Origin: a virus
Virus record (IMG/VR): IMGVR_UViG_3300035703_000256
Coordinates: 1 to 35,047 of that record
Strand: one strand, 5' to 3'
DNA: 35,047 bases
A model generated the notes under the pieces. The model saw nothing but the letters and a program-made list of their open reading frames with translations, made no database searches and was not told the DNA's origin. The position numbers and the translations under genes were made by a program. This document shows positions 1 to 35,047 of this stretch, one piece after another. How positions within the stretch are numbered: position 1 is the first letter of the stretch; each line of letters opens with the position of its first letter.

Positions 1-1
1 T

Positions 2-823
2 AAAGGAGATACTGGTAATACTGGCTTTACTGGATCAAAAGGAGATACTGGTAATACTGGCTTTACTGGATCAGTTGGATTTACTGGTAGTAAAGGAGAT
101 ACTGGTAATACTGGCTTTACTGGATCAAAAGGAGATACTGGTAATACTGGCTTTACTGGATCAAAAGGAGATACTGGTAATACTGGCTTTACTGGATCAG
201 TTGGATTTACAGGTAGTAAAGGAGATACTGGTAATACTGGCTTTACTGGATCAAAAGGAGATACTGGTAATACTGGCTTTACTGGATCAGTTGGATTTAC
301 TGGTAGTAAAGGAGATACTGGTAATACTGGCTTTACTGGATCAGTTGGATTTACAGGTAGTCGAGGTGTAACTGGTTTTACTGGTTCTATTGGCACAACT
401 GGATTCACTGGTAGTAAGGGTGATACTGGCAATACTGGTTTCACTGGTAGTAAAGGAGACACAGGTAATACTGGCTTTACTGGATCAAAAGGAGACACAG
501 GTAATACTGGATTTACAGGATCTGGTGGTACAGGATTTACTGGTAGTAAAGGAGACACAGGTAATACTGGCTTTACTGGATCAAAAGGAGACACAGGTAA
601 TACTGGATTTACAGGATCTGGTGGTACAGGATTTACTGGTAGTAAAGGAGATACTGGTAATACTGGATTTACAGGTAGTAAGGGTGATACTGGTAATACC
701 GGATTTACAGGTAGTAAAGGAGATACTGGCAATACTGGTTTTACTGGTAGTAAAGGAGATACTGGCAATACTGGTTTCACTGGTAGTAAGGGTGATACTG
801 GCAATACAGGATTTACTGGATCA
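2..823 (+). repeat. 36-nt in-frame tandem repeat coding for [12 protein letters not shown]
   Basis: I count 18 copies of the 36-nt unit, starting at 2, 38, 92, 128, 164, 218, 254, 308, 416, 452, 488, 548, 584, 644, 680, 716, 752 and 788. Copies before 344 are nearly identical in DNA and are grouped with an 18-nt VGFTGS spacer into 54- and 90-nt higher-order units. Later copies differ mostly at third codon positions. Near-identity of the first group suggests recent expansion or recombination between copies. Confidence 0.9.
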
Positions 824-1114
824 GTTGGATTTACAGGTAGTCGAGGTGTAACTGGTTTTACTGGTTCTATTGGCACAACTGGATTTACAGGATCTGGTGG
901 TACAGGTTTTACTGGTAGCCGAGGATTTACTGGTAGCGGATTTTACCCAACAGGTGGTGGGACAAATCAAGTAATTTATGAAAATGATAAAACAATAACA
1001 GACAGTTATACAATTAAATCAAATTGGAACGCTATGAGCGCAGGTCCAATAACAATAAATAGTGGAGCGACAGTCACTGTGCCTAGCGGTTCAGTTTGGA
1101 CTATAGTAGGTTAA
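2..1114 (+). CDS. Collagen-like tail fibre protein, 3' part (5' end outside window)
   Basis: The frame is open from the window edge to TAA at 1112-1114, giving 370 residues of a longer protein. Residues 1 to about 310 are almost uninterrupted Gly-X-Y triplets built from the 12-residue unit [12 protein letters not shown], with Thr usually in the Y place as in bacterial and phage collagens that lack hydroxyproline. The triplet register slips by one residue wherever the spacer reads [11 protein letters not shown] non-repetitive tail follows, containing [24 protein letters not shown] and ending [11 protein letters not shown], a C-terminal pattern I associate with fibre proteins of marine T4-like phages. 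The role is probably a trimeric rod-like fibre or fibre shaft. Two more fibre or glycan genes follow at once on the same strand. The fibre role is inferred; the collagen repeat is seen directly. Confidence 0.8.
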
Positions 1115-1125
1115 AGGGGAATTAA

Positions 1126-1731
1126 ATGCCAGTAGCAATTGACGGCACAGTAGGAAGTTTAGCAAATGGTAACAGTAATGTTACTATTGGAGCAGGCGCC
1201 GCAATAAGCTTTAGTGTAACAGGTACAGCAAACGTAATTACTGTTAACACTGCTAATTTATTACCAACAGGTAATGGTACAGTTAATTTAGGATCTACGA
1301 GTAATAGATTTGGAAATCTTTGGGGTCTTTCAAGTTCAGCACAATACGCTGACTTGGCAGAAATGTTTTTAGCTGATGAAAAATATCCTATTGGTACTGT
1401 ATTAATGATAGGTGGTATTGCTGAAGTAACGGCTGCAACAAAAGATTCAAGAGCGATAGTTGGTACAGTAAGTGATAAACCAGCATTTTTAATGAATGAT
1501 GGTTTAACAGGGGATACTGCTGTTCCTATAGCATATATAGGTCGTGTTCCATGCAGAGTTGAAGGCGAAATTAAAAAAGGTGATTTACTAATAGTAAGTA
1601 ACAATGCAGGTATTGCGTGTTCAACTACAATTACAAGCACAGAAGTTTTGTTAGGTAAATTAATTGGTAAATCTTTAGAAGATAGTGATGGGTCTAAAGA
1701 AGTAATAGAAATAGTAGTAGGAAGATTGTAA
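1126..1731 (+). CDS. Tail fibre-associated protein with YADLAE (Peptidase_G2-like) segment
   Basis: A 201-residue protein starts with ATG 12 nt after the collagen gene, behind an AAGGGGA ribosome site. Residues 1-75 are Gly/Ala/Asn/Thr-rich beta-type sequence ending in LGSTSNRFGNLW, typical of fibre tips. Residues 73-80 read YADLAEMF, followed by GTVLMIGG, VSDKPAFLMN and IGRVPCRVEGEIKKGDLL. This block recurs in cyanophage structural proteins and resembles the intramolecular chaperone or autocleavage domain called Peptidase_G2. I do not see a certain catalytic set, so autocleavage is a suggestion only. The position directly after the collagen fibre suggests the two proteins build one appendage. 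The reverse-strand open frame over the same bases is a shadow. Confidence 0.65.
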   Translation: MPVAIDGTVGSLANGNSNVTIGAGAAISFSVTGTANVITVNTANLLPTGNGTVNLGSTSNRFGNLWGLSSSAQYADLAEMFLADEKYPIGTVLMIGGIAEVTAATKDSRAIVGTVSDKPAFLMNDGLTGDTAVPIAYIGRVPCRVEGEIKKGDLLIVSNNAGIACSTTITSTEVLLGKLIGKSLEDSDGSKEVIEIVVGRL

Positions 1732-1739
1732 TATAAATT

Positions 1740-2492
1740 ATGCCTTTTCAATCAACTCAGGTTGTTAAAACATTAGTTCCTATAATTCCACCTAAACCAT
1801 TGACACCAATTACTGCTGACAATTATCAAGGCGAATGGGTTAACTGGACTATTGGCGATCAAGTATCAAGAGAGTTTATATCAAATAAAATTAATTTTTA
1901 TAGAGCAAATTCTAACGCAATTGTTTTTGGTAATGGAAAAACAAGATCAAAAGATCTTGTAGATAAGATAATTAAAAGCAACAGTAAAAAAATTATTAAT
2001 TATTATAATGTTTTGTATGGATGCAATTTAGCATATAAAGATTTTGAATTAGATTTTTTAGTAATTACAAATAAGTTATTAGCAAGCAAAACGCCAAAAG
2101 AATTTCACGATAGAACTTATACACGTTCAGAGATAGTAAGATTAAATCCAGATATGAATTTAATCCCAATTAATCATAACATGGATGCAGGATCAACAGC
2201 AGCAATGCTAGCTTGTTATCACGGCGCTAGTAAAGTATTTTTAGTTGGGTTTGATGGTTACCCTGAAGATAAAGTTAATTCTATATACGCTGGAGAACAA
2301 TTTTATCCAAAAGAAAATGAAGAAGCAAGTGATGCTAAATGGCAAGAAGATTTAGGTAGAGTAATTGCTGCTTATCCAAAAACAAAATTTTATAGAGTAA
2401 ATGTAAATCCGCCTAATGCAAGACAGCTATCCAAATACTCCAATTACAAAGTGATAGATTTAAGAAGTTTTGTTAGTTTAGCTGATATATAA
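1740..2492 (+). CDS. Putative glycosyltransferase-like protein (GT42/DUF115-type fold suspected)
   Basis: 250 residues. Near residue 62 there is AIVFGNGKTRSKDLVDKI, reminiscent of the xxxxGNGxS nucleotide-binding start of CstI-type sialyltransferases and of DUF115/MptE-like proteins. Near residues 146-172 the segment DAGSTAAMLACYHGASKVFL followed by VGFDGY resembles the family block TSGxxxxxxAxxxGxxxIxLxGxDF. These are weak pattern matches, so the family is tentative. The gene lies directly behind two fibre genes and could modify the fibre or a cell-surface glycan. The ATG lies 9 nt after the previous stop with no clear Shine-Dalgarno. The 3' end overlaps the convergent Nudix gene by 20 nt. 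Confidence 0.5.
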   Translation: MPFQSTQVVKTLVPIIPPKPLTPITADNYQGEWVNWTIGDQVSREFISNKINFYRANSNAIVFGNGKTRSKDLVDKIIKSNSKKIINYYNVLYGCNLAYKDFELDFLVITNKLLASKTPKEFHDRTYTRSEIVRLNPDMNLIPINHNMDAGSTAAMLACYHGASKVFLVGFDGYPEDKVNSIYAGEQFYPKENEEASDAKWQEDLGRVIAAYPKTKFYRVNVNPPNARQLSKYSNYKVIDLRSFVSLADI

Positions 2493-2922
2493 CTTCAATT
2501 AAACTGTTTATTTTATTTCTTAACTCCTGCATTTGCATTGAATTATAAAGTGCAGGATGTATTGGTTTAGGTATATTATCTAATCCGCACCAACAAAAAC
2601 CTTTGTGTTCATGATTTAGTTTAGGTACGAATTCTTCATCAACTATACAAGCAAAAGTGTGGTATTCAAATTTTTCATCTTGACTTGTGTACAAGTCTAA
2701 AGGTATTATTTTAATAATCTCAGGCGGTTCACCAATTTCTTCTTTAATTTCTCTGTGTAAACAATCAACAATTTGTTCATCAGCCTCAACCCTGCCGCCT
2801 ACTAATCCCCATGTATTAGTATGCGAATCATCATCTCTCAATAAAAACAAATAACGCTTTGTTGATTTAGATAAAAACAGCGCACCCGCTGCTTGAATCT
2901 TTTTATTAATCTTTTTAGGCAT
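2473..2922 (-). CDS. Nudix hydrolase
   Basis: 149 residues with a clear Nudix box at G43-E65: G43, then E49 after five residues, R57-E58-I59 after seven more, and E61-E62-x-G64. The last box position, usually aliphatic, is Glu here. Nudix enzymes hydrolyse nucleoside diphosphates linked to another group; the substrate (8-oxo-dGTP, NDP-sugar, capped RNA or other) cannot be read from the sequence. N-terminal IQAAGALFL and RYLFLLRDD are the usual first strands. The ATG lies about 12 nt after the gp15 stop, so it is the third gene of the reverse-strand operon. It is convergent with and overlaps the glycosyltransferase-like gene. Confidence 0.85.
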   Translation of the reverse strand: MPKKINKKIQAAGALFLSKSTKRYLFLLRDDDSHTNTWGLVGGRVEADEQIVDCLHREIKEEIGEPPEIIKIIPLDLYTSQDEKFEYHTFACIVDEEFVPKLNHEHKGFCWCGLDNIPKPIHPALYNSMQMQELRNKINSLIEVIYQLN

Positions 2923-2934
2923 ATAGTATATATG

Positions 2935-4338
2935 TTACAAGACAAGCGACCACTGGCCCGCAGGGTAGGCACCTTCAAAACTTTTTTGCCACTTGTTATT
3001 TGACCATTTATACTGTATACCAGTTTTGAGATTAGTTACATACTCAATTCGTGTAATACCGCTAGCATCCCAAGATACTTCCCACCCAGTACCATTGTAA
3101 GTTATGATGTCATTTGCGCCAGCAACTAAATCTTGCCCGCTTGATGATTTCCAACCATCAGCACCATCATATGAACTATCTTTGTTTTCATTTATATTAT
3201 TCAATATTAGATAACGTTGTCCTAATACAGGGGCAGGTAACCCAATGTTTGGTGCAGAGCGTTGTGGATCAATAATTGCATCTACTGGTGGTAAGCTGTT
3301 AGCTGGTATAGTATCAATGTCTACACTAAACAATAGTGTTGCAGGATCACCTGGGTGATAAGCAACTGTTCCAACAATTTCACTTATTGTATCCGGATTA
3401 TCTTTTCTTAAACGCAATTGACTAGTACCATTTATTAGCTGCCCATACAAGTTAACTAGAGGTTGCCATTCAATTGGTGTGTTTGGATTTGATTCAATCC
3501 CAGTAGAATCTGTTGGTCTATTAAGTGGACCAAATGCTGGAGTTAATGTTGCTTGGCCATTTAATAACAACAAGTTATAACCAGTAGGAGTAATATACAT
3601 TCTATTTTGTAACAAGTTAGCAGTGTTAATTACATCCTCATTTATTTCACCATTTGCATCATACAAACTTGCAATGATTGTTTGTATAACACCAAGCTTT
3701 TTAACTTTAGCAGGTAAACTCATCCACATAGGTAGTTTAAATGTTAGTGTAGCAACATCAATTTGATCCTCTGTTCCTTGAGGCACAGTTCTACTTGTCC
3801 ATGTGATGTCTTCTAATATAATGTGGCTTAAGCTGGTCCAATCAATGTAGTTGTCAGTTGATTGTAATTCTAAATCAGGATTAAACAACGGTAATATTTG
3901 TTCAAGTAACTGTAGCTTTTGTTCAGTATTGCTAGTCCATATATCTAAATTAAATGTCATCTCATAAGGAACAGGCATAATACGTTCAACAGTAACAGCG
4001 TTGCCTTGATAAATGCTGTATGTATTAGTTTCCTCGTTATACTTTCGTTCACGTATATGCATCTTATCTACGTGTGTAGGATTTTGAATTCTATCTCTAT
4101 CATATTTTAAAGCAGTAATGCTAATAGTCATAATAGGAACAGTATTCATTTTGTTTTCACTGTTCTCTTTTATAATAGCAGCAGCCATACGACTGATATC
4201 ACCATAGCGAACTGGTACACGGCGATAAACTGGTGAACCTGTTGGATCAACTCCAATCTGTACTTCAAAGTGACTAAACACTGCTATTATTTGTTGTATC
4301 CAACGACGAACCTGTTTATCATAAAAGAAAAGTGACAT
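2935..4338 (-). CDS. gp15: Tail sheath stabiliser and completion protein, gp15-like
   Basis: 467 residues. The N-terminus (SLFFYDKQVRRWIQQI, then RRVPVRYGD) matches the T4 gp15 layout (FxYFYNxxxRR, then RVPITY). The middle EMTFNLDIWTSNTEQKLQLL and EQILPLFNPDL match the gp15 segment YELSIFTRYEDD...EQILPYFQP. gp15 caps the contracted or extended tail at the neck. T4 gp15 is about 270 residues; here roughly 200 residues are added at the C-terminus, including WKSSSGQ, YNGTGWEVSWD and IQYKWSNNKWQKSFEG, which look like a small decoration domain. It overlaps the gp14 stop as TAATG, so the two are probably translationally coupled. It lies downstream of the late promoter at 5556-5563. Confidence 0.85.
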   Translation of the reverse strand: MSLFFYDKQVRRWIQQIIAVFSHFEVQIGVDPTGSPVYRRVPVRYGDISRMAAAIIKENSENKMNTVPIMTISITALKYDRDRIQNPTHVDKMHIRERKYNEETNTYSIYQGNAVTVERIMPVPYEMTFNLDIWTSNTEQKLQLLEQILPLFNPDLELQSTDNYIDWTSLSHIILEDITWTSRTVPQGTEDQIDVATLTFKLPMWMSLPAKVKKLGVIQTIIASLYDANGEINEDVINTANLLQNRMYITPTGYNLLLLNGQATLTPAFGPLNRPTDSTGIESNPNTPIEWQPLVNLYGQLINGTSQLRLRKDNPDTISEIVGTVAYHPGDPATLLFSVDIDTIPANSLPPVDAIIDPQRSAPNIGLPAPVLGQRYLILNNINENKDSSYDGADGWKSSSGQDLVAGANDIITYNGTGWEVSWDASGITRIEYVTNLKTGIQYKWSNNKWQKSFEGAYPAGQWSLVL

Positions 4339-5534
4339 TAATTATCTGCCTTTGGTGCTAATGCTTGGCTTAGTGTTTGACGCTGTTCTAATGTAGTGCC
4401 ATCACTAAGTTTTGTGCTTGCTGTATTATTAACAAACGAACTCTTTTGATTTTTAGAAGTATGTGGTAACTGTGGAGTACGCACATTATCTTCAACTTTA
4501 ATCCATTTGCGACCATTAAATCTAAATAGCCTATTAGGGAAATAATCTAAACGCAATACAAATTGTCCTTCAAATGGATCGTTTGGAAATATAGTTGATG
4601 CTGTAACTGGATGTCCGTTTGGTGCAAGTCCATCACCAAGCAAGTATCCATTATACCCACTCTTTTTAGGACTAATAGCTTCATAATCAACTGTGAAGTT
4701 TGTGCTATCTGCAAATACGTTTACTGCATCAGCAGTAACAAACCAATCACCACGTGAACTGCCATCTGGATTTGTTGGTAGTGTATAATACTTATCTGTA
4801 TCATATCCTGCTTTTGGAACCTCACGTAATGCTTGTTCGATAATAGCATCGTTGATTCCAATTTCTGTGTTGTATGTAGTATTGTTTCCGCCGCCTGGAT
4901 TATTACCTGGACTATCTGGAATGCCATCACCATCAGTATCAATTGGCGGATTAAGTATATCCTCATACTCTTGTCCAGCTGGCATTGGTGTTGCTTTAAC
5001 ACGCCATAAGTGAGGGAACCAAGTTGGACTGTATCCTTCACTAGCTCGCTGTGCATCTTGCACAACATAAAACTTTCTAAGGTACATTGGATTTGTTAGA
5101 TCCATAGGATTATAATCTCTCTGGTGAACTATTTCCAATACATCACCTGACATAACTTTGCGGCCCAAACGTTCAATCATGTCGTTTAAGTGGAAAGTTA
5201 TAAACAGTGTATCATTTTGTAAAAACAATCCAAATTGACTTAAATCAAAATCAATATCGCTTAGTGTGTAAACACCGCGTAGCGGATAAACATCGTCATC
5301 ATAGTTGCGACTGGTGTTTTCACCCCAAAGCAAATCTTCAATTGTTAACTCATTCCATATATCTGGTTTTGGTTTAGTTGCATCATCACCAGATGTTGCG
5401 GATTCTTTAGGACCAATATATTTGTGAATGTTGATAGTAGTGCCACCAACAGTGAATTGCTCGCGTATACGACCATCAAAGAAGCGGTAATCGTGAGTGT
5501 GAGCTCCTTCTTTCCATAATGATAATCTTGGCAC
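4338..5534 (-). CDS. gp14: Neck protein, gp14-like
   Basis: 398 residues from a GTG start at 5534. An AAAGGA ribosome site (plus-strand 5543-5548) sits 8 nt upstream and a TATAAATA promoter before it. The N-terminus MPRLSLWKEGAHTHDYRFFD and the core LWGENTSRNYDDDVYPLR, SQFGLFLQNDTLFITF and MSGDVLEIVHQRDYNPMD fit the gp14 family of marine T4-like phages and the general T4 gp14 pattern (LIFGED, FGIQINDEVTVSI, PKEGDLIYFP). gp14 sits in the neck between head portal and tail. It is longer than T4 gp14 (about 256); the extra C-terminal part carries a decoration-like segment RLFRFNGRKWIKVEDNV. First gene of a late operon gp14-gp15-Nudix, pointing away from gp13. Confidence 0.8.
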   Translation of the reverse strand: MPRLSLWKEGAHTHDYRFFDGRIREQFTVGGTTINIHKYIGPKESATSGDDATKPKPDIWNELTIEDLLWGENTSRNYDDDVYPLRGVYTLSDIDFDLSQFGLFLQNDTLFITFHLNDMIERLGRKVMSGDVLEIVHQRDYNPMDLTNPMYLRKFYVVQDAQRASEGYSPTWFPHLWRVKATPMPAGQEYEDILNPPIDTDGDGIPDSPGNNPGGGNNTTYNTEIGINDAIIEQALREVPKAGYDTDKYYTLPTNPDGSSRGDWFVTADAVNVFADSTNFTVDYEAISPKKSGYNGYLLGDGLAPNGHPVTASTIFPNDPFEGQFVLRLDYFPNRLFRFNGRKWIKVEDNVRTPQLPHTSKNQKSSFVNNTASTKLSDGTTLEQRQTLSQALAPKADN

Positions 5535-5555
5535 TGCTATATTCCTTTGTTCATA

Positions 5556-5563
5556 TATTTATA
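5556..5563 (-). promoter_or_regulatory. T4-type late promoter TATAAATA for gp14-gp15-Nudix
   Basis: Read on the reverse strand the sequence is exactly TATAAATA. With T4 spacing (element at -13 to -6) transcription would begin near 5550, just before AAAGGA and the GTG start of gp14, giving a leader of about 16 nt. Confidence 0.75.
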
Positions 5564-5565
5564 GG

Positions 5566-5593
5566 TTGACACGTATGAGTTGTATAGTAATAT
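5566..5593 (+). promoter_or_regulatory. Sigma70-like promoter TTGACA-16-TAATAT
   Basis: The -35 TTGACA is at 5566-5571 and a -10-like TAATAT at 5588-5593 with a 16-nt spacer. The expected start is near 5600, which is the A of the next ATG, so this transcript may also be leaderless. It lies back-to-back with the reverse-strand late promoter, 2 nt away. Confidence 0.5.
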
Positions 5594-5599
5594 GAAACT

Positions 5600-5872
5600 A
5601 TGAAACCTGGAGATAAAACACCATGCACCCCAGTAAAACTCTTACTGCAGGACTATCAAAAAGTTATAGTCCAAATTCGTGATGACGAGGGATTGCGTGC
5701 TACACTGTCTAATGTCCTAAAACGGGAAAAAGGATGGACATATAGACGTCCATATAACGACGATTGTGTATATATTGACTTTTGGACAGATAGTGCTAAG
5801 TCTATGTTTTTATTGACTTATTCGCACTTAATTGCTAAGTCTTTGAAATTGTACAATAAAAATAATGGTTGA
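5600..5872 (+). CDS. Conserved-type small hypothetical protein
   Basis: 90 residues, family not recognised. The sequence is soluble and charged: MKPGDKTPCTPVKLLLQDYQ at the start, then RDDEGLRATL, WTYRRPYNDDCVYIDFWTDS and a C-terminal helix-like LLTYSHLIAKSLKLYNK. No membrane segment or signal peptide. There is no Shine-Dalgarno before the ATG at 5600, and the upstream sigma70-like promoter would start transcription almost at the ATG. The stop codon overlaps the TTGACA of the next promoter. Expected to be an early or middle gene in an otherwise late region. Confidence 0.7.
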   Translation: MKPGDKTPCTPVKLLLQDYQKVIVQIRDDEGLRATLSNVLKREKGWTYRRPYNDDCVYIDFWTDSAKSMFLLTYSHLIAKSLKLYNKNNG

Positions 5873-5896
5873 CACTCCCCTGTTTTATGCTAAATT
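5869..5896 (+). promoter_or_regulatory. Sigma70-like promoter TTGACA-16-TAAATT
   Basis: TTGACA at 5869-5874 overlaps the upstream stop codon. TAAATT at 5891-5896 is a plausible -10 with a 16-nt spacer. A start near 5903 would leave a leader of about 23 nt containing AAAGGAAAGGGG before the ATG at 5926. Confidence 0.55.
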
Positions 5897-5925
5897 AAAG
5901 CATAACAAAGGAAAGGGGTTTCCCA

Positions 5926-6039
5926 ATGCGTAATCATGTTGCCAAAAGTTTGTGGACGCCCAAGTTCCGCAAACAAGTAATTAAGTCCAAAAAGGCTTAT
6001 ACTCGTAAAGAAAAGCATAAGGGAAAGATTGATGGTTAA
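5926..6039 (+). CDS. Very small basic protein (37 aa)
   Basis: ATG at 5926 follows the purine-rich AAAGGAAAGGGG site. The product starts MRNHVAKSLWTPKFRKQVIK and ends YTRKEKHKGKIDG. It is strongly basic (many Lys and Arg), has no hydrophobic segment, and could bind nucleic acid, but no function is known to me. Its TAA at 6037-6039 overlaps the next start by 8 nt, which suggests translational coupling. Position between a promoter and a long conserved gene, and good codon choice, support it as real. Confidence 0.7.
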   Translation: MRNHVAKSLWTPKFRKQVIKSKKAYTRKEKHKGKIDG

Positions 6040-7213
6040 AGCCGCAAAAGCTACTAAAACGGACAAGATTGCACATAAAGCAACTCGTCGTCTAAAAGCA
6101 CGTTACAGCGAAGCTGAGCTTAAAGCTACAGGTCCGCTGCCAGAGTGGCATGACATGGACAAGCTTACGCCCGAGCAGCACAAAGCACGTTGGCGTGATG
6201 CAAAGTTCTTTTATTACTATCATCACGATGCAAAGGAACTTCGTCCTTTCATTGTTGAACTGTACGGCAAAGATTGGAGTAAGAAGCAGCTCAAAGACTT
6301 TAACAAAGTCCGCGACGCTGTAATTAGCCCTCACCTCGGTGCTGTTTGCAAGATGGTGCTTGATGGTGCCTGCTGGCCTGAAGGTAGTAAGGAGTGGGCT
6401 GACAAGCAGGTAGCAAAGCTACTTGAAGTTGGAGCCGGGGAAGCAGATCCTGATGCACCCAAGGAAGAACCCAAAAGGGTCATCAACATTCAAGATCGCC
6501 TTAACGAAATCCGTGAGGAAACAATTGGTGACTTGGAGTGCATTGAGGACGAGTTCATTCGTACTCGCAAAATGCCCAATGTAAACATCATGACTTGGCT
6601 GCGTCAGAAGAATGTGCCGCAGCAGATCATCCCTGCTATGATTGATTTTTACGCAGAGCGACTTGCGTTTATGATGGAAGTTAAAGAGGGCAAGGATACT
6701 CAACTTAAGGAAGGCTATGCGCACCTTAAGAAGAAGGACATTGATGCGTGGATCAAGTGGTATAACGATATTATTACTGACCTTGATGGGTTTAAGCGTG
6801 TTAAGGTTGCTGCACGTAAGCCGCGTATGCGTAAGCCGCAGAGCCCTGAGAAGCTTGCACGTAAGATGAAGTTCCAAAAGGATGCACCTGATCTTGGAGT
6901 GACCAGTGTGCAGCCCAAGGAAATCGTTAACGCAACAGTAGTTTGGGTGTACAACACCAAGACACGCAAGCTTGGACGTTATGTTGCAAGCGAGCAAGAC
7001 AAGAGCATGACAGTAAAGGGCAGCACTATCCTCGGATGGGACCCCAAGCTAAGTATTGCTAAGACGCTCCGTAAACCTGCTGAACAACTTAAGGAGTTCA
7101 TGGGTAGCGGGAAAGTTCAACTCCGTACCTTCCTCGATAAGATCAAGGCAACTGAGGTGAAGCTAAACGGTCGCACTAACGATCAAACTATAATCCTCAG
7201 GGTTGACAAGTAA
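6032..7213 (+). CDS. Conserved hypothetical protein of marine myoviruses, 393 aa
   Basis: I take the ATG at 6032 rather than the TTG one codon earlier, because it overlaps the small gene in the usual coupled way. The protein is rich in Lys, Arg, Asp and Glu. The N-terminal half has KATRRLKARYSEAELKATG and RWRDAKFFYYYHHDAKELRP; residues about 150-265 look helical; the C-terminal part WVYNTKTRKLGRYVAS, GSTILGWDPKLSIAKTLRKP and KATEVKLNGRTNDQTIILRV reads like a small beta domain. I recall similar proteins in marine T4-like phages without an assigned role. Codon use differs from the neighbours: AAG, CGT and GAG are common and the stretch is clearly richer in G+C. That may mean high expression or separate origin. 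Confidence 0.8.
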   Translation: MVKAAKATKTDKIAHKATRRLKARYSEAELKATGPLPEWHDMDKLTPEQHKARWRDAKFFYYYHHDAKELRPFIVELYGKDWSKKQLKDFNKVRDAVISPHLGAVCKMVLDGACWPEGSKEWADKQVAKLLEVGAGEADPDAPKEEPKRVINIQDRLNEIREETIGDLECIEDEFIRTRKMPNVNIMTWLRQKNVPQQIIPAMIDFYAERLAFMMEVKEGKDTQLKEGYAHLKKKDIDAWIKWYNDIITDLDGFKRVKVAARKPRMRKPQSPEKLARKMKFQKDAPDLGVTSVQPKEIVNATVVWVYNTKTRKLGRYVASEQDKSMTVKGSTILGWDPKLSIAKTLRKPAEQLKEFMGSGKVQLRTFLDKIKATEVKLNGRTNDQTIILRVDK

Positions 7214-7224
7214 AGGAGATTGAT

Positions 7225-7500
7225 ATGACGGGTTTAATTATTCTTGGACTTATACTTTTAGCGCACGTTCTCATTATCGCTAAAATTGGGTTTGGTGGAC
7301 TAGTAGTTACCTATGTATTAGGTGCAATTATTTGGGTATTTTTTCCTGGGTATGATACTGGACTTGCTGGACTACTTGCTACTGAAATAGTGTTTGTTGG
7401 TTTAATAGCATTTGGTTCACTATTCCCAAGTGGTCCAAAAGGTATTGCTGCTGCTGGCGTAGGTGGTTACCTCGTTGGTCGCGGGCTAGCAAAACTTTAA
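7225..7500 (+). CDS. Small membrane protein, 91 aa
   Basis: ATG at 7225 follows AAAGGAG at 7213-7219. The product is very hydrophobic, with likely membrane spans at about residues 3-22, 25-43 and 48-67, then a Gly-rich end GIAAAGVGGYLVGRGLAKL. No signal-peptidase site is evident. A holin is conceivable from size and topology, but there is no lysozyme or endolysin gene nearby, so I leave it unassigned. Probably co-transcribed with the preceding 393-aa gene. Confidence 0.7.
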   Translation: MTGLIILGLILLAHVLIIAKIGFGGLVVTYVLGAIIWVFFPGYDTGLAGLLATEIVFVGLIAFGSLFPSGPKGIAAAGVGGYLVGRGLAKL

Positions 7501-7508
7501 TCAAAAGC

Positions 7509-7538
7509 GTTGCCATAGCTAAATATTGTTATGGCAAC
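7509..7538 (+). promoter_or_regulatory. Perfect 9-bp inverted repeat over the gp13 late promoter and start codon
   Basis: GTTGCCATA (7509-7517) and TATGGCAAC (7530-7538) are perfect inverted copies around a 12-nt loop that holds TAAATA. The right arm contains the gp13 ATG at 7531-7533. In RNA read through from upstream it would close the start codon in a stem; RNA begun at the late promoter would lack the left arm. Confidence 0.7.
7518..7525 (+). promoter_or_regulatory. T4-type late promoter GCTAAATA for gp13
   Basis: TAAATA ends at 7525, five nucleotides before the ATG at 7531. With T4 spacing the first transcribed base is the A of the start codon. There is no Shine-Dalgarno sequence, which fits a leaderless mRNA. 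Confidence 0.65.
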
Positions 7539-8286
7539 CTTACAAGAGTTAAAAACAGAAGTATTTGATTATGTACGTTATACTTTAGGTGATCAAATAG
7601 TAGACGTTGAGTTAGATCCAGTCCATTATGAAACTGCATTAAAGCAGGCATTATTAAAATATAGACAGCGCAGTGCAAATAGCGTGGAGGAAAGCTTTGC
7701 CTTTCTTCCACTTCTTACTGACATAGACACTTATACGTTGCCACAAGAAGTGATCAGTGTTAAGCAAGTTTATCGCCGCAGCATTGGATCAACTACATCA
7801 ACTGGTGCTACACAGTTTGAACCATTTGAAGCAGGGTTTTTAAATTTATACTTGCTACAAAGCGGTCGTGTTGGTGGCTATTTAAACTATGAACTATTTG
7901 CTCAATATCAAGAATTAAGTATGCGTATGTTTGGTGGATTTATTAACTTTAAGTTCAACAAAGTTAACAAAGAACTACACATATTTCGTCGTCCACGTAA
8001 TAGTGATGAAACTGTAATGTTACACACATACAACTATAAGCCAGATGTAACGTTACTTTCAGACTATATGGCATTTCCTTGGATAAAGGATTATACATTA
8101 GCAACTTGTAAAATGATGCTAGGCCAAGCTTACGAAAAGTTTGGTACTATAGCTGGACCACAAGGTGGTACTACATTAAATGGATCTTCTTTAAAAACAG
8201 AGGCACAAACTATGTTTGATAAACTGGAAGAAGACCTAAAAAATTATGTAGATGGTGGCGAACCGTACAGTTTTATTATTGGCTAA
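7531..8286 (+). CDS. gp13: Neck protein, gp13-like
   Basis: 251 residues. The order of features fits the gp13 neck family: an N-terminal helix pair with TLQELKTEVFDYVRYTLGDQ, DPVHYETALKQALLKYRQR, the strand TDIDTYTLPQEVISVKQVYR, a long middle with YLNYELFAQYQELSMRMFG, the strand FNKVNKELHIFRRP, and the C-terminal helices around FPWIKDYTLATCKMMLGQAY and TMFDKLEEDLKNYVDGGE. gp13 with gp14 closes the filled head and makes the tail docking site. It is somewhat shorter than T4 gp13 (about 309). No ribosome site precedes the ATG; the late promoter and a hairpin lie directly on it. It is on the opposite strand from gp14 and gp15. Confidence 0.75.
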   Translation: MATLQELKTEVFDYVRYTLGDQIVDVELDPVHYETALKQALLKYRQRSANSVEESFAFLPLLTDIDTYTLPQEVISVKQVYRRSIGSTTSTGATQFEPFEAGFLNLYLLQSGRVGGYLNYELFAQYQELSMRMFGGFINFKFNKVNKELHIFRRPRNSDETVMLHTYNYKPDVTLLSDYMAFPWIKDYTLATCKMMLGQAYEKFGTIAGPQGGTTLNGSSLKTEAQTMFDKLEEDLKNYVDGGEPYSFIIG

Positions 8287-8313
8287 TAAAACTTAATTTG
8301 TTAATATTTTACT

Positions 8314-8943
8314 ATGATTATTGGAGTTACAGGACTTATAGGTTCTGGCAAAGATACTATTGCCAGTCATTTAGTAGAAAAATATGGGTATGAGAGATAT
8401 AGCTGGGCAGCCCCTTTAAAAGATATGACTGCTATGCTTTTTGGGTGGGACAGGGATATGCTTGAAGGAACCACGACTGATTTGCGAGCTCAAAGAGAAA
8501 TTGAAGACGAATGGTGGAGCGTCAAACTAGGAAAAAGTTGGTCACCTAGGTTAGCATTACAAATATTAGGAACGGAAATAATGCGTAATACATTGCATCC
8601 TGATATCTGGGTTTTAGCGGGAATGAAGCGCATTGCAGGGAAAACTAATGTTGTTATACCCGACACACGATTCCCCAATGAAATTAAAGCTATTAGAGAA
8701 ATGGGTGGAGTAATTTGGAATGTTCAAAGAGGTTCAATACCAAATTGGTATTTTAAATTAATTGAACTTAAAAAAGACCCTAATTTTAGTCTTGATATAA
8801 TTGAATGGTTTATGCGTGAAAATTACCCAGAAGTACATGCAAGTGAGTATAGTTGGGTTGGCACAACATTCGATGCTGTTTTTGAAAATAACAGTACTAT
8901 TGAAGAGTTAAAGAGAAGTGTTGATTTAATAATCGGGAATTAA
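8314..8943 (+). CDS. gp1: Deoxynucleoside monophosphate kinase, T4 gp1-like
   Basis: 209 residues starting IIGVTGLIGSGKDTIASHL, with the P-loop at G7-T15. Further kinase-like elements are YSWAAPLKDM, the long WSPRLALQILGTEIMRNTLH segment, DIWVLAGMKRI, and VVIPDTRFPNEIKAIREMGG, which matches the DxRxxNE region of phage dNMP kinases. These enzymes phosphorylate dNMPs to feed phage DNA synthesis. The ATG lies 27 nt after gp13 with no obvious Shine-Dalgarno. The 3' end overlaps the convergent zinc-knuckle gene by 18 nt. A nucleotide-metabolism gene inside the neck/tail region is unusual for T4 but often seen in marine relatives. Confidence 0.8.
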   Translation: MIIGVTGLIGSGKDTIASHLVEKYGYERYSWAAPLKDMTAMLFGWDRDMLEGTTTDLRAQREIEDEWWSVKLGKSWSPRLALQILGTEIMRNTLHPDIWVLAGMKRIAGKTNVVIPDTRFPNEIKAIREMGGVIWNVQRGSIPNWYFKLIELKKDPNFSLDIIEWFMRENYPEVHASEYSWVGTTFDAVFENNSTIEELKRSVDLIIGN

Positions 8944-9270
8944 ATCTAACTTTTTATTTTGTGGAATAGCTGATATTTCAGCTAAACAATTTAAGCAATA
9001 AGTTCGTAAATTATCTCTACCAACATTTAACTTATTGCCATCCAAATATACTATTTTAAGCTGTGACGGATGCTTGCTAATAAAGTTGCATCGATCACAG
9101 CTTTTCTTTTTGACATAACCGCTTTTAATTAACAATTGATTAGTTAAATCATTTTGCTTTTTATTTTCATTTAAACAAGCACGACATAACTTTCTATAAT
9201 GTGTTTTATCTTTACGCTTATAATTTATGGCAGCAGGTTTCTTCTTACATTTAGTACATTTTGGGCGCAT
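8926..9270 (-). CDS. Small zinc-knuckle protein (HNH-like or zinc-ribbon suspected)
   Basis: 114 residues with four Cys-x2-Cys pairs: CTKC, CRAC, CDRC and CLNC. Basic stretches NYKRKDKTHYRKL and VKKKS, and SQLKIVYLDGNKLNVGRDNL followed by RTYCLNCLAE, resemble proteins widely found in T4-like and cyanophage genomes whose middle looks like a degenerate HNH fold (LDGNxxN then CxxC). DNA binding is likely; nuclease activity is uncertain because a clear His general base is not obvious. A reverse-strand gene between dNMP kinase and gp18, with its own late promoter-like TTAAATA six nt upstream and no ribosome site. Confidence 0.65.
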   Translation of the reverse strand: MRPKCTKCKKKPAAINYKRKDKTHYRKLCRACLNENKKQNDLTNQLLIKSGYVKKKSCDRCNFISKHPSQLKIVYLDGNKLNVGRDNLRTYCLNCLAEISAIPQNKKLDLIPDY

Positions 9271-9276
9271 TAGTAT

Positions 9277-9283
9277 TATTTAA
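9277..9283 (-). promoter_or_regulatory. Late promoter-like TTAAATA for the zinc-knuckle gene
   Basis: On the reverse strand TTAAATA is followed by ATACTA and the ATG at 9270. With T4 spacing transcription would start one base before the ATG. No Shine-Dalgarno is present. Confidence 0.45.
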
Positions 9284-9335
9284 GATTAAAGGTTCTTAAA
9301 GGCGAGCAGTTATCAGCTATTTTTTTCCAATATTC

Positions 9336-9343
9336 ACTAAATA
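9336..9343 (+). promoter_or_regulatory. T4-type late promoter ACTAAATA for gp18
   Basis: ACTAAATA lies about 27 nt before the sheath ATG. The predicted start near 9349 leaves a short leader with AAGAAGGA at 9353-9360. A weak 5-bp inverted repeat (ACTAA 9336-9340, TTAGT 9347-9351) spans the element. Confidence 0.65.
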
Positions 9344-9370
9344 TGCTTAGTTAAGAAGGAACACCGACAA

Positions 9371-12300
9371 ATGGCATTAGTTTCTCCAGGCGTAGAAATC
9401 CAAGTAATTGACGAAAGTCAATATGCACCAACAGCAGTAGGCACAGTACCCCTATTGTTTGTAGCAACAGCCCAAAATAAGCAAAGCCCAAGTGGCAACA
9501 TTGCTGAAGCAACTGCTCCAGAAAATGCAAACAACCTCTATGTACTAACAAGTCAGAGAGACGTTTTAACATTCTTTGGTAGCCCATTATTTTATAATAA
9601 CACCAACAACGTACCAATTCATGGTTATGAATTAAATGAATATGGTCTACTGACAGCATATAGTTTGCTTGGTGTAACAAGTCGCTGCTTTGTAATTAGA
9701 GCAGACGTTGACTTAGCAGAACTAGCAAGCTTAGGTGATAGACCACTTGCTGCCCCAGCTGATTTGACATATTGGTTAGACCTAACTCCAACACGTTGGG
9801 GTATATTCCAGTGGGATGCAAGCGAACAGGCATTTGAAACTATTGTTCCAATTGTTATTACCAACACAGATGACTTAAGTGGCGGTGCTCCAAAGAATAC
9901 TATTGGTAACATTGGTGATTATGCAATCGTAACAACTAACGATGCTAACCCAGTATTTTACAAGGGTAAAGATGGCAGTGGCGCACTAGTTTGGGCATTA
10001 GTTGGTAGCGATGATTGGAGAGATTTAATTCCAACAGTAGCTGGTACAATTTCAAGTCCAACAGATCTACAAATTGGTGATACAATAAGCATCAATAGCA
10101 ATATTGTTACGCTTACAGGTGATACAATTGATGACGTTGTACTTGATATTAACGGTGCTGCTATTCAAGGTGTAAGAGCACAAAAGATTGCTGGTAAGCT
10201 TTATCTTTATGCTACTAGCGATGCAGCTAGCGATGGTAGCACTTTTGATGGTGTAGTTAGTATTTTTGATGATAGCGGAGAAACTCTAGTTGCTCTTGGT
10301 ATTACTCCAGGTGATTATGCTGTTCCAACTACACAATTAAGCAAGCACACTAATGTGCCGCAGTGGAAGGCAAACGACTCAACTCCACGCCCAAGTGGTT
10401 CTGTATGGGTAAAGACTACTGCTCCAAACTTTGGTGCAAGTATTGCTGTAAAGCGTTACAATGCGCTAACAGAAACTTGGCAACTTCTTCCAGTTCAATT
10501 AGAAGCAAATGATTGGGCAGCAAATAAGTTCTTTGATCCGCTACGCGGCGGTTCAGGTATACCTGTTGGTACTGTTTATACACAGTACGATGTAACAGGA
10601 CAAGGATATGTAACTTATAAGTTATTTGTTCGTGCAAGACAAGGTGTTACAATTGTAACTGGAAATGAAACAAATCCAAGTATATTAATTGGTGATGAAC
10701 TTGCAATTGCTTACAGTGTTCCAAATAGTGAAAACTTAACTGATCCAGTTATAATTACAATGACTGGTGAAACAGCAGAGGACTTTGTAGAAGATATTCT
10801 TGCTGCTGGTCTTGACTATGTTAGCGCACAGGTTAACCCAGATGGTAGTGTTGCATTAATACACACTGCTGGTGGAGTTTTAGCAATTGCGAACGTAACA
10901 GGTAGCCCACTAGACGATGTTGGTATTACAGAAACAACTGATTTCTGCCGCGCAGCAGATAATGTAACATCTGAAGGTTCAGTACTATTTGATGAGCAAA
11001 CAAATGCTATCATCGTAAGTAACTGGGTTGCTGAAGAATATACAGCAAGTGCTATTGCTCCAGGTCGTGATCCTGCAGATAGAACTAAGTGGTATTGGGG
11101 TGAAGTCGGCGAAGCCGACGTTATGATACACGATGGTTCAAGCTGGAAAGGTTATCGCAACGTAAGCATTGATGCACGTGGATTTAACTTAACTAACACT
11201 GACCCAAATGGTCCAATATTTTCAGTAACTGAACCAACACAACAAAGTGACGGTTCAAAACTTGAATACGGTGATCTTTGGATTGATACTAGCGATTTAG
11301 AAATGTATCCAAAGATTTATCGTTGGAGCATTATTAATGGTGAGCAAAAGTTTGTTCAAATTGATAACACTGATCAAACATCAGAAATGGGTATACTTTT
11401 TGCTGATGCAAGATTTATGGGTGACTCAACAAGTGATGTTGTTAATGACGTTATACCATCAATTAGCGAAATGTTAAACAACAATTACGTTGATTTAGAT
11501 GCTCCAGATCCACTACTTTATCCACGTGGTATGTTGCTATTCAACACAAGACGTTCAAGCTTTAACGTTAAAGAATTCCGTCGTAACTATTACAATGCAG
11601 AAGATTTCCCAGGTGAAGTTCTTCCAACTGAAACTAACCAGTGGGTAAGCATTAGTGGTTCAAGAGAAAATGGACATGCTTACTTTGGTCGTAAAGCACA
11701 GCGTAACGTAATTGTAACTGCTATGCGCGCCGCAATAGATACTAACACTGAAATACGTGAAGAAATGCGTGAGTTTAATCTCGTTGCTGCTCCAGGTTAT
11801 CCAGAGTTGATTCCTAACATGATTCAGCTTAACAATGATCGTAAGCAAACTTCATTCGTAGTTGGTGACAGCCCATTCCGTATTCCAACAGAAGGCACTA
11901 CACTTACACGTTGGTTGCAGAACAGCAACTTAGAAGGTGTTGAAACTGAAAACTCACTTGTTACTAGAGATCCATATTTAGGTGTTTGGTATCCAAGCGT
12001 ATTAGGTGCAGACTTAGCAGGTAACTTGGTTGCTATGCCACCAAGCTTTGCAGTATTGCGTATGATTATCCGTAGTGATCAAGCTGCTTATCCTTGGTTT
12101 GCTCCAGCAGGTACACGTCGTGGTGTGCTTGATAACGTAACACGTCTTGGTTATCTAAATGACGAAGGTGAATTTGTAAGCGTTGGTGTACGTCAAGGTA
12201 TACGTGACATACTTTATGAGAACAACGTTAACCCACTAACATTTAATCCGGTTTCAGGTATTATTGCTGATGGTCAAAAAACACGTCACAGTGGATTCTC

Positions 12301-12649
12301 AGCGTTGGATCGTATCAACGTAGCACGTTTGATTGTTTACATGAGAACACAGCTTGATAAGATTGTAAAACCATTCTTGTTTGAACCAAACGATAAACTT
12401 ACTAGAGATGAAGTAAAGGGTGTAGTTGATAGATTCTGCAACGACTTAATCGCAAAACGCGCTCTATACGATTACCTAGTAGTTTGCGATGAATCAAACA
12501 ACACACCTGATCGTATTGATCGTAATGAACTTTACATTGACATAGCTATTGAACCAGTTAAGGCAATTGAATTCATTTACATTCCAATTCGTATAAAGAA
12601 CACAGGTGAAATTGGTAGCGGCAATATTGCTTCAAGTAGGCCAATCTAA
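9371..12649 (+). CDS. gp18: Tail sheath protein gp18
   Basis: 1092 residues. The start MALVSPGVEIQVIDESQYAP is the signature sheath N-terminus (SPGVxxxExD). The C-terminal part, from IIRSDQAAYPWFAPAGTRRG through NVNPLTFNPVSGI, SALDRINVARLIVYMRTQLD and ELYIDIAIEPVKAIEFIYIP, is the conserved sheath core whose C-terminal arm links subunits. T4 gp18 has 659 residues; the extra length lies between about residues 150 and 640 as inserted surface domains, with patterns such as YWGEVGEADVMIHDGSSWKG and LWIDTSDLEMYPKIYRW. The sheath contracts to drive the tube into the cell. A late promoter and AAGAAGGA precede it. Confidence 0.95.
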   Translation: MALVSPGVEIQVIDESQYAPTAVGTVPLLFVATAQNKQSPSGNIAEATAPENANNLYVLTSQRDVLTFFGSPLFYNNTNNVPIHGYELNEYGLLTAYSLLGVTSRCFVIRADVDLAELASLGDRPLAAPADLTYWLDLTPTRWGIFQWDASEQAFETIVPIVITNTDDLSGGAPKNTIGNIGDYAIVTTNDANPVFYKGKDGSGALVWALVGSDDWRDLIPTVAGTISSPTDLQIGDTISINSNIVTLTGDTIDDVVLDINGAAIQGVRAQKIAGKLYLYATSDAASDGSTFDGVVSIFDDSGETLVALGITPGDYAVPTTQLSKHTNVPQWKANDSTPRPSGSVWVKTTAPNFGASIAVKRYNALTETWQLLPVQLEANDWAANKFFDPLRGGSGIPVGTVYTQYDVTGQGYVTYKLFVRARQGVTIVTGNETNPSILIGDELAIAYSVPNSENLTDPVIITMTGETAEDFVEDILAAGLDYVSAQVNPDGSVALIHTAGGVLAIANVTGSPLDDVGITETTDFCRAADNVTSEGSVLFDEQTNAIIVSNWVAEEYTASAIAPGRDPADRTKWYWGEVGEADVMIHDGSSWKGYRNVSIDARGFNLTNTDPNGPIFSVTEPTQQSDGSKLEYGDLWIDTSDLEMYPKIYRWSIINGEQKFVQIDNTDQTSEMGILFADARFMGDSTSDVVNDVIPSISEMLNNNYVDLDAPDPLLYPRGMLLFNTRRSSFNVKEFRRNYYNAEDFPGEVLPTETNQWVSISGSRENGHAYFGRKAQRNVIVTAMRAAIDTNTEIREEMREFNLVAAPGYPELIPNMIQLNNDRKQTSFVVGDSPFRIPTEGTTLTRWLQNSNLEGVETENSLVTRDPYLGVWYPSVLGADLAGNLVAMPPSFAVLRMIIRSDQAAYPWFAPAGTRRGVLDNVTRLGYLNDEGEFVSVGVRQGIRDILYENNVNPLTFNPVSGIIADGQKTRHSGFSALDRINVARLIVYMRTQLDKIVKPFLFEPNDKLTRDEVKGVVDRFCNDLIAKRALYDYLVVCDESNNTPDRIDRNELYIDIAIEPVKAIEFIYIPIRIKNTGEIGSGNIASSRPI

Positions 12650-12663
12650 TGATAAATCAAATG

Positions 12664-12671
12664 TATAAATA
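12664..12671 (+). promoter_or_regulatory. T4-type late promoter TATAAATA for gp19
   Basis: Exact TATAAATA between gp18 and gp19. The predicted start near 12677 is followed by TAGGAGAT (12681-12688) and the ATG at 12693. It lies inside the palindrome TAAATATTTA (12666-12675). Confidence 0.75.
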
Positions 12672-12692
12672 TTTAGGTAATAGGAGATAACA

Positions 12693-13310
12693 ATGGCCGT
12701 AGCAAGCTTAACAAGATTTACAGTACCATTGGCAAGCGATCAAAGCGCACAAAACCAAGGTCTGTTGATGCCAAAGCTCAAGTATCGCTTTAGGGTAATA
12801 TTCGAGAACTTTGGTGAAACTGCCGATAGAACAGAACTTACAAAACAAGTTGTAAGTGCTGGTAGACCTGAAGTAAGTTTTGAAGAAGTAGTACTAGATG
12901 TTTACAACAGCAAGATTAAGCTTGCTGGTAAACCAAGTTGGAATGATATACAAATTGTCATTAGAGATGATGCACTTGGTACAGTTTCTAGAATGGTTGG
13001 CGAACAGCTACAAAGACAGTTTGATTTCTTTGAACAAAGTTCAGCACAAGCAGGCATTGTTTATAAGTTTACAACTAAAATTGAAATGCTTGATGGTGGT
13101 AATGGTGCAGATACTCCTATCCCATTAGAAACATGGGAACTATATGGTTGCTACCTTACTACTGTTGGTTATGGTGATTTGAACTATGGTGAAAGTAATC
13201 CAGTTGAACTTACTTTAACTGTAAAGTATGATAACGCACTTCAAACTCCACAAGGTACCGGCGTTGGTGCTGCTATCGAACGTCGTCAAGGCGCAACAGC
13301 TACTGGTTAA
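12693..13310 (+). CDS. gp19: Tail tube protein gp19
   Basis: 205 residues beginning ASLTRFTVPLASDQ. It carries the gp19 hallmarks: LKYRFRVIFENFG, the loop TKQVVSAGRPEVSFEEVVLD, YNSKIKLAGKPSWNDIQIVI, QRQFDFFEQ, and LETWELYGCYLTTVGYGDLN. Hexamers stack to form the rigid inner tube. T4 gp19 has about 163 residues, so it is slightly extended at both ends. It has its own late promoter and a strong ribosome site, and ends in a clear rho-independent terminator, as expected for a protein needed in many copies. Confidence 0.95.
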   Translation: MAVASLTRFTVPLASDQSAQNQGLLMPKLKYRFRVIFENFGETADRTELTKQVVSAGRPEVSFEEVVLDVYNSKIKLAGKPSWNDIQIVIRDDALGTVSRMVGEQLQRQFDFFEQSSAQAGIVYKFTTKIEMLDGGNGADTPIPLETWELYGCYLTTVGYGDLNYGESNPVELTLTVKYDNALQTPQGTGVGAAIERRQGATATG

Positions 13311-13331
13311 TATTACCTTACATCTCCAAAC

Positions 13332-13360
13332 AAGCCCAGTTCAAAAAGCTGGGCTTTTTT
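13332..13360 (+). terminator. Rho-independent terminator after gp19
   Basis: AAGCCCAG (13332-13339) pairs with CTGGGCTT (13349-13356) over a 9-nt loop, followed directly by a run of T ending at 13360. It is the only strong intrinsic terminator I saw in the window. Confidence 0.85.
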
Positions 13361-13366
13361 ATTGGC

Positions 13367-13374
13367 TATAAATA
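13367..13374 (+). promoter_or_regulatory. T4-type late promoter TATAAATA for the gp19-like gene
   Basis: Exact TATAAATA seven nucleotides after the terminator. The predicted start near 13380 is followed by AGGA (13388-13391) and the TTG start at 13399. Terminator plus promoter make gp19 a separate unit. Confidence 0.75.
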
Positions 13375-13398
13375 TATTAGTAACTTTAGGAATTAGAA

Positions 13399-14649
13399 TT
13401 GGCTAAAAATCCAATACCAGTACCAAGACTTCGACCAGATAATTTACGTAACCCAAATGGTGGTAACGCAGATATTTTTAGGTTAAGGGACTATACTCAC
13501 GCTGCTAAAACATTTTTAGCAGAACCTGGTTATGTAATGGCACCAAAACATGGATTTCTTTTCCATGTTAGATTTGTTTTTAATCCACCAGGTCAAAGTC
13601 AAAATGGCGAAAGAAGTAAAACAATATCTGTATTGTGCAAGAGTGCAGATTTACCAAAGTTCAATATAGAATTTGAAGAGTTAAACAAATACAATAAAAA
13701 AGAAGTTATTCCTAAAAAGATTAAATATGAATCTTTGACACTTACATTTCACGACGATGTAAAAAATACAATACGTGATATGTGGTTAGCTTACAATACA
13801 TACTATAGTGCAGATGCAGGTGTTACACCTGAAGCTTGGTCACAAGATGATACATATTTAGAAGATCGTATTTTTAATCGCTATGGTTTAGATAATAATC
13901 AAACTGTAAAGCTTATTAAGAGTGTAGATATCTACAGCATGGGCAATCACAAGTACACCAAGTATAGTTTAATTAATCCACTCATAACTAGTTTTGATTT
14001 TGATCGTCATGAATATAGTGACGGCGCAAAAGTAATGGAAACACAAATACGTTTAGACTATGAAACTGTGTTATATTATGAAGGTAGCACAGAGGAAATA
14101 CCAGGTTTTGGTAAAGATAGTCCATACTATGATAATCAATTTAGTACGCTAGGAGAAAGTCAAACTAATCCATCAGAAGCAGCAATACAAAAGATTGAAA
14201 CTGCTATTGCTAAAGCTGCTCCGCAAAAAATTGTTCAACCATATTTGAATGAAATTAAAACTTTACCAGTAAGAATAAGTCCAGATCAAATTTCTGCTAT
14301 ACGAGCAGTAGCCGCAAACAGCATACAAAATTTACAACGATTTAGTTTTCCAACAGCTAACGAAATTAAAAATTTATCTAGCTTAGTTGACTTAACAGGA
14401 CGAAACAGATTTAATAGTCAAGGAAGAATTGCAAGTGTAGGTGTTGTTACAAGTAATGGTAACCAAGTTAACACTAGACCACCTAGCAGCAACGGATTGC
14501 AAACTTCAGGTGCACAAGATGTATCAAAGTTAATAGTAAATGCTATCATTCCTGCTGGACTAACACTTTCCGAACAACAAAAATTCTTACAGTCTTATCC
14601 TCCGTTACCTTCAACTGATAACAGAACAAGGTTACCGCCATATGTCTAA
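13399..14649 (+). CDS. Second tail-tube-like protein (gp19/gp54-type, 416 aa)
   Basis: Starts with TTG at 13399, seven nt after AGGA; no in-frame ATG lies nearer the conserved start. Residues 50-235 follow the tube fold: HGFLFHVRFVFNPP, VLCKSADLPKFNIEFEELNK, YNKKEVIPKKIKYESLTLTF, NTIRDMWLAYNTYY, and SMGNHKYTKYSLINPLITSF ending in QIRLDYETVLYYEGS. This matches gp19-type domains, as also found in baseplate-tube initiators such as T4 gp54 and gp48. The last 180 residues are Gln/Asn/Ser/Pro-rich and unlike gp19. It may start or end the tube, or be a minor tube or baseplate protein. Overlaps the next gene by 8 nt. Confidence 0.7.
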   Translation: MAKNPIPVPRLRPDNLRNPNGGNADIFRLRDYTHAAKTFLAEPGYVMAPKHGFLFHVRFVFNPPGQSQNGERSKTISVLCKSADLPKFNIEFEELNKYNKKEVIPKKIKYESLTLTFHDDVKNTIRDMWLAYNTYYSADAGVTPEAWSQDDTYLEDRIFNRYGLDNNQTVKLIKSVDIYSMGNHKYTKYSLINPLITSFDFDRHEYSDGAKVMETQIRLDYETVLYYEGSTEEIPGFGKDSPYYDNQFSTLGESQTNPSEAAIQKIETAIAKAAPQKIVQPYLNEIKTLPVRISPDQISAIRAVAANSIQNLQRFSFPTANEIKNLSSLVDLTGRNRFNSQGRIASVGVVTSNGNQVNTRPPSSNGLQTSGAQDVSKLIVNAIIPAGLTLSEQQKFLQSYPPLPSTDNRTRLPPYV

Positions 14650-15007
14650 TAATACACCAAAAACAACAGATAATTTTAATACGTCATCATATTTTAATGG
14701 TTATTATAAAACTAACTTACCTGTTAATGGTCAACAATATGACGCTGTGTTAACTTTTTTCTTAAAAAAAACAAGTGGCAATAAAGTTGCTGCCGAAGCA
14801 TTGGCAGCAAGCGTAATAACAATAGCGCAAAACAGGGGTATAAACCCATTAAGCATCGTAGATGATTTTAAGAATTATAAAGATAATGATAGCTTTAAAG
14901 CAGCATTGTTAGCTTTATTAAACACAGAACGCAGAACAACAAGCAAGTTGGGATACAGCGTAACCCCAGAAGCAAATCCATATATTGTTAGGAATATTGG
15001 AAAGTAA
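14642..15007 (+). CDS. Small tail-cluster protein, 121 aa, function unknown
   Basis: Ser/Thr/Asn-rich start, then NLPVNGQQYDAVLTFFLKKT, AAEALAASVITIAQNRGINP and FKAALLALLNTERRTTSKLG. It looks like a compact helical domain. The VxxFFxKxTxxxxxAExxAxxxxxIA pattern recurs, as I recall, in small conserved proteins next to tail genes of marine T4-like phages, whose role I do not know. The start overlaps the gp19-like stop by 8 nt and its own stop overlaps gp4 as TAATG, so it is translated as part of the tail/head-completion run. Confidence 0.7.
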   Translation: MSNNTPKTTDNFNTSSYFNGYYKTNLPVNGQQYDAVLTFFLKKTSGNKVAAEALAASVITIAQNRGINPLSIVDDFKNYKDNDSFKAALLALLNTERRTTSKLGYSVTPEANPYIVRNIGK

Positions 15008-15459
15008 TGGCTAACAAAAAATGGTTGCAAGGTAAGTTTACCATTAAAAATCCTGAGAAATATGTTGGTACAAATACACCAACATATCGCTCCAGCTGGG
15101 AATTTGCTTTTATGCAATTTTGTGATAATCATCCTAACATTATTAATTGGGCAAATGAAGCGATTAAGATACCATATCGTAATCCATTAACTGGAAAACA
15201 AACTATATACGTGCCTGATTTTTTAGTTGTTTATCAAGATAAAGATGGCACTCAAAGAACAGAGTTGGTTGAAATAAAACCAAGCAGCCAAACAACATTG
15301 GAAAGTGCTGGCAAAAATAGACAAAATCAAGCAGCAGTTGCAGTTAATATGGCAAAATGGCAAGCAGCAAACGCATGGGCAAAACGTGCAGGCATCACTT
15401 TTAGAGTTATATCAGAAAGTGACATATTTAGAAACACTAAAGGCACTAAACGTCGCTAA
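15007..15459 (+). CDS. gp4: Head completion nuclease gp4 (gp50/65)
   Basis: 150 residues that follow T4 gp4 closely in pattern: GKFTIKNPEKYVGTNTPTYR, then SSWEFAFMQFCDNHPNI, IKIPYRNPLTGKQ, YVPDFLVVY and LVEIKPSSQT. The E32, D71 and E89-x-K91 set fits a TnsA/PD-(D/E)xK nuclease. In T4, gp4 acts at the head vertex after packaging and is needed for tail attachment and finished DNA ends. The gene overlaps the previous stop as TAATG and is followed 8 nt later by gp16. Confidence 0.9.
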   Translation: MANKKWLQGKFTIKNPEKYVGTNTPTYRSSWEFAFMQFCDNHPNIINWANEAIKIPYRNPLTGKQTIYVPDFLVVYQDKDGTQRTELVEIKPSSQTTLESAGKNRQNQAAVAVNMAKWQAANAWAKRAGITFRVISESDIFRNTKGTKRR

Positions 15460-15467
15460 GTAATTAC

Positions 15468-15926
15468 ATGACTAAGAATTTAGAAAATTTTTTTAATTTA
15501 CCAACAGCAGAAGAAACAGAAGAGCTATCGCAAGCAGAACTTGTTGAGGTATTAAAGGAAGCTGAAGAGATTGACGATAAGATGAAGGGTATTGTTGATC
15601 TTAGTTCCAGTGATAAAGAAATGGATGACATTGCGGATAAGGCAATGGAAACATTTAAGGATTTGATGGATCTTGGTATGAACGTTGATGCAAGAGCAGC
15701 CGCCCCTATATTTGAAGCAGCTACTAAATTGATGGGACATGCTGTTACAGCTAAAACAGCTAAAATAGATAAGAAGTTGAAGTTGTTGGACATTGAACTT
15801 AAAAAGCGTAGATTAGATCATCAAATAGCACAAGATACAGGCAACAACGAAGATGCAGGAGATGTTGAGGGTACTGGTCGTATACTAGATAGAAATGAGC
15901 TTTTGAGGATTATCAAAGGCAATTGA
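15468..15926 (+). CDS. gp16: Small terminase subunit gp16
   Basis: 152 residues. An acidic N-terminus (PTAEETEELSQAELVEVLKE) leads into the two-helix core EEIDDKMKGIVDL, MDDIADKAMETFKDLMDL, DARAAAPIFEAATKLMGHAV and TAKTAKIDKKLKLLDIELKK, which matches the T4 gp16 central coiled-coil oligomerisation domain (DDYGVVRRNMHFQQQML...VFATLMGQMTTTNREIL). The C-terminus ILDRNELLRIIKGN may contact gp17. gp16 assembles a ring and stimulates gp17 ATPase and DNA cutting. Unlike in T4, it is not next to gp17: more than 9 kb lie between them here. Confidence 0.8.
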   Translation: MTKNLENFFNLPTAEETEELSQAELVEVLKEAEEIDDKMKGIVDLSSSDKEMDDIADKAMETFKDLMDLGMNVDARAAAPIFEAATKLMGHAVTAKTAKIDKKLKLLDIELKKRRLDHQIAQDTGNNEDAGDVEGTGRILDRNELLRIIKGN

Positions 15927-15935
15927 TAATGATTT

Positions 15936-15969
15936 TTGCTAAATATGATATCGAGAGGTATCTTAGCAA
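15936..15969 (+). promoter_or_regulatory. Inverted repeat enclosing ribosome site and start of the MKSFTEF gene
   Basis: TTGCTAA (15936-15942) is inverted as TTAGCAA (15963-15969), and inside it GATA (15947-15950) pairs with TATC (15959-15962). The loop holds GAGAGG, and the right arm ends on the A of the ATG at 15969. The left arm carries the late promoter, so late RNA would lack it. Confidence 0.65.
15938..15945 (+). promoter_or_regulatory. T4-type late promoter GCTAAATA
   Basis: GCTAAATA stands 23 nt before the ATG at 15969. The predicted start near 15951 leaves a short leader with GAGAGG as ribosome site. Confidence 0.6.
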
Positions 15970-16535
15970 TGAAGAGCTTTACAGAATTCTTAACAGAATC
16001 AACTAAACAGTATAATTTCCGTATAAAAGTAGCTGGCACACTATCAGATGAGCAAGTTGATAGACTTGAATCAGCAATGGAAAAATGGGGTTTACAAAGC
16101 ATTAATAAACCAAAAGTAACCCCAATTCAAAAGCATCCAGTAGATTTTACTAATCTAAAAGAAATTGAAGTTAGCATTATGGATATGACGCTAGATTATC
16201 CGGCAACTCCACAAGAAATTATTGCTAGAATAGCAGAGTACTGCACACTAAATCCAGAGTATGTCAAAGTATTCAATAGCGATGATCCAAATGTAGCAGA
16301 GATGGAAGAACGTGCAGAGGAAGCAGAAGAAGAGTACGAAGTTCAACTTACTGCTCCATATCCAAAGAGCGATAAGAATCTTCCATATGGTGATAAGTTT
16401 AATCAAAAATTCCTTAAGGATCAAAAGCGTAAACCTGCATTTAAAGTAGCTGGCGGCAATACTTCAAAAGTTCAAAGCACTAATGATTTACCACAAGGTA
16501 AGTCAAGTCCAATTAGTGGTCGCAAAGGAAAATAA
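15969..16535 (+). CDS. Putative prohead core or internal head protein with capsid-targeting peptide
   Basis: I start at the ATG at 15969 because GAGAGG lies 8-11 nt upstream and because it yields MKSFTEFLTEST; an upstream TTG at 15936 lies inside the promoter. MKSFTEFLTE|S closely resembles the ten-residue capsid-targeting peptide of T4 internal proteins (MKTYQEFIAE), cut after (L/I)xE by the gp21 protease. The body, YNFRIKVAGTLSDEQVDRLE, QSINKPKVTPIQKHPVDF and EIEVSIMDMTLDYPATPQEI, is an alpha/beta domain I recall from marine phage head regions without an assigned function. After an acidic stretch AEEAEEEYE, residues from about 125 to 188 are Lys/Ser-rich and probably disordered. First gene of the accessory block. 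Confidence 0.65.
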   Translation: MKSFTEFLTESTKQYNFRIKVAGTLSDEQVDRLESAMEKWGLQSINKPKVTPIQKHPVDFTNLKEIEVSIMDMTLDYPATPQEIIARIAEYCTLNPEYVKVFNSDDPNVAEMEERAEEAEEEYEVQLTAPYPKSDKNLPYGDKFNQKFLKDQKRKPAFKVAGGNTSKVQSTNDLPQGKSSPISGRKGK

Positions 16536-16538
16536 TCT

Positions 16539-18509
16539 ATGAAAATTAATTCCAAATTAATGGGGTTTGCTGCTGGAACAAAAGTGTTGATGGCAGATGG
16601 AAAAGAAAAAGCAATTGAAGACATTAATGCTGGTGATGTTGTATTAAGCTTTAATCAACTTGATGCTTTTGGTGTTCTTGAACCTAAAAAAGTTTTAAAC
16701 ACTTATAAAAGATTAGATCGCAATCCACTTAAAGTAAAAGTTCATAACAGCGATATTGAGCTAACTGTAGCAGAAGGTCAGTTGTTTATTAATCCAGGAT
16801 CAGACTGGAAAAATGCTACTAACATTAATGAAATTATAGACGGCGAAGGCAACGTTCATAAGTTTGATGTAAGTAGAATTAGTAGAGGTAAGCACGCAAT
16901 ATACGACATTATTGTTGAAGATAACCACAGCTTGATTGCTAATGGTGTGCGTGTACACAACATGACTTATAGTATTGCTGATGTAATTGCTGGTCGTAAC
17001 TTAGCCGGTAGTGATATACAGTCTGGTCCAATCGGTAATTACAATTACAGAGGGGATTACGATAACAATAATAGAAATTATTCACAAGGCAATAGTAAAA
17101 AGAAAAAATCAAATAAAAGAAAAAACATTAAACCAGAACCAAAAATTGATGGATTACAAGCTGGTGCAAAGCTATTATCAAGCATTGAAGATTTAACTGA
17201 TCTGTTAAGTGAGATTATTGATGAAACAACCCCAGCAAACTTAACTATACTTAAACTTGTTGTACAACAAAGTGTAGACAACATTGTTAATTATCTTGCA
17301 AGTTTTGGTGCAAGCATACTAAACGCAACAATGTCTGCATACGATAAATCAGAAATATTAGTAATGACAGCAGATATGACACAAGCTGCTGTTGCTATGC
17401 GTAAACCATTTGAAGAAACAGTTGTAAGCGCAAGCGGTAAATTAATTGCTGCAACACAACTAAAATTGTTTGAATTACAAATTGCGCGTATGAATGGTAT
17501 ATTAGAAACATACTTAGGTCCTGCAGAAGCAGATGAGAAATTATTTGATGTTAATAGAGATGGACAAGATGTGTCTGGGTCTAAAAGCAGAAAAAATGCA
17601 AATTCAAGAAGTAATGATGGGCGTTATGGATCTAGCGGTGGAAACAATAGATCTAGCGGTGGATCTAGTGGAAACAACAGATCAATCGGAAAAACTACTG
17701 GCGGCGGGCCTGCTCCAGCAAAAAATACAAAAGTAGGTGGTCCAACTCAAAAAGTAAAATCTCCTGCAGGACCAAGTAAAGCCCCAACACCAACAGCAAG
17801 ACCTCAAGGGTTAAGCAGGCCTGTTGGCAGCCCAAGCAACCTACGCTCTGATTCAGCAGCAGGTTTAAGAGCTGGCGGGGGTGTTCAATCGCCAAATCAA
17901 ACAGGACCAAATAAAGGATTAGGTTCAGTTGGTAGTACAGCTAAAACTGGAATGGCAAGCCAAGGTGCAAGTTATAGCGGACCAGCAAGTGCAGGTGCAG
18001 CTCAAAAAGCACAAGCTCAATCTAGAGCAACAGCAAATGCTAGAGCAGCAGCTACAAGTTCAGCAACTAGAAATTCTTCTAACTTCTGTTTTGCTTACGG
18101 AACAATGTTTAAAATGGCAGATGGCAGCTTAAAAGCAATACAAGATATACAAGTTGGTGATAACATGTTGTTAGGCGGACGAGTCACAACAACAATGATT
18201 TCTGATGGCATGCTAGAAGATTGGTATATCTACAACGGTGTAAAATTAACTGGTTCGCATCCTGTACTTGACAGAGACGGTGTATGGAAAAAAGTTTACG
18301 AAACAGATATAGCTATACCAACAACACAAGAGGAACTAAACTATATCTTAATCAACGAAAATCACAAGATGATTTCACACAACGGCGAAATATTTACTGA
18401 TTATTTCATGGTAGGTATGGAAAATCAAATTAGAGCTGAAATGTATCATAGGGATTTTGATAATATGTTTAGAATACTAAACAATCAACCAGTAATGAGA
18501 GAATCATAA
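16539..18509 (+). CDS. Hint-domain protein A, with N-terminal and C-terminal Hint modules
   Basis: 656 residues. Module 1, residues 9-141, runs from GFAAGTKVLMADGKEKAIED through GDVVLSF and ISRGKHAIYDIIVEDNHSLI to ANGVRVHN. It is a Hint (hedgehog/intein) fold, but the first residue is Gly9 instead of Cys and the block-B His is replaced (AEGQLF). His140-Asn141 at the end are kept, followed by Met142. Residues 205-335 form a helical domain (LLSSIEDLTDLLSEIIDETT). Residues 345-510 are Gly/Ser/Pro/Ala-rich and disordered. Module 2 starts C517-FAYGTMFKMADGSLKAI and has GSHPVLD with H574; it keeps the N-terminal catalytic pair but I see no clear terminal block. The gene starts 3 nt after its neighbour with AAAGGA. 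The role is unknown; it is probably virion-associated. Confidence 0.75.
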   Translation: MKINSKLMGFAAGTKVLMADGKEKAIEDINAGDVVLSFNQLDAFGVLEPKKVLNTYKRLDRNPLKVKVHNSDIELTVAEGQLFINPGSDWKNATNINEIIDGEGNVHKFDVSRISRGKHAIYDIIVEDNHSLIANGVRVHNMTYSIADVIAGRNLAGSDIQSGPIGNYNYRGDYDNNNRNYSQGNSKKKKSNKRKNIKPEPKIDGLQAGAKLLSSIEDLTDLLSEIIDETTPANLTILKLVVQQSVDNIVNYLASFGASILNATMSAYDKSEILVMTADMTQAAVAMRKPFEETVVSASGKLIAATQLKLFELQIARMNGILETYLGPAEADEKLFDVNRDGQDVSGSKSRKNANSRSNDGRYGSSGGNNRSSGGSSGNNRSIGKTTGGGPAPAKNTKVGGPTQKVKSPAGPSKAPTPTARPQGLSRPVGSPSNLRSDSAAGLRAGGGVQSPNQTGPNKGLGSVGSTAKTGMASQGASYSGPASAGAAQKAQAQSRATANARAAATSSATRNSSNFCFAYGTMFKMADGSLKAIQDIQVGDNMLLGGRVTTTMISDGMLEDWYIYNGVKLTGSHPVLDRDGVWKKVYETDIAIPTTQEELNYILINENHKMISHNGEIFTDYFMVGMENQIRAEMYHRDFDNMFRILNNQPVMRES

Positions 18510-18679
18510 TGGGCATAGAAATTATAAATATTAAACGTAGACCTAGTTCAGGTGGAGGAAAAGCAAACGGTACCAGCGGTGCTAAAACTAACACCCACAC
18601 TGTACGGGCAGAAGATTTGAGGATACATAAACCAATAGTAGGTCAAGGTGGACTTAGTATGGTATTAAAGTTAAAGTAA
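18509..18679 (+). CDS. Small protein between the two Hint genes (56 aa)
   Basis: ATG at 18509 overlaps the stop of Hint protein A as TAATG. The product starts MGIEIINIKRRPSSGGGKAN, has a Gly/Thr/Lys linker, and ends IHKPIVGQGGLSMVLKLK. Basic and short, no membrane segment. The tight coupling on one side and the ribosome site of the next gene on the other (TAAGGGGAAAG) support a real gene; it may work with the Hint proteins. Family not recognised. Confidence 0.6.
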   Translation: MGIEIINIKRRPSSGGGKANGTSGAKTNTHTVRAEDLRIHKPIVGQGGLSMVLKLK

Positions 18680-18689
18680 GGGGAAAGAA

Positions 18690-20045
18690 ATGATAAACGC
18701 ACAAGTAGTTGGATTTGCAGAAGGTACGCCAATATTAATGGCAGATGGTACTTGGAAAGCAATTGAACAAGTAAAGCAGGGTGATTGGGTTATGAGTTTT
18801 GATCCAAAAATTGAAAATAGCCCCTTAGAACCACAAAAAGTTGTTGATACAGTATCAACGATGCACAGAGATTGTATTGAGATACATGCCAATGGAAAAG
18901 TTACAATTGTAGCAAAAAACCAATTATTCTTTACCCCTGGAGCAAATTGGGCACCTGGTTACGAAACAAAGCAAATTATAGATTACTCAGGTTACGCACA
19001 AAATATTCAAACTCGTAAGGTGCGCGGCGGAAAGTTTAAAGTTTTTGATCTGCAGGTTGAAAAAACACACAGTTTAGTAGCCAATGATCTTAGAGTACAC
19101 AACTTTATATTTGGATTATTTGGTATTACAATTAAAAGAAAAGTAGTTCAAAGACCTCAACCAGTTGTAACTGCTGGTAAACCAGGTAAACCAGTAAGTG
19201 TTACTACAACTACAAATGGCAGAACAACTACTGTAGTTGTAAACCCAAGTCCAGGTAGCAGTGGTCAAATTAGTGTAGGCGCAAGCGGTCAAATTAGTGT
19301 TCGTCAAAATGCAGTTCCTGGTCTTCCAATAAGTGAATACGCTTATTATCAACCACCGGTAGTATTACCATATCCTGGTGGTAGTTATGTACATGATCGT
19401 GCGCTAAATGCTGAAATTATTCGTAGCAGTGTTTGCGGGAATATACTAGATAAAGGCAACAACTATCGTGTTACAAGAAATGATGAAATTGCATGGGAAG
19501 CTGAAATCGATACTATGATTGCTGAACTTAACACAATCAAAGATTTAAGAGTTCCAGTATATACTGGTCCATATAGAACTGGTACTGGTACGTTTATAAG
19601 AAGAGACACAACGTCTATCAATGATGCAATTAATGCTGCTCAAGCTCTTAAAAGAGAAATACGCGCAGGTCGCAGGGTCTCAACCGGTGTGATCAGACAA
19701 AACTGTGATAAGATTGCAAGTATTATAAACAGAGTAAGAACTAGTGTACCTGATATTAGCAATCCTGTTGTTATTATACCAGGTTCTCCTCCTGCTCGAC
19801 CAGTAGTAGTAGTACCAGGTCCAAGTAACTATCACACAGATAGAATTTATGAAGATGATGCAAACTATAGTTATATGCTACGTTTAGCAAGTGGTTGCTC
19901 ATATGTATATGATCCACCAAATGCTCCAGCAAATACTAAAATTAGATATTACAAGCACTGGGATCCAGTTGCCAACAAGTATTATTATGACCGTGTAAGC
20001 AGTGGTGCAACTTGTACTACTTTTGGCGGAAACACTCAGGCTTAA
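18690..20045 (+). CDS. Hint-domain protein B
   Basis: 451 residues. Residues 8-138 form a Hint module paralogous to module 1 of protein A: GFAEGTPILMADGTWKAIEQ, GDWVMSF, VRGGKFKVFDLQVEKTHSLV and ANDLRVHN. The same changes occur: Gly8 instead of Cys1, KNQLFF instead of the block-B His motif, His137-Asn138 kept, then Phe139. The rest differs from protein A: a Thr/Val/Pro-rich linker (150-230), a middle domain with RVTRNDEIAWEAEIDTMIAE and SINDAINAAQALKREIRAG, and an end rich in Tyr and Pro with KIRYYKHWDPVANKYYYDRV. If Asn138 cyclises, the protein would be cut there. Ribosome site AAGGGGAAAG. Function unknown, probably structural. Confidence 0.75.
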   Translation: MINAQVVGFAEGTPILMADGTWKAIEQVKQGDWVMSFDPKIENSPLEPQKVVDTVSTMHRDCIEIHANGKVTIVAKNQLFFTPGANWAPGYETKQIIDYSGYAQNIQTRKVRGGKFKVFDLQVEKTHSLVANDLRVHNFIFGLFGITIKRKVVQRPQPVVTAGKPGKPVSVTTTTNGRTTTVVVNPSPGSSGQISVGASGQISVRQNAVPGLPISEYAYYQPPVVLPYPGGSYVHDRALNAEIIRSSVCGNILDKGNNYRVTRNDEIAWEAEIDTMIAELNTIKDLRVPVYTGPYRTGTGTFIRRDTTSINDAINAAQALKREIRAGRRVSTGVIRQNCDKIASIINRVRTSVPDISNPVVIIPGSPPARPVVVVPGPSNYHTDRIYEDDANYSYMLRLASGCSYVYDPPNAPANTKIRYYKHWDPVANKYYYDRVSSGATCTTFGGNTQA

Positions 20046-20056
20046 GGAAAATATAA

Positions 20057-20776
20057 ATGGATATGAAATCATTATTAGATAAGATGACTCAACTGTCACA
20101 AGTTGACGAAGCAAAACCAGACTTTCTTGATTTAGATAAAGATGGAGACAAGAAAGAACCTATGTCAAAAGCCGCTAAAGAAAAAGGCGATGGCAAAGAC
20201 GATAAGAAAAAAGTAGATGAAACTTCAGAAAAGATGTTGTCTAAAATGAAAGACAACGACTTAATGAAACATCGTCGCGATGCGAAAGCAGATGCTAAAA
20301 AAGAAAAAGAAGATAAAAAAGTAGATGAAGCAATTGCTATTCAAGCTGATGGCAATGAAGCAATGGCACTACTTGATATTCTTAAGTTAGCAGGTCGCCC
20401 AGAACCACAACCAATGACAATGGGTGGATGCGGCATGACAGAAGCTGATAGAGATCCAACTTATGCCAATTCTCCAGATGAAATGGTAGCTGATATGGAT
20501 GCTGCTGTTCCAAGTGGTAACGACATGCATCGTGAAAAAGATAGTTGGCGTGCTGCCGCTGGTGCAGATAACCCAATGATTGCACAAATGGAAGGCAAGC
20601 TTGCTAAGATGTTTGAATCTTTGTCAAAAGAAGATGATGATGAGGATGATGACGACGAATGGTATGATGCAAAAGGTAAAAGATCTAAGAGCGGTGCATA
20701 TGATGCAGGTGGGCACTATCATGCTGATCGCGATGCAGATAAAGTAAAAGCAACATTTTCATCTAAAAAGAAATAA
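20057..20776 (+). CDS. Highly charged scaffold-like protein with DxDxDG motif
   Basis: 239 residues, dominated by Lys, Asp and Glu with low hydrophobicity, as in T4 scaffold gp22 and internal proteins. Near the start FLDLDKDGDKKEPMSKAAK contains D25-x-D27-x-D29-G30, an EF-hand or dockerin-type calcium loop pattern that I recall from marine T4-like phages. Three VDE sites (16-18 before Ala19, 53-55 before Thr, 89-91 before Ala92) resemble prohead-protease sites. LLDILKLAG at 105-113 is a short hydrophobic motif shared with two genes downstream. The end has a poly-acidic run DDDEDDDDEWYDA. Ribosome site AAGGA. It is likely to be present in the prohead, but this is inference. Confidence 0.6.
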   Translation: MDMKSLLDKMTQLSQVDEAKPDFLDLDKDGDKKEPMSKAAKEKGDGKDDKKKVDETSEKMLSKMKDNDLMKHRRDAKADAKKEKEDKKVDEAIAIQADGNEAMALLDILKLAGRPEPQPMTMGGCGMTEADRDPTYANSPDEMVADMDAAVPSGNDMHREKDSWRAAAGADNPMIAQMEGKLAKMFESLSKEDDDEDDDDEWYDAKGKRSKSGAYDAGGHYHADRDADKVKATFSSKKK

Positions 20777-20788
20777 GGATCTTACTCA

Positions 20789-22153
20789 ATGAGTCTTAAA
20801 AAGTACTTAACAGAGGCTGAACTAGCAGCCGTTCAGCCCATAACTGGTGACGCATTTGACATCAGTATTAGAGAACTTACTAATATTGAAACTGTAGTAG
20901 TTGAGCATACTGAAGGTAGTATCACTATACAGTTAGATGATACTGCTATTAAGATGTTAGAAGAATGCGGTTGTACTTTTGAAGATGAACAACTTGATGA
21001 ACTTGCGCCAGTAATTGGCGCATTAGCACGTGGCGTTGCTGCTGGAGCAGGTGCTCTCGCTAGAGGTGCTGCTAAAGCTGCCGTTGGTACTGGGGTTAAG
21101 GCTGCTGCTGATAAGTTGGATAAAAAACTGTTTGGTCCTCGTCCTAGCGAAGGTGATTATGAATATGAAGAATCTGTTCGCGAGCAAGACGAAGATGAAG
21201 AAGACTATAGTCCACAAGTAGGTGATATAGTACAAGTAGTATACGAAACAGAACATGAAGGGCACTACGGCGAAGTTGTTGAATTAGCACCAAGCGGCGA
21301 ATGGGCTTATGTTCAATTTAAAGACGGTGATATTGAAGCATATCATGGAAGCGATCTTCGTCAAGCAACTGAACAAGAGGAAGAAGAATACTACTATGGT
21401 TCAGAAGATGAATTTGAAGAAAGCTTAAACTCTATCCGTAAACTTTCAGGTATGGCACCAAAAGAAGCAGTAAAGGAAGAAAGTTACGATAAATCATCTG
21501 GCAGTCCATATGATCGCGGCGCTGCTGATAGCTATTACGGAAGAAAAGCTCGCCCACATAAAATGGTCCCAGCTAGTGACGGTGTAAAAGGTCAGATGCA
21601 AATGGTATCATTAACTGATCCAAAAGAAATTGCTGCTTATAATGCTGGTTATAGCGAAAATGATGACCGTAAAAACTACGGCGAAGGTATTGAAGATTGG
21701 AATATGAAGGTTACATCAATACCACGTACAGAACCATTTCAACTTAAGAAGATTGTTGTTAAGTCAAAATTTGGCAAAACTTATACATTTGACACAGAAG
21801 AAGATGCTCGCAGGCATTTTGGTAGCAACTGGGATTCAAAGATTAATAATCCAGAATGGCGTGCAGCAAATGGCTGGAAACTGGAAATGAATAATACTAA
21901 GCCAGTAGATGAAGCAGAATACCGTGGTCGTAAGGTATCACTCGGTAAACCAATGCAAGGCGATGTCGCTAAGTTTAAAGTATATGTAAAAGACCCAAAA
22001 ACTGGTAATGTAAAGAAGGTCAACTTTGGTGACAAAACTATGCGTATTAAAAAAAGCAATCCAAAGCGCCGTAAGAGTTTCCGTGCAAGACATCGTTGTA
22101 AAAATCCCGGTCCTAGAACAAAAGCTCGTTACTGGTCATGCAGAGCTTGGTAA
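20789..22153 (+). CDS. Putative head-internal protein with KOW-like domain, 454 aa
   Basis: The start MSLKKYLTE|A fits a capsid-targeting peptide with an LTE|A protease site. Residues 72-112 are an Ala/Gly-rich amphipathic segment (GALARGVAAGAGALARGAAK). Residues 142-190 (PQVGDIVQVVYETEHEGHYG, then EVVELAPSGEWAYVQFKDGD) look like a KOW or Tudor-type SH3 barrel. LNSIRKLSG at 213-221 is the shared short motif. The C-terminal end FRARHRCKNPGPRTK, ARYWSCRAW, with two Cys and two Trp, is a pattern I recall from marine T4-like phage proteins of unknown role. The stop overlaps the GIY-YIG gene as TAATG. Confidence 0.65.
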   Translation: MSLKKYLTEAELAAVQPITGDAFDISIRELTNIETVVVEHTEGSITIQLDDTAIKMLEECGCTFEDEQLDELAPVIGALARGVAAGAGALARGAAKAAVGTGVKAAADKLDKKLFGPRPSEGDYEYEESVREQDEDEEDYSPQVGDIVQVVYETEHEGHYGEVVELAPSGEWAYVQFKDGDIEAYHGSDLRQATEQEEEEYYYGSEDEFEESLNSIRKLSGMAPKEAVKEESYDKSSGSPYDRGAADSYYGRKARPHKMVPASDGVKGQMQMVSLTDPKEIAAYNAGYSENDDRKNYGEGIEDWNMKVTSIPRTEPFQLKKIVVKSKFGKTYTFDTEEDARRHFGSNWDSKINNPEWRAANGWKLEMNNTKPVDEAEYRGRKVSLGKPMQGDVAKFKVYVKDPKTGNVKKVNFGDKTMRIKKSNPKRRKSFRARHRCKNPGPRTKARYWSCRAW

Positions 22154-22761
22154 TGAATTACATTATCTATAAAATTCAAAACAATATAAACGGCAAATAT
22201 TACATTGGACGACACGCGACTAAAAACACACATGATTCATACATGGGAAGCGGTCGTGGAATTAGAAATGCTATTTCTAAATATGGAATAGAAAATTTTA
22301 CTAAAGAAATTATTGCTGTTGCAGACAGCGCAGAAAAACTATGGGAATTAGAAAAAGAAATAGTAAATGAAGATGTAGTTAAAGATCCAATGTCATATAA
22401 TGTAGCCTACGGTGGTAAACATTATTTGCACGGGCTAAAAGAATACAACTACGATGCATTTATTGAACACCAAAGAAAAGCAGGTCAATCTTACGCAAAA
22501 AATTTTAAAGGTAAGGAAAAGCAGTGGCATCAAAAAGGTGGAGCAACCTCTTCCCGTATGAGAAGCGAACAATACATTTACAAAATTACAACTAATATTG
22601 GCGAAGAATTTATTGTAAACGGTATACAATTTAAAGAACTGTGTAAAGAAAAAGAGTGGAATTATAATACGCTTCATTGGAAACAAAGTATAGGCAGAAT
22701 TATTGCTAAAGGAAAACATAAAGGATTTCTTGTAGAACAAATAAGTAGTTACAGGAAGTAA
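22153..22761 (+). CDS. GIY-YIG family endonuclease (Seg-like)
   Basis: 202 residues from ATG 22153, which overlaps the previous stop; an in-frame ATG at 22138 lies within the upstream gene. The domain starts YIIYKI (3-8) and KYYIGRH (15-21), the GIY and YIG elements, then SYMGSGRGIRNAISKYGIEN and the segment AEKLWELEKEIVNED with the expected Glu helix, and NVAYGGKHYLHG. The C-terminal third (VNGIQFKELCKEKEWNYNTL) looks like a helix-turn-helix DNA-binding part as in NUMOD-bearing homing enzymes. Probably a free-standing homing endonuclease that cuts phage DNA lacking the gene and spreads it by repair. Confidence 0.8.
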   Translation: MNYIIYKIQNNINGKYYIGRHATKNTHDSYMGSGRGIRNAISKYGIENFTKEIIAVADSAEKLWELEKEIVNEDVVKDPMSYNVAYGGKHYLHGLKEYNYDAFIEHQRKAGQSYAKNFKGKEKQWHQKGGATSSRMRSEQYIYKITTNIGEEFIVNGIQFKELCKEKEWNYNTLHWKQSIGRIIAKGKHKGFLVEQISSYRK

Positions 22762-22762
22762 A

Positions 22763-23110
22763 ATGCGAGCAAAAGATTTCATAACTGAGGAAAGCAGAGG
22801 CATAGAACCATATGATGAAAAGCGTCTCGCTAACATCATGGTGTTGCCAGATATTGATCAGTTTTATGATTTCTATCGCTTTATGATTGCCGTTGCGTGC
22901 AGTCCAGAAACACCTTCTCCTGATAATGATTTAAACAATCGCCCCGCTGCTGTAGCATACACACTAGAAGATGAAAAGAAGCTAAAGCACGCTCTGAAAT
23001 TAATGAGCAAGACGGGTAAATGGATGGCAAGTGGGGAAGCACACGAACCAAATGACACAAGTGTAGTAAGCCCAGTTGCTAAAATAAAAAAGAATAAGTA
23101 CGGAGTATAA
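22763..23110 (+). CDS. Small putative head-internal protein, 115 aa
   Basis: Starts MRAKDFITE|ESRG, again a short N-terminal peptide ending in an (I)xE site. The rest, RLANIMVLPDIDQFYDFYRF, MIAVACSPE and EDEKKLKHALKLMSKTGKWM, is a compact helical protein. No family is recognised. Ribosome site AGGAAG just upstream; the gene begins 2 nt after the endonuclease stop. The N-terminal resemblance to neighbours is the main clue to location. Confidence 0.6.
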   Translation: MRAKDFITEESRGIEPYDEKRLANIMVLPDIDQFYDFYRFMIAVACSPETPSPDNDLNNRPAAVAYTLEDEKKLKHALKLMSKTGKWMASGEAHEPNDTSVVSPVAKIKKNKYGV

Positions 23111-23112
23111 CC

Positions 23113-23874
23113 GTGCTACTTAACGAATTATTTTTACAAGAAGATAACGCTGAGATGAGAGATCTTATGGCAGTTGCGTATTATCTTTCACGTTGGTTTG
23201 CTAGTCCTAAGTATGATGGATTAGCCAAAAAGTATTCTTTAACAATAAAAGAAATTGAAAAAATATTTGGCGAACCTGCTCCTAAGATACAAACAAAATC
23301 AGTAAACTGGTTATTGTTTAAAGAATTTCCAGGTGAATCTTATGAACCGCTAAGATTTATTGCTAACCATCCAAATCTTGTTGGCAAACATGATTTTGGT
23401 GGATATACACCTCCACCGCATTATATAGTAGCAATTAATACAGATCTTCTTACTAAAAGAGGAAAAACAACAGCAAGCACATTACTACACGAACTTGATC
23501 ACGCATTAATAGATTTAAAGAGTCGCGGACAAGCGATGGGTAATTATGCGACCCCAACAGACAAAGATTCTTACAAAGTCTATCTTCAACACCCAATGGA
23601 AGTTAATGCACGCTTTGCACAATCTCTTTGGGACTTAGCAGTAAGATACGATAAGATTTCAAAAGACAACTTACTTCCAACTATTAAAAATGTTTTTAAT
23701 GCTAACCAAATTAATCAAGAAGTTATAACAGATCCTAAAAAGTATAAAAGACTCATTGTTAGGTCATATAAGTTTTTAGATGATGTTGGTCAAATTATTG
23801 ATATTAAGAAAACAGATAAACCTACATTTGTACAACGTGTAAAGAATTTAATTAGAAAGTGGTTACCGCAATGA
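23113..23874 (+). CDS. HExxH metallopeptidase-like protein with capsid-targeting-type N-terminus
   Basis: 253 residues from GTG 23113 with CGGAG upstream. Residues 121-135 read ASTLLHELDHALIDL, a zinc-binding HExxH motif (H126, E127, H130). A candidate third ligand is E163 in HPMEVNARFAQ, 33 residues after H130, a gluzincin-like spacing. The N-terminus MLLNELFLQE|D carries an LQE site. The segment HYIVAINTDLL before the motif would be the usual edge strand. C-terminal KPTFVQRVKNLIRKWLPQ is an amphipathic basic helix. A head-borne protease delivered with DNA, or one working in head maturation, is possible; activity cannot be told from sequence. ATGA overlap with the next gene. Confidence 0.6.
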   Translation: MLLNELFLQEDNAEMRDLMAVAYYLSRWFASPKYDGLAKKYSLTIKEIEKIFGEPAPKIQTKSVNWLLFKEFPGESYEPLRFIANHPNLVGKHDFGGYTPPPHYIVAINTDLLTKRGKTTASTLLHELDHALIDLKSRGQAMGNYATPTDKDSYKVYLQHPMEVNARFAQSLWDLAVRYDKISKDNLLPTIKNVFNANQINQEVITDPKKYKRLIVRSYKFLDDVGQIIDIKKTDKPTFVQRVKNLIRKWLPQ

Positions 23875-24314
23875 GAGATTTGATTGATATTATTGATGGC
23901 AAAAAATTAAATGAATCGCAGCAACTAAATGAATGGGCATTTTTACTTCCAGCAATTGCTGCCGCAGCGCGTGTTGGTGCGCCTGCACTAGGGAGATTTT
24001 TGTTTGGACAAACAATTAAACAAGCACCAAAGATCGCAGGAAAAGCTGCTGTAGGTGCTGGTAAAGTTTTACTAAAAAATCCAGGTAAGGCAGTCGCTGC
24101 TGCTGGCGGTTATTATGTGTATAAGACTGTAGACGAGGCAATAACTGCTATAACTGATTTAGTTGGAACTCTTTTAGATGCAACTACAATTAAAGCATTA
24201 GCTTTAGTTGTAATTAAGTATTCAATTCCTGTTGCTGCTTTAATCGCAATATTGTACGGTGGTAAGATATTGCACGACTACATGAATCAAGCAGAACAAC
24301 CAACAAATGGATGA
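23871..24314 (+). CDS. Ala/Gly-rich membrane-associated protein with (L)NE sites, 147 aa
   Basis: I choose ATG 23871 (ATGA overlap with the previous stop) over GTG 23859. The start MRDLIDIIDGKKLNE|SQQ, then LNE|W, gives two (L)xE sites at residues 15 and 21. Residues 22-75 are Ala/Gly/Lys-rich and amphipathic (AIAAAARVGAPALGRFLFGQ). A hydrophobic stretch at about 107-131 (TIKALALVVIKYSIPVAALI) could cross a membrane. Such a make-up suits a protein that is packaged and later inserts in the host membrane during DNA entry, but this is speculative. Family not recognised. Confidence 0.6.
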   Translation: MRDLIDIIDGKKLNESQQLNEWAFLLPAIAAAARVGAPALGRFLFGQTIKQAPKIAGKAAVGAGKVLLKNPGKAVAAAGGYYVYKTVDEAITAITDLVGTLLDATTIKALALVVIKYSIPVAALIAILYGGKILHDYMNQAEQPTNG

Positions 24315-24507
24315 TTTAGATCAGTTAAAGCGTTTAGCAGGTATTGGCAATAGACCAAATTGGACTGCTTATGAAGGAATTAATATCTCAGTGTCGGGAA
24401 CAGAAAAGGCTCAACTTCAGCGTGAGCATAAAATTGAGCCTGGAACACAGGAGTGGTTCAAACTTTGGTTCTCTCTTCCATACTTAACTGGAGAGAAACC
24501 TATTTAA
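24307..24507 (+). CDS. Small hypothetical protein, 66 aa
   Basis: Overlaps the previous gene by 8 nt. The start MDDLDQLKRLAGIGNRPNW carries the short motif LDQLKRLAG that also occurs in the genes at 20057 and 20789. The rest, GTEKAQLQREHKIEPGTQEW and FKLWFSLPYLTGEKP, is a compact domain with several aromatics. The 3' end overlaps the convergent HNH gene by 8 nt. No function known. Confidence 0.6.
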   Translation: MDDLDQLKRLAGIGNRPNWTAYEGINISVSGTEKAQLQREHKIEPGTQEWFKLWFSLPYLTGEKPI

Positions 24508-25021
24508 GTTGTTCAATATATGGGCGCCAGCTTTCATGTTTAATATGAAAGTTAAGATGCTCAATGTTGTTATTGATCAAATGCCATACTTCAGGTTTAA
24601 ATGGTAAACGGCGAGGTTGTACCATCTTGTTACCCTTCTTGAAGTTACAATCACCACAAGCAGCAACAACGTTTGTCCACTCAGTCTTGCCACCCTTACT
24701 TACTGGAACAACGTGGTCAATAGTAAGTTCATGTGCATCAAAACTATCACCGCAATATTGGCAAGTATAAAGATCACGTAAGTACAAGTTCTTACGAGAG
24801 AAACGAACTCCCTTCTTATACTTCATATACTCTTTTGTAATGGCTAATGCAGGAACGTTAATAGTCATGCTGGGACTGTGGACTTGCCAATTATCATATT
24901 CTTCAAGAATTGTAATACGGCCCATAAAGCTTAACTTAACAGCTTGCTGCCATGGAATTGTGCTCAATGGCAAATAGCTTAATGGTCTATAATCCGCGTT
25001 CAAAATTAAACAGTCACTCAC
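24500..25021 (-). CDS. HNH endonuclease
   Basis: 173 residues. I choose GTG 25021 because GGAG lies 6 nt upstream of it; a TTG four codons earlier is possible. The N-terminal part LILNADYRPLSYLPLSTIPW, QQAVKLSFMGRITILEEYD and PALAITKEYMKYKKGVRF matches a family of free-standing HNH proteins common in alphaproteobacteria and marine phages. The HNH core has C87-x2-C90, then LTIDHVVPVSKGGKTEWTNV with D102-H103 and N117, and C122-x2-C125 for structural zinc. Likely a DNA nicking or cutting enzyme; it may be mobile or assist packaging, as do HNH proteins encoded near terminase genes in other phages. Confidence 0.85.
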   Translation of the reverse strand: MSDCLILNADYRPLSYLPLSTIPWQQAVKLSFMGRITILEEYDNWQVHSPSMTINVPALAITKEYMKYKKGVRFSRKNLYLRDLYTCQYCGDSFDAHELTIDHVVPVSKGGKTEWTNVVAACGDCNFKKGNKMVQPRRLPFKPEVWHLINNNIEHLNFHIKHESWRPYIEQLK

Positions 25022-25031
25022 GACATTCTCC

Positions 25032-25044
25032 AATAAATATTTAC
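25032..25044. promoter_or_regulatory. Divergent late promoter on the palindrome TAAATATTTA
   Basis: Forward AATAAATA (25032-25039) ends five nt before the ATG at 25045. Reverse GTAAATA (25044-25038) reads toward the HNH gene, with a predicted start near 25032 and GGAG before GTG 25021. Both share the palindrome at 25034-25043, so one site could drive both strands. Confidence 0.55.
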
Positions 25045-25293
25045 ATGACCAAACAAACGTTTGATGAAAGATTGACTACAATCCAAATATATTACTATAT
25101 TCCGGATTACCAAAGCTTACTCCAAGAGTTTATATGGCAAACTGTGGATAGTCAACCGGATTTCCCTAGAACGCACCAATTTTTGAACTATTGGCGCTGT
25201 AATATAGATGCACGTATACATACTATATATTTGGCACACATCGATTTGTGGGGAAATTTGACTTTTAAAAACATTACTAAGGAAATAAATTAA
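25045..25293 (+). CDS. Small conserved-type protein just upstream of gp17, 82 aa
   Basis: I choose ATG 25045, giving MTKQTFDERLTTIQIYYYIP; a longer frame from 24952 runs through the opposite HNH gene and its promoter. The body DYQSLLQEFIWQTVDSQPDF, PRTHQFLNYWRCNIDARIHT is helical and rich in aromatic residues. I recall similar small proteins before terminase genes in cyanophages, without a defined role. It has no ribosome site and a late promoter five nt upstream. The stop overlaps the gp17 ATG as TAATG, so it may set gp17 translation. It does not look like the small terminase, which is at 15468. Confidence 0.65.
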   Translation: MTKQTFDERLTTIQIYYYIPDYQSLLQEFIWQTVDSQPDFPRTHQFLNYWRCNIDARIHTIYLAHIDLWGNLTFKNITKEIN

Positions 25294-26858
25294 TGCCAGG
25301 ACCAATGGAAAGTGTGCTTGTTAAAAAAGCACACAAAAAGCATACCTATACCGACAAGCAAATAGCAGAATTTGCAGCATGTATGGATCCAGTTACAGGT
25401 CCAGAATATTTTATGCGTAACTTCTTTTATATACAGCACCCAACACGCGGTAAAATAAAGTATGTGCCATTTGATTATCAAGTTGATTTGATACACAATT
25501 ATAATACATATCGTTTTAGTATTAACATGTTAGGAAGGCAGATGGGTAAAACTACTACTGCCGCTGGTTATCTAGTTTGGTACGCTATGTTTGTTCCAGA
25601 CAGTACAATATTAATTGCTGCTCACAAATACACGGGTGCTCAAGAAATTATGCAGCGTATACGCTATGCTTATGAAGCAGTGCCAGATCATATACGCTGC
25701 GGTGTGGTAAGTTACAACAAAGGTAGCATTGATTTCGATAACGGTAGTCGTATCGTAAGTGCTACCACTACAGAAACAACTGGTCGTGGTATGTCTATCT
25801 CACTACTATATTGCGACGAGTTTGCATTCGTTAGACCAACTATTGCTAGAGAGTTTTGGGCTTCTATTAGTCCTACACTTGCTACTGGTGGTAAAGCAAT
25901 TATTACTTCAACTCCCAACAGCGATGACGATCAATTCGCATTTATATGGCGTGAAGCAAACAAGCGTATGGATGAGTATGGTAATGAAAAAACAATTGGG
26001 CGCAACGGTTTTGCTAGTTATCTAGCAACATGGGATAAGCATCCAGAGCGAGGAGATGAATGGGCAAGTCAAGAACGATCTGCACTTGGAGAAGAACGTT
26101 TCCGTCGTGAACACAACTGTGAGTTTATCATTTACGATGAAACACTTATTAGTCCATTACTGCTTTCAGAAATGGAAGGTGGAGATATATTAATGAAGCA
26201 AGGGCAAGTGCGTTGGTTTGAACGACCAAAGCAAGGCAACTTATATCTTGTTGCGCTAGATCCAAGTTTAGGTACAGGTGGCGACAATGCTGCTATTCAA
26301 GTATTTTGCTTGCAAGGTATGAAGCAAATAGCTGAGTGGATGCATAACAGAACACCAATTATTCAACAAGTTGCTATACTTCGCGAAATTACAAAATACA
26401 TAACAGATGAAACAGGTGATTTAAACAACATCTATTACACAGTGGAAAATAACACACTAGGCGAAGCAGCATTACAACAAATAGCTGAAGTTGGCGAAGA
26501 GAATATTAACGGATACTTTATGACAGAACCAGCGATGACTGGTGTTAGTAAACGTTATAGAAAAGGATTCAACACAACTAACACTAAGAAGCTTGCTGCA
26601 TGTGCTAAATTAAAGCATTGGTTAGAAACACGCAAAATGAAGATTTACAGCAAACCACTTATAAGTGAATTAAAAACATACGTTAGTGCAGGTGCAGGAT
26701 ATGCTGCTAAATTGGGTGAAAAAGATGACCTAGTTGCTGCTACACTTCTTATAGTTCGTATGGCAATATTATTGAAACAATATGATAGTGAAGCCCATGC
26801 AGAGCTAAAGGACTCAATTGATGACATAATTGAGCCCATGCCATTCATTGTAATGTGA
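25293..26858 (+). CDS. gp17: Terminase large subunit gp17
   Basis: 521 residues, close to the usual gp17 size. ATPase: Q63 region FDYQVDLI, Walker A GRQMGKTT at 81-88, Walker B LLYCDEFAF with D175-E176, coupling motif TSTPN near 206. Nuclease: D323 in LVALDPSLGTGGDN, E385 in YYTVENNTLGEA, and D478-D479 in GEKDDLVAATLL, the RNase H-type acid triad. The enzyme pumps DNA into the prohead and cuts concatemers. Shine-Dalgarno AAGGA precedes the ATG, which overlaps the upstream stop. T4 keeps gp16 directly upstream; here it does not. Confidence 0.95.
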   Translation: MPGPMESVLVKKAHKKHTYTDKQIAEFAACMDPVTGPEYFMRNFFYIQHPTRGKIKYVPFDYQVDLIHNYNTYRFSINMLGRQMGKTTTAAGYLVWYAMFVPDSTILIAAHKYTGAQEIMQRIRYAYEAVPDHIRCGVVSYNKGSIDFDNGSRIVSATTTETTGRGMSISLLYCDEFAFVRPTIAREFWASISPTLATGGKAIITSTPNSDDDQFAFIWREANKRMDEYGNEKTIGRNGFASYLATWDKHPERGDEWASQERSALGEERFRREHNCEFIIYDETLISPLLLSEMEGGDILMKQGQVRWFERPKQGNLYLVALDPSLGTGGDNAAIQVFCLQGMKQIAEWMHNRTPIIQQVAILREITKYITDETGDLNNIYYTVENNTLGEAALQQIAEVGEENINGYFMTEPAMTGVSKRYRKGFNTTNTKKLAACAKLKHWLETRKMKIYSKPLISELKTYVSAGAGYAAKLGEKDDLVAATLLIVRMAILLKQYDSEAHAELKDSIDDIIEPMPFIVM

Positions 26859-26879
26859 TGCTAGTTTATAAAAAAAATT

Positions 26880-26887
26880 ACTAAATA
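26880..26887 (+). promoter_or_regulatory. T4-type late promoter ACTAAATA
   Basis: ACTAAATA ends five nt before the ATG at 26893, and no Shine-Dalgarno lies between. Transcription would begin on or next to the start codon. Confidence 0.6.
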
Positions 26888-26892
26888 CACAC

Positions 26893-29292
26893 ATGAAACC
26901 AGTTGATAAAACCAGCGAAGATTTATTTCAAAAACTACGTAGTCGTTTTAGTCCAGTAAGTATGGGCGACGAAAATGCTGATGAAACTGCTACTCCAGCA
27001 GATGCTCGTATCTTTAACTTTATGTATAAAGAAAATGGTGAAGAAATAGGGTACATCAGTATAAGCATAATTGATAACCGTAGTTTTAAAGTATATTACG
27101 GAACAGATCTAGTTGATCGTATTCAAAACAAGACCGACTGGTATAATTTATTAAAAGAATTACGAATGTTTGCCAAGCGTAATCTAATGAGCTTTGATGC
27201 AAGAGACCTTGCTAAAAATCAACTTGAACCAAGAGACTTTAAATTTATTAGTAGTCAAGATAAAACTTATAAGGAACATGAAGTGACTGTATCAGAAAGT
27301 GTAATGTTTGGTAGTCGTCGTAAGAGCTATCAAACAATGGAAAACGTAAAGATGATTGTAAATCATCGTAAGTCAATTGATGAAACAATCCCAGGCGCAC
27401 GCAGCCGCTATATTGAAAGCATCTACTTAGAGCGTGCTGACGGCGAACGTTACAAGTTCCCTTATAATTATCTAACTGGTGCACGAGCAATGGCACGTCA
27501 CGTTAATGAAGGTGGCAATCCATACGATGATATGGGTAAGCATATTGTTAACATGATCAAAGAAATGCGTGATCTTAGCAAGTTTGCACGCCGCACTAAG
27601 AAACATGCCATGGAAGATGAAAATGCTGGTGGAATTCGTAACAGCGTAGTTGAGCGTTTCCACAGCATGAAGAAGCAACTTGGTGCTATGAGTGTAAAAG
27701 AAGGATACGCTCGTTTTGTTGAAAACTTTAGCGCAGAAGAAGCACTTGTAGAAGACGATGCAATCAATCAAATCAAAGAAAGATTTACACAACAAGTATT
27801 CGATACACAGTTAGAAGATACGCTACCTGCTGTTATGAAAGCAATTAAGGAAGCACAAATGAAGCAAGTTGCTGAAGCAAACACAACAATTCCTAGTTTG
27901 ATTAAGAGCAGTCCACTTGTATTGCGTAAGGATGATGCTGCTGATAACATGTTCCGTACAACTAAGTTTACTGATGGTGCAGGATTGCTTGGATTTATTT
28001 TAAGTGATATCGCAAGTCGCGCTATTGGCGACAATGCAGATGAAATTGCTAACTTTGCTTCCGATGCAGCAGAACGTGTTCAAGATAAAGATTATGATCA
28101 AGGTGATAAGCAAACAGCAATGATGCTTGCCAAGAAGTATATGGATGATGTTAAGAAGATGACATCAGATCCAAGCTACAAAGATGAAGTTCGTATGGAT
28201 CCAAAAAACATCTACGGTAAGATGAAAAAGCGTGAAGGCGGTTTCCACGAATCAGAAGCTTACGAAGCATGGGCAAACGATTTAGTTCCAGAAAATAGCG
28301 TAAAAAAAAAGTTTGAAGCAACTACACAAGGTACAGTAGGCACACAAGGTACACAAGCGCCAGCAAATGTTGGACAGGCACTTCGTGATCCTAACTTACA
28401 AAAAGCCGCTAAAAATGTTAGTCGTGTAACACAAGCTGCTGGTATTAAAGCGCCTCCTAATCAAATTGCACAAGGCATGGCAGCACAAGCTACTGGTAAG
28501 ATGCCACCAAAACAAACTATGCAAACAATTGGTGGACTTGGTAATACAATTATGCAAGCCGCAGCAAGTGACCCACGTAAAGCAGCACAACTTACTGCTA
28601 TGATGAAGAAGATGGTTACACAAGGTAAGTTTGATGAAGATGCTGTTAGAAAAGTTTTAGAAGCACCAGCATCAACAGTAATCAACGATCCAAAAACAAA
28701 TACTTCAACAGTATTTAAAATACCAGGATCAACTCCAGCACAACCAAAAGGTATGCAGCAATGGCTTTATGGAACCGGACAAAATCAAACACCTTCCACT
28801 CCTGCTGCACCATCGCAAGTAAAACCAGCAACTCCAACAGCGCAGTTTGATAAAACACAAAGCGCAATGCCTGATATGGATGCAATGGTTGGTCAAGAAA
28901 AAGCAAAAGTAACACCAACTGCTCCATTAATAGGAAAAGATCCTGCTGTAGCAAAAGCGTTAGCAGCAAAAGGATTTGATCCAACAGGTAAAAAGATTAC
29001 AGCTATCCCAGCACAAGCTGGAGCAGCAAGAGCAAACATACCAACTGGTTCAATGCCTGCTGCTAAAATGCCTTCAATACCAACAAACACTGGTGCAGCT
29101 AAAGCAAACATACCAGTTGGATCAATGCCAGCAAGTACCGGATACACAGTTAAAGCAGGTGATAATTTAACTAATATTCTTAAAGGAAAAGGTATGGCAC
29201 CAACTCCAGACAACATAGCTAAGATCGCTAAATTGAGTGGAATTGCAAATCCTAATATGATCAAACCAGGTCAAACAATTAAATTCAATTAA
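26893..29292 (+). CDS. Large virion-type protein with C-terminal LysM domain, 799 aa
   Basis: The N-terminal 130 residues (RIFNFMYKENGEEIGYISIS, IIDNRSFKVYYGTDLV, WYNLLKELRMFAKRNLM) look like an alpha/beta domain. Residues 130-470 are mostly helical and charged, with NVKMIVNHRKSIDETIPGAR, RYIESIYLERADGERYKFPY and a long helix DLSKFARRTKKHAMEDE. Residues 470-750 are Ala/Pro/Gln/Thr-rich, including two copies of a unit like AARANIPTGSMPAAKMPS. The end GYTVKAGDNLTNILKGKG, followed by IAKIAKLSG and MIKPGQTIKFN, is a LysM peptidoglycan-binding domain. A structural protein that meets the cell wall during entry or release is plausible. Late promoter without ribosome site. Confidence 0.75.
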   Translation: MKPVDKTSEDLFQKLRSRFSPVSMGDENADETATPADARIFNFMYKENGEEIGYISISIIDNRSFKVYYGTDLVDRIQNKTDWYNLLKELRMFAKRNLMSFDARDLAKNQLEPRDFKFISSQDKTYKEHEVTVSESVMFGSRRKSYQTMENVKMIVNHRKSIDETIPGARSRYIESIYLERADGERYKFPYNYLTGARAMARHVNEGGNPYDDMGKHIVNMIKEMRDLSKFARRTKKHAMEDENAGGIRNSVVERFHSMKKQLGAMSVKEGYARFVENFSAEEALVEDDAINQIKERFTQQVFDTQLEDTLPAVMKAIKEAQMKQVAEANTTIPSLIKSSPLVLRKDDAADNMFRTTKFTDGAGLLGFILSDIASRAIGDNADEIANFASDAAERVQDKDYDQGDKQTAMMLAKKYMDDVKKMTSDPSYKDEVRMDPKNIYGKMKKREGGFHESEAYEAWANDLVPENSVKKKFEATTQGTVGTQGTQAPANVGQALRDPNLQKAAKNVSRVTQAAGIKAPPNQIAQGMAAQATGKMPPKQTMQTIGGLGNTIMQAAASDPRKAAQLTAMMKKMVTQGKFDEDAVRKVLEAPASTVINDPKTNTSTVFKIPGSTPAQPKGMQQWLYGTGQNQTPSTPAAPSQVKPATPTAQFDKTQSAMPDMDAMVGQEKAKVTPTAPLIGKDPAVAKALAAKGFDPTGKKITAIPAQAGAARANIPTGSMPAAKMPSIPTNTGAAKANIPVGSMPASTGYTVKAGDNLTNILKGKGMAPTPDNIAKIAKLSGIANPNMIKPGQTIKFN

Positions 29293-29313
29293 CATCAATA
29301 ATTAAATTGCAGG

Positions 29314-29321
29314 TATAAATA
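29314..29321 (+). promoter_or_regulatory. T4-type late promoter TATAAATA upstream of gp32
   Basis: Exact TATAAATA, 82 nt before the gp32 ATG. With T4 spacing the transcript starts near 29327 and has a leader of about 76 nt that is predicted to be structured. An additional early or middle promoter would be expected but is not obvious. Confidence 0.6.
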
Positions 29322-29333
29322 GCTTTAGCATAT

Positions 29334-29395
29334 ACTGTGAAAACAGTGTGTGCTTAGGCAAACACTTAGGCTAACATAGGCATATTATTAAGGAG
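29334..29395 (+). promoter_or_regulatory. Structured gp32 mRNA leader, candidate translational operator
   Basis: Hairpin 1: ACTGT-GAAA-ACAGT (29334-29347), with a GNRA tetraloop. Hairpin 2: GTGTGTGC-TTAG-GCAAACAC (29346-29365), eight positions with one G-A mismatch; the two share two bases. CTTAGGC(A/T)AACA is repeated at 29353-29364 and 29365-29376, with a partial third copy. The Shine-Dalgarno AAGGAG is at 29390-29395. T4 gp32 represses its own translation through a leader pseudoknot in the same place. Confidence 0.5.
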
Positions 29396-29402
29396 AAACA
29401 TT

Positions 29403-30401
29403 ATGGCATCATTAGCAGAAATTCGCGCAAAACTACAACAGAATGAAACCCGCGCAGCAGGCGGTGGGTTTAAGGGTGATAACGCAATTTACCCACACTG
29501 GGATATCCCAGAAGGTTCCACAGCAAAAGTTAGATTCCTTCCAGACGCAGACACAAAGAATGATTTCTTTTGGGTAGAGCGTGCTATGATCAAACTACCA
29601 TTTGCTGGTATTAAGGGACAAGCAGATAGCAAACCAACAGTAGTTCAAGTACCATGCATGGAAATGTGGGCAGGCGAAAAGTGTCCAATTCTTGCAGAGG
29701 TTCGTCCTTGGTTTAAGGATAAGTCACTTGAAGCTGAAGGTCGCAAGTATTGGAAGAAGCGCAGCTATCTATTCCAAGGTTTTGTGCATGATAATCCACT
29801 AAACGAAGAAAACTCTCCAGAGAATCCAATTCGTCGTTTCATTATAGGTCCGCAGATCTTTAATGTAATTAAGGCTGCTCTTATGGATACTGAGATTGAA
29901 GAGCTACCAACAAGCTATGATCGTGGATTAGACTTTAGCATCACAAAGACTAGCAAGGGTGGTTACGCAGACTATTCAACAAGCAAGTGGGCACGTAAAG
30001 AATCTGCACTAACAAGTGTTGAACGTGCTGCTATTGATGCTCATGGTCTTTATAATCTTTCAGAATTCCTTCCAAAGAAACCAACAGCAGTTGAACTTAA
30101 CGTTATTAAGGAAATGTTTGAAGCATCAGTAGATGGGCAAGCATATGATCCTGATCGTTGGAGTCAATACTTTAAGCCAGCTGGGTTTAAAGCTGAAGGC
30201 GGTGATGAAGAACAGGGCGCTCGTTCTACTACAAGAGCGGCAGCAACTTCTGCTCCAAAAGCAACACCAAGAACGGATGATGATGAAGTCCCTTTTGATG
30301 TAGAGGATACTCCTGCAGTTGCTACGTCTGCTCCTAAACCAGCAGCAACTAATGCTAAAGCAGAAGATATCCTTGCAATGATTCGTAATCGTCAAAAGTA
30401 A
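29403..30401 (+). CDS. gp32: Single-stranded DNA-binding protein gp32
   Basis: 332 residues. The N-terminus MASLAEIRAKLQQNETR is the basic cooperativity arm. The OB-fold core includes YPHWDIPEGSTAKVRFLPD, FFWVERAMIKLPFAG, and KYWKKRSYLFQGFVHDNPLN, then IIGPQIFNVIKAALMDTEIE and RGLDFSITKTSKGGYADYS. The zinc region shows only C85 and C94; T4 uses one His and three Cys, so the metal site is incomplete. Residues 270-320 are an Ala/Pro/acid-rich tail (TDDDEVPFDVED) that recruits partners. It coats ssDNA in replication and recombination, working with UvsX and UvsY encoded downstream. The strong AAGGAG site fits high expression. Confidence 0.93.
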   Translation: MASLAEIRAKLQQNETRAAGGGFKGDNAIYPHWDIPEGSTAKVRFLPDADTKNDFFWVERAMIKLPFAGIKGQADSKPTVVQVPCMEMWAGEKCPILAEVRPWFKDKSLEAEGRKYWKKRSYLFQGFVHDNPLNEENSPENPIRRFIIGPQIFNVIKAALMDTEIEELPTSYDRGLDFSITKTSKGGYADYSTSKWARKESALTSVERAAIDAHGLYNLSEFLPKKPTAVELNVIKEMFEASVDGQAYDPDRWSQYFKPAGFKAEGGDEEQGARSTTRAAATSAPKATPRTDDDEVPFDVEDTPAVATSAPKPAATNAKAEDILAMIRNRQK

Positions 30402-30412
30402 TGTAGTAAATT

Positions 30413-31393
30413 ATGCACATTTTTGACAAAAAATCTTATGATTTTTACCTTGTGTATGATTATGAAATGTTGGCAACAATACCAGATAAAAAATTTGGTA
30501 TTGTTGACCATCTAAATGGATTTAAAGAAGATTACAGCAATGAATATTTAGATTTGTTAAAAGGCAGAGAAGTTGAAATATTTTATATTAATTATTTAAA
30601 ACCTGAAATACATCAACGTTATCCAAACATTAAGTTTAGATTTGATGCTAATTTAGCAAATGATTTTTATTTAAAAGATACATACAATTTAAATTCATTG
30701 TCAAAAATTAAATTTGATAATATCAAAAAATTTCTTTGTTGTTTTAACTATTCCGCACATCCAGGAAGATTACTACTAACTTCTGCTTTATTTAAAATGA
30801 AAATGTGGGATAATGAAACTTGCACAAAATATTTTGAAAATAATGTAGATCAAATGGATGGATATATTCAAAGTCGTGCTGTTAACGAAAGACTTTATAC
30901 AAAGTTAATTATTGATAGGTCTAATGAAGGATTAAAGTTTTATAGAACACGTTTTGAACAAAATTTACATATTAATCAAGTTGGTAGATTTGAAAATTAT
31001 ATGAATGTAAAAGAATTAATAAACAAGTCTTTTATTTCACTAGTAAGCGAAACAATACCAACAACATTTCATCCGTATGTTACTGAAAAAGTTTTGTTTC
31101 CAATTATTACGTCATCTATCTGGATAGCAAACGCGCAACCAGGATATCACAAATATCTTCAAGACATCTATGGGTTTCGACTATTTGAAGAAATTTTTGA
31201 TTATAGTTTTGACGCAATTAAAGATCCAGTTTTGAGAATGGTAACAATGCTCAATATGATAAGCAAGTATCAACATCTAACTACAGATGAATGGGAAGAT
31301 ATTAAAAATATGGTAAAAGATAAAATTCAATTTAATCGAAATCACTATTTTAGTGGTAATTATTTTAAATGCTTGCAAAGCGTTACATATTAA
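30413..31393 (+). CDS. Putative glycosyltransferase (GT10-like C-terminal motif)
   Basis: 326 residues. Residues about 205-262 read FISLVSETIPTTFHPYVTEK, VLFPIITSSIWIANAQPGYH, KYLQDIYGFRLFEEIFDYSF. This follows the pattern FxSLVxE...TEKxxxPI...PG...L...GF..F....D.SYD seen in fucosyltransferase-type (GT10-like) proteins and related phage enzymes. The N-terminal half (FYLVYDYEMLATIPD, FGIVDHLNGF) looks Rossmann-like. It lies between gp32 and UvsX, which is an odd place for a glycan enzyme; it may modify phage or host surface. No ribosome site is clear. AT content is especially high, with many AAA and TTT runs. Confidence 0.55.
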   Translation: MHIFDKKSYDFYLVYDYEMLATIPDKKFGIVDHLNGFKEDYSNEYLDLLKGREVEIFYINYLKPEIHQRYPNIKFRFDANLANDFYLKDTYNLNSLSKIKFDNIKKFLCCFNYSAHPGRLLLTSALFKMKMWDNETCTKYFENNVDQMDGYIQSRAVNERLYTKLIIDRSNEGLKFYRTRFEQNLHINQVGRFENYMNVKELINKSFISLVSETIPTTFHPYVTEKVLFPIITSSIWIANAQPGYHKYLQDIYGFRLFEEIFDYSFDAIKDPVLRMVTMLNMISKYQHLTTDEWEDIKNMVKDKIQFNRNHYFSGNYFKCLQSVTY

Positions 31394-31425
31394 ATGTACT
31401 ATACAAATATATAGAGAGGCATAAC

Positions 31426-32478
31426 ATGGCAAAACCGTTTGATTTAACAAAATTTCGTAAGGAACTAACAAAGAGTATTGATGGTCTAAGTATTGGATTT
31501 AATGATCCAACAGATTGGATTTCAACAGGCAACTATACACTTAACTATCTCATTAGTGGGGACTTTAACAAAGGTATCCCAATGGGTAAAGTAACAGTTT
31601 TTGCTGGTGAATCTGGTGCAGGTAAGAGTTATATTTGTTCTGGCAACATTGTGCGTCATGCACAAGAGCAAGGTATTTTCGTTGTACTGATTGATACTGA
31701 AAACGCACTTGATGAAGATTGGTTAAAAGCTTTAGGTGTTGATACAGATGAATCAAAGCTTATGAAGCTTAATATGGCTATGATCGATGATGTTGCTAAA
31801 ATGATTAGTACATTTATGAAGGATTATAAAACAATGCCTGTCGAGGAACGTCCCAAAGTATTGTTTGTTTTAGATAGTTTAGGTATGCTACTTACACCAA
31901 CAGACGTTAATCAATTTGAAGCTGGCGACATGAAAGGCGACATGGGGCGTAAACCAAAAGCACTAACTGCATTGGTACGTAACTGCGTTAATATGTTTGG
32001 TAGTATGAATGTAGGATTAGTTGCCACTAATCACACTTATGCAAGTCAGGATATGTTCGACCCAGACGATAAGATCTCAGGTGGTCAAGGATTTATATAT
32101 GCTTCATCAATCGTTGTAGCCATGCGTAAGCTTAAGCTTAAAGAAGATGAAGATGGTAATAAGATTAGTGAAGTCCGTGGTATTCGTGCTGCTTGTAAGG
32201 TAATGAAAACACGTTACGCAAAACCATTTGAAAGCGTACAAGTTAAAATTCCGTACGACACTGGTATGAGCCCAACATCAGGATTACTAGAACTATTTGA
32301 AGCAAAAGGTGTGCTTAAGAAGGACGGCAACAAGCTTGTCTACATTACTAAGACAGGTGATGTTATTAAGGAATTCCGTAAAGGATGGACTGATGACAAA
32401 TTACAAATTATTATGAATGAATGGGATGAAGCAACAACTTCAGAAGTTCCTGTAGTAGAAGTTCCTATTGAGGAATAA
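31426..32478 (+). CDS. uvsX: UvsX RecA-like recombinase
   Basis: 350 residues from ATG 31426 (AGAGAGG just upstream); a longer frame from 31369 starts within the upstream gene. Motifs: Walker A GESGAGKS at 61-68, VLIDTENALDEDWL, Walker B KVLFVLDSLGML, then VGLVATNHTYASQDMFDPDD and KISGGQGFIYASSIVVAMRK as in UvsX. It forms filaments on ssDNA and pairs homologous DNA, with UvsY loading it onto gp32-coated strands. The acidic tail VPVVEVPIEE is short. Three recombination genes gp32, uvsX and uvsY lie within 4 kb here. Confidence 0.95.
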   Translation: MAKPFDLTKFRKELTKSIDGLSIGFNDPTDWISTGNYTLNYLISGDFNKGIPMGKVTVFAGESGAGKSYICSGNIVRHAQEQGIFVVLIDTENALDEDWLKALGVDTDESKLMKLNMAMIDDVAKMISTFMKDYKTMPVEERPKVLFVLDSLGMLLTPTDVNQFEAGDMKGDMGRKPKALTALVRNCVNMFGSMNVGLVATNHTYASQDMFDPDDKISGGQGFIYASSIVVAMRKLKLKEDEDGNKISEVRGIRAACKVMKTRYAKPFESVQVKIPYDTGMSPTSGLLELFEAKGVLKKDGNKLVYITKTGDVIKEFRKGWTDDKLQIIMNEWDEATTSEVPVVEVPIEE

Positions 32479-32500
32479 GTAACAGCCAAAGAGGAAAACT

Positions 32501-32722
32501 ATGGAAGAAGTATCTCATATAATTTGGAAAGTTCTTAGCGAATATATTCCACAACGTGATCACGAAACTGCTGCACATCACTTAGTTAATGAATTAGTTG
32601 ATGCTGGTATCAACGAAGAAGATCTATATGCAATGGCAGCAGGTCACCCTGTTCTAAGACGTGCAGTTAAAGAACAAGTTGAAATTGACGAATCAGACGA
32701 TGATGATTATGAGGAGTTATGA
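32501..32722 (+). CDS. Small acidic protein between uvsX and uvsY, 73 aa
   Basis: Residues MEEVSHIIWKVLSEYIPQRD, HETAAHHLVNELVDAGINEE and DLYAMAAGHPVLRRAVKEQV form a predicted helical bundle, followed by a strongly acidic end ESDDDDYEEL. Ribosome site GAGGAAA 8 nt upstream. The stop overlaps the uvsY start as ATGA. The fixed place between the two recombination genes suggests a related task or simply coupling; no function is known to me. Confidence 0.7.
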   Translation: MEEVSHIIWKVLSEYIPQRDHETAAHHLVNELVDAGINEEDLYAMAAGHPVLRRAVKEQVEIDESDDDDYEEL

Positions 32723-33174
32723 ACTGGTATACAAAGATTACATCTAATCTAGCTGAAATACCAAACTTTATTTCATACTATGAAAACGAGTTAGTAAAAG
32801 CACGTAACGATGTAAGAATAAGTGGCAAAGTTGAAAAAAATCTTGCTGATTTACCAGGCATAACTGAATATAGATTTAGTCAGCTTCAAGAAATTGAAGC
32901 TGTACTAAACTACTTGAATATTCAACTAAACAAAATTCGAAGAAAACATTTTCAAAAGTATCTAGAAAATTATAATAGAGCACTAAGCAGTCGTGAAGCA
33001 GAAAAATATGTAGATGGTGAAGATGAAGTTATTGATTATGAAACAATTATCAATGACGTTGCGTTAGTTCGAAACAAATGGCTTGGTGTAATGAAAGGAC
33101 TTGAAAGTAAAAACTTTCAACTTGGACATGTGGTAAAACTTCGAGTAGCAGGTATGGAAGATATTGTATTATGA
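32719..33174 (+). CDS. uvsY: UvsY-like recombination mediator
   Basis: 151 residues. The C-terminal half KIRRKHFQKYLENYNRALSS, REAEKYVDGEDEVIDYETII, ALVRNKWLGVMKGLESKNFQ and LGHVVKLRVAGMEDIVL follows the T4 UvsY order (RLDYYSG, then VLKVDTSLQYWGILLDF, then AIKSRGFAIKHIQDMRA). UvsY oligomers bind gp32-ssDNA and help UvsX displace gp32. The call rests on this pattern plus its place just after uvsX. ATGA overlaps on both sides indicate translational coupling. Confidence 0.7.
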   Translation: MNWYTKITSNLAEIPNFISYYENELVKARNDVRISGKVEKNLADLPGITEYRFSQLQEIEAVLNYLNIQLNKIRRKHFQKYLENYNRALSSREAEKYVDGEDEVIDYETIINDVALVRNKWLGVMKGLESKNFQLGHVVKLRVAGMEDIVL

Positions 33175-33899
33175 GTTCTGCAGAAACACTTGCATTATTA
33201 GATCAAAAAACAGAGTTTATGAATAGTTTATCTGTCATTGCTGATATGGGTTGTGGTAAAGGTAATGATGCTGCTGCTTGGGCAGATCGAGTTGATGAAA
33301 ATGGTAAAGCAAGAAAACTCTTTGTATTCGCAGTTGATAAAATTTTGCAAATGGATAATCATAATCGTAGGCCAAATGTTCGCGCGGTAAAGGAAGATTT
33401 TTCCAATACAACTATTGCTCGAGACAAAGTTGATGTAGTATGGTGTTATAATGCATTTCAATATGCTACAGATCCAGTAAAAACATTACGGCATTGGTAC
33501 AATATAATGAATGAAAATGGGTTACTGTACATTGCTATTCCACAATCAAATTATATTGATGATTTAAGTCGCTGGCAAATGATCAATCCAAATGGATGTT
33601 TCTGGCCGCATAACATAGCAAGTTTAATATATCTATTGGCAGCATGTGGGTTTGATTGCAAAGATGGTCATTTTAAACAGCGCAGACATGAACAAATGAT
33701 ACATCTTTGCGTGTATAAAAGTAAAAATAAACCAATAGCTTTAGACGATGCTAATCTGTATATGTTAGATAATTTAAAGTTGCTTCCCAGCACAATAAGT
33801 AAATGTATACAAAAATATGGTGCTATAAGACATGAATTTTTGCAGCTAGAATGGTTAGATGGCACGATTAGTGATTTAGCAATAGAAAGTATACCATGA
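33171..33899 (+). CDS. Class I SAM-dependent methyltransferase-like protein
   Basis: 242 residues. Motif I is at 24-31, ADMGCGKGND, close to the N-terminus. Then FVFAVDKILQM (motif II acidic end), VRAVKEDFSN, KVDVVWCYNAFQYATDPVKT (motif IV region) and MNENGLLYIAIPQSN (motif V) follow. The rest, WPHNIASLIYLLAACGFDCK and RHEQMIHLCVYKS, fits small-molecule methyltransferases of the Methyltransf_11 type. The substrate is unknown; the following carbamoyltransferase suggests sugar or nucleotide-sugar tailoring. ATGA overlaps on both sides. Confidence 0.75.
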   Translation: MSSAETLALLDQKTEFMNSLSVIADMGCGKGNDAAAWADRVDENGKARKLFVFAVDKILQMDNHNRRPNVRAVKEDFSNTTIARDKVDVVWCYNAFQYATDPVKTLRHWYNIMNENGLLYIAIPQSNYIDDLSRWQMINPNGCFWPHNIASLIYLLAACGFDCKDGHFKQRRHEQMIHLCVYKSKNKPIALDDANLYMLDNLKLLPSTISKCIQKYGAIRHEFLQLEWLDGTISDLAIESIP

Positions 33900-34000
33900 T
33901 TAAACTTTTTAAAAAAATTATTAATAAAATTAAACTTGAATTAATGTATCGTAAAAGATTAAAAGAACTAAAGAAGCGCGACCCATTCATCTATGACTAA
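33896..34000 (+). CDS. Very small basic protein, 34 aa
   Basis: ATG 33896 overlaps the methyltransferase stop as ATGA. The product starts MIKLFKKIINKIKLELMYRK and ends LKKRDPFIYD. It is an amphipathic, Lys-rich helix with a conserved-looking DPFIYD end, which I recall before carbamoyltransferase genes in marine phages. The stop overlaps the next start by 8 nt. Such tight packing on both sides supports a real gene. It could bind nucleic acid or a membrane surface; unknown. Confidence 0.6.
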   Translation: MIKLFKKIINKIKLELMYRKRLKELKKRDPFIYD

Positions 34001-35047
34001 GCAATATTTAGGTATAAGCCAAGGTTTTCACGATGCCGGACTGGCATTAATAAGTGATAAAGGAGACATATTACATGCAAGTCACAGCGAACGTTATAGT
34101 CGTGTAAAGAATGATGCTTCATTATGTTATAAACAGTTTCACGATTGCGAATTATTTGGATTTGAGGATGTAAGTGTAAATTATTATGAGCGTCCGTGGC
34201 TAACTAACTTGCGTCGATTTTATGCTGGTCAAGAAACTAAATCAATTAAATCTGTTATTAACAAACTGAAATATTTTGATTTGCCTACTAAAATGAAAAA
34301 GTGGGGGCATCACTTGTCACATGCAGCCGCAGCATTTCAAACAAGCCCATTTGAACGCAGTGCAGTTGTAGTTGTTGATGCAATTGGTGAATGGGACACT
34401 GCTAGTATTTGGTACGCATACTATGATGACAATGGTGTTGCTCAATATCAAAAACTTTGGTCACGCAAGTATCCACATAGCATTGGACTATTCTATACTG
34501 CAATGACGCAACGTGTTGGGCTGCGTCCAATGGAAGATGAATACGTTCTTATGGGTATGGCATCTTACGGTAGTTCAAAATTTCTAATGAAGAATATGAT
34601 CCATAACTTCATTGAAGATATAAACGAGATAAAATTTAAGAAAAATCTTCATATAGGATGTGATGATTGGGCACCTAAACATAAGATAGAAAACATTGCA
34701 GCAACTACACAAGATTTAACTGAAGTATTGCTGTATAAAATACACCAAAAAGCAGCAGAACTAACACAGGAAAGTAATGTATGCTACGGTGGAGGCGTTG
34801 CGTTAAACTGTAAGTTTAACACAAATCTACATGAAGTGTGGAGTAACGTGTGGATTTGTCCTAACCCAGGCGATTGTGGATCAGCACTTGGAGCGGCAGC
34901 ATTAGGTTATGGTAAAAGACTTAATTGGCAAAATGCTTTCTTAGGTTATTTTATCCCTGGTAATTTAGATGTAAAAGCTGTAATTGATACACTGTCAAAA
35001 AAACAAATAGTTGGTGTTGCTAATGGGTATGCAGAATGGGGACCACG
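33993..35047 (+). CDS. Carbamoyltransferase (NodU/CmcH family), 3' end outside window
   Basis: 351 codons visible. The start YLGISQGFHDAGLALIS is the actin-like ATPase-type first motif of the family. H106-H107-LSHAAAAF contains the HHxxHA carbamoyl-phosphate site, VVVVDAIGEWDTASIW and PHSIGLFYTAMTQRVGL follow, then CYGGGVALNCKFN and ICPNPGDCGSALGAAALGY. These enzymes move a carbamoyl group to a hydroxyl, usually on a sugar or antibiotic; in marine T4-like phages the substrate is unknown. The C-terminal YrdC-like-associated part is cut by the window edge. Part of an overlapping run with the methyltransferase, so a joint modification path is likely but unproved. Confidence 0.9.
   Translation, partial: MTKQYLGISQGFHDAGLALISDKGDILHASHSERYSRVKNDASLCYKQFHDCELFGFEDVSVNYYERPWLTNLRRFYAGQETKSIKSVINKLKYFDLPTKMKKWGHHLSHAAAAFQTSPFERSAVVVVDAIGEWDTASIWYAYYDDNGVAQYQKLWSRKYPHSIGLFYTAMTQRVGLRPMEDEYVLMGMASYGSSKFLMKNMIHNFIEDINEIKFKKNLHIGCDDWAPKHKIENIAATTQDLTEVLLYKIHQKAAELTQESNVCYGGGVALNCKFNTNLHEVWSNVWICPNPGDCGSALGAAALGYGKRLNWQNAFLGYFIPGNLDVKAVIDTLSKKQIVGVANGYAEWGP

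Follow-up and report, generated by a model that had tools for sequence, protein, structure and literature searches.

The stretch of DNA analysed here, hereafter the window, consists of 35,047 nucleotides, positions 1 to 35,047 of the virus record IMGVR_UViG_3300035703_000256, and is a genome fragment that is not expected to hold every gene, for instance that of a gp55-type sigma factor. On its plus strand is located a gene for a gp13-like neck protein (head-tail adaptor) of 251 amino acids (7531..8286; phrog_211, E 6e-31), of which the MATL start is kept in relatives. Upstream on the same strand are an ORF of 90 amino acids (5600..5872), a gene matching phrog_11903 with function not assigned (6029..7213, E 3e-66; about 394 amino acids, the true start of which may differ), and a small membrane-protein-like ORF of 91 amino acids (7225..7500), the stop codon of which lies 30 nt before the gp13 ATG. 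Among named phages, the closest at the protein level are large and T4-related, including Phosso, Atu_ph07, XaC1, PA5oct, Munch, 121Q, and GAP32. A GIY-YIG-like homing endonuclease gene (PHROGs match) was also found at 22138-22758, among the structural genes.

Late boxes stand before structural genes in the window, and the box of gp13 is CTAAATA (7519..7525, plus strand), with TAAATA at 7520-7525. The late box of T4 spans -13 to -6, and Aeh1 uses CTAAATA (PMC1524935). By the T4 box distance, the late RNA of gp13 is predicted to start on the A of the ATG at 7531, only 5 nt downstream of the box, and no Shine-Dalgarno site was found before this ATG. Among the relatives of the window, the TAAATA-to-ATG spacer shows a sharp peak at 5 nt (33 cases, including related contigs with shared sequence, versus about 5 at most other spacers), and the 338-kb contig of L014 carries 19 TAAATA boxes with the 5-nt spacer to ATG. 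GAP32, XaC1, 121Q, and Munch show no such peak, the commonest spacers there being longer, about 27-36 nt. A late sigma factor of the gp55-like family phrog_12791 is encoded by the 338-kb relative G007, GAP32, XaC1, 121Q, and Munch. Two more exact TAAATA-N5-ATG sequences are located in the window, at 25034-25047 (ahead of the ORF immediately preceding the terminase gene) and 26882-26895 (ahead of a structural gene), where the late starts are leaderless by prediction and lack a hairpin. In five other gp13 leaders (L078, L082, L088, L091, and L123), two outward-facing late boxes, TATTTATCG..CGATAAATA, are placed between gp13 and its neighbour, which is a divergent gene in most of the leaders examined, and likely form a two-way late promoter.

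The late box of gp13 is enclosed by an inverted repeat, which starts 9 nt past the upstream stop codon. The arms GTTGCCATA (7509-7517) and TATGGCAAC (7530-7538) are exact reverse complements of 9 bp, as a preliminary description of this DNA had claimed, and the gp13 ATG (7531-7533) is located inside the right arm. The stem is in fact longer than was then described: by addition of G-U and C-G pairs inward, it reaches 11 pairs (7509-7519 with 7528-7538), formed by the left arm GTTGCCATAGC (7509..7519), upstream of the predicted late start, and the right arm GTTATGGCAAC (7528..7538), which holds the start codon and codons 2 and 3. The TAAATA box fills the loop of 8 nt, TAAATATT (7520-7527), in agreement with the earlier statement that the arms flank the late promoter. 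The predicted folding energy of the 46-nt segment was -19.1 kcal/mol, compared with a mean of -5.8 for shuffled sequences (z -5.7), and none of 200 shuffles was as good. When RNA was taken from 7531, the left arm was missing and the start region was predicted to be unstructured, as the preliminary description had supposed for late RNA. The hairpin region matched no Rfam family, and a DNA search of a phage collection with this region gave no match.

For perfect 9-bp inverted repeats (loop 3-20 nt), 12 overlapping matches were counted in the window versus 4.3 +/- 2.6 expected from a first-order Markov model, and for those with at least four G+C, 2 versus 0.7. The bare repeat is not rare; what is beyond chance is that it encloses the late box, includes the start codon, and is retained in relatives.

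As to the source of RNA entering gp13 from upstream, two sigma70-like promoters are located on the plus strand: TTGACA-16-TAATAT at 5566..5593, a candidate source of early readthrough, and TTGACA-16-TAAATT at 5869..5896, with TG before the second box. The promoter scan itself was at chance level (12 found versus 11.8 expected), and therefore the useful part is the conservation of these two promoters: both are present at matching places in the L003 contig (at 21404 and 21101, respectively) with the hexamers largely kept and the spacers changed. No exact TAAATA was found on the plus strand from 4523 to 7520, the region of the three upstream same-strand ORFs, and no terminator-like site was called on that strand between the upstream genes and gp13. 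Judged from sequence, the genes at 5.6-7.5 kb are probably early.

The pairing was then compared over 125 loci encoding gp13 relatives (a few of which overlap) and eight named phages. Among six near relatives matched to the window in register, 92.4% of the stem cells pair, versus 28-49% after a shift of the partner by 1-3 columns; four of the 11 stem pairs are altered on both sides, and the covariation score was 0.53 versus 0.21 in shuffles, none of 500 of which reached it, nor did any of the shifted versions. Examples of compensated arms are GGTAGCCATGCA/TGCATGGCTACC in L007 and AGGTGGCCAcGCT/AGCaTGGCCACCT in L013, while two stem pairs of L003 are retained as G-U. The sequences of this covariation test had been chosen in one register, whereas those of the arm-swap test were not so chosen: with 53 dereplicated gp13 leaders, the pairing energies of the own halves summed to -415.7 kcal/mol versus -211 +/- 19 for swapped halves (z -10.9), and none of 20000 permutations reached the observed energy (p about 5e-5). 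Swapping of the arms thus costs about half of the pairing energy, and the 24 leaderless leaders alone gave the same direction. Covariation of the two arms in related phages, proposed in the preliminary description as a check, was hence detected. A strand test of G-U versus A-C gave an excess of G-U, but the control hairpins showed the same. In L002 and L005, gp13 is at least 90% identical to that of the window, the upstream DNA is different, and the hairpins around the late box are built differently, the left arm of L005 overlapping the last codons of the upstream ORF.

A significant nested hairpin was identified in 17 of the 53 gp13 leaders (p up to 0.035; about 2 of 53 expected). Its presence goes with the direction of the upstream gene, as it was found in 16 of 34 leaders with a same-direction upstream gene versus one of 18 with a divergent gene (Fisher p 0.002, approximate because the gene calls are naive and the leaders are related), yet in some relatives (L014, L018, and L046) the upstream gene has the same direction and no significant hairpin is present. 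Of the window's late boxes close to ORF starts, that of gp13 alone has a nested hairpin; the promoter of the tail-sheath gene, at 9338, comes after an opposite-strand ORF. For 13 genomes or contigs, a strong hairpin across the predicted start was detected at 40 of 412 TAAATA boxes located up to 45 nt before ORF starts versus four of 448 control hexamers, taken away from any late box (ATAAAT and TATAAA overlap it), that is about 10% versus 1% (odds ratio 12, p 8e-10). Taken alone, neither Munch nor contig G008 showed significant enrichment relative to the control hexamers. When T4 was used as a positive control, the test recovered e, soc, 26, and I-TevII, all of which are published hairpin cases (PMC3014915, PMC2988022), and in addition 53. 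The right arm elsewhere contains Shine-Dalgarno letters in many cases and the start codon in others, and the tail-sheath genes of G007, G009, and G010 carry related hairpins with changed sequence.

Support of a weak kind for the hairpin design was also given by a pattern scan, in which, among the matches listed, 35 of 119 with the pairing arm were true ORF starts versus 42 of 240 with scrambled arms (p 0.008, the matches not being dereplicated), and stems longer by at least three pairs were found in seven of 84 versus five of 168. Pattern scanning also gave long perfect hairpins around TAAATA and the ATG of a long ORF in the phage contigs L288 (near 187), L364 (near 2867), and L365 (near 4454). 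Two other arrangements were observed. In the gp13 leaders L055, L061, L064, L069, and L076, a leadered design AGTGTAT..AAGGATACACT is present, with a left arm that extends up to the predicted late start and a loop that contains the ribosome site; this design does not reach significance when compared with shuffles, as its left arm shares letters with the box, which is kept fixed. In L067 and L074, the late box lies within a palindrome, TTACATGTA..TACATGTAA, which stops short of the start codon.

We propose, with a probability of roughly 0.7, that the repeat acts as an RNA hairpin with a nested late promoter, which keeps gp13 silent on readthrough RNA. Readthrough RNA from the genes at 5.6-7.5 kb would carry both arms and fold, so that the gp13 AUG and first codons would be closed, whereas a gp55-type sigma factor at the TAAATA box would direct late RNA starting at the A of the AUG or beside it; this RNA, without the left arm, would expose an open 5' AUG and be translated as a leaderless message. 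The early/late switch would then be protein-free, with the transcription start setting whether the start codon is open. The scheme supposes that early transcription reads through into gp13, that the late start is placed exactly as predicted, and that translation is repressed by the fold. By analogy with T4 gene e, its likely function is to prevent late-gene expression from early readthrough RNA. The AUG on readthrough RNA, having no Shine-Dalgarno site, may be weak anyway, in which case the hairpin might do little, and a ribosome that terminates at 7500 would reach as far as the left arm and could open the hairpin.

A different role, in transcription, is suggested by other members of the group. 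In the jumbo phages XaC1, GAP32, Munch, and 121Q, the late box of gp13 is placed within a hairpin, either in its left arm or in its loop, and this hairpin is followed by a U-tract just before the ATG; a U-tract hairpin likewise encloses the gp13 late box in L036, L037, and L047; terminator-like hairpins similar to those of gp13 also precede other genes. RNA from these late boxes would carry little or none of the left arm and would escape termination, because late RNA starts past the left arm. This form is like that of the window in that the gene is the same, the late box is in the hairpin, and the late RNA is without the left arm, but differs in that the U-tract before the ATG predicts a stop of transcription instead of hiding of the AUG. 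The loops are long for terminators. No description of such a terminator form at a late box was found in the open-access literature; in the paper on CBB, the late motif ATAAATA, which is predicted in GAP32 as well, and the terminators are noted apart from each other (PMC5259590). A hairpin CTCCAAG..CTTGGAG with a T-run was also observed around the late box of one gene in GAP32 (235878), XaC1 (270476), 121Q (35043), and Munch (239032), and the gene is the same in all four phages, as indicated by a shared 20-letter protein sequence or close variant. The hairpin of the window could accordingly be read as a terminator or pause site before a late gene, in decayed or Rho-assisted form, from which the late start in the loop escapes. 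We regard this as unlikely for gp13 of the window, where CTTACAAG follows directly 3' of the stem without the U-tract that, together with a G+C-rich stem, marks an intrinsic terminator, and where no terminator-like call was made; masking better accounts for the position of the ATG within the arm and for the strong covariation across coding letters.

The centring of the repeat on the promoter would also suit a DNA palindrome, serving as an operator for a protein or forming a cruciform at the late promoter, and T4 I-TevI is known to bind an operator over its own late promoter (PMC2988022). This reading is quite improbable, as the arm letters vary freely among relatives while complementarity is kept, unlike a fixed binding site, two stem pairs of L003 are kept as G-U, and in several sister cases the right arm carries Shine-Dalgarno letters, or a U-tract is present on one side only.

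With its position so close behind the upstream stop codon, the hairpin might instead mainly protect or process the 3' end of the upstream mRNA, as a stability element or RNase site, its overlap with the start codon being incidental. Hairpins after stop codons can stabilise mRNA. Little probability is given to this role, however, because the hairpin is tied to the late box and the start codon, is rare at control hexamers before ORF starts, and in L005 has its left arm within the last codons of the upstream ORF. A chance repeat, to which the number of 9-bp matches in the window and the quite different letters at the hairpin of the close relative L002 might point, is very improbable in view of the covariation, the arm-swap result, the genome-wide enrichment, and the conservation of pairing under sequence change.

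Beyond the masking of gp13 in the window, the nested late-promoter hairpin might represent a general early/late insulator of large T4-related phages, for which we put the odds at about even. The slot before gp13 would then be filled variously, by a mask of a leaderless AUG, a mask of a ribosome site, or an intrinsic terminator that late RNA escapes, and after replacement of the upstream DNA the device would be built anew from different sequence. In jumbo phages, late genes are packed on the same strand behind early ones, and to our knowledge, little work has addressed how the making of late proteins from early RNA is prevented. With a promoter nested in a hairpin, no protein is required, as the point at which the RNA starts determines whether the gene is read. 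If true, the proposal explains which late promoters bear hairpins, namely those behind same-direction upstream genes, and provides a sequence rule by which early-to-late boundaries could be located in phages that have not been cultured, as well as a compact promoter design for reporters that is proof against readthrough. Since the terminator form exists in named, cultured phages, the idea is testable now.

Among known systems, the closest is T4 gene e, in which a late promoter is nested in a hairpin, early RNA hides the initiation region, and late RNA lacks the 5' strand (PMC3014915). The preliminary description had drawn on this likeness while setting gp13 apart by the promoter forming the loop. 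Its masking logic gains from the conserved pairing and from the association with same-direction upstream genes, but the contrast with T4 e was wrong: the predicted fold of T4 e has the same geometry, with an 8-nt loop beginning with TAAATA, and a promoter loop peculiar to gp13 was accordingly rejected. The two differ in that T4 e hides its Shine-Dalgarno sequence and its late RNA keeps a short leader, whereas the window hairpin would hide the AUG and following codons of a predicted leaderless message without Shine-Dalgarno sequence; T4 e encodes lysozyme for lysis, and the gene of the window a neck protein. Late genes within early units are also known for T4 soc, 26, 49, I-TevI, I-TevII, I-TevIII, and segB, and for Aeh1 mobE (PMC3014915, PMC2988022), which share with the window an initiation region closed in the long RNA but mask the ribosome site of leadered messages. 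In the open-access literature on these T4 and Aeh1 late-gene hairpins, no leaderless masking form was found. The masked element is worded in PMC3014915 as a sequestered Shine-Dalgarno and/or AUG start codon, and in the window the AUG lies in the predicted stem. A stable hairpin, the placement of the late box, conserved pairing, and same-strand upstream genes without a terminator are likewise all present, and on every feature that sequence allows to be examined, the window hairpin fits the T4 e kind. What is new with respect to these systems is a form in which the AUG of a predicted leaderless message is masked, the recurrence of this form, and the existence of a terminator-like variant.

What the first reader, a model, noticed from the sequence alone, without database searches (positions are those of the whole stretch)
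15969..24314. Cluster of at least five proteins with N-terminal capsid-targeting-like peptides
Short starts end in a T4 gp21-type site (L/I)xE: MKSFTEFLTE|S (15969), MSLKKYLTE|A (20789), MRAKDFITE|E (22763), MLLNELFLQE|D (23113), MRDLIDIIDGKKLNE|S (23871). The charged protein at 20057 has VDE|A, VDE|T and VDE|A. T4 internal proteins are packed by just such a peptide (MKTYQEFIAE). This suggests that the block between gp16 and gp17 encodes proteins packed in the prohead and possibly injected with DNA, an effector set not described for this phage type as far as I know.
Basis: partly seen in the sequence, partly recalled or inferred. Interest (0 to 1): 0.8.

Follow-up and report, generated by a model that had tools for sequence, protein, structure and literature searches.

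The report
Head-cargo tags in a giant phage
Several unrelated proteins of this uncultured T4-related giant phage begin with the same short removable address label that T4 uses to load proteins into its head, and their neighbours carry a second label that matches the scaffold's tail, which points to a set of cargo packed inside the virus particle.

Summary
Five block proteins start with short peptides ending in a T4 gp21-like site: three are strong (15969, 20789, 22763); two (23113, 23871) convince only with their orthologues. In about 80 related IMG/VR loci a strict tag is on 77 of 239 block ORFs against 3 of 637 others. In the 15969 family M1 and E10 are invariant and F4 nearly so, matching positions that matter in T4 IPIII. 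One orthologue pair is nearly identical after the predicted cut but carries different tags before it. Relatives encode gp21, and the same motif lies in their gp22 and gp23. Homologues are found in PA5oct virions by mass spectrometry and annotated structural in GAP32, CBB, RaK2 and 121Q. Best reading: capsid-targeting propeptides that load cargo into the prohead. Apparently new: untagged block proteins carry a second motif (xxLAGI) that also ends this clade's scaffold, but not T4's. Injection and effector function are untested, and the VDE sites at 20057 are not supported. The block is a good candidate for the unidentified 'inner body' of 121Q-type heads.

The parts
15969..16535 (+). Internal-head-protein homologue (188 aa); tag MKSFTEFLTE|S at 15969-15998
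   Evidence: phrog_14802 (head and packaging, 9.8e-9) and phrog_2667 (internal head protein, 5.1e-6); M1 and E10 invariant in 25 members; PA5oct homologue MS-positive; helix 4-9 then folded domain from residue 15 in the model
20057..20776 (+). Charged linker-like protein without N-terminal tag; LAG-type motif ILKLAGR at 20378-20398
   Evidence: LAG motif in 32/34 family members; VDE sites not supported as cleavage sites
20789..22153 (+). 454-aa protein; tag MSLKKYLTE|A at 20789-20815; LAG-like IRKLSGM at 21434-21454; C-terminal ARYWSCRAW module
   Evidence: tag kept in most of 26 distinct orthologue N-termini, in two types; phrog_7595 at the C-terminus
22763..23110 (+). Small protein; tag MRAKDFITE|E at 22763-22789; C-terminus AKIKKNKYGV
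   Evidence: 39 relatives labelled; complete members almost all start MR/K-A/I-x-x-F/I-I/V-x-E; same module fused to nucleotidyltransferase-like domains in L227 and L256
23113..23874 (+). Putative zinc metallopeptidase; leader MLLNELFLQE|D (GTG start) at 23113-23142; HELDHA at about 23488, HPMEVNA at 23590-23610
   Evidence: leader and HExxH conserved in three orthologues; no Pfam or fold match
23871..24314 (+). Hydrophobic 147-aa protein; leader MRDLIDIIDGKKLNE|S at 23871-23915
   Evidence: orthologue in L215/L216 has MKVNEVVNE|S before the same SQQLNEWAFLLPAIA
24307..24507 (+). 66-aa protein with N-terminal scaffold-tail-like motif LKRLAGI at 24325-24345
   Evidence: motif in 51/59 family members, always near the N-terminus
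26893..29292 (+). Gene after gp17; head protein family whose members usually end in the LAG motif (in the window the end is LysM-like instead)
   Evidence: phrog_13484 virion structural (3.6e-17) and weak endolysin profiles over 734-797; LAG in 52/71 members, 49 within the last 15 residues

Best explanation
The block between the gp4/gp16-like genes and gp17 encodes virion-internal proteins of a T4-superfamily jumbo phage. Tagged members (15969, 20789, 22763, 23113, 23871) enter the prohead because their first 9-15 residues, a short helix ending in (L/I)xE, bind the assembling core. The phage's gp21-type S77 protease then cuts after the E, as in T4, and frees the mature protein inside the head. 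Shown here: the tag, its conservation, its exchange between orthologues, the same motif in the clade's head precursors, and virion detection of homologues. Inferred: cleavage and packaging in this phage, the protein that the tag binds, and any ejection into the host.
For: Enrichment 77/239 against 3/637. Invariant M1 and E10, near-invariant F4, matching T4 IPIII positions 4, 7, 8 and 10 (PMC9026906). Tag exchange in 23871 and two tag types in the 20789 family. S77 protease in 10 of 15 related records including all five complete named genomes. Same motif at the N-terminus of gp22 and at the presumed gp23 cut, and MKINDIITE on the small gene next to the PA5oct portal gene. PA5oct gp333, gp246 and gp282 are MS-positive and are its three best tag scores. 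Homologues of 15969 annotated structural in GAP32, CBB, RaK2, PBECO4 and 121Q.
Against: The fragment lacks gp20-gp23. No N-terminal data exist for any homologue. PA5oct gp282 and Phosso lost E10, and RaK2 and L039 have Asp there, so cutting is not universal. The whole-distribution test of tag score against PA5oct MS status is not significant, nor is the strict rule. 23113 and 23871 do not pass the PSSM alone.
Confidence: 0.82

Rival explanations
1. Two entry codes and an inner body: besides the cleavable tags, untagged block proteins carry a LAG motif that matches the scaffold's C-terminus and dock where the scaffold docks. Together they build the axial inner body seen in 121Q and phAPEC6 heads. 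This extends the best explanation more than it opposes it.
For: LAG in 32/34, 51/59 and 52/71 members of three untagged families but 1/45 and 0/39 in two tagged ones. It ends gp22 in the clade members checked but not T4 or S-RIM2 gp22. 121Q has this gene block and an inner body (PMC5646251); phAPEC6 inner-body proteins are unidentified (PMC7247149).
Against: No interaction or localisation data. The 20789 family has both tag and LAG-like motif in 5 of 28 members. Munch and XaC1 scaffold tails keep only AGI. Unrelated chance hits exist (dNMP kinase and LysM-like end in the window).
Confidence: 0.35
2. The tagged proteins are assembly-only core components that size or nucleate the large head and are then degraded or lost, rather than stable internal or injected proteins.
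For: The tag also sits on core genes (gp22, small gene next to the portal), and T4 core proteins are cut up and mostly removed (PMC9026906). The PA5oct scaffold is MS-negative.
Against: Several tagged PA5oct proteins and homologues of 15969 are detected in or annotated to virions. Enzyme-like domains on tagged proteins are not expected of pure scaffold.
Confidence: 0.12
3. The shared N-termini only reflect common descent of one duplicated leader, or low-complexity AT-rich starts, with no targeting role.
For: Many of the small tagged proteins are diverged paralogues of 22763; AT-rich codons favour K, I and E.
Against: Shuffles of the same residues give 1 strict hit against 77 seen; the rest of the same loci has 3/637. 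E10 is among the few invariant residues of a family otherwise near 30% identical. Leaders differ while the residues after the cut are the same.
Confidence: 0.05

Closest known systems
T4 internal proteins IPI, IPII, IPIII and Alt with capsid targeting sequence (PMC9026906)
   Same: Short N-terminal peptide ending in (L/I)xE, with hydrophobic residues at positions 4, 7 and 8 and E at 10; unrelated mature parts behind similar leaders; S77 protease in relatives
   Different: Other gene location (between the gp16-like gene and gp17), no sequence match to T4 IPs or Alt found, more cargo families, and neighbours with a scaffold-tail motif that T4 lacks
Virion structural block of jumbo phages GAP32, CBB, RaK2 and 121Q (GAP32_204-208, 121Q gp557-561)
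   Same: Same position after gp4 and a gp16-like gene, homologous first gene, LAG motif in a later gene, virion or structural annotation
   Different: Fewer obvious tagged genes and separated from gp17; the window lineage adds HINT proteins, a metallopeptidase-like protein and small tagged proteins
phiKZ/SPN3US inner body and ejection proteins cut by a gp21-related protease (PMC5694885)
   Same: Many proteins in a large head, cut after xxE by a related protease
   Different: Cleavage motif A-x-E in SPN3US; phAPEC6 of the window's wider clade has no similarity to phiKZ inner-body proteins (PMC7247149)

Membership tests
T4-type CTS-bearing internal head proteins | N-terminal leader of about 10-19 residues ending in (L/I)xE | tested here: met
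   15969, 20789, 22763 and 23871 fit L/I-x-E; 23113 ends L-Q-E with a 10-residue leader; 20789 and 22763 leaders are 9 residues
T4-type CTS-bearing internal head proteins | Key residues at positions 4 and 7 (targeting) and 8 and 10 (processing) | tested here: met
   15969 family: F4 near-invariant, Y/F7 and L8 usual, E10 invariant in 25 members; the 9-residue tags match only when aligned from the E
T4-type CTS-bearing internal head proteins | gp21-type protease in the same phage | tested here: inconclusive
   Window is a fragment without gp20-gp23; S77 protease found in 10 of 15 related records, the other five being fragments
T4-type CTS-bearing internal head proteins | Protein present in the virion | tested here: inconclusive
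   Homologues annotated MS-positive or structural in PA5oct, GAP32, CBB, RaK2 and 121Q; no data for this phage
T4-type CTS-bearing internal head proteins | Leader removed in the mature protein | not testable with these tools
   Needs N-terminal mass spectrometry
T4-type CTS-bearing internal head proteins | Injected into the host | not testable with these tools
   No localisation data
Head-protease substrate VDE sites in 20057 | L or I at P3 (L/I-x-E) | tested here: not met
   P3 is V at all three sites; PMC9026906 gives L/I-x-E
Zinc metallopeptidase (23113) | HExxH with a conserved downstream acidic ligand candidate | tested here: met
   HELxH and HPxExNAR in 3 of 3 orthologues
Zinc metallopeptidase (23113) | Match to a known peptidase family or fold | tested here: not met
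   No Pfam match; no PDB fold match from a low-confidence model, so no family is assigned

The most novel reading that the evidence does not exclude
T4-superfamily jumbo phages use two head-entry codes: cleavable N-terminal tags shared with core proteins, and a LAG motif that copies the scaffold's own tail. The proteins that carry them, including enzymes (metallopeptidase-like, GH19 and nucleotidyltransferase-like in relatives), make up the inner body and are delivered into the host.
Probability: 0.3. Interest if true: 0.85.

Novelty: new variant of a known kind. Interest (0 to 1): 0.68.

Why it matters
Jumbo phage genomes are mostly unannotated, and the proteins of the inner body seen in phAPEC6 and 121Q heads are unidentified (PMC7247149, PMC5646251). 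A readable head-entry tag lets virion cargo be listed from sequence alone and tested directly by N-terminal mass spectrometry. The scaffold-tail motif suggests a second loading route that T4 lacks.

Tried and rejected
Megablast against phages found no near relative. A loose rule ([FYILVWM][ILVFM]xE) is too noisy (about 6% background). The strict rule on PA5oct was not enriched among MS-positive proteins (2/93 against 4/369), and the whole PSSM distribution was not shifted; only high scores were enriched, at thresholds I looked at after the fact. VDE cleavage sites were rejected. LAG hits in the window's dNMP kinase (8314) and LysM-like end (26893) were rejected as unrelated. The AF2 model of the metallopeptidase candidate was low confidence with no PDB match. 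Viral-library matches of the 15969 model seem to be mostly its own family, including Atu_ph07; a weak hit to 'Ip7' of phage MX01 (E 1.5e-3, TM 0.26-0.40) was not used. tblastn with 22763 and 24307 found nothing in named phages, and a viral-contig scan with 23113 found no further relative.

Full report
What the window is. It is a 35 kb linear IMG/VR record from a T4-superfamily jumbo myovirus. Its gp17 is 54.8% identical to PA5oct, about 49% to Atu_ph07 and Phosso, and 42-43% to CBB- and 121Q-type phages. The order around the finding is sheath, tube genes, a gp4-like TnsA-type nuclease (15007), a gp16-like gene (15468), the block, then gp17 (25293).

The observation. The GTG start at 23113 is supported by two orthologues that align from residue 1. 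Across about 80 related loci, with starts called blind to the motif, a strict tag rule hits 77 of 239 block ORFs and 3 of 637 others; shuffles give 1.1 and 2.1. The three outside hits are of the MRDLINILNE type and may be real tags too. The counts are not independent because the loci share ancestry, but the families of 15969, 20789 and 22763 show no similarity to one another and diverge to roughly 25-40% identity while keeping the tag.

Match to the T4 signal. In T4 IPIII, mutations place targeting mainly at residues 4 and 7 and processing at residues 8 and 10, and Asp at 10 blocks cutting but not targeting (PMC9026906). In 25 IMG/VR members of the 15969 family M1 and E10 are invariant and F4 nearly so, with Y/F at 7 and L at 8 usual. 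PA5oct gp282 (MKSFRDYYDA) keeps positions 4 and 7 but lost E10, and is still detected in virions; L039 has Asp at 10 and RaK2 Asp at the matching site. The model of 15969 has a helix at residues 4-9 and its folded domain from residue 15 (pLDDT 69), so the predicted cut falls in the linker.

Tag exchange. The window's 23871 protein reads MRDLIDIIDGKKLNE|SQQLNEWAFLLPAIA. Its orthologue in L215/L216 reads MKVNEVVNE|SQQLNEWAFLLPAIA. The sequences agree right after the cut and differ before it. The 20789 family also carries two tag types on orthologues. This is what a functional, replaceable leader looks like.

The protease and the head precursors. The fragment lacks gp20-gp23. Ten of fifteen related records, including the five complete named genomes, encode a Peptidase_S77 gp21 and a gp23. 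In those phages gp22 starts MSKLDKFLKE|S, MLDAIKPLLE|S or MTVKFEHILNE|Q; the presumed gp23 cut is RFLVE|NASAGA or KMLAE|NATAGS; and the small gene between the portal and the gp67-like gene of PA5oct starts MKINDIITE|G, almost the same peptide as on block proteins of relatives (MKINEIITE in L015 and L036). T4's gp22 (MLKEQLIAE), gp24 (MAKINELLRE) and gp23 (SFLTE|A) read the same way. The gp22 and gp23 cuts in relatives are read from sequence, not measured.

Virion evidence. The PA5oct record carries ESI-MS/MS notes. The three PA5oct proteins with the highest tag scores (gp333, gp246, gp282) are all MS-positive. At score 5 or more it is 6 of 93 against 2 of 369 (p = 0.001, threshold chosen after the fact), while the whole-distribution test is not significant. 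gp104 and gp105 (MKILEFNLTE, MRLNEINLIE) are MS-positive too. gp22 is not, as expected for a scaffold that is removed. Homologues of 15969 occur in 43 records of GAP32-type and related jumbo phages and are annotated structural in GAP32, CBB, RaK2, PBECO4 and 121Q. No N-terminal data were available.

A second motif. Untagged block proteins carry [LIMV]xxL[AS]G[ILVM]: the 20057 family in 32/34, the 24307 family in 51/59, and the gene after gp17 in 52/71, 49 of them within the last 15 residues. The tagged families 15969 and 22763 have it in 1/45 and 0/39, and sheath, tube1, SSB and UvsX in none. The same motif is the extreme C-terminus of scaffold gp22 in this clade (ELRRLAGLK, DLKRLAGIKK, ELDVLSGINKK), weaker in Munch, XaC1 and the Vibrio phage, but not in T4 or cyanophage S-RIM2 gp22. 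I infer that these proteins dock where the scaffold tail docks. This is untested.

Cargo identity. 23113 has HELDHA and HPMEVNA, conserved in three orthologues, so a zinc metallopeptidase is likely, but no profile or fold matched. 23871 is hydrophobic. In relatives, tag-like starts are found on a GH19 protein (G006, 5.8e-9), a CTP_transf_like protein (G005, 3e-8), a small HExxH protein (G006), and fusions of a nucleotidyltransferase-like domain with the 22763 module. Enzyme cargo would fit delivery to the host, as with T4 Alt, but injection was not tested.

Relation to known biology. The N-terminal system works like the T4 capsid-targeting route and is very probably the same; the review cited already suggests that T4-like phages load varied cargo this way. 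What appears new, as far as the searched literature goes, is its extent in uncultured T4-superfamily jumbo phages, tag exchange at the cut, and the scaffold-tail motif. 121Q and phAPEC6 have an axial inner body; its proteins are unidentified in phAPEC6, and of six jumbo phages imaged in one study only 121Q showed it. The block is a natural candidate.

Confidence. Packaging by a cleavable tag: about 0.82. Ejection into the host: about 0.45. Two-code inner-body model: about 0.3-0.35. The VDE sites in 20057 are not supported.

Noticed in passing
window 16539-18509 and 18690-20045: Two proteins begin with a Hint-like domain (Hom_end_hint 1.5e-12 for the first) in which the usual first Cys appears to be replaced (GFAAGT, GFAEGT); the first has a second Hint-like domain near its C-terminus with the Cys (CFAYGT). 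Similar genes are in L002, L003 and L005.
   Followed up: partly
window 22138-22761: GIY-YIG homing endonuclease (phrog_314, 7.9e-31) between 20789 and 22763, absent at this place in L002.
   Followed up: partly
window 20789-22153, C-terminus: The KSFRARHRC...ARYWSCRAW module (phrog_7595) also ends proteins of Pelagibacter, Roseobacter, Flavobacterium and Methylophilales phages that match nowhere else.
   Followed up: partly
L227:294-1307, L256:3254-4309: The 22763 module, ending AKIKKNKYGV, is fused to a nucleotidyltransferase-like domain behind a leader MKLRELFE or MRLRELFE.
   Followed up: partly
L115/L116 (G006:84164-85066), L118 (G006:130407-130790), L122/L123 (G006:219303-220124), L158 (G005:162479-163873): Tag-like starts on proteins far from the block: a 300-aa protein without Pfam match, a small HExxH protein, a GH19 protein and a CTP_transf_like protein.
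   Followed up: partly
window 24500-25033, minus strand: HNH-endonuclease-like gene on the opposite strand just before gp17, kept in many relatives.
   Followed up: no
window 75-851: Highly repetitive stretch, probably a collagen-like fibre gene read here in another frame.
   Followed up: no

Follow-up and report, generated by a model that had tools for sequence, protein, structure and literature searches.

Intein chemistry works at both ends of a Hint module. The two neighbouring genes for proteins A and B raise the question of what such a module can still do when glycine stands in the place of its first nucleophile and its terminal His-Asn is kept. The window, by which we mean the whole stretch of 35,047 nucleotides that was analysed, is by its gene content a 35-kb fragment of a T4-like phage, with genes for tail sheath, tail tube, gp4-like head closure, T4-type large terminase and an ssDNA-binding protein.

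The A-B locus and its relatives

Protein A (656 aa) is encoded at 16539-18509 and protein B (451 aa) at 18690-20045, both on the + strand. Capsid-targeting-like N-termini are found in neighbour genes (MKSFTEFLTE in the gene 5' of A, at 15936-16535, and MSLKKYLTE) and in neither A nor B. The product of the gene 3' of B (20057-20776) is PDFLDLDKDGDKKEP. Scans of viral contigs located the A-B pair, in the same position, in four further uncultured T4-like genotypes (L005/L004, L008/L009, L074/L075 and L071/L072), and the search for homologues with the Gly1...HN pattern that the earlier note had called for therefore gave ten modules in all. A single-sequence scan for relatives of full-length protein A returned none. 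More distant phages with the same upstream gene were inspected (L154, L158, L162, L167, L173 and L177); in these, a PDFLDLDKDGDK-type or other small gene comes directly next and there is no match to A or B. Since the upstream gene is found there without A/B, the pair seems to have been added in this lineage.

Between A and B lies a small ORF of 56 aa (18509..18679, + strand; MGIEIINIKRRPSSGGGKANG..., also MGIEIINIKRRPSSGGGKANGTSGAK...VGQGGLSMVLKLK), which is kept in the four nearest genotypes, including those of L005, L009 and L075, and whose C-terminal half is still traceable in the most distant one (L072). The T4 late-promoter-like sequence TATAAATA occurs on the + strand at window positions 12664, 13367, 18523 and 29314. 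Three of these sites are 29-89 bp 5' of ORFs at 12693, 13399 and 29403, and the fourth is within the 56-aa ORF. Their placement is suggestive, although the total count equals that expected by chance. An Rfam search of window positions 15000-22000 gave no match. Elsewhere in the window, a GIY-YIG homing endonuclease-like ORF (22138-22761) overlaps the end of the preceding gene, with a similar ORF at 9374-10135 of L071, and a homologue of Nol-like carbamoyltransferase is present in this T4-like phage at 33993-35045 (phrog_1601, E 6e-41).

Proteins A and B begin with paralogous Hint modules

Protein A starts with an 8-residue leader, MKINSKLM (16539..16562, + strand), which is practically its whole N-flank, with one in-frame codon between the upstream stop and the ATG; the leader is followed by a Hint module at residues 9-141 (16563..16961, +). 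Protein B has a 7-residue leader, MINAQVV (18690..18710, +), with five in-frame codons to the upstream stop, and a Hint module at residues 8-138 (18711..19103, +). When A was compared to B by BLASTP, residues 3-156 of A aligned with residues 2-153 of B (36% identity, E 2e-31). The similarity spans the whole module and is not due to chance, as had been proposed for A 9-141 and B 8-138.

Both modules match the Hint superfamily sequence profile from end to end (Pfam, NCBIfam, PDB profile and hhalign). The Pfam matches were Hom_end_hint, PT-HINT and Intein_splicing; the NCBIfam model intein_Cterm exceeded its cut-off in both A and B, and the intein N-terminal region was not reported. A family profile built from ten sequences matched solved BILs and inteins (6tmm, E 9e-14; 2lwy, 1e-9; Mtu RecA mini-inteins, about 1e-6), and hhalign aligned Cys1 phage modules to the Gly1 family at 99.8% (E 4e-30). 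Some of these Mtu RecA mini-inteins are presumably cleaving mutants. The suspected Hint homology was thus confirmed, and from the profile matches to solved BILs and inteins we infer a Hint fold for the A/B modules. The sole PADLOC match of A and B was to the generic Hint portion of a homing-endonuclease model, and a search of the literature open without subscription found no description of Gly1 Hint modules or of proteins A and B.

Block residues are numbered here after PMC4031507. Gly9 in A and Gly8 in B occupy position 1, where Cys or Ser is expected. In the profile-profile alignment against Cys1 modules, 'VAEGQLF' of A falls on 'ITPNHWV', so that the Thr-x-x-His of block B is replaced by Ala-x-x-Gln (Ala78 and Gln81 in A, at B:7 and B:10). 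At the other end, A has Asp123 (F:4), His130 (F:13) and His140-Asn141 (G:6-G:7; codons at 16956..16961, +), with the predicted scissile bond after Asn141 and Met142 at +1, and the B module ends in VHN138 with Phe139 at +1. These residues agree with the earlier note, which had reported Gly for Cys/Ser1, loss of the block-B His in both modules and a VHN ending with Met or Phe after it.

One half of the reaction centre is kept in all ten modules

Gly1, Ala B:7 and Gln B:10 are common to the ten modules of the five genotypes, and Asp F:4, His F:13, His G:6 and Asn G:7 are also kept in 10/10. Invariant positions make up 29 of the 136 ungapped alignment columns, and the chance that four pre-chosen sites would all be invariant is about 0.002. 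The codons at key sites differ synonymously among the ten modules. Among pairs whose dS is unsaturated, dN/dS of the module lies at 0.04-0.34. Judged from the sequences, the C-terminal reaction centre is under strong purifying selection in all ten modules. The D-H-H-N spacing is the same in Gly1 modules as in their Cys1 relatives. In L071, the B gene (6204-7315; 6283-7566 in L072) is broken into two ORFs, and L071 is short of ~170 bp against L072, to which it is otherwise 99.6% identical.

Conservation has a sharp edge at the terminal Asn. Among A orthologues, mean pair identity is 0.90 across the final ten columns of the module, Asn included, and 0.03 across the following ten; among B orthologues, it drops from 0.72 to 0.15 after Asn and then climbs again in the cargo. 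The +1 residues are M, K, K, V and N in A and F, G, G, G and K in B. On the N-terminal side, all ten copies have at most about 8 leader residues plus 0-7 codons to the upstream in-frame stop, with two L072/L075-type leaders deviating by being a few residues longer or shorter.

Position 1 was tallied over the distinct full-length modules ending in HN from the loci collected here, a set skewed by the choice of queries: it is Cys in 75 and Ser in 6, and Gly is found only in this lineage (9 plus A of the window). The Gly1 modules form one clade (support 100/99), whose sister group, at weak support (81/37), consists of modules close to the N-terminus of tail-tip J-like proteins. A single loss of Cys1, preceding or accompanying the duplication into A and B, is therefore probable.

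Cargo and the second Hint of protein A

The central part of protein A (residues 142-516; 16962..18086, +) consists of a Lys-rich linker, a probably helical domain (about 200-330) and a Gly/Ser/Pro-rich low-complexity stretch. The cargo of B (residues 139-451; 19104..20042, +) contains PVVTAGKPGKP... and a C-terminal YYKHWDP...YYYDRV stretch and is conserved only in B orthologues. Named-phage searches with the A cargo and the B cargo gave no match, PHROGs gave no significant family for A or B (for A a weak match, E 0.059), and nothing in PHROGs, PADLOC or the named phages assigned a function to either cargo. The attached domains had been described as completely different, which is correct for A against B and does not extend to the B orthologues, whose cargo is conserved.

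The sequence directly after Asn is unrelated among A orthologues. L071 and L073 share 99.5% identity across 5,029 bp, with 0 mismatches in the last 500 bp, and are wholly different right after the Asn codon. The switch region of L073, relative to L071 and L072, is at 6065-6101, and no other contig of the viral collection contains its post-Asn sequence. L073 represents either a clean cargo swap at the module edge or an assembly artefact, as the contig ends 37 bp past the switch. In the case of A, then, the unrelated post-Asn sequences and the L071/L073 switch are in keeping with the earlier idea of exchangeable cargo; the cargo of B always travels with the B module and was never found without it, which lends the idea no support there.

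Protein A also contains a second Hint that the earlier note had missed, at residues about 517-631 (18087..18431, +), with Cys517 as position 1, a 'TGSHPV' block B and no terminal His-Asn. This C-terminal Hint has the B-type BIL pattern, which is Cys1 and block-B His without the block-G HN. The second Hint is absent from A orthologues (A of L005 and L009 stops before that point) and had no match in named phages. In L067, an unrelated phage protein (4792-6861) has an HN-type Hint and, immediately after it, a C-terminal Hint like that of protein A (SHMV...FTDYF; 52 bits). A speculative and rather doubtful possibility is that A is a self-unwrapping precursor, in which the N-terminal module would cut only at its C-end and the C-terminal Hint only at its N-end, freeing residues 142-516; in this lineage, a splicing element would then have become a heritable leader for the one-way release of virion-associated cargo.

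Cleavage at Asn or a silent fold

The A/B modules appear to be divergent A-type BIL-like Hints in which the N-terminal half of intein chemistry would be gone and the C-terminal half would survive. We favour, with a probability of roughly 0.6, the explanation that each is a degenerate A-type BIL that has been retained as an N-terminal propeptide and whose only cleavage is at Asn, by cyclisation. After translation and folding, the terminal Asn would be activated by the block-F His, the Asp and the penultimate His; its side chain would cyclise, the bond to the +1 residue would be broken, and the cargo would be freed with a new N-terminus, from residue 142 onward in A and 139 onward in B, possibly for use in the virion. 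In inteins, His F:13 and His G:6 assist Asn cyclisation, and C-terminal cleavage arises when cyclisation precedes branching (PMC4031507).

Splicing of the A/B modules is not expected, as positions 1 and +1 both lack a nucleophile and the ~8-residue leader is all that could serve as an N-extein. The N-terminal thioester step is impossible because both Cys/Ser1 and the block-B Thr/His are missing, and with an N-flank confined by in-frame upstream stops to about 8-16 residues, front-end chemistry would be pointless. With Cys1 and the block-B His gone and the C-terminal centre invariant in 10/10 modules, the choice is still the one the earlier note had named, between cleavage on the Asn side and a structural role. 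That position 1, B:7 and B:10 are fixed as Gly, Ala and Gln next to an invariant C-terminal centre strengthens the cleavage option, since a domesticated C-terminal-cleaving leader is predicted to lose the N-terminal centre while strictly keeping the C-terminal one. The module looks more like a natural one-sided self-cutting leader than a splicing element.

The main rival is a catalytically silent Hint fold that serves as an N-terminal structural or interaction domain and keeps His-Asn so that its last strand can fold or pack, and we consider it the less probable of the two by some distance, though one to be taken seriously. Invariant Gly, Ala and Gln stand in for Cys1, Thr B:7 and His B:10, suggesting that the surface there is fixed and non-catalytic; purifying selection on the module is expected either way, and the conserved His-Asn could be structural. 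Class 2 inteins with mutated His B:10 and Asp F:4 showed sharply lower cleavage at both the N- and the C-terminal side, and the Arsp-FB24 intein, which is without the B:10 and F:4 consensus residues, is an inactive pseudogene (PMC3196547). Loss of B:10 can thus abolish both cleavages and, given these mutants and the dead intein, Gln at B:10 is a warning that may count against the cleavage reading. However, a silent fold does not readily account for the joint invariance of four C-terminal-centre residues, nor for a conservation edge exactly after Asn, where a structural domain need not end, and the non-nucleophilic, highly variable +1 residues suit a cleavage site.

It is very improbable that the modules are full A-type BILs or class 2/3 inteins that splice or cleave at both ends by means of an unrecognised nucleophile, which would spare them the loss of Cys1; class 2 requires Cys+1 and class 3 Cys F:4, whereas here +1 is M, K, V, N, F or G, F:4 is Asp in 10/10 and there is no real N-extein. 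The intein classes were also considered as assignments for the modules. Class 1 (Cys/Ser1, Thr/His in block B, Cys/Ser/Thr+1) is excluded by Gly1, Ala/Gln and a non-nucleophilic +1, class 2 of the KlbA type (Ala1, Ser G:6, Cys+1) by Gly1, His G:6 and the lack of Cys+1, and class 3 (Cys F:4) by Asp F:4 in all ten modules. Least likely of all is that these are decaying inteins or pseudogenes with an accidental pattern, since, although loss of key residues is typical of decay, as in Arsp-FB24, the selection data (dN/dS 0.04-0.34) appear to disfavour it, frames are intact except for the one broken B copy, and identical substitutions are fixed in ten modules of five genotypes.

Comparison with known systems

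One-sided cleavage at Asn would place the modules closest to A-type BILs (e.g. PDB 2lwy; Dassa 2004 and Amitai 2003, as cited in PMC4031507), which they resemble in end-to-end Hint homology, in the C-terminal His-Asn (10/10 modules), in the lack of Cys, Ser or Thr at +1 (five A and five B modules) and in their variable, non-housekeeping host proteins. Unlike A-type BILs, they have Gly in 10/10 modules where the nucleophile for the N-terminal thioester would stand, lack the block-B Thr/His and have an N-flank of only about 8 residues.

The Hints of phage tail-tip J proteins (L080, L128, L137 and others) are the nearest relatives in the tree, at the weak support given above, and share the N-terminal position, a VHN followed by a non-nucleophile and the hhalign match at 99.8%; they differ in having Cys1, a TPNHW block B and a lambda J-like tail-tip protein as host. 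A Cys1...VHN Hint is present within the first ~160 residues of many phage proteins of ~990-1350 aa (L076, L077, L079, L080, L097, L104, L112, L117, L128, L137 and L144), with glycine-rich flanks and mostly Ala or Lys at +1, and the two hosts that were checked (L080 and L128) are lambda tail-tip J-like. These modules look like A-type BILs in tail-tip proteins.

The best solved-sequence match to the family profile is the Tetrahymena BUBL BIL, which we take PDB 6tmm and 6y75 to be; it differs from A/B in being eukaryotic and in its host protein. The PT-HINT of polymorphic toxins is similarly located upstream of a cargo that it is thought to release, but the actinobacterial HN-ended modules found here have Ser1, and the phage cargo had no toxin match. 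Engineered C-terminal-cleaving mini-inteins in which position 1 is mutated (e.g. Mtu RecA derivatives) have the same predicted chemistry, Asn cyclisation without an N-terminal nucleophile, but are man-made, whereas the A/B state is natural and evolutionarily maintained. If the cut at Asn occurs, evolution can pull the two halves of intein chemistry apart and domesticate them for protein maturation in phage structural genes, and the A/B modules are nature's own, evolutionarily stable equivalent of the C-terminal-cleaving inteins engineered for protein purification.
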